Assembly: GCA_030019415.1 (NCBI GenBank)
Contig: JASEEX010000024.1
Span: 1-32,820 of the forward strand
Length of the DNA: 32,820 bases
Source of the DNA: Thermodesulfovibrionales bacterium
Lineage (GTDB): Bacteria; Nitrospirota; Thermodesulfovibrionia; Thermodesulfovibrionales; SM23-35
Direction of reading: 5' to 3'
Shown here: positions 1 to 32,820 of the stretch, one piece after another
Position numbering within the stretch: position 1 is the first letter of the stretch
Layout: each line of letters begins with the position of its first letter
The notes under the pieces: generated by a model
Told to the model about the DNA's origin: nothing
Seen by the model: the letters and a program-made list of their open reading frames with translations, nothing else
The model's database searches: none
Made by a program: the position numbers and the translations under genes

Positions 1-822
1 GACAGCATCATAGCGTTAAGGAAGAGGAGGAACGCTGAGGTAAAGGAAATAGTTCTGGATGCCACACCTAATGTTAATTGCATAGAGGGTAAAGAACTCT
101 GGTGGCGTGAGGTAAGGAATGCTGAAGGGATTCGTTATATAGTTTGCAGGAATCCTGAAGTAGCGGAGTTACAGAGGCAGATGCGTGAGGAGAACATAAA
201 GGCGCTAATGGATGAACTTAAAAAGATAAAAGAAGGGATAGAGAAGTTAAAAAGGAAGGCTTCATTAAAGAGAGTTGTTAGTCAGGTAGAGAAAGTTCTC
301 AGGCATAAACATGGTCGCAGGCTAATTGGTTATAAGGTAGATGAAAAAGACGGAAGATTAAGTTATTGGATAAAAGAGGAATCCTTAAAGATAGAAGAGG
401 CATTGGATGGTGTGTACATCTTGATGACGGAAGAACAGAGGATGAGTGCAAAAGAAGTGATAGAGGCATACAAAGATTTGACCGATGTGGAGCGTGCATT
501 CAGGACAATGAAGAGCGCGTTACAGTTGAGACCGTTTTACCACTGGACAGAGAATCGTGTAAGGGCCCATGCATTGATCTGTTATCTTGCGTTTTTGATA
601 GAGAGATATGTAGAGAAGGCACTGAAGCATCACAACGTTGGATTTAGCGCCAGGACTGCATTTGAGAGTTTATCACAACTTGGGGCTGCTGTAATGGAAG
701 TTGATGAAGAAAGATATACCTATATCAGTGAGCCTTCAAGGAGAGATAGAATAATTTTTAATGCCCTTGGTCTTAAATTCCCCCTTCGATGCATGATTGA
801 AAAGACAAAAGGGAATATGTAG
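1..822 (+). mobile_element. Transposase, IS1634/IS4-superfamily (DDE), 3' part; frame is open from window position 1
   Basis: Frame 1 reads without a stop from base 1 to 822. Motifs such as DLTDVERAFRTMKSALQLRPFYHWTENRVRAHALICYLAFLIERYVE are typical of the C-terminal region of IS1634/IS4-type transposases. Confidence 0.85.
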
Positions 823-882
823 TGCAAATACGAAAAGACAAATGTTTTAATATCAAGGCTTTTCGTGTAGAGGTTGTTGAAC

Positions 883-1587
883 TTAAGTAACAAAACGCCT
901 TACAGCAGCCAGCCCATGACCTCTGCCCTTGTCAGTGTACCGTGAGGCGCCATGAAGCAATGCCCTCTCTATAGCGTCAAGGTCGCCTTTTAACTTAAAC
1001 CTCTCTGATAAGGATTTCCTGAAGCCTATACCAATATCCATGGCGGCAATCTTTACAACATTTTTGTTCATGTTCTGGAAATGATACTTCTGTATTCCTA
1101 CAAAACCGGTATTTTCACTGTGTTCAAGTATATTCTGGCATACCTCTGAAAGGGCAACTATAAAGCCACTCATTGCCCTTTCATCATAGTGGAGATGCCG
1201 GGTAAGAATTGCATGGGCACGTTCTTTGACCCTTCCAACAATAAAGTGAATATCATCTGATTTTTCTATAGGTGTGATCTCAAGGAGGACATCTGAATAG
1301 GAACTCCTTAGATATTTATCAGAAATCGCTGGTTCAGATGGTTCAAGTCGGAAATACTGCCCAGCATATCTAAAGAAGTCCATCCTTTCAAGATATCGAA
1401 GGACATCCTCCGATGTGGGAAGATAAAGAATTTGCCTTATCCTTTTTAATTTAAAGAATGCCCCTGCCTCCAAGAGCCCAACCATACCATAGGGATCGAT
1501 GAACTGAATATCCCTTAAATCAACAGGAGTACTTTCTGTTGCAGATAAAATAACCGACTCGAAGGTCTCATCACTTAATTGAATCAC
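883..1587 (-). pseudogene. STAS-like domain fused to HATPase (anti-sigma-factor-like) domain, probably 3'-truncated
   Basis: N-term VDLRDIQFIDPYGMVGLLEAG (STAS-like); C-term ALSEVCQNILEHSENTG (HATPase N-box) and GRGHGLAAVRRFVT (G-box region), ending abruptly next to the IS. GTG start overlaps the upstream stop (GTGA). Confidence 0.6.
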
Positions 1588-1862
1588 AGCCCCATCTTTC
1601 TTAATGCCTCATCAGCTAAACTACTTGAAGCAGGTGCCTCCTCAGACAGATATAGCATCACCCCGCCTTTGACAGGCCTCAACACGATCTTTCCTTCCTG
1701 AGCTAATCTGTTTGTAATCTCAACAGGATTTTCACCATCAAAATATTTCTTGAATGCACTATTAAATCCAGAATATACAGAATGGATCCCCTTGTATCCC
1801 TCTTTCCTTAAACTCACGATTGCCCTCTTTACAAACTCTTCATAACTTAGTTTCTCTGGCAT
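1584..1862 (-). CDS. Small hypothetical protein (92 aa), possibly winged-helix-like
   Basis: ORF with ATG, translationally overlapping both neighbours; no family recognised with certainty. Confidence 0.6.
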   Translation of the reverse strand: MPEKLSYEEFVKRAIVSLRKEGYKGIHSVYSGFNSAFKKYFDGENPVEITNRLAQEGKIVLRPVKGGVMLYLSEEAPASSSLADEALRKMGL

Positions 1863-2427
1863 AGTCTGCTCCCTCCTTTTTCTTTTTTGAATAAATTTGC
1901 TCCGGCTTCACCCCTATAGACTCCAGCCATTCTATAATTATCTTTTTCATTGCCTTTGCGTTATAGCCATGCCATCTTTTCCTCTCCTTTGGATAATCAA
2001 TGAGGACATTTTTGAATCTCCTGAATGCACCTTTTCCATCAAGGGCATTGGTAAGTTCTTCTTTGAGGGCAGGGTCTTTAACGGTCTCTATAAAGTCGGC
2101 CATGATATTATGTGCCCCGGACGAATCCCTTTCCGGGATACGGATATATCGGCCATCTTCACCGAGGAGGACCTCCAGCGCCAGCTCCACTTCATCTTCC
2201 ATCCAATAAGGCAGGTCGGGTTCCTCATCAAATTGTATATATTCTATATTATCTCCTATATCATCGTAATTACCTTCATATAGTCTTACTCTAACCTCAC
2301 TTAGGATATCCTCTGAAAGGGCTATAATCTCCCCTGTCCTAAGGTCGAGGAAGTAGTCAAAGGAATCCCTAACAACATCTTCCATGGCCTTCTGGATCTC
2401 ATCAAAATTTACTCTCAATTTTTTCAT
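1840..2427 (-). CDS. UPF0158 family protein
   Basis: MKKLRVNFDEIQKAMEDVVRDSFDYFLDLRTGEIIALSED resembles the UPF0158 family. The internal ATG at 2427 is preferred over the 2478 start in the ORF track. Confidence 0.7.
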   Translation of the reverse strand: MKKLRVNFDEIQKAMEDVVRDSFDYFLDLRTGEIIALSEDILSEVRVRLYEGNYDDIGDNIEYIQFDEEPDLPYWMEDEVELALEVLLGEDGRYIRIPERDSSGAHNIMADFIETVKDPALKEELTNALDGKGAFRRFKNVLIDYPKERKRWHGYNAKAMKKIIIEWLESIGVKPEQIYSKKKKEGADYARETKL

Positions 2428-2812
2428 TACACACCCTTCTCCAGTCGCAATTTTTACAATAGTCTCTTGACCACTCATGGAATACCTCGGGGATCTTTAC
2501 CTTTATATCAGGCCATTTTACTTTCGTATTGACTTCCAATTTTAGCAACTCTATCGCCTTACTGTCCATCTCCCTTATCTCGGCATCTCCGTCTTTATCA
2601 TAAACACACTTGCCCCTTTTGAGATAGGGGCACTTTTTGCAGATATCATCTGCCCCTGAGCAAACCTCTATCTCCTCTCCAGCCTCAGCCCTTTCCAGGA
2701 CCTTCCTGAGATTCGCCACAAATTCAGAGTTATAACCTTTTCCACTAAAGAAGTGAAGACAGATGAGGTGATGGCCTCTGAGTTTTATGGCTGGCTTTGA
2801 GAGGGAACTCAT
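2402..2812 (-). CDS. DUF1284 domain-containing protein, Cys-rich
   Basis: IKLRGHHLICLHFFSGKGYNSEFVANLRKV... with CSGADDICKKCPYLKRGKC and CKNCDWRRVC. Confidence 0.75.
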   Translation of the reverse strand: MSSLSKPAIKLRGHHLICLHFFSGKGYNSEFVANLRKVLERAEAGEEIEVCSGADDICKKCPYLKRGKCVYDKDGDAEIREMDSKAIELLKLEVNTKVKWPDIKVKIPEVFHEWSRDYCKNCDWRRVCNEKIESKF

Positions 2813-2826
2813 TCCTGGGTCTCTTA

Positions 2827-3660
2827 TTAAGGCTTGATTAAAGGATCTTTTATACCCGCCTCTTTAAATCCCTTTGCTCTAAATACACAGCTATCACATA
2901 AACCGCAGGGGATTAATTCGGAGTTCGGTCCTGAATCAAGTTCAGGATGGAGTTTGGAGTTTTCTTCTTTGTAACTTTGAACTCCTGCGATAGCAGGCTG
3001 TGGGTCGTAGCAGCTCCATGTCAGGGAATAATCAAGCCCCAGTTCAACGCCTTTTTTTATTATCTCAGATTTTTTCATTGATATAAGAGGTGTCCGTATC
3101 ATAAACCTTAACCTGCCCTCGACAGATGCCTTTGTTGCAAGGTTTGCCATGTCCTCGAAGGCCCAGAGATACTCTGGCCTGCAGTCTGGATAACCGCTAT
3201 AGTCTATGGCGTTCGCACCTATAAAAATATCCTCTGCCTCGAGGACCTCTGCCCAGGCAAGGGCAAAGGACAGGAATATGGTATTGCGGGCAGGGACGTA
3301 GGTTACTGGAATAGTCGAGAGTCGAGAGTCGAGAGTCGAGAGTCTGGGATCTTCCATTTTTGTATTTTGACTCCTGACTCCTTCCGCCTTTGGCGGATGA
3401 CTCCTGACGTTTTTGGGTACCTCCATATCCGATGTAAGGGCTGAGCCTCCAATATCTCTGAGATCAAATCTTATGATGAGATGTTTTTTTGCCCCAAGGG
3501 CTGAGGCGACCATCCGCGCAGAGGTGAGTTCTCTTTTATGCCTCTGATTATAATCAAAGCTCAGGGCATATAATTCATATCCCTCAGATTTTGCAACTGC
3601 AAGGGTTGTCGATGAATCAATTCCGCCGCTCAGGAGTACCACAGCCTTTCTTTCCTTCAT
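2827..3660 (-). CDS. queC: 7-cyano-7-deazaguanine synthase with two repeat-derived in-frame insertions
   Basis: [35 protein letters not shown]-loop, [43 protein letters not shown]. Confidence 0.95.
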
Positions 3661-4241
3661 AGGCGTTGTCCTACCCTCCTTTCAGTGCCTTTTATGAGCC
3701 TTCGAATGTTATCTCTATGGCGTATAATAATAAGTGCTGTCATAAGAATAGCGACAAGCAGTTTTTCCTTACTGTCAAATAGTGCAATGTTCAATGGTAG
3801 AAGTCCAAATGATACAAGTGCTCCCAAGGAAGAATATCTTGTAGTTAAGACAACCACCAGCCATATTACAAATGTAAAGAGGGCTGTTTGTGGAGAGTAA
3901 AGGCTCAGCACCCCGAGGCTTGTGGCAACGCCCTTACCTCCCCTAAAACCCAGGAAAATAGAAAAGTTATGACCAAGGACTGCTGAGAGGCCGATGAGGC
4001 CTTCATAGAGAGGCCCTGCTCCAAAATACTTTCCCAGTGCAACTGCTATAGTTCCTTTGAGGATATCTCCAAGAAGTGTTACGGCAGCGGGCCATTTGCC
4101 AAGAGACCTCAGGACGTTTGTTGCACCTATGTTTTTGCTCCCAACCTTTTTGAGATCAACTCCTTTAGCCTTTGCTATGATCACTCCAATAGGGATCGAG
4201 CCGAGGATAAAAGAGATCACTGCAAGTATAATGTATTTCAT
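3657..4241 (-). CDS. plsY: Glycerol-3-phosphate acyltransferase PlsY
   Basis: [61 protein letters not shown]. Confidence 0.95.
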
Positions 4242-4771
4242 ATCCTTTTCCAGAACGATATGGTGTACTGTACCCCTGATACCACAGCGAGCACAAGGGC
4301 TACCCAGATCAAGACAATACCAATATCATAGAGATCAATATCAAAGAGGCTCCCCATGAGGATGAGGCAGAGAATGGCAACCATCTGTGTAGCGGTTTTT
4401 ATCTTTCCGCCCATCTCAGCAGGTATGACAAGATTCTTTGAAAGGGCAACAGCCCTGAGACCTGTTACAAAGAATTCTCTCGCAATGATGACGATCGCTA
4501 TCCACGCAGGCAGCCTTTCCATCTCAACGAGCACGATAAGGGCAGAGATTACCAGGAACTTGTCGGCAATGGGATCGAGGATAACGCCCACCTTTGTTAT
4601 CTCACCCGAGTGTCTCGCAAAATACCCATCAAGGTAATCTGTTAATGAGGCGATACCGAAGATAATGGCACCTACTACTGGATGCTGATAGACAGCTAAT
4701 ATAAAAATTGGAACCAGAACAATCCTGCTGAGGGTCAAGACTGTCGGAAGGTTAAGTCTTAGAGTACTCAT
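4238..4771 (-). CDS. pgsA: CDP-diacylglycerol--glycerol-3-phosphate 3-phosphatidyltransferase
   Basis: LPTVLTLSRIVLVPIF... SLTDYLDGYFARHSGEITKVGVILDPIADKF (CDP-alcohol phosphotransferase motif). Confidence 0.93.
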   Translation of the reverse strand: MSTLRLNLPTVLTLSRIVLVPIFILAVYQHPVVGAIIFGIASLTDYLDGYFARHSGEITKVGVILDPIADKFLVISALIVLVEMERLPAWIAIVIIAREFFVTGLRAVALSKNLVIPAEMGGKIKTATQMVAILCLILMGSLFDIDLYDIGIVLIWVALVLAVVSGVQYTISFWKRI

Positions 4772-5300
4772 CTAAAATGCCTTCCCATAATCCTTTTGCC
4801 TTAAGAAGGAAATCACATACCTCCCTCACTGCTCCTCTGCCTCCGTTGTTTTTTGTTACCATCATCGCGGCAGCCTTAGCCTCATCAGCAGCATCTGCAA
4901 CAGCAACAGAAAATCCCGAGCCCTTGAGGAGGGGGAGGTCAACAATATCATCCCCGACATATGCAACCTCCTTAGAGTCAACTGAGTATTTTTCGATCAA
5001 ATGACGATAAGCAACTCTCTTGTCATAGCACTTCTGATAGACCTCTGTAATTCCGACCTCACGAGCCCTCCTTTCAACAACCTTTGAATACCTGCCTGTA
5101 ATCATAGCCACAATAATCCCTGCCCTGATAAGCATCTTAATTCCATGTCCATCTCGCACATGAAAGGACTCGAACTCATTACCCTCGTTGTCAAGAATAA
5201 TACTTCCATCTGTAAGTACGCCGTCAACATCAAGTATAATGAGCTTAATCTTCTTGGCAATCTCGAGAAGTTCTTTCTCTTTTATATCATTATCCGTCAT
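4752..5300 (-). CDS. kdsC: 3-deoxy-D-manno-octulosonate 8-phosphate phosphatase (KdsC)
   Basis: LIILDVDGVLTDGSIILDNEGNEFESFHVRDGHGIKMLIRAGI, VAYVGDDIVDLPLL (HAD C0 subclass). Confidence 0.93.
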   Translation of the reverse strand: MTDNDIKEKELLEIAKKIKLIILDVDGVLTDGSIILDNEGNEFESFHVRDGHGIKMLIRAGIIVAMITGRYSKVVERRAREVGITEVYQKCYDKRVAYRHLIEKYSVDSKEVAYVGDDIVDLPLLKGSGFSVAVADAADEAKAAAMMVTKNNGGRGAVREVCDFLLKAKGLWEGILDEYSKT

Positions 5301-5304
5301 CGCC

Positions 5305-6273
5305 TTAAACTATTCCCTGCTTCAATATATCGTGCAGGTGGATTATCCCGATTGCCCTTCCGTCTCCGCCAGGTACCACCAGGGCTGTTATCGAATAACT
5401 TTCCATAATGGATAGTGCCTTTGCAGCAAGTTCTTCTTCAGATACTGTCTTTGGATTTCTTGTCATAACCTCTTCTGCTGTCAACTCAAAGAGCCTCCCA
5501 CCCCACTTTTCTATTCCCCTTCTTAAATCTCCATCAGTTATTATCCCTGCGATCCTGCTGTTGCTGTCCAGGACAATGGTATGGCCGAGCCTCTTTGAAG
5601 ACATCTCTATTACTGTCTTTGACATTGGAGTTCCGAGGAAAACCTTCGGGATTTTATCCCCTGTATGCATGAGGTCTTTTACCTTTATAAAAAGCTTTTT
5701 ACCGATGCTCCCTCCAGGATGGAAAAAGGCAAAGTCCTCCTCTTTAAACCCCCTCTTCATGAGCAGGGCCACTGCCAGGGCATCACCCATTGCCATGGTT
5801 GCGGTAGTTGATGCAGTAGGCACGATCCCGAGAAGGCATGCCTCCTCTTTTACCGATACATCGAGGGTCACATCAGCTACCTTAGAAAGGGTTGAATCAG
5901 GGTTTCCCGTCACTGAAATGAGGCGAACATTAAACCTTTTCAGAAAGGGTATCAATCCCACAATCTCTTCTGTCTCACCGCTATTTGAGATGGTGATTAT
6001 CACATCATCAGATGTGACCATACCTAAATCGCCGTGAGTTGCTTCGGCAGGATGGAGGAAAAAGGCAGGCGTGCCGGTTGATGCCAGTGTGGCTGCTATC
6101 TTTTTGCCCACAAGACCTGACTTGCCCATGCCGGTCACAACAACTCTACCTTTGCTTTGAAAGATAATCTCAACAGCCCTCTCAAAATTACTGTCAAGCT
6201 TTTCGACCAGGGCAAAGACAGCCTCTGCCTCTGTCTTTAAAACCCTCTTTGCTATATCAAGGATGTTGTCCAT
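5305..6273 (-). CDS. kdsD: Arabinose-5-phosphate isomerase (KpsF/GutQ/KdsD), SIS + 2 CBS
   Basis: RVVVTGMGKSGLVGKKIAATLASTGTPAFFLHPAEATHGDLGM plus C-terminal CBS repeats. Confidence 0.95.
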   Translation of the reverse strand: MDNILDIAKRVLKTEAEAVFALVEKLDSNFERAVEIIFQSKGRVVVTGMGKSGLVGKKIAATLASTGTPAFFLHPAEATHGDLGMVTSDDVIITISNSGETEEIVGLIPFLKRFNVRLISVTGNPDSTLSKVADVTLDVSVKEEACLLGIVPTASTTATMAMGDALAVALLMKRGFKEEDFAFFHPGGSIGKKLFIKVKDLMHTGDKIPKVFLGTPMSKTVIEMSSKRLGHTIVLDSNSRIAGIITDGDLRRGIEKWGGRLFELTAEEVMTRNPKTVSEEELAAKALSIMESYSITALVVPGGDGRAIGIIHLHDILKQGIV

Positions 6274-6339
6274 AGAATTCGTCCGCCCTGAATTTTTGTC
6301 GGTTGTAGAATCTCAACCTAATCCCCATGCCAAATCTCC

Positions 6340-7170
6340 CTAAAAATGGAAGGATTTTACTAACTCATATATGGCTTTAATAGTAGTTAGCACCTTCTCC
6401 ACTTCAGTCAGCTTTATCATATTCGGCCCATCACATAAGGCTTTGTCAGGCTCTGGATGGACCTCCATGAATAGACCATCAACTCCTACTACAACTGCTG
6501 CCCTTGCAAGGGGTTCTGCATATTCCCTTTGACCTCCTGAACAACTTCCCTGTCCACCCGGAAGTTGCAGGCTATGTGTAACATCAAAAATAACAGGGTA
6601 TCCAAAAGACCTCATTATAGATAATCCCCTGAAGTCAACAACGAGATTATTGTATCCAAAGGACGTTCCTCTTTCTGTGATGAAAAGGTTGTGATTGCCT
6701 GTGGAAACAAACTTATCAATAACATTCTTTATATCCCACGGTGCAAGGAACTGTCCCTTTTTAATATTTACAGGCTTTCCTGTTTTCGATGCCGCAAGAA
6801 TCAGATCAGTCTGTCTACATAAAAAAGCAGGTATCTGAAGGGCATCGAGGATCTCTGCAGCAGGCTTAACTTCTTCTACTGAATGGACATCAGAGATTAC
6901 AGGAATGTTAAATCTGCTCCTGACATCAGAAAGTATCTTTAAACCCCTATCGATTCCGGGTCCTCTATACGAGTTGAGGGATGTTCGATTTGCCTTATCA
7001 TAAGAGCTTTTGAATAAAAGAGGAAGCCCAAATCCTTTACATATTTCTTTCAGTCTTTCTGTAGTAGAGAATACAATATCCTCACTCTCAATAACACATG
7101 GGCCCGCAATAATAAAAAGTGGATTATTCCCCCCAAGGTTTGTATTTGCTATATTTATTTCCTTTGTCAA
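6340..7170 (-). CDS. kdsA: 3-deoxy-8-phosphooctulonate synthase
   Basis: FIIAGPCVIESED, KSSYDKANRTSLNSYRGPG, QTDLILAASKTGKPVNIKKGQFLAPWD. Confidence 0.97.
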   Translation of the reverse strand: MTKEINIANTNLGGNNPLFIIAGPCVIESEDIVFSTTERLKEICKGFGLPLLFKSSYDKANRTSLNSYRGPGIDRGLKILSDVRSRFNIPVISDVHSVEEVKPAAEILDALQIPAFLCRQTDLILAASKTGKPVNIKKGQFLAPWDIKNVIDKFVSTGNHNLFITERGTSFGYNNLVVDFRGLSIMRSFGYPVIFDVTHSLQLPGGQGSCSGGQREYAEPLARAAVVVGVDGLFMEVHPEPDKALCDGPNMIKLTEVEKVLTTIKAIYELVKSFHF

Positions 7171-7172
7171 TA

Positions 7173-8849
7173 CTAAATGCCTCTGCCTTTCTTCTCTGCA
7201 CTAATCTCTAAGTAAGGGAATAAAGATCTCTTTTCTCTGAGAGACGCCTCTATAAATGCCTTGAATAAAGGATGTGGATCTGTTGGTCTTGATTTGAATT
7301 CTGGATGAAACTGGCATCCAAGGAACCAGGGATGGTCTTCGATTTCGACAATCTCTACAAGTTCTCCATCAGGACTCATACCACTAATCATTAAGCCATG
7401 CCTTGCGAGTATATCCCTGTATGCATTATTAAATTCATATCTGTGTCTATGTCTCTCGGATATCTCTTTTACACCATATGCCTTGAAGGCATGTGTACCT
7501 TCCTTAAGAATGCAAGGATATGCACCAAGTCTCATGGTACCACCTTTCTGAGAGTCTTCAGTACGCTCCTCAACTCTTCCCTTCCTGAAGTCATACCATT
7601 TTTCCATTAGATATATAACAGGGTCTTCTGTGTTTAGATCAAATTCTGTACTATTTGCCCTGAGCCCACAGACATTACGTGCAAACTCAATAACAGCGCA
7701 CTGCATTCCGAGGCATATGCCAAGATAAGGTATCTTCTTTTCACGCGCATACCTTATAGCCTCTACCTTTCCCTCTATCCCCCTGTATCCAAATCCTCCG
7801 GGCACGAGAATTCCATCAGCTTCGGATAGATACCTCTCAGGGCCATGGGCATCTACTTCCTCCGAATCTACCCACTGCAGATTGACGCGAGCATCATTTG
7901 CAATTCCACCGTGAGTGAGGGCTTCGTAGAGGCTCTTATACGAGTCCTTAAGCCCGGTATATTTTCCTACTATTGTAATATTAACTTCATTCTTGGGTTC
8001 CTTTATCTTCCTAACAATGTCTTCCCAGAGAGTGATGTCTGGCTCTTTTAAATTCAGGTTAAGCCTCTTCCCTATAAGGTAATCGAGCCCTTCGTTATGG
8101 AATACAATGGGGACTTCATATACCGTCTCAACGTCCCGTGCAGCAATGACAGCATCCCCATCAAGGTTACAGTGAATTGCAATCTTCTTCTTCACATCCA
8201 CTGGAAGTGGCCTGTCAGTTCTACATAAAAGTATATCAGGCTGAATACCTATCTCCCTGTATTCCTTGACACTATGTTGTGTGGGCTTTGTCTTAAGCTC
8301 ACCTGCTGACTTTACATAGGGGATAAGAGTAAGATGAATATAGAGTACATTTTCCCTGCCAACGTCATAGCGGAACTGTCTTATCGCCTCGAGAAAGGGC
8401 AGGCTTTCAATATCACCAATAGTGCCACCGATCTCAACTATTACAACATCATAGTCATTGCTTGCAGATTTTATAGCCCTCTTAATCTCATCTGTAATAT
8501 GGGGTACTACCTGGACTGTTTCTCCAAGATAGTCTCCCTTTCTCTCCTTTGTGATTACATTATAATAAATCATTCCCGTTGTATAGTTATTTGCTTGTGA
8601 TGTCCTTATCGATGTAAATCTTTCATAATGTCCAAGGTCAAGGTCTGTCTCTGCACCATCATCAGTAACAAAGACCTCACCATGCTGGAACGGGCTCAGT
8701 GTGCCCGGGTCAACATTTATATAAGGGTCTAATTTCTGAAGGGTGACTTTCAACCCCTTTGCCTCGAGTAGTGCACCTATAGCAGCGGCTGCGATACCCT
8801 TACCGAGGGCTGAAACAACACCACCTGTTACAAAGATGTACTTAGGCAT
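7173..8849 (-). CDS. pyrG: CTP synthase
   Basis: [59 protein letters not shown]; GATase [21 protein letters not shown]. Confidence 0.98.
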
Positions 8850-9610
8850 TTCTCCACCCTTTCTAAGTCTTCAGGGGTATCCACCCCGTAAGTTTCGAAG
8901 AAGGTTTCCTTTGTCTTGATTCTCATTCCTTTTTCAAGTGCCCTTAGCTGCTCGAGCCTCTCTATCTTCTCAAGCTCTGTTGGTTCCACTCTGGAAAGTG
9001 CAAGAAGTGCATCTCTCCTATAACTATAGATGCCGATATGCTTATAACAGTTAAAATTTCGAATTTCGCCCCGAACTTGATTCGGGGTCGAATTTCGAAT
9101 TTCAGAAAGTCTTTTCCATTCATCTCTGTGAAATGGTATAGGTGATCTTGAGAAATAGAGTGCAAACCCTTCTCTATCAAAAACAACTTTGACGACATTC
9201 GGGTCTATAATTTCTCCCGGGTCTGTTATCTTTTTCACGATGGTGCCAATAGAAGCCCTTTTATCTTGAAGTAGAATAATCACGTCATCTATCATCTGGG
9301 GTCGTATGAGAGGTTCATCAGCCTGCACATTTACAATAACATCGTGATTCACTGAGGCGGCAACCTCAGCTATCCTGTCTGTGCCTGAAAGGTGTGACCT
9401 ATCTGTCATTATCGCCTTGCCACCAAAGGAAAGCACCTTCTCGAATATGGTCTCGCTATCTGTTGCAACGATGACGTCATCTGCCAGTTGAGATCCTTTT
9501 GAATTCTCGTACACGTGCTGGATCAACGTTTTTCCTTTTAGGAGGGACAAAGGCTTTCCCGGAAAACGGGTTGAGTCATAACGGGCAGGGATGATGACTA
9601 TTGCAGTCAT
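8828..9610 (-). CDS. kdsB: 3-deoxy-manno-octulosonate cytidylyltransferase with a repeat-derived in-frame insertion
   Basis: [65 protein letters not shown]. Confidence 0.95.
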
Positions 9611-9666
9611 GATTTTAATTAATAATTATATAATGCTTTCCCATGTCTTGACAATACCCTAACCTA

Positions 9667-9783
9667 AAATAACCAATAACCAAATCACAATAACAAATCA
9701 CTAAATTCTAAACTGTTTTGTAATTGATGCTTGGTCATTGGGATTTATTTGGAATTTGGGATTTGATTATTGGTTATTTAGTA
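9667..9783. repeat. AT-rich imperfect inverted repeat (AAATAACCAATAACCAAATC ... GATTTGATTATTGGTTATTT)
   Basis: Arms match at about 18/20 by eye. The module AAATAACCAATAACCAAAT recurs, reverse complemented, at about 32567-32585. Confidence 0.75.
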
Positions 9784-9801
9784 ATTGGAACTAAAGAGCG
9801 T

Positions 9802-9831
9802 TTGACAAAAATTTGTTATAAAATTTATTAT
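9802..9831 (+). promoter_or_regulatory. Candidate sigma70-type promoter (TTGACA - 18 bp - TATTAT) for the PEPCK-like gene
   Basis: Consensus -35 at 9802-9807 and -10-like TATTAT at 9826-9831; CDS start at 9855 preceded by AAGGAAGGAGG. Confidence 0.6.
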
Positions 9832-9854
9832 AGCCCTGATAAGGAAGGAGGAAT

Positions 9855-11516
9855 ATGGCAACAAAACACAAGATCCCTGGTTCCCCCTGGAGGGCATATA
9901 TTGAGAGTGCATTTTTTGCTAATTCTGTAAGAAAGACAACGATGGAGGAACTGTACAGGCTTGCTATAAAACAGCCGGAGGTCATTGCAACATCTGAGCC
10001 AATGTATAAACCTGAACAGTTTGGACTTTCTAAAGATGCTAAAGTACTTGTCTCTAATGACGGTGGAATCGTTGGCCGAGCAGCGAGGGTAAGGCGACTG
10101 GTTCGTGAAATGGAAAAAGACAGGGACAAATATCTCTTTTTGTTAGGAGAGGCCATCTACAATTTTAACCGTCGTGAGGGATTGTGGCTTGAGGGTATTG
10201 CGGGGTTGCATCCTAAATTTATGGTTAAGGCACATCTCTTAAGCCCTACTACCGATGCCAAGAACATGCTCGATTGGGGTATTAACTTCATTCCGTGGGT
10301 GGAACCTTGGTGCGATCTGTATAAAAAATCTCGTGTCATAGATGAGCCCGATATCCTTGTATTTGCTGATCCCGAATGGTCGCATCCTGAGTTTTCCAGT
10401 GGTCTTGTAATTATTGACGAGATGCAGAACTGTATTGCCATCTTAGGGCGACGATATTTTGGGGAAAGGAAAAAAGGCACGCTGACCCTTGCCTGGACTA
10501 TCGGTGTCCGCCAGAACATGGTCGCATGCCATGGTGGCATCAAGAAGATTGGGAATAAGCCCCCTGTTGCGGTGTTCGGTCTCTCGGGTTCAGGGAAATC
10601 TTCAATCACCAATAGCCATGATCATGCAGGGACTTTGAGAGAGGATGAGAAAGTTACTGTTATTCACGATGATGCATTCCTTATAGACCTAGAGAATGAT
10701 TTCACCGTAGCACTCGAGCCGAGTCTCTTTGATAAAACTGATGCCGTGGTATTTGATGACCCCATCATCCACTATTTCTATTCAGCCCAGAATGTGGCTG
10801 TGACTGTACTTCCCGATGGCAGAAAAAAGATCGTCTGCGAAGACATCAGGAATGAGAACGGACGTTGTCTGAAAACGCGAGATATGTTTAATCATGCAGA
10901 TTTCTGCGAAAGACCAGGAATGGTTATCTGGTTGCAGAAAGATATAAGCCTTCCCCCTATCTGTAAGGTTAACTCGATAGACCTTGCTGTAGCCATGGGT
11001 GCGTCATTGAACACTATGCGTGCTAAGGGTGTAGAAGATGTTGACCCCAGGGAGCTTGAAAAATTAGTTATCGAGCCCTTTGCAAACCCATTCAGGGTTC
11101 ACCCACTTTTAGTAGACTGTATGCAGTTTAAAAAATTGTTCAAGCTGGGAACTGAATGCTATATCATGAATACGCATGCCTTCGGACTATCCGGAAGTTT
11201 AACTGACATTCCAAAGGAACTTTCTCTTTCTATAGTCACAGAACTGGTAAGAGGAAACATTGAATGGAGGGAATGGAGGGCATTTCAGGGGCTCCTCCTA
11301 CCAAAAAACGGGAAAGAGCTGTTTGGTGCTGATTACGACAAAAAATATAAACCAACAAGGGAACCTGCCTATCTGAGCTTCTTGCGTGATAGGATGCAGG
11401 ACCGCATCACCTATTTATCTAACAGGAGAGACATAGAACATGATATGGACAGCGTCTTCATTGACCCCCTTGTTGCAGCAAGAACAGTGATTGACCATAT
11501 CTTGCACCCTATTTAG
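9855..11516 (+). CDS. Divergent phosphoenolpyruvate carboxykinase (ATP)-like P-loop protein
   Basis: FGLSGSGKSSI Walker A corresponds to PEPCK GLSGTGKTTL; VIHDDAFLID kinase-2-like motif; overall length and layout similar to ATP-PEPCK-like proteins. Confidence 0.6.
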   Translation: MATKHKIPGSPWRAYIESAFFANSVRKTTMEELYRLAIKQPEVIATSEPMYKPEQFGLSKDAKVLVSNDGGIVGRAARVRRLVREMEKDRDKYLFLLGEAIYNFNRREGLWLEGIAGLHPKFMVKAHLLSPTTDAKNMLDWGINFIPWVEPWCDLYKKSRVIDEPDILVFADPEWSHPEFSSGLVIIDEMQNCIAILGRRYFGERKKGTLTLAWTIGVRQNMVACHGGIKKIGNKPPVAVFGLSGSGKSSITNSHDHAGTLREDEKVTVIHDDAFLIDLENDFTVALEPSLFDKTDAVVFDDPIIHYFYSAQNVAVTVLPDGRKKIVCEDIRNENGRCLKTRDMFNHADFCERPGMVIWLQKDISLPPICKVNSIDLAVAMGASLNTMRAKGVEDVDPRELEKLVIEPFANPFRVHPLLVDCMQFKKLFKLGTECYIMNTHAFGLSGSLTDIPKELSLSIVTELVRGNIEWREWRAFQGLLLPKNGKELFGADYDKKYKPTREPAYLSFLRDRMQDRITYLSNRRDIEHDMDSVFIDPLVAARTVIDHILHPI

Positions 11517-11531
11517 AAAGGCCATATAGTT

Positions 11532-12200
11532 TTGGATTTCTCGAGTATATTCAGGCTGATAATCGTATCAGCATTTCCAATACTGATAGCCATTACCTTT
11601 CATGAGCTTTCACATGGTTTTGTCGCAAACAAATTAGGTGACCCAACAGCTAAGATGATGGGCAGGCTTACATTAAACCCGATTGCCCATATTGACCCGA
11701 TCGGGACGATACTGATGCCCATCATGCTTTTGATATTTACTAATGGTCAGTTTGTTTTTGGATATGCAAAACCTGTTCCCATAAATCCCATGAACTTCAA
11801 AAACCCTAAAAGGGACATGGCTATTTCAGCGGCTGCGGGGCCGATAACCAATATCCTCCTGTCTATTCTAAGCATATTAATCCTCAAATTCATCATTATT
11901 CCTTTGTCGGTTTTATTTCCTGAAGCCCTGAGCATGACTGTGATGGAGCCCTTAATAATGATATTCAGATCAAGCGTTATAATTAATGTCATTCTCGCTG
12001 CCTTTAATATGATACCAATCCCTCCCCTCGATGGTGGCAGGGTCTTGATGGGGTTTCTACCATACAAGCAGGCTGTCTCATTCAGCAAGATTGAACCCTT
12101 TGGTTTTATAATCGTCCTCATTCTCATCGTAACAGGGATAGCTCACTATTTTGTTATACCTTTTGTAAATCTTTTCTTACGATTATTACAGTTATTTTAG
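11532..12200 (+). CDS. Site-2 protease family (M50) membrane metalloprotease; TTG start
   Basis: AITFHELSHGFVANKLGDPTAKMMGRLTLNPIAHIDPIGT (HExxH) and NMIPIPPLDGGRVL. Confidence 0.93.
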   Translation: MDFSSIFRLIIVSAFPILIAITFHELSHGFVANKLGDPTAKMMGRLTLNPIAHIDPIGTILMPIMLLIFTNGQFVFGYAKPVPINPMNFKNPKRDMAISAAAGPITNILLSILSILILKFIIIPLSVLFPEALSMTVMEPLIMIFRSSVIINVILAAFNMIPIPPLDGGRVLMGFLPYKQAVSFSKIEPFGFIIVLILIVTGIAHYFVIPFVNLFLRLLQLF

Positions 12201-12210
12201 AAAGGCAGGG

Positions 12211-13197
12211 ATGTTAAAGGAAAGGGTTTTAAGCGGTATGCAGGCAAGCGGAAAGCTCCACCTCGGGAACCTGGTTGGGGCACTGAGCAACTGGGTGAAG
12301 CTCCAGGACAAGTATGACTGTTATTACTTCGTTGCTGACTGGCATGCCCTGACCACGATGTACACAGACCCATCATATATAAGAGAATCCACAAAGGATA
12401 TTCTCATCAATTTTCTTGCAGCAGGCCTTGACCCTGAGAAATGCACGATCTTTTTGCAGTCGAGGGTCCTTGAACATGCAGAACTACACCTGCTCCTCTC
12501 TATGATAACTCCCCTCAGCTGGCTCGAAAGGGTCCCCACATATAAAGAAAAACAGCAGGAACTCAAAGACAGGGATCTATCCACCCATGGATTTCTTGGA
12601 TATCCCCTTCTTCAGACAGCGGATATATTGATATACAGAGCGAAGTATGTGCCTGTGGGGATTGACCAGGTGCCACACCTCGAGATAAGTCGAGAGATTG
12701 CAAGGCGTTTTAACTACCTCTATAGAGAAATCTTCCCTGAACCAGAGGCATTGCTTACAGAGTTTCCAAAGGTGATAGGTGTTGATGGAAGGAAAATGTC
12801 TAAAAGTTATGACAATGCGATATTCCTATCGGATAGACCGGAAGAGGTCGAACAAAAGATAATGACGATGGTGACTGATCCAGCAAGGGTTAAAAGGACG
12901 GATCCGGGAACTCCAGAGTTATCCCCCGTATATCAGCTTCACAAGGTCTTCTCCTCAAAAGAGGAGCTTGAAGAAGTTGCGTCAGGATGCATAACAGCAG
13001 GCATTGGTTGTATTGACTGCAAAAAAATTCTTATAAAAAATATCTTCAAGGTTATGGAGCCAATCTGGAAAAGTCGCAATGAGCTTCTCAACAACCCTGA
13101 TATGCTTTATGATATAGTAAAAAAAGGTACAGAGAAGGCAAAAAAGACTGCTGAAGAGACTATGCAGCTTGTGAGAGAGTCAATGGGTCTGTATTGA
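12211..13197 (+). CDS. trpS: Tryptophanyl-tRNA synthetase
   Basis: RVLSGMQASGKLHLGNLVGAL (HIGH-like), GRKMSKSYDNAI (KMSKS), GIDQVPHLEISREIARRFN. Confidence 0.97.
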   Translation: MLKERVLSGMQASGKLHLGNLVGALSNWVKLQDKYDCYYFVADWHALTTMYTDPSYIRESTKDILINFLAAGLDPEKCTIFLQSRVLEHAELHLLLSMITPLSWLERVPTYKEKQQELKDRDLSTHGFLGYPLLQTADILIYRAKYVPVGIDQVPHLEISREIARRFNYLYREIFPEPEALLTEFPKVIGVDGRKMSKSYDNAIFLSDRPEEVEQKIMTMVTDPARVKRTDPGTPELSPVYQLHKVFSSKEELEEVASGCITAGIGCIDCKKILIKNIFKVMEPIWKSRNELLNNPDMLYDIVKKGTEKAKKTAEETMQLVRESMGLY

Positions 13198-13382
13198 TCA
13201 AGAATTAAATATTCCCGAGACCATTCCTTCCAATTCAGAATAACCATTAAATCGAGCCCATCATACCAGAAAACCTTATATTGAGCGGATTTTTCTGAAA
13301 TTTGTGTTATCAGACATCTTCGATGGGGACAATCTGTCCAAAATGGAATAGTTATGCGCAGGTCTCATTCAATAGCATTTGC

Positions 13383-13853
13383 TCAACGAGGGGTGATGAG
13401 CTTTATCAAATCTCCCTCTTTTAATGGGGATTCGACATCCATACCATTCAATTTGGCTTTTGTATTCGTTAGAAAGTCTAACAACCTCCTTTTTTCCTCG
13501 AGGCAGGTAATATAGATATATCCTCCTGGCAAGGCAAAAGCATTAACTATTGGAGAATTTAGTATCTTAAACCGAGATATCAAATCGGGACGATGAGAAA
13601 CCTGTGCCAGCCTCTGTCCTACCTGATTAACATATTCTTGCAACCTTCGATCCTCATACAGGCCATACTCCTCTATGATTTTTGGATCTATCTGTCTGCC
13701 GATCTCTATCTCTTCCTCTTCACTTACCAGTACAAACTCTCGTTCTTTTGTTATAGGACTAACCGCACAACCAGGAAGGAGAAAGAGAATTAATCCAAAA
13801 AGAAGAACTTCAAGAAAACCTTTTCTGATGCAGTACCTGACTAACACAACCAT
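13383..13853 (-). pseudogene. M48-family lipoprotein peptidase remnant, catalytic core deleted
   Basis: Lipobox LLPGC, then EIEIGRQIDPKIIEEYGLYEDRRLQEYVNQVGQRLAQVS... NAFALPGGYIYIT as in M48 (LoiP/BepA-like). The HExxH region expected next is missing and the ORF jumps to a C-terminal tail NGMDVESPLKEGDLIKLI. Confidence 0.75.
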
Positions 13854-13964
13854 AGCTGTCTATTTTTATTACCTCATTAGAATATTTTAACTGATATGAT
13901 CTGACCTATTCCATTGGTACGAGTTAAATACAAATTTTGATAATATTTGTTTCTCTTCGAAATC

Positions 13965-14873
13965 TCATTCATAGAGAATTGGTTTTCCCAGACCTTTTGG
14001 TGGATGCTCTTCCTTCCACAGAAGTATCTCCCTTATTCTCGAGTGTAACTTAAATTTCCTCCTGCAATCCTCAAGGACCGCACCAACAACCTCTATCTTC
14101 TTAAGATCATATTCTCCAAGCTTACCCATATGGCAATACAAAAGATAGCCAACATCCTGTGAATTGATTCCCATTATTTCAAGGCCTACTCTATCGGCGG
14201 CCAAAGGATCAAGGCTGGCAACCGCAACTCCACATTCTACCATATCTCCAATCACTGGCCCCTCGCCCTCCATGCCATAAAATCCGTCTATAGAGGCCAA
14301 ATCCGGCCTTCTCTTTTTAGCCAAAAGATAGAGGTTATGATTTATTTCCTTTATTCCCTGGTGAACCCTTCCTTTATCCCTTCTGAGGACTGCCCCCATA
14401 GCCAGATTTTTCAATGAAAGGGTGGCAATGACTGTATCATGGGTTTTCAGTTTTGCTGCTGAGATAATGAAGAAGGAAGGGTCAAGGATGGTTTTGCTAA
14501 ATCTAATTTTTTCTTGATTTGAGATCAAGACCTCTTCAAAGTTATCTCTGTTCAGATCCAGGAATTCTATTTTGAATCCATATTCCTTTTTAAGCTCGAA
14601 ATAGCCAAAATTCTTAAAACCTTCGAAGGTGTTCCCACAGGCTCCTTCAGCAATAATTATTTTTCCCTGATAAAACCTGGCTAAAAAATCCAGAATCCCC
14701 CTCACTTGATCAACCTCAGTTGCTGCCTTTTGAATGTTAACCGAGACAAAATTTGGCTTTATTAAGATAACCCTTTCTCCAATCTTCTCCTTTATCTCTT
14801 TTTCCAATAACTTAAGGGATTCAAAAATATTCTTTCTCCTCGAGTCACCCTTTATTAGTGTTACTTTGCTCAT
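13965..14873 (-). CDS. DUF362 domain-containing protein
   Basis: ILIKPNFVSVNIQKAATEVDQVRGILDFL, IIIAEGACGNTFEGFKNFGY, KLKTHDTVIATLSLKNLAMGAV, typical of DUF362. Confidence 0.85.
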   Translation of the reverse strand: MSKVTLIKGDSRRKNIFESLKLLEKEIKEKIGERVILIKPNFVSVNIQKAATEVDQVRGILDFLARFYQGKIIIAEGACGNTFEGFKNFGYFELKKEYGFKIEFLDLNRDNFEEVLISNQEKIRFSKTILDPSFFIISAAKLKTHDTVIATLSLKNLAMGAVLRRDKGRVHQGIKEINHNLYLLAKKRRPDLASIDGFYGMEGEGPVIGDMVECGVAVASLDPLAADRVGLEIMGINSQDVGYLLYCHMGKLGEYDLKKIEVVGAVLEDCRRKFKLHSRIREILLWKEEHPPKGLGKPILYE

Positions 14874-14908
14874 GGATATAATTTTAATTTAAATTTTACC
14901 CGACTTCT

Positions 14909-14936
14909 TTGATAAACTCTCTCCCATGGGTATAAT
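14909..14936 (+). promoter_or_regulatory. Candidate promoter TTGATA - 16 bp - TATAAT, reading toward hflK
   Basis: -35 TTGATA at 14909-14914 and consensus -10 TATAAT at 14931-14936, the latter inside the left arm of a 14-bp inverted repeat. Confidence 0.5.
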
Positions 14937-15018
14937 TCTCCCTTCTCCTCTACGAGTCGTAGACCCTACAGGTCATAGACCTTTTAGGGTTGGTTTAAAC
15001 CATTGAGAATTATACCCA
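14927..15018. repeat. Perfect 14-bp inverted repeat TGGGTATAATTCTC/GAGAATTATACCCA enclosing three hairpins
   Basis: Arms at 14927-14940 and 15005-15018. Internal: TCTACGA-G-TCGTAGA (14949-14963); ACCCTA-c-AGGTC-ATA-GACCT-tt-TAGGGT (14963-14990); TGGTTTAAACCA (14991-15002). Confidence 0.9.
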
Positions 15019-15056
15019 AAATCATATTTGCAGAAAATATGTCACATTATCTACAA

Positions 15057-15116
15057 CAGGCTTTTTTACCCGTTAGAAAAATTTTCTAAGGGGGTAAGCC
15101 TGAGCTTTCTAACGGG
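15057..15116 (+). promoter_or_regulatory. Candidate leader with mutually exclusive hairpins upstream of hflK
   Basis: Hairpin A: CAGGC(tttt)TTACCC g TTAGAAAA a TTTTCTAA gg GGGTAA GCCTG (15057-15102). Hairpin B: CCCGTTAGAAA (15069-15079) with TTTCTAACGGG (15106-15116). They share 15069-15079, just upstream of RBS GGAGGAGG. Confidence 0.6.
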
Positions 15117-15143
15117 GTTTATTAAAGGAGGAGGCGTAAGAAG

Positions 15144-16211
15144 ATGGAAAGATGGGCAGGAAGGTACCCTGGAGGTGAGATAGCCTGGCCAGAGGTGCAG
15201 CAAAAGATAAAGCAAAAGCTAAAGGGTTTGAGCGGAAAAAGACCAAAAGGATTAATCGGGATTGTGTTAGGTGTAGTGGTGGTGATATGGCTTCTTTCAG
15301 GGATATACATCGTTGGCCCTGGGGAGGCAGGTGTGGAGAGGCGATTTGGGAAATTTACAGCCCAGACAGACCCCGGAGTAAATTATCGCCTGCCCTGGCC
15401 TGTAGAGAGTGTTAATGTAGTCAATGTAGCAGAGATAAGGAGGGCAGAGATCGGTTTCAGGACAGTTGGAGGTAAGGAGGCTGTAAGGCGAGTGCTCGAG
15501 GAATCATTGATGCTCACGGGGGATGAGAATATAGCCGATATTCAGGTCTTGGTGCAGTACAGGGTCAAAGAACCCGTCCAGTTCCTATTCAGGGTCAAAG
15601 ACCCTGAGGAAGCCGTTCACTCTGCAACCGAGGTTGCCATCAGAGGTGTTGTCGGCAACACCACCATAGATGATGTCATGACCGTGGGAAGACCCATTGT
15701 GGAAGCTGACACTAAGGTCTTTGTGCAGCGCCTGTTAGATGACTATGGGGCAGGCATCCATTTAGTTGAATTGAAGCTACTTGTGGTAGACCCTCCTGAT
15801 GAGGTGAAAGATGCCTTTCATGAAGTGGTTCGAGCCTTAGAGGATGGGGAAAGGCTCAGGAAAGAGGCTGAAGGATATGCCGAGGATGTGGTTCCAAAGG
15901 CAAGGGGAGATGCGGAGAAAGAGATAAGGGCTGCCGAGGCTTATCTGGAAGAAAGGGTAAAAAAGGCTGAAGGTGATAGGGCAAAGTTTCTTAAGATTCT
16001 GGCAGAGTACCAAAAGGCAAAAGATGTAACAAAGGAAAGGCTATACCTCGAGACTATAGAACGGGTTATGGCAGAGACCGAGAAGATTATTATTGACCCA
16101 AAGGCTGGAGGCATCTTGCCGCTCCTGCCATTGAGAGGTTTTGATATGCCCGAAAGGAAGGTTGGACTTCCTGAAGAGAAACCGAAAAGCGAAGAACCCT
16201 TAAGGAGGTAA
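15144..16211 (+). CDS. hflK: FtsH protease activity modulator HflK (SPFH/prohibitin)
   Basis: IYIVGPGEAGVERRFGKFTAQTDPGVNYRLPWPVESV; LTGDENIADIQVLVQYRVKEP. Confidence 0.93.
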   Translation: MERWAGRYPGGEIAWPEVQQKIKQKLKGLSGKRPKGLIGIVLGVVVVIWLLSGIYIVGPGEAGVERRFGKFTAQTDPGVNYRLPWPVESVNVVNVAEIRRAEIGFRTVGGKEAVRRVLEESLMLTGDENIADIQVLVQYRVKEPVQFLFRVKDPEEAVHSATEVAIRGVVGNTTIDDVMTVGRPIVEADTKVFVQRLLDDYGAGIHLVELKLLVVDPPDEVKDAFHEVVRALEDGERLRKEAEGYAEDVVPKARGDAEKEIRAAEAYLEERVKKAEGDRAKFLKILAEYQKAKDVTKERLYLETIERVMAETEKIIIDPKAGGILPLLPLRGFDMPERKVGLPEEKPKSEEPLRR

Positions 16212-16215
16212 CAGG

Positions 16216-17082
16216 ATGAAAAGGATAGCTATGATTGTTATTATATTGACCATAGCGGCACTGATAGCGCTCAGACAGACCGTATTTACGATAGATGAGA
16301 CAGGGCAGGCGATTATTACCCAGATGGGTGAGTATAAAAGGACAATCACCGAGCCCGGGCTAAAAGTAAAGACCCCCCTTATTCAGACTGTGCACCGTTT
16401 TGACAGGAGGGTCTTGACCCTGGATGCCCCTTCTGCCGAGTATCTTACCCTTGATAAGAAGAGACAGGTGGTGGATAGTTATACCAGGTGGAGGATTGAA
16501 GACCCACTCAAATTCTACAAAACTGTCAGGACTGAGGCTGTCGCCCTTGCCAGGATGGATGGCATTGTCTCCTCCGAACTAAGGAAGGAATTTGCTGCCA
16601 ATAAGTTCAGAGATATAGTCGGTGTCAAAAGAGAGCCGATCATGGAGACCGTTGCCCGGAAGGCAGGCGAGGTAGTAAAGGAGTTTGGGATAAAGGTCAT
16701 AGATGTCAGGATTAAAAGGGCCGATCTTCCACCAGAGGTTCAGGATAGTGTCTTTGCCAGAATGAGGGCGGAAAGAGAGAGGATAGCCAAGAAATACCGT
16801 GCTGAAGGAGAAGAGATAGCGAGGGGAACAAGGGCAAAGGCAGATAAAGAGGCGACCATCATCCTTGCTGAAGCCTACAAGAGGAGCAAGCACATAATTG
16901 GAGAAGGGGATGGTAAGGCAGCTAAGATTTATGCCGAGTCCTATGGGCAAGACCCTGAATTCTATTCATTCTTAAGAAGCCTTGAGGCCTATGAAAAGCT
17001 CTTAAAGGAGAAGGGCACACTTGTGCTTGGAACCGACTCACCGCTATTCAGGTATCTCGAGGACCCGGGGGCAAAGAAGTAA
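16216..17082 (+). CDS. hflC: Protease modulator HflC (SPFH)
   Basis: VFTIDETGQAIITQMGEYKRTITEPGLKVKTPLIQTVHRFDRRVLTLDAPSAEYLTLDKKRQVVDSYTRWRIEDPLKFY. Confidence 0.93.
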   Translation: MKRIAMIVIILTIAALIALRQTVFTIDETGQAIITQMGEYKRTITEPGLKVKTPLIQTVHRFDRRVLTLDAPSAEYLTLDKKRQVVDSYTRWRIEDPLKFYKTVRTEAVALARMDGIVSSELRKEFAANKFRDIVGVKREPIMETVARKAGEVVKEFGIKVIDVRIKRADLPPEVQDSVFARMRAERERIAKKYRAEGEEIARGTRAKADKEATIILAEAYKRSKHIIGEGDGKAAKIYAESYGQDPEFYSFLRSLEAYEKLLKEKGTLVLGTDSPLFRYLEDPGAKK

Positions 17083-17091
17083 GAACCTCCT

Positions 17092-17496
17092 ATGGAAGAC
17101 ATAACCCCTGATTATTATGCCATTTTACAGGTCTCCCCTGCTGCCGAGAAAGAGGTGATAGAGGCCGCATATCGTAAGCTGGCACAGAAGTATCACCCTG
17201 ATATAAACAAGTCTGCAGGGGCAGAAGAAAAAATGAAGAGGATTAATGCCGCCTATGAGGTCCTCTCTGACTCTACTAAGAGGGCGGCCTATGATGCTAC
17301 GAGGCGTACTGCTGAGACATCAAAGCCACGACAATCTAAAGGTGTTCTGCCCAGATTGATGGCATTTGCACTAATAATGGTAATCATTGTGGTAGCCCTC
17401 AGATTGAGCCCAAGACTTGCTTTATTGCTTGCAGTCATAGCCCTCCTTGTCTGGCTTCTCTATTCCTTATTCTTTGGAAATCAGAGAGATGTATAG
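17092..17496 (+). CDS. J-domain protein with C-terminal transmembrane segments
   Basis: [35 protein letters not shown]... [21 protein letters not shown] motif; hydrophobic C-terminus. Confidence 0.9.
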
Positions 17497-17510
17497 CTAC
17501 CACATTTTCT

Positions 17511-17711
17511 TCATGACCTGGCAGTATCCTTTTTTAATTTAGACTTCACTTTTTTAAACAATTTTCTTGCCCATATAAATTCAGTCGCGAGGATTGCCAG
17601 ACCAACAGGGATAATTATAAAGGCAGGCCCAAATGTTATCGTCAATTCACTCAGGGTTAAGGGCTCTGTCTTGAATACAGGATTTAAAAATGGCACATAT
17701 ATGTTTGCCAT
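17511..17711 (-). pseudogene. Possible chimeric remnant: P-type ATPase C-terminus joined to PGPGW-like tail
   Basis: IYVPFLNPVFKTEPLTLSELTI resembles the cation ATPase C-terminal segment (VYVPFLQ.VFKTxPLSL); GLAILATEFIWARKLFKKVKSKLKK resembles the PGPGW-family tail. Confidence 0.45.
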
Positions 17712-17824
17712 CTAAAGTCAGGCCAATTCGTTTCTATGTTAATTCAAGGTCTATGGCTACAACGCCACCTTTATCTGTGAAAATAAAATTTGGTGGGTGA
17801 CCAACACTCAGCCTGTCATGCTAA

Positions 17825-17843
17825 CCCCGAACTTGTTTTGGGG
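17825..17843. repeat. Intergenic palindrome CCCCGAACTTGTTTTGGGG, related to the queC/kdsB cores
   Basis: CCCCGAA/TTTTGGGG-type stem with a G.T wobble; shares CCGAACTTG with the kdsB core. Confidence 0.7.
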
Positions 17844-18005
17844 GAAGCACCTCTTATTTTGGACATTACTGAGGATATCACAAATTTTAAAAACTTATAT
17901 CCTTCTGATATAATGAATTACTTTTTAGCCTCCTATCCTGCTTTTCAATTAGGCTAATGAACACAAAAGAAGATGATTCAGGATAAAATCTTAAGAGGGG
18001 TCTCT

Positions 18006-20732
18006 ATGAAAAAGGCTATCTGGCATTCAATGGAGGCATCGCAGGTCCTAAAGGAAATGGATACCGATATCCACCGCGGTTTAACTAAGGACGAGGTTAA
18101 AAGTCGCCTTGAAAAATACGGTTATAATGAACTCAGAAGGGAAGAGAGGGTTTCCCCTTTTTCCATATTTATAAACCAATTCAAAAATATCCTCATTATC
18201 ATTCTCCTTATAGCTATAGCTCTTTCCGCCCTTATCGGAGAAGTTCTGGATGCTGCTATCATAGGCCTAATAGTTATCTTCAGTGCCCTTCTCGGTTTTA
18301 TCCAGGAATATAGAGCAGAGCGGGCACTTGAGGTATTAAAGAAGATGCTTTCCCCTACCATAACTGTCTTGAGGGAGGGTAGGGAAGAGGAGGTCCCTTC
18401 GAGGGAGTTAGTTCCCGGGGATATACTACTCCTTGAGGCAGGTGATAAGATTCCCACAGATGCGAGGCTGATCGAAGTACGATCATTGAAATGTGATGAG
18501 GCACCCCTTACAGGAGAGTCTATCCCTGTAAAGAAAGATATAAAGCCACTTGAGAGGGATATGCCTGTAAGTGACCCGAGGAACATGGTCTTTGCAGGCA
18601 CAATAGTCACATACGGCAGGGGGAAGGCGGTCGTCACATCAACAGGTATGAACACGGAGTTTGGTAAGATTGCTGAGGAGGTGACTGCAGCCGAATCAAA
18701 AAAAACCCCCCTTGAGGAGAGGACGGAAGAGATAGGCAAATGGCTCGGAATAATAGCCCTCACCATATGTTTCCTTGTTGCCGGAATAAGTGCGGTAAGG
18801 GAGGCCCTTGATGGTAAGATCGATATGGAATTTATAATTACCACCGTTATGTTTGCAGTAGCCCTCGCCATAGCAGCAGTACCTGAGGCATTAGCTGCCA
18901 TTGTCACAGGTACGCTCGCCATAGGGATGCACCAGATGGCTAAGAGAAATGCCCTGGTTAGAAAGATGCCTGCCGTAGAGACCCTTGGTTGCACTACTGT
19001 GATATGTTCGGATAAGACAGGCACCCTTACAAAAGGAGAAATGACGGTAAGGAGAATATTTACTGGGGGCAGACTGATAGAGGTTACGGGAGTTGGCTAC
19101 GAACCAAAGGGGGATTTTAAATGCATGGGGGAGACTCTGTCTCCCCCATGGCCCCCCTCTCAACACCTGTTTCTTCAAGGAGGACTCCTATGCAGCGATG
19201 CAATCTTAGAAAAAAAAGAAGGCAAATGGTTCATCAAAGGTGACCCTACAGAGGGTGCGCTCGTTGTGGTAGCAGCAAAGGCAGACTTACATCAGGCTGA
19301 GATGAGGCTTGAAAACCCGAGGATAGAGGAGATACCCTTTAGCTCTGAGAGAAAAAGGATGACAACCATCCATCAAACCCAGGATGGCAAAAGGGTAGCA
19401 TTCATGAAAGGTGCTCCGGAGGTGGTTTTAGAAAGATGCTCTCACATCTTAGAAGAGAGTGGGATAAGAGAACTTTTGGAAGCAGAGAAGGCCCAGATCT
19501 TGAAGGTCAATAAGGAAATGGCTCATGCCGCATTGAGGATACTCGGAATAGCTTATAAAGAACTCCCTGAGGAAATCATCATATATGGAGAAGAGGAGGT
19601 TGAGAAGGATATGGTCTTCCTCGGACTTGTGGGAATGATGGACCCACCGAGGGAGGAGGCAATAGAGGCTGTGGAGGTATGTAAAGATGTGAAAATCAGA
19701 ACCATAATGATTACAGGAGATCATGAACTCACGGCTACTGCCATAGCAAAGGAAATCGGTATTTATAAAGAAGGTGACTTAGTGCTGACGGGTGAAGAGT
19801 TAGAAAAGATGTCTGACGAGGAATTCAAAAGGATTGTGGATAAGGTTACTGTCTATGCGAGGGTATCGCCGATAGATAAGCTGAAGATAATCAGGGCATG
19901 GAAGAGTAAGGGAGAAGTAGTAGCGATGACTGGCGATGGTGTTAATGATGCGCCAGCCCTCAAGCATGCTGATATAGGTATAGCCATGGGCATAACAGGA
20001 ACGGAGGTGACAAAGGACGCCTCTGATATGGTTCTAAGTGATGATAACTTCGCAACTATCGTGAAGGCCATAGAACGCGGCAGATGGATTTATGACAATA
20101 TAAAGAAATACCTCACCTATCTTCTCAGATGTAATATTACAGAGGTGGTAGTTATTGGTGGAGTGGTTCTTGTTTTGGGTCCTGAATATCTGCCCCTCTT
20201 GCCTGCAGCCATATTGTATATAAACCTGGCGACAGATGGACTCCCTGCACTTGCCCTGGGAGTTGCGCCACCTGACCCTGACATCATGCAGAGACCACCG
20301 AGAGACCCGAAAGAGGGTGTCTTTTCAAGAGATGTGAGGGCCTTCATTTTACTGGCCCTGGTGATTGAAACTCCCTTCTTCTACCTTCTCTTTTTCCATA
20401 AACTCTCTGATATGGCAAATGCAAGGACGGAGATATTCTTCCTCTTTATAATCATCGAACTCGTCATTGCCCTTAATTTCCGTTCGATGAGATATAGCAT
20501 CTTTAAGGCACCACCTCACAAATGGCTCCTCGCAGCCCTCGCATGGGAACTTACATTGGTTGCTATTTTAATTCAGCTCCCATCTGTGCGCCATGCCTTT
20601 GGAATACTAAAACCATCTGCCTCTGATCTCGGGATAATCTCAGGCTTTGGTGTTTTTGTATTTGCCTCGATGGAGGTAATAAAGGCAATCTTAAGAAAGA
20701 AGGTCCGGGGAGGAAGAAGGATAACTGCTTAG
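18006..20732 (+). CDS. Cation-transporting P-type ATPase (type II, Ca2+-ATPase-like)
   Basis: VCDEAPLTGES-like, CSDKTGTLTKGEM, MTGDGVNDAPALKHADIGIAMG, AAVPEALAAIVT. ATG at 18006 has a better upstream AGAGGGG than 17973. Confidence 0.95.
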   Translation: MKKAIWHSMEASQVLKEMDTDIHRGLTKDEVKSRLEKYGYNELRREERVSPFSIFINQFKNILIIILLIAIALSALIGEVLDAAIIGLIVIFSALLGFIQEYRAERALEVLKKMLSPTITVLREGREEEVPSRELVPGDILLLEAGDKIPTDARLIEVRSLKCDEAPLTGESIPVKKDIKPLERDMPVSDPRNMVFAGTIVTYGRGKAVVTSTGMNTEFGKIAEEVTAAESKKTPLEERTEEIGKWLGIIALTICFLVAGISAVREALDGKIDMEFIITTVMFAVALAIAAVPEALAAIVTGTLAIGMHQMAKRNALVRKMPAVETLGCTTVICSDKTGTLTKGEMTVRRIFTGGRLIEVTGVGYEPKGDFKCMGETLSPPWPPSQHLFLQGGLLCSDAILEKKEGKWFIKGDPTEGALVVVAAKADLHQAEMRLENPRIEEIPFSSERKRMTTIHQTQDGKRVAFMKGAPEVVLERCSHILEESGIRELLEAEKAQILKVNKEMAHAALRILGIAYKELPEEIIIYGEEEVEKDMVFLGLVGMMDPPREEAIEAVEVCKDVKIRTIMITGDHELTATAIAKEIGIYKEGDLVLTGEELEKMSDEEFKRIVDKVTVYARVSPIDKLKIIRAWKSKGEVVAMTGDGVNDAPALKHADIGIAMGITGTEVTKDASDMVLSDDNFATIVKAIERGRWIYDNIKKYLTYLLRCNITEVVVIGGVVLVLGPEYLPLLPAAILYINLATDGLPALALGVAPPDPDIMQRPPRDPKEGVFSRDVRAFILLALVIETPFFYLLFFHKLSDMANARTEIFFLFIIIELVIALNFRSMRYSIFKAPPHKWLLAALAWELTLVAILIQLPSVRHAFGILKPSASDLGIISGFGVFVFASMEVIKAILRKKVRGGRRITA
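19124..19150. repeat. Perfect 12-bp-stem palindrome inside the ATPase CDS (CATGGGGGAGAC-TCT-GTCTCCCCCATG)
   Basis: Read directly from the sequence; loop TCT. Confidence 0.95.
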
Positions 20733-21182
20733 AACCTCAGTAAGCTTCTCCCTAAACATCCTCGGGTGAGTCCCTTCCCAGTAAATCTTACCGCAATCAC
20801 TGCATCTTTGAAAGATATGGAAATTAAGGAAAACAAAATCGGGGACAGAGTCCTTTATCTCAGTTTTATCTAAAAGCCTTGAAAGCTTCCCATTACATAT
20901 AACGCATCTACTCAGGGGATTAAAGTCTTTCAGCTTTAGTGCATGTATTACCTCAAGGAGCTGCTGGAAAGAATCATTTGCTCTTATGAGAAGATAATCT
21001 TTAATCCCCCTTATCTTTATAAGGCGTGTGTCTCTCGTTAAAATGAGTCTCCCCTGTTCCTTTGCAACCCTGAGAAGCCTGATGTCACTTATGTCGGGAT
21101 AGTATAATGTGTCAAATCCCAAAAGCCTCAGCCATCTTGCGAGCCTTCCAAGCATGGCATCTGCGATGAATCTTAGATGCAC
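20691..21182 (-). CDS. Mut7-C RNase-like domain protein with zinc-ribbon-like Cys pairs
   Basis: RFIADAMLGRLARWLRLLGFDTLYYPD, LILTRDTRL, CVICNGKL...CSDCGKIYWEGTH. Confidence 0.9.
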   Translation of the reverse strand: MHLRFIADAMLGRLARWLRLLGFDTLYYPDISDIRLLRVAKEQGRLILTRDTRLIKIRGIKDYLLIRANDSFQQLLEVIHALKLKDFNPLSRCVICNGKLSRLLDKTEIKDSVPDFVFLNFHIFQRCSDCGKIYWEGTHPRMFREKLTEVLSSYPSSSPDLLS

Positions 21183-21196
21183 TTTTGATCTCGTCT

Positions 21197-24100
21197 CTAT
21201 TTTACTTCTACCGATGGCTCAGGAAGTAGCGGCTGGATCTCCCTTTTCACGAATGTGTTTTTATACCTTGTCATACCTGTGCCGGCAGGAATTATTCTAC
21301 CCATAATCACATTCTCTTTAAGCCCTCTGAGTTCATCCACAGCACCATTAATAGCGGCCTCTGTGAGGACACTCGTTGTCTCCTGAAATGAGGCTGCAGA
21401 CACAAAACTGTCTGTTGTTAGAGATGCCTTTGTAATACCGATAAGGAGGGGTTTCCCCTGTGCAGGCTTGCCACCTTGTGCCTTTGCCTTAGCATTCTCC
21501 TCCCGAAAGAGCAATCTATCCACCTGTTCACCCATAAGGAACGTTGTATCACCAGGGTCTTCTATCCTTACCTTCTTCATCATCTGCCTGACAATAATTT
21601 CTATATGTTTGTCATTAATCGAGACACCCTGTAGCCTGTAGACCTTCTGGACTTCATCAACGAGATATCTCTGAAGTTCCCTCGGCCCGAGGATATCAAG
21701 TATGTTGTGGGGGTTTACTGCACCGTCCATTAGTGGTTCCCCAGCCCTAACCCAGTCACCTTCATGGACACTCACGTGCTTACCTTTTGGTATAAGGTAC
21801 TCCCTCGTCTCATCTCCTCCCTTAACCACAACGACACGCATTCCCTTTTGTGCATCTCTGAACTCTACCATACCATTTATCTCTGTGACTATTGCCTGCT
21901 CCTTAGGGCGTCTTGCCTCGAAGAGCTCGGCAACCCTGGGTAAACCTCCCGTTATATCCTTTGTTTTTGTTGTCTCCCTCGGAATCTTTGCGAGTACATC
22001 GCCAGGAAATACCGTATTGCCCTTTTCAACGAGTATGTGAGCACCCGATGGCAGGAGATACCTTGCAGGATTGCTTGTTCCTGGAATCTTGAGGGTTGCC
22101 CTTCCATGCTCATCTTTGATCGAAATCCTTGGCCTCATATTTGCAGGATAGTCTATTATTACCTTATGGGAAAGACCTGTAATCTCATCAACCTCTTCTT
22201 TTACAGTCACCCCCTCAACAATGTCGCCGAGGGCTATCTTACCGCCAACCTCTGTGAGTATTGGCGTAGAATAAGGATCCCACTCAACGAGCCTCTGCCC
22301 AATCTCAATCTTCTGTCCATCCTCGACAAGGAGCTTAGCCCCATAGACAACAGAGTATTTTTCTTTTTCCCTGCCTTCTGAATCCACAACAGCAATGCTC
22401 CCGTATCTATTCATAACAACAAGGAGGCCATCCCTGCTCCTTACTGTGCCTATATTCATGAACTTTATCGTACCAGTGTTTTTAGCCTCAAGGACTGTCC
22501 GCTCCACCACCCTCGCAGCTGCACCTCCAATATGGAAGGTTCTCATCGTAAGCTGCGTACCTGGCTCACCAATGGACTGGGCTGCGATTATTCCCACGGC
22601 TTCACCTATTTCCACAGGTTCACCCCTTGCGAGGTCCCTCCCATAACACTTTGTACATACACCGTAATTTGACTGGCATGTAAGCACAGACCTGATCTTG
22701 ACCCTGTCTATTCCTACATCAATAACCTTCTGTGTTAGTTCCTCATCTATTTCCTGATTCCTCTTAACTATCAGTTCTCTGGTAACAGGGTCTTTGATAT
22801 CCTCAGCAGCTATTCTGCCAAAAATTCTCTCCTCCAGTGGCTGTATTATCTCTCCCCCTTCTACGAGGGATGTGACGGTTATGCCGTCAGTCGTCCCGCA
22901 GTCATCCTCTATGACAATAATATCCTGTGAAACGTCAACAAGCCTTCTGGTGAGATAACCCGAGTTTGCGGTCTTCAGGGCTGTATCAGCAAGCCCCTTC
23001 CTTGCGCCGTGTGTAGAGATAAAGTACTGCAGTGGGGATAACCCCTCTCTGAAGTTTGCTGTTACCGGTGTTTCTATAATCTCACCAGAGGGTTTTGCCA
23101 TCAATCCCCTCATACCGGCAAGCTGTCTTATCTGGGCAGTGCTTCCTCTTGCGCCTGAATCGGCCATCATGAAGATGCTGTTAAAAGGTCTCCTTTCCTT
23201 GAGTTCTTCCTCGGAAAAGGTTCTGTCATCCTCAGCGCCGAGTTCCTTCATCATCTCATCAGCAATCTTCTCGGTCACATTTGCCCATATATCGATCACT
23301 TTGTTGTAGCGTTCGCCCTGGGTTATAAGGCCATCGGCATATTGCTTCTGGACATCAATGACCTCTTGTTCTGCTGTGTGGATTAGCTCTGACTTCTTTG
23401 ATGGTATGTGCATATCAGCCATACAGATGGATATACCCGATTTTGTCGCATAATGGAAGCCGAGCTTTTCCATGTTGTCAAGAAAGACGACCGTTTCCCG
23501 CTTGCCCGCCTTTTTATATGCGTATTCTATAAGTTTACCGATCTCTTTCTTCGTAATATCTCTATTTATCATAGAGAAGGAGATTCCCTTGGGCAGTATC
23601 TCGCTGAAGAGAACCCTGCCTGTCGTCGTCTCAACAAACTCTCCATCCATCCTTACCTTAATCTTCGCATGTTCATCCAGAATCCCGGCATCATAAGCAA
23701 CCCTGACATCCTCAGGGCCAGCAAATATCCTGCCCTCGCCTTTTGCACCCTTTCTCTCCTTCGTTAGAAAATAAATCCCGAGGACCATATCCTGGGTTGG
23801 AGCCACTATGGGCTTCCCATTCGCAGGAGAAAGAATATTATTGACTGACATCATAAGGACTCTTGCCTCTATCTGAGCCTCCATCGAAAGGGGGACATGA
23901 ACAGCCATCTGGTCTCCGTCAAAATCCGCATTGAAGGCAGTACAAACAAGGGGATGCAGTTTTATAGCTTTTCCTTCAACTAAAACAGGGTCAAATGCCT
24001 GGATACCAAGCCTGTGGAGAGTCGGTGCACGGTTAAGGAGCACCGGATGTTCCCTTATCACCTCTTCAAGGGCATCCCAGACCTCAGGCAGCTCTTTCTC

Positions 24101-25306
24101 TACAAGCTTCTTTGCTGCCTTTATTGTCGTAGCATATCCCTTTTCCTCAAGCCTGCGAAAAACGAAGGGTTTAAAGAGCTCCAGGGCCATCCTTTTTGGG
24201 AGACCGCACTGGTGAAGCCTTAGCTCAGGACCCACGACAATAACAGACCTGCCTGAATAATCAACGCGTTTTCCTAAGAGATTCTGCCTGAATCGACCCT
24301 GCTTTCCTTTTATCATATCGCTCAAAGACTTGAGGGGTCTTTTTGTCGTAGTCTTAAAAACCTTGCTCCTTCTGCCATTGTCAAAGAGTGCATCAACAGC
24401 CTCCTGGAGCATCCTTTTTTCATTCTTGATGATTACACTCGGTGCCTTCAGTTCCATCAGCCTCTTAAGCCTGTTATTCCTGTTGATAACCTTTCTGTAA
24501 AGATCATTCAGGTCAGAAGTAGCAAAGCGGCCTCCCTCTAATGGTACAAGGGGTCGTAGATCAGGAGGCAAAACAGGTATAACATCCATAATCATCCATT
24601 CTGGTTTACTACCAGATTTTCTGAATGCCTCCACAACCCTTAACCTCTTTGCAAGCTTTTTCTTTACACCAAGGGATGATGCCTCCTTTACCTTTAGCTT
24701 AAGCTCTACAGCAAGGGCCTCGATATCGACCTTCCTGAGCAGCTCCTTGATTGCCTCCGCACCCATCCCTGCCTTGAATCTTGAACCATACTCCAGGGTC
24801 TTCTTCTTATATCCATCCTCACTGAGGAGCTCCTTTTCTTTGAGCGGTGTGTCTCCAGCGTCTATTACTACATAGTTATCAAAATAGAGCACCTTCTCAA
24901 GCTGACGCATTGTCACATCGAGCAGCGTCCCTATCCTGCTCGGCATACCCTTCAGAAACCATATATGGGCTACAGGGCTCGCAAGCTCAATATGTCCTAA
25001 TCTCTCACGCCTTACCTTAGACTGAACAACCTCGACTCCACATTTGTCGCATACTACGCCTCTGTGCTTCATACGCTTGTATTTACCACATATGCACTCC
25101 CAGTCCTTTACAGGCCCAAAGATCTTTGCACAGAAAAGACCATCTCTTTCTGGTTTGAAGGTGCGGTAATTTATAGTCTCAGGTTTTTTAACCTCACCGT
25201 AAGACCATTCCCTTATCTTTTCTGGTGACGCGAGTCTAATCCTTATGGCCTCAAAGTCCAATGGATTCTTTGGCTTCTGAAAAATTGAATGGATATCCTC
25301 TGTCAA
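21197..25306 (-). CDS. rpoC: DNA-directed RNA polymerase subunit beta'
   Basis: [48 protein letters not shown] at 25306, directly after the rpoB TAG, is preferred over ATG 25354, which would overlap rpoB by 47 bp. Confidence 0.97.
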
Positions 25307-25307
25307 A

Positions 25308-28300
25308 CTACTCCCCCTTATCCTTTTTCTCCAAGAGTTCCACATCGAGTCCAAGACTCTGGAGTTCTTTTATTAATACATGGAACGATTCCGGGACACC
25401 CGGTTCGAGGGTTGCATCTCCTTTCACAATTGCTTCATACATACGCGCCCTGCCCGTAACATCATCACTTTTGACAGTCAAAAACTCCTGAAGTGTATGA
25501 GCAGCTCCGTATGCCTCAAGTGCCCATACCTCCATCTCGCCGAGCCTCTGGCCACCAAATTGCGCTTTCCCTCCGAGAGGCTGTTGTGTAACAAGAGAAT
25601 AAGGCCCAATTGAACGGGCATGCATCTTGTCATCGACAAGGTGATGGAGCTTCATCATGTACATATATCCGACAGTCACGGGTCTACCAAAGGGTTCACC
25701 CGTTCTGCTGTCATAAAGTGTCACTTGGCCGGACCTCGGGAGACCTGCCTTAACCATCAGCTCCTTTATCTCCGACTCCTTTGGACCCTCAAACACGGGA
25801 GTTGCTACATAAAGTCCCAGGGACTTTGCTGCCCAGCCAAGATGTGTCTCGAGTATCTGCCCAACATTCATCCTCGATGGGACTCCAAGGGGGTTGAGAA
25901 TTACATCGATAGGTGTTCCATCCGGAAGAAAAGGCATATCTTCTTCTGGAAGTACCATCGCAACCACTCCCTTATTGCCATGGCGGCCTGCCATTTTGTC
26001 ACCTGCCTGGACTTTCCGCTTCATTGCGACGAACACCTTTACTACCTTATTCACCCCATGAGGCAGTTCGTCACCCATTTCTACTCTGCCAATCCTTTCA
26101 TCATACCTTGATTCAAGATAGCGTATATAACGGTTCGTTTCATTATGTATGGACTCCATCTTCTCACGAATCTCGCTGTCCTCTACCTTTATACGCATAA
26201 GATGCTCGTCTTTAACCCTCAGGAGATGCCCTTCCATCAGTCTCCCTTTTTTGGGGCATATGACCTCTTTTGTCTTAGAATCTCTAACATCCTCTGTGAC
26301 ATTCTGCCCGAGAAGGAGTTCCCTCAACTTCCTGAACTTCTCCTCCTTTATTATCCTCACTTCTTCTTCAAGGTCCCGCTGCAGTCTCTGTATGTCCTCC
26401 TTTTCTATGCTTTTTGCCCTCTCGTCCTTCTCTACCCCTTTCCTTGAAAATATCCTCACATCAACAACCGTTCCCTTTATTCCAGGTGGAACATAAAGGC
26501 AGCTCTCTTTTACCTCCTCTGCCTTTTCTCCGAATATTGCCCTCAGAAGCTTTTCCTCCGGTGTGAGCTGCGTTTCCCCTTTTGGCGTAACCTTTCCCAC
26601 AAGGATATCCCCTGGCTTTACCTCTGCACCCATCCTTATTATTCCGCTTTCGTCGAGATCTTTTAATGCCTCTTCCCCAACATTAGGGATATCCCGCGTG
26701 ATTTCTTCCGGCCCGAGCTTGGTATCTCTTGATTCTATTTCGAACTCTTCTATATGCACCGAAGTGTAGACATCCTCCTTGACGAGCCTCTCACTAATAA
26801 GGATTGCGTCCTCAAAATTGTATCCACCCCAAGGCATAAAGGCCACAAGGACATTCTTCCCAAGGGCAAGCTCTCCGAGCTCGGTAGAGGGACCCTCAGC
26901 AAGGATATCGCCTTTTTCTACAACATCGCCGACATTCACTATAGGTCTCTGGTTAATGCTCGTTGCTTGGTTCGACCTCTGGAACTTTATGAGGTTATAT
27001 ATATCGACACTTCTCCCATCATCTGAAACCCTGACGACAATCCTTGATGCATCAACACTCTCGACAACACCAGCCTTTTTTGCAAGTACAAGGGCTCCTG
27101 AATCCCTTGCTGCAACATATTCCATGCCAGTACCTACTATCGGAGCCTCTGGCTGTAAAAGCGGGACAGCCTGCCTCTGCATGTTCGAGCCCATCAGGAC
27201 CCTGTTTGCATCATCGTTCTCAAGGAAGGGTATGAGAGAGGCAGAAACACCAACAATCTGTTTTGGAGATACATCCATGTATTCCACTTCCTGAGGTGAT
27301 ACCATCCTGAAGTCCCCGCCAACTCTCGCAGAAACTGCATCTCCAATAAGATTCCCATTTTTATCCATAGGGGAGGTTGCCTCAGCAATTATATATTTTT
27401 CACCATCTATTGCGGAAAGGCATACAATATTGTTTGTAACCTTGCCGGTCACAACCTTTCTGTAAGGGACCTCTATAAAGCCGAAATCATTTACCCTTGC
27501 GTATGTTGCGAGAGACGTTATGAGTCCGATGTTTGGACCCTCAGGCGTTTCCACCGGACAGATCCTCCCATGGTGTGTTGGGTGTACATCCCTCACCTCA
27601 AAGCCTGCCCTCTCACGTGTAAGACCGCCGGGCCCTATGGCAGAGAGCCTTCTCTTATGGGTAATCTCGGACAGAGGGTTCGTCTGGTCCATAAACTGGC
27701 TGAGCTGGCTCGAACCAAAAAACCCCTTGACAGCAGCCATCACTGGCTTAGCATTTATGAGATCATGCGGCATTGCTGTCTCAAGGTCTGTGAGTGTCAT
27801 CTTCTCCTTTATGGCGCGCTGCATCCTTACAAGCCCGATCCTGAACTGGTTTTCAAGAAGCTCTCCAACCCCTCTAACCCTCCTGTTGCCGAGATGGTCT
27901 ATGTCATCAACTTCTCCCTTTCCAGTCCTGAGAGCAAAAAGATACCTCACGATCTCTATTATGTCTTTATCTGTGAGTACCCTGCTTTCAAGTGGGGCAT
28001 CAATACTAAGCCGTTTATTCAGTTTCAAACGCCCAACAGGTGAAAGGTCGTATCTTTTAGGGTCAAAAAATAATCCATTAAACAGCTCTCTTGCAGTATT
28101 TAAGGTAGGTGGTTCACCAGGCCTCAATTTTGTGTATATCTCAACAAGTGCCTCCTCCTGTGTACTAACCCCGTCTGCCAGAAGAGTATCTCTGAGCGAA
28201 GGTAGATAGTTGACATTGTCTATAAAAAGGAGGCTGAGAGAATCCATCTTGAGAGAGAGGATTCTGCTGAGAGCATTTTCTGTAATAACCTCATTGCCCT

Positions 28301-29240
28301 CGAGTATCACCTCTCCCGTTGATGGATCGATAATGTCCTTCAGAGTAACCCTGCCAATAATTTCATCTTCAGAGATGGGTACCTCCTTAATTCCGGATGC
28401 CTCCATCTTTTTGACAGCACCTCTTGTAATTTTACTTCCTTCCTTAACAATCAATTCTTTTGTAACAGGGTCAACTATGTTCCGAGAAGACTTGATCCCC
28501 GTGAGGGCTTCACTTACAGCGCACGTAAATTTTTTATCACCTATTTTGATTATCTCTTCGGGATAGAAAATCTTTAAGAGATCTTCATTCGTATAACCGA
28601 GGGCCTTGAGGACTATCGTTGCAGGAAACTTTTTCCGCCTGTCGATCCTCACGTATAGGATATCCTTTGTGTCAAACTCAAAATCAAGCCAGGAGCCTCG
28701 TGAAGGGATTACCCTCGCAGAATAAAGAAGCCTTCCACTGACATGTGTCTTACCCTTGTCATGGCTGAAGAATACCCCAGGTGAGCGATGAAGCTGGCTG
28801 ACAACAACACGTTCTGTCCCATTTATTATAAAGGTTCCTACATCGGTCATTAATGGCATCTCACCAATATATACGTCCTCCTCTCTTGATTCCCTTAATC
28901 TCTTGTTCCCTTCTTGCTCAAATTCCCATAGGTTAAGCTTCACTCTTATCTTCAGCGGCGTAGCATAAGTAATCCCTTTCTGTAAGCAATCTCGAACGCT
29001 GAACTTTGGTTCGCCTATCATATAACCCAAAAATTCTATAGAGGCTGTCTCGTTGTAATCCAGTATCGGAAATATACTTAGGAATGCAGCCTGCAGCCCC
29101 CTCTCGTCCCTCTTGTCCATAGGGATACCCCTCTGCAAAAACTTCTCATAAGACCCCTTCTGTATTTCTATGAGGTTAGGGACATCCAAGAATGGAGGAA
29201 CCTTTCCAAAGCGTAATCTTTCTCTTAGAACTCTTGCCAT
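25308..29240 (-). CDS. rpoB: DNA-directed RNA polymerase subunit beta
   Basis: [64 protein letters not shown] 29240 ([13 protein letters not shown]) has an AGGAG RBS. Confidence 0.98.
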
Positions 29241-29373
29241 ATTTCTCCTTCTTTCTTTATTGGATTTTTGGGGGATTGGGTTAGACAAAATATCAAATTT
29301 TATATAGTTTATTTTATCAAATATTTGCAAAGTTTTCCAGCATAACCTATCTTTCTCTTAGAACTCTTGCTCT

Positions 29374-29760
29374 TTATTTAATCTCTACTGTTGCACCCTG
29401 TTCTTCGAGCTTTGCCTTTATTGCTTCAGCCTCTTCTTTTGAAACACCCATTTTTACAGGCTTTGGAGCTCCATCAACAAGGTCTTTCGCCTCTTTGAGA
29501 CCGAGCGCCGTAAGTTCCCTTACTACCTTTATAACCTGAATCTTCTTCTCACCAGCAACAGATAAGATTACATCAAAACTTGTCTTCTCCTCAGCTTCTG
29601 GTACAGCTACTCCAACAGGCGCTCCAGGCACAGCAGCCACAGCAACTGGCGCTGCAGCAGTTACACCATATCTCTCTTCAAACTCTTTAATAAATTTCGA
29701 CATCTCGAGGACTGTCATGTTATCGATAAATTCAAAAACCTGTTCTTTTGTAATAGCCAT
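29374..29760 (-). CDS. rplL: 50S ribosomal protein L7/L12
   Basis: [46 protein letters not shown]. Confidence 0.98.
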
Positions 29761-29794
29761 TCTTTAAATCCTCCTTTAATTTAAGTTAAAAGTT

Positions 29795-29872
29795 AGGAGT
29801 TATGAGTTATGAGTTATGAGTTTTAAAACTTTTCACTTTTAACTTTTCACTTTTAACTTTTTTAGTTTTCAG
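29795..29872. repeat. Tandem word repeats spanning rplJ 3' end and the rplJ-rplL spacer (GAGTTAT)n and (CTTTTAACTTTTCA)n
   Basis: gagttatgagttatgagttatgag and cttttcacttttaacttttcacttttaac read directly. Confidence 0.85.
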
Positions 29873-30367
29873 TGCTTCCATTGCATAAACAAAACTATTT
29901 ATACTCGCACTTAGGGCAGCGGCAAATTTACCGAGAGGTGCCCGGAACGAACCTACAACCATAGACATCAACACTTTCCTCGGCGGTAGCTCAGCAATAG
30001 CCTTTATATCATTTGATACATAGAACCTGCCTTCGATAATACCACTGTTGATCTTAAGCTTTTCGTTCTTCTTTAAATACTCAATTACCCTTCCCGCTGT
30101 CAGCACGGGGTCATCACAGCTGATAACTACGCCTACAGGGCCTTTGAAAGAGTCCCTTGCAACCGAAACGGGTGTACCAAGGGACGCAATTCTGGCAAAG
30201 GTGTTTTTAACCACTCTATACTTGATATCCCCATCTCTCAGGAGCCTCCTCAACTCCGAAAGCTCAGCAACCGTCATTCCCCTATAATCTGTAAAGATTA
30301 CTGCCTTTGCTTTATTGAAATCGTCTTTAAGTTCAGCTATAACCTGTTCCTTTTCCCCCTTCTTCAG
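29807..30367 (-). CDS. rplJ: 50S ribosomal protein L10, apparent CTG start
   Basis: Translation extends upstream of ATG 30277 as (L/M)KKGEKEQVIAELKDDFNKAKAVIFTDYRGMTVAELSELRRLLRD, the conserved L10 N-terminus. The only start-like codon is CTG at 30367, 1 nt after the rplA stop. Confidence 0.9.
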   Translation of the reverse strand: MKKGEKEQVIAELKDDFNKAKAVIFTDYRGMTVAELSELRRLLRDGDIKYRVVKNTFARIASLGTPVSVARDSFKGPVGVVISCDDPVLTAGRVIEYLKKNEKLKINSGIIEGRFYVSNDIKAIAELPPRKVLMSMVVGSFRAPLGKFAAALSASINSFVYAMEALKTKKVKSEKLKVKSFKTHNS

Positions 30368-30368
30368 T

Positions 30369-31061
30369 TTACACCCCCTTCCCCAGAGATGCTACATCAA
30401 CAGCTATCCCTGGTCCCATAGTTGACGAGATGGATAACTTTTTAAGATACTTACCTTTGCTCGTTGCTGGTTTTGCCTTTACTATCGATTCAATTACTGT
30501 CTTAGCATTATCAAGGAGCTTCTTGGTATCGAATGAGACTCTACCGATCGGGACGTGCACAATACCTGCCTTTTCAGCTTTATATTCTACCTTTCCTGCC
30601 TTTATCTCCCCAACAGCCCTCGAGATATCGAAAGTTACAGTGCCAAGTTTAGGGTTTGGCATAAGCCCTCTTGGACCGAGTATTTTACCGAGTTTCCCCA
30701 CAAGACCCATCATATCAGGGGTTGCAACAGCCTTGTCAAAGTCAAGCCACCCTTTGCTTATCTTCTCGATAAGGTCTTCTGCACCAACAATATCTGCACC
30801 TGCATCTATAGCCTCTTTTTCTTTTTCTCCTTTTGCAAAAACCAGAACCCTCACCTTTTTGCCTATTCCGTGGGGAAGGACAACTGATCCCTTAACCATC
30901 TGGTCTGATTTCCTCGGATCGATACCAAGATTTACCGCTAAGTCGACGGTCTCATCAAACATGGTATAAGAAGATTGCTTTACAAGGCTTACTGCCTCTT
31001 CAAGGGAATATTCCTTGACTCTCTCGATCTTCTCTTTAGCTGCCTTTATCTTTTTCCCCAT
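30369..31061 (-). CDS. rplA: 50S ribosomal protein L1
   Basis: [72 protein letters not shown]. Confidence 0.98.
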
Positions 31062-31147
31062 TTCTTTGAGGAACTTTGTCCCTCAACCTCCCTAAAATTA
31101 ATATTTATTATTCAATTTGGTTTCAAATGGGCGACGCCCCTCTTTGC

Positions 31148-31576
31148 TTAATCTATTATTTCTACCCCCATGCTCCTTGCAGTCCCGCTTATTATCTTTA
31201 CAGCTTCATCGAGAGAGCAGGCATTCAGATCTGGAAGCTTCTTCTGGGCTATTTCTCTAATCTGCGCTGATGTGACCTTTCCAACCTTATCTTTATTGGG
31301 TGCACTTGAACCCTTAATGATACCAGCCGCCTTTTTCAAGAGTTCTGATGCAGGCGGTGTCTTGGTTACGAATGTGAATGACCTATCAGAATAGACCGTT
31401 AATACCACCGGTACTATTGTATCCCCCAGTGCCTGAGTCTGTGAATTAAAGGCCTTACAGAACTCTATAATATTAATACCATGTGGACCAAGGGCTGGCC
31501 CTACAGGTGGTGCGGGATTTGCCTTCCCTGCAGGTATCTGAAGTTTGACCTGAGCAACTACTCCCTTTTTAGCCAT
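31148..31576 (-). CDS. rplK: 50S ribosomal protein L11
   Basis: [40 protein letters not shown]. Confidence 0.98.
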
Positions 31577-31589
31577 CTAAACCCCCATA

Positions 31590-31660
31590 TTCTTAAATTC
31601 CAAATTCCAAATCTTAAAACTCTTTTGAAATTTGAATTTTGTATTTTGAATTTTATTTAT
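31590..31660. repeat. AT-rich word repeat between nusG and rplK (AAATTCCAAATTCCAAAT, AATTTGAATTTTGTATTTTGAATTTT)
   Basis: Read directly. Confidence 0.8.
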
Positions 31661-31662
31661 AT

Positions 31663-32187
31663 TCATGCTTTCTCCGCCTGGGAAAAATTAAGCTCTACGG
31701 GTGTCTGCCTGCCGAATATGCTGACCATAACACAAAGCCTACCATGGTCTATATCAATATCCTCTACATAACCAACAAAATTAGTGAAAGGCCCATCAAT
31801 GATCCTGACTTGTTCTCCCTTCTGGAACCTGGTCTTGACCATGGGCATGGGCCCCTTTTCTATCTGCTGAAGTATAACTGCAACCTCTTCCTCGGAAAGG
31901 GCAACAGGTTTTGTTCCGCCTACAAAGCCTGTTACGCGCGGCGTGTTCCTGACGAGGTGCCATGTCTCATCATCCATTTCCATCTCTACAAGTATATATC
32001 CGGGATAAAATTTCTTGTCGATTTCTCTCTTTTTACCCCCTCTTAGCTCTATAACCCTCTCCGTTGGTATAAGAATCCTCGATATCTTTTCCTCCAGACC
32101 CCCTTTATCTCTCCTCTCTTCTATAGTAAGCTTGACTTTCTCTTCATATCCTGAATAGGTGTGAACTACATACCAGTTTTTCCCCAT
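31663..32187 (-). CDS. nusG: Transcription termination/antitermination protein NusG
   Basis: KNWYVVHTYSGYEEKVKLTIEERR, PGYILVEMEMDDETWHLVRNTPRVTGFVG, FTNFVGYVEDIDIDHGRLCVMVSIFGRQTPVELNFSQ. Confidence 0.98.
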   Translation of the reverse strand: MGKNWYVVHTYSGYEEKVKLTIEERRDKGGLEEKISRILIPTERVIELRGGKKREIDKKFYPGYILVEMEMDDETWHLVRNTPRVTGFVGGTKPVALSEEEVAVILQQIEKGPMPMVKTRFQKGEQVRIIDGPFTNFVGYVEDIDIDHGRLCVMVSIFGRQTPVELNFSQAEKA

Positions 32188-32191
32188 AGCC

Positions 32192-32377
32192 TTACCTTAG
32201 CACCAACCCTACTAATTTTGAAAGGCCGAGATCGACAATGCCCAAGAATAATGAAATAACCAAGACAGTGATTATAACAACCCAGGTCGAACCCATGAGT
32301 TCATCCCTTGATGGGAAAACCACTTTCTTTATCTCGATCTTCACTTCTCTGAAAAATTCCTTAACTTTGTTTAACAT
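32192..32377 (-). CDS. secE: Preprotein translocase subunit SecE
   Basis: KVKEFFREVKIEIKKVVFPSRDELMGSTWVVIITVLVISLFLGIVD. Confidence 0.95.
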   Translation of the reverse strand: MLNKVKEFFREVKIEIKKVVFPSRDELMGSTWVVIITVLVISLFLGIVDLGLSKLVGLVLR

Positions 32378-32439
32378 AGTATCCTATCAGTCAATAATTC
32401 TGAATTTTAACTCATAACTTATAACTTACAACTTTTAAG

Positions 32440-32516
32440 TGGCAGGCCAGGAGGGATTTGAACCCCCAACCCTCGGATTTGGAGTCCGATGCTCTATCCG
32501 TTAGAGCTACTGGCCT
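32440..32516 (-). tRNA. trnW: tRNA-Trp (anticodon CCA), CCA end encoded
   Basis: AGGCCAG TA GCTC TAACGGATA GAGC A TCGGA CTCCAAA TCCGA GGGTT GGGGG TTCAAAT CCCTC CTGGCCT G CCA; all four helices pair. Confidence 0.96.
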
Positions 32517-32522
32517 ATCTTT

Positions 32523-32585
32523 TTTAAATTCCAAATCTCAAATTCCAAATGTTTGGTTATTTGGAATTTGGTTATTGGTTATTTC
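32523..32585. repeat. AT-rich word repeat between trnW and rpmG (AAATTCCAAAT..., ATTTGGAATTTGGTTATTGGTTATTT)
   Basis: Shares the module AAATAACCAATAACCAAAT with 9668 onward. Confidence 0.8.
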
Positions 32586-32737
32586 TAAGATTTTATCTCC
32601 TTGTGTAATGTATGCCTCCTGCAATGTCTGCAGTATTTCTTCAGCTGAAGCTTGTCGGGTGTATTCTTTTTATTCTTTGTACTTGAATAGTTCCTATTCT
32701 TGCACTCTGTGCACTGAAAAAGGATTATATCACGCAT
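32585..32737 (-). CDS. rpmG: 50S ribosomal protein L33
   Basis: Translated by hand: [50 protein letters not shown]. Not in the supplied ORF track. Confidence 0.97.
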
Positions 32738-32765
32738 TCTAACTCCCTACACATCTGTGTTCTTC

Positions 32766-32820
32766 TCACTCCAGTATCTCCGTAACAACACCTGCACCTA
32801 CAGTCCTTCCGCCCTCTCTT
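32766..32820 (-). CDS. tuf: Elongation factor Tu, C-terminal end (partial at window edge)
   Basis: Minus-strand translation ...REGGRTVGAGVVTEILE* is the EF-Tu C-terminus. Confidence 0.93.
   Translation of the reverse strand, partial: REGGRTVGAGVVTEILE

Follow-up and report, generated by a model that had tools for sequence, protein, structure and literature searches.

What accounts for the dense group of palindromes at positions 14927-15018 of the window, the whole 32,820-nucleotide stretch of Thermodesulfovibrionales DNA analysed here? A 14-bp inverted repeat encloses three consecutive hairpins there, and an earlier note, made from the letters alone, suggested a structured RNA, a cruciform protein-binding site or a miniature mobile element. 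We conclude, with a probability of about 0.77, that the cluster is a two-layer composite of mobile DNA: the left-end relic of an IS256/Mutator insertion sequence with a leader that probably folded back, in which two 16-bp palindromes have been inserted at a C/C step (the slash marks the point of insertion).

The geometry is as the earlier note described it. The two 14-bp arms are 100% complementary and separated by 64 nt, the TCTACGA/TCGTAGA hairpin lies at 14949-14963, and the TGGTTTAAACCA hairpin and all other named repeats are found where they had been placed (Table 1). Folded as RNA, the segment 14900-15045 reaches -43.6 kcal/mol, compared with -25.5 +/- 3.3 for 200 dinucleotide shuffles (z -5.6), none of which folds equally well. 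ARAGORN returned no match, in agreement with the statement that the cluster is not a tRNA, and covariance models retrieved no Rfam family for it. The earlier note would have taken a lack of homologs, covariation and transcription as a sign of chance or decayed DNA. Homologs do exist: DNA searches recovered segments of the region from two further loci of the same genome (C91, C111) and, among 40 relatives, from 14 genomes of the family or order. Next to no credence is left for a chance group of palindromes in decayed DNA. The region is indeed a relic, as that explanation would have it, but its fold score and the existence of homologs with conserved arms speak against chance.

The outer layer: the left end of an IS256-family element

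Read on the minus strand, the homologs all show the same succession: GATAGTGTAACATCAATTCTGCAAATATGA at the terminus, next GGGTATAATTCTC, a loop and AAAGGAGAATTATACCC, and finally an ATG with a protein that begins M..SLSKKxxKVIE. An intact sibling in the same genome (C111; L007:2428-3645) encodes a protein of 405 aa that matches PF00872 (Transposase_mut, E 2.2e-74), has its ATG directly behind the right arm and is bounded by 29-nt TIRs that are 79% complementary; there is no obvious target duplication in its flanks. Elements of the IS256/Mutator family typically have TIRs of about 20-40 bp and duplicate 8-9 bp of target. The PF00872 transposase and the TIRs of the sibling, together with the left TIR present in the window, place the element in this family. 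Full-length related transposases within the order share 66-75% identity, and no relative of the transposase was found among viral contigs. These alignments identify the 14-bp repeat and TGGTTTAAACCA as the 5' leader of a minus-strand gene for an IS256-family transposase. We know of no description of a 13-14 bp leader repeat in the IS256/Mutator family.

The window copy aligns to the left end of a sibling that encodes PF00872 and carries TIRs of about 29 nt, but differs from it in having neither the transposase body nor the right end. Its transposase reading frame stops after about 12 codons (MGESLSKKSGKI, then a stop) and the remainder is gone, so that the relic measures only about 155 bp (about 14897-15052). 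In itself such a relic is ordinary.

Table 1. Features of the palindrome cluster and its surroundings (window positions)
Feature	Position	Strand	Basis
Left-end relic of an IS256-family insertion sequence (the end with the transposase start)	14897..15052	-	alignment with 7 other copies
Left TIR of the insertion sequence, GATAATGTGACATATTTTCTGCAAATATGATT	15020..15052	-	alignment with the TIRs of other copies
Left arm of the 14-bp repeat	15005..15018	-	exact repeat; invariant in 12 copies
TATAAT within the left arm, probable -10 box of the transposase promoter	15014-15009	-	sequence
TGGTTTAAACCA, part of the leader loop; AATGGTTTAAAC in most copies	14991..15002	-	aligned leaders
16-bp palindrome unit 2, diverged, CCTACAGGTCATAGAC	14965..14980	+	tandem with unit 1, family pattern
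16-bp palindrome unit 1, TCTACGAGTCGTAGAC	14949..14964	+	absent from all 12 other IS leaders
Shine-Dalgarno GGGAG, overlapped by the right arm	14942-14938	-	sequence; 12 aligned leaders
Right arm of the 14-bp repeat	14927..14940	-	sequence; 12 aligned leaders
Transposase ATG, abutted or overlapped by the right arm	14927-14925	-	sequence; 12 aligned leaders
Truncated transposase start, MGESLSKKSGKI and stop	14889..14927	-	matches M(K/R)xSLSKKS/AxKVIE of intact copies
Promoter-like TTGATA-16-TATAAT, outward toward hflK	14909..14936	+	11/12 matches; about 1 expected by chance

These limits change the reading of the cluster. The 92 bp had been taken as one unit, for which target duplications were to be sought at 14925/15020; there are none to find, since the real boundaries are those of the relic. 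A self-contained miniature element with the 14-bp repeat at its ends was rejected because the TIR and the transposase start extend outside both arms. What survives of the three suggestions is that the region is mobile-element DNA and that it encodes a structured 5' leader; instead of a miniature element standing on its own, two nested things are found.

The relic is flanked on one side by a DUF362 gene (minus strand, start at 14873) and on the other by two SPFH/Band 7 genes consistent with hflK and hflC. The outward promoter-like site on the plus strand takes its TATAAT from the right arm and is not evidence of function. The DUF362 gene itself (13965-14873) has one clear relative in the family (in G006, 54% identity), the others compared (L187-L196) being mostly distant, with partial matches at 24-43% identity. 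Its start (CATGGATATAATT, 14871-14883) resembles that of the transposase (CATGGGTATAATT, 14925-14937) at 12 of 13 bases.

A leader that may fold back on the transposase start

In the 12 leaders compared, pairing of the outer 13-bp helix is 98.7% complete and 12 of its 13 base pairs never change. The covariation check proposed in the earlier note gave a signal in the inner hairpin alone, a small one present in the intact IS leaders: 3 of its pairs are changed on both sides (n=12), a modest support that comes from few independent events. Since the outer helix is invariant, covariation does not prove that it pairs as RNA. The full leader has a predicted energy of -24.8 kcal/mol (z -6.7 relative to shuffles), with the Shine-Dalgarno and start region paired, while the predicted fold of a transcript beginning past the left arm reaches only -9.2 kcal/mol. 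The arms are presumably conserved because they coincide with the promoter -10 box, on one side, and with the Shine-Dalgarno sequence and start codon, on the other. No convincing -35 box was seen in the alignment upstream of the inward TATAAT.

These features suggest the following model. The transposase leader would form a long hairpin whose 5' arm contains the -10 box and whose 3' arm contains the ribosome-binding site by the start codon. A transcript from the element's own promoter would start just after the 5' arm, lack it and be translatable, whereas a transcript reading through from outside would contain both arms, and its start would be hidden by fold-back inhibition. In IS10 and IS50, the transposase is protected from outside transcription by just such fold-back of read-through transcripts. 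By analogy, we infer that the original job of the leader hairpin was likely to hide the transposase start on read-through transcripts. A structured transposase leader that includes the ribosome-binding site has been described in ISPpu9 (PMC8450116), and translation control of the IS10 transposase (PMC4265352) offers a further comparison. The likeness to IS10, IS50 and ISPpu9 is that, in the transposase mRNA, the leader structure takes in both the start and the ribosome-binding site. The differences from IS10 and IS50 are that the IS family is another one, that the -10 box here lies within a pairing arm and that the structure is a prediction from sequence.

The main rival to fold-back control is an operator: the arms could be a protein-binding site, serving transposase autoregulation or a host repressor, rather than an RNA switch. 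Both arms are near-invariant in the 12 copies and show no compensatory change, and such invariance would suit an operator as much as a -10 box and a Shine-Dalgarno sequence. Yet the arms coincide with the -10 box and with the Shine-Dalgarno sequence and start, the inner hairpin varies with compensation, and the full leader folds far better than its shuffles; we regard an operator as unlikely, though well worth keeping in mind. Fold-back control, the reading that we prefer, would extend this regulation of transposase translation to an element of the IS256 family.

The inner layer: a 16-bp palindrome inserted at CC

Nested in the leader loop is a 32-bp insert (14949-14980) that only the window copy carries, the other 12 leaders being without it. 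Where a sibling leader (L022) reads CTCC directly followed by CTTTTAGGG, the window reads CTCC, TCTACGAGTCGTAGAC, CCTACAGGTCATAGAC and then CTTTTAGGG. The first two hairpins of the cluster can be read as two tandem 16-bp units, 81% identical over their 16 nt, lodged between the two C residues of the loop. The ACCCTA...TAGGGT hairpin listed in the earlier note turns out to have formed by chance where the second unit meets the host loop. Two successive insertions at the same C/C step would give this arrangement. Each insertion would leave a new C/C at its right junction (GAC/C), making a next insertion possible, which may explain why tandem copies occur in the window and in L011.

Other genomes provide many more sites of the 16-bp palindrome (16-mer). 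Its left neighbour is a C at 104 of 109 sites and its right neighbour a C at 107 of 109. Removal of the unit gives, among the loci compared, an ungapped match across the junction at 50 sites, about 35 of them convincing by eye and the others short or weak. The clearest case comes from a single genome, G001, where a different repeat is present both with the unit (107 bp) and without it (91 bp); the flanks of these two copies are near-identical, and the sole gap between them is exactly 16 bp. Judged from these comparisons, the 16-mer inserts as exactly 16 bp, with CC as its target.

The 16-mer also prefers hairpin-forming sites. Of 146 sites, 34% have a hairpin score of at least 8, as compared with 13% of 1107 control CC steps taken from the non-ORF DNA of the same loci (Mann-Whitney p 6e-7, an optimistic value, the sites being phylogenetically non-independent and several host repeats recurring). 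Copies often lie inside the hairpins of other repeats, REP-like ones included, and one lies at the 3' edge of a TPP riboswitch. tRNA genes are also among the targets: the 16-mer splits the CCA end of a tRNA-Ser gene (C/CA; L228:1412-1520), lies in the T arm of a tRNA-Ala-like sequence (L204) and, in several genomes of one genus, occupies the D loop of a tRNA-Leu-like 5' half.

One could argue that the 16-mer never moved, being an operator-type motif that arose by point mutation or was kept by selection at many promoters. It is palindromic and often intergenic, as such a motif would be. This explanation is nevertheless very unlikely given the exact 16-bp presence or absence between near-identical flanks, the copies within REP-like repeats, in tRNA genes and at the riboswitch edge, and the occurrence of both orientations relative to genes.

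Some loci deserve separate mention. At L054:1300-1540 (minus strand), a tRNA-Leu(tag) gene stands between what appear to be the two halves, 5' and 3', of a second tRNA (acceptor GCGAGAG/CTCTCGC), whose 5' half has a 16-bp insert in its D loop; L056, L076 and L100 have a similar layout. In L126:345-790, an array of 16-mers occupies the D loop of a tRNA-Ile-like 5' half; next come a small ORF of the GIY-YIG type and, behind it, an intact tRNA-Ala. In the window, a CCCGTTAGAAA...TTTCTAACGGG palindrome (15066-15118) lies directly upstream of hflK; it looks like another dispersed repeat, because in L243 and L255 copies of the 16-mer have been inserted into the same CCCCGTTAGAA/TTCTAACGGGG motif.

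Of 233 genomes of the class, 26 contain the exact 16-mer, with 79 occurrences in all (reversed control, 1), and 49 of 232 contain a degenerate pattern, with 227 occurrences (reversed control, 11); copy counts vary with the pattern used, and the genomes are draft assemblies, mostly metagenomic. The exact unit-1 sequence, TCTACGAGTCGTAGAC, accounts for 107 of 151 occurrences examined. Among GTDB species genomes, a 17-mer was found in 104 stretches, where a simple 4^17 estimate gives about 31 random matches for 264 Gb, and the matches are concentrated in the Nitrospirota (Thermodesulfovibrionia where the class is named) and in the Ignavibacteria/Bacteroidota. Viral contigs gave one match to the repeat. 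Variants partly keep the symmetry, with CTATG/CATAG or CTGCG/CGCAG in place of CTACG/CGTAG. The dominant variant differs between high-copy genomes (CTCTATGAGTCGTAGACC in G187, CTCTACGAGTCGTAGACC in G001), which suggests separate amplifications in different genomes. On these genome comparisons, the 16-bp palindrome is a dispersed mobile repeat with hundreds of sites in at least two bacterial phyla. This mobile palindrome, unlike the ordinary relic that hosts it, is the surprising part of the locus; no description of its sequence or of similar elements in these phyla was found in the open-access literature searched. Complex arrays in which 11-bp tandem units (GAGTCGTAGAC) lie beside the 16-mer (L121:2528 and 4013, L134:250-660, L136:2180-2210) hint at the origin of longer forms.

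What could move 16 bp, and what it resembles

Clustering of the ORFs within 1.5 kb of the copies disclosed no donor, enzyme or recurring neighbour gene: the clusters consist only of translations of host repeats, ORFs read through tRNA-Leu and one complex locus. A GIY-YIG nuclease found beside two array loci was discarded as a candidate, only four examined loci carrying one and two of these being the same place.

Another possibility is that the 16-mer belongs with the REP-like elements and that a REP-associated tyrosine transposase (RAYT/Y1) moves it. Y1 transposase genes were present in all 10 copy-bearing genomes tested and missing from 2 of 5 genomes without copies, and the 16-mer is a dispersed palindrome that contains GTAG. 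The association is not specific, however. Two copy-free genomes (G005, G010) have three Y1 matches each, and no copy with up to 2 mismatches lies near 20 Y1 loci, a subset of the Y1 genes of these genomes. Moreover, REP elements are hairpins of 20-40 bp with an unpaired GTAG or CGTC tag (PMC3733652), while the 16-mer falls short of this range and has its GTAG inside the stem. Mobilization by a RAYT is, in our opinion, doubtful.

The preference of one palindrome for the inside of another leads us to infer that the mover is most likely an enzyme acting on hairpin or single-stranded DNA. We incline, with only slightly better than even confidence, to the view that the 16-bp palindrome is the whole mobile unit, inserted exactly at CC with a preference for hairpin DNA, by a mechanism unlike any known transposition system; its hosts would be Nitrospirota and Ignavibacteria/Bacteroidota and, within their genomes, REP-like repeats, IS leaders, tRNA genes and a riboswitch edge. 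The ends of a mobile DNA normally have to be long enough to be gripped by a transposase. A 16-bp unit that spreads would imply a new insertion chemistry, or a known enzyme able to move a bare hairpin. The repeat is also a clean test bed, since its copy number, exact C/C target and empty sites can all be read from sequence.

Compared with known small palindromes, the 16-mer resembles REPs in being dispersed, mostly outside genes, sometimes tandem, and represented by genome-specific dominant types. It departs from them, besides its size and the lack of an unpaired tag, in that no transposase flanked by copies was found at the 20 Y1 loci and in its precise insertion at CC, often within other palindromes. 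Nor does it behave as a MITE, which shares its ends with an autonomous element and duplicates its target: no neighbour gene recurs beside the 16-mer, and at most 1 bp (C) could be duplicated. Its closest parallels are the GC clusters of yeast mitochondria, GC-rich palindromes with AG or TAG targets, of which GC42 is 42 nt long and duplicates an AG target (PMC4478555), and the tiny palindromic hairpin elements of sponge mitochondria (PMC2800124). These are organellar and longer, and are likened to the 16-mer by description only. Like it, they are tiny non-coding palindromes with precise insertion; they too can form tandem or merged copies and occur within genes for structural RNAs. If the 16-bp palindrome is indeed a complete mobile unit, it would be a bacterial counterpart of the mitochondrial GC clusters and among the smallest mobile DNAs.
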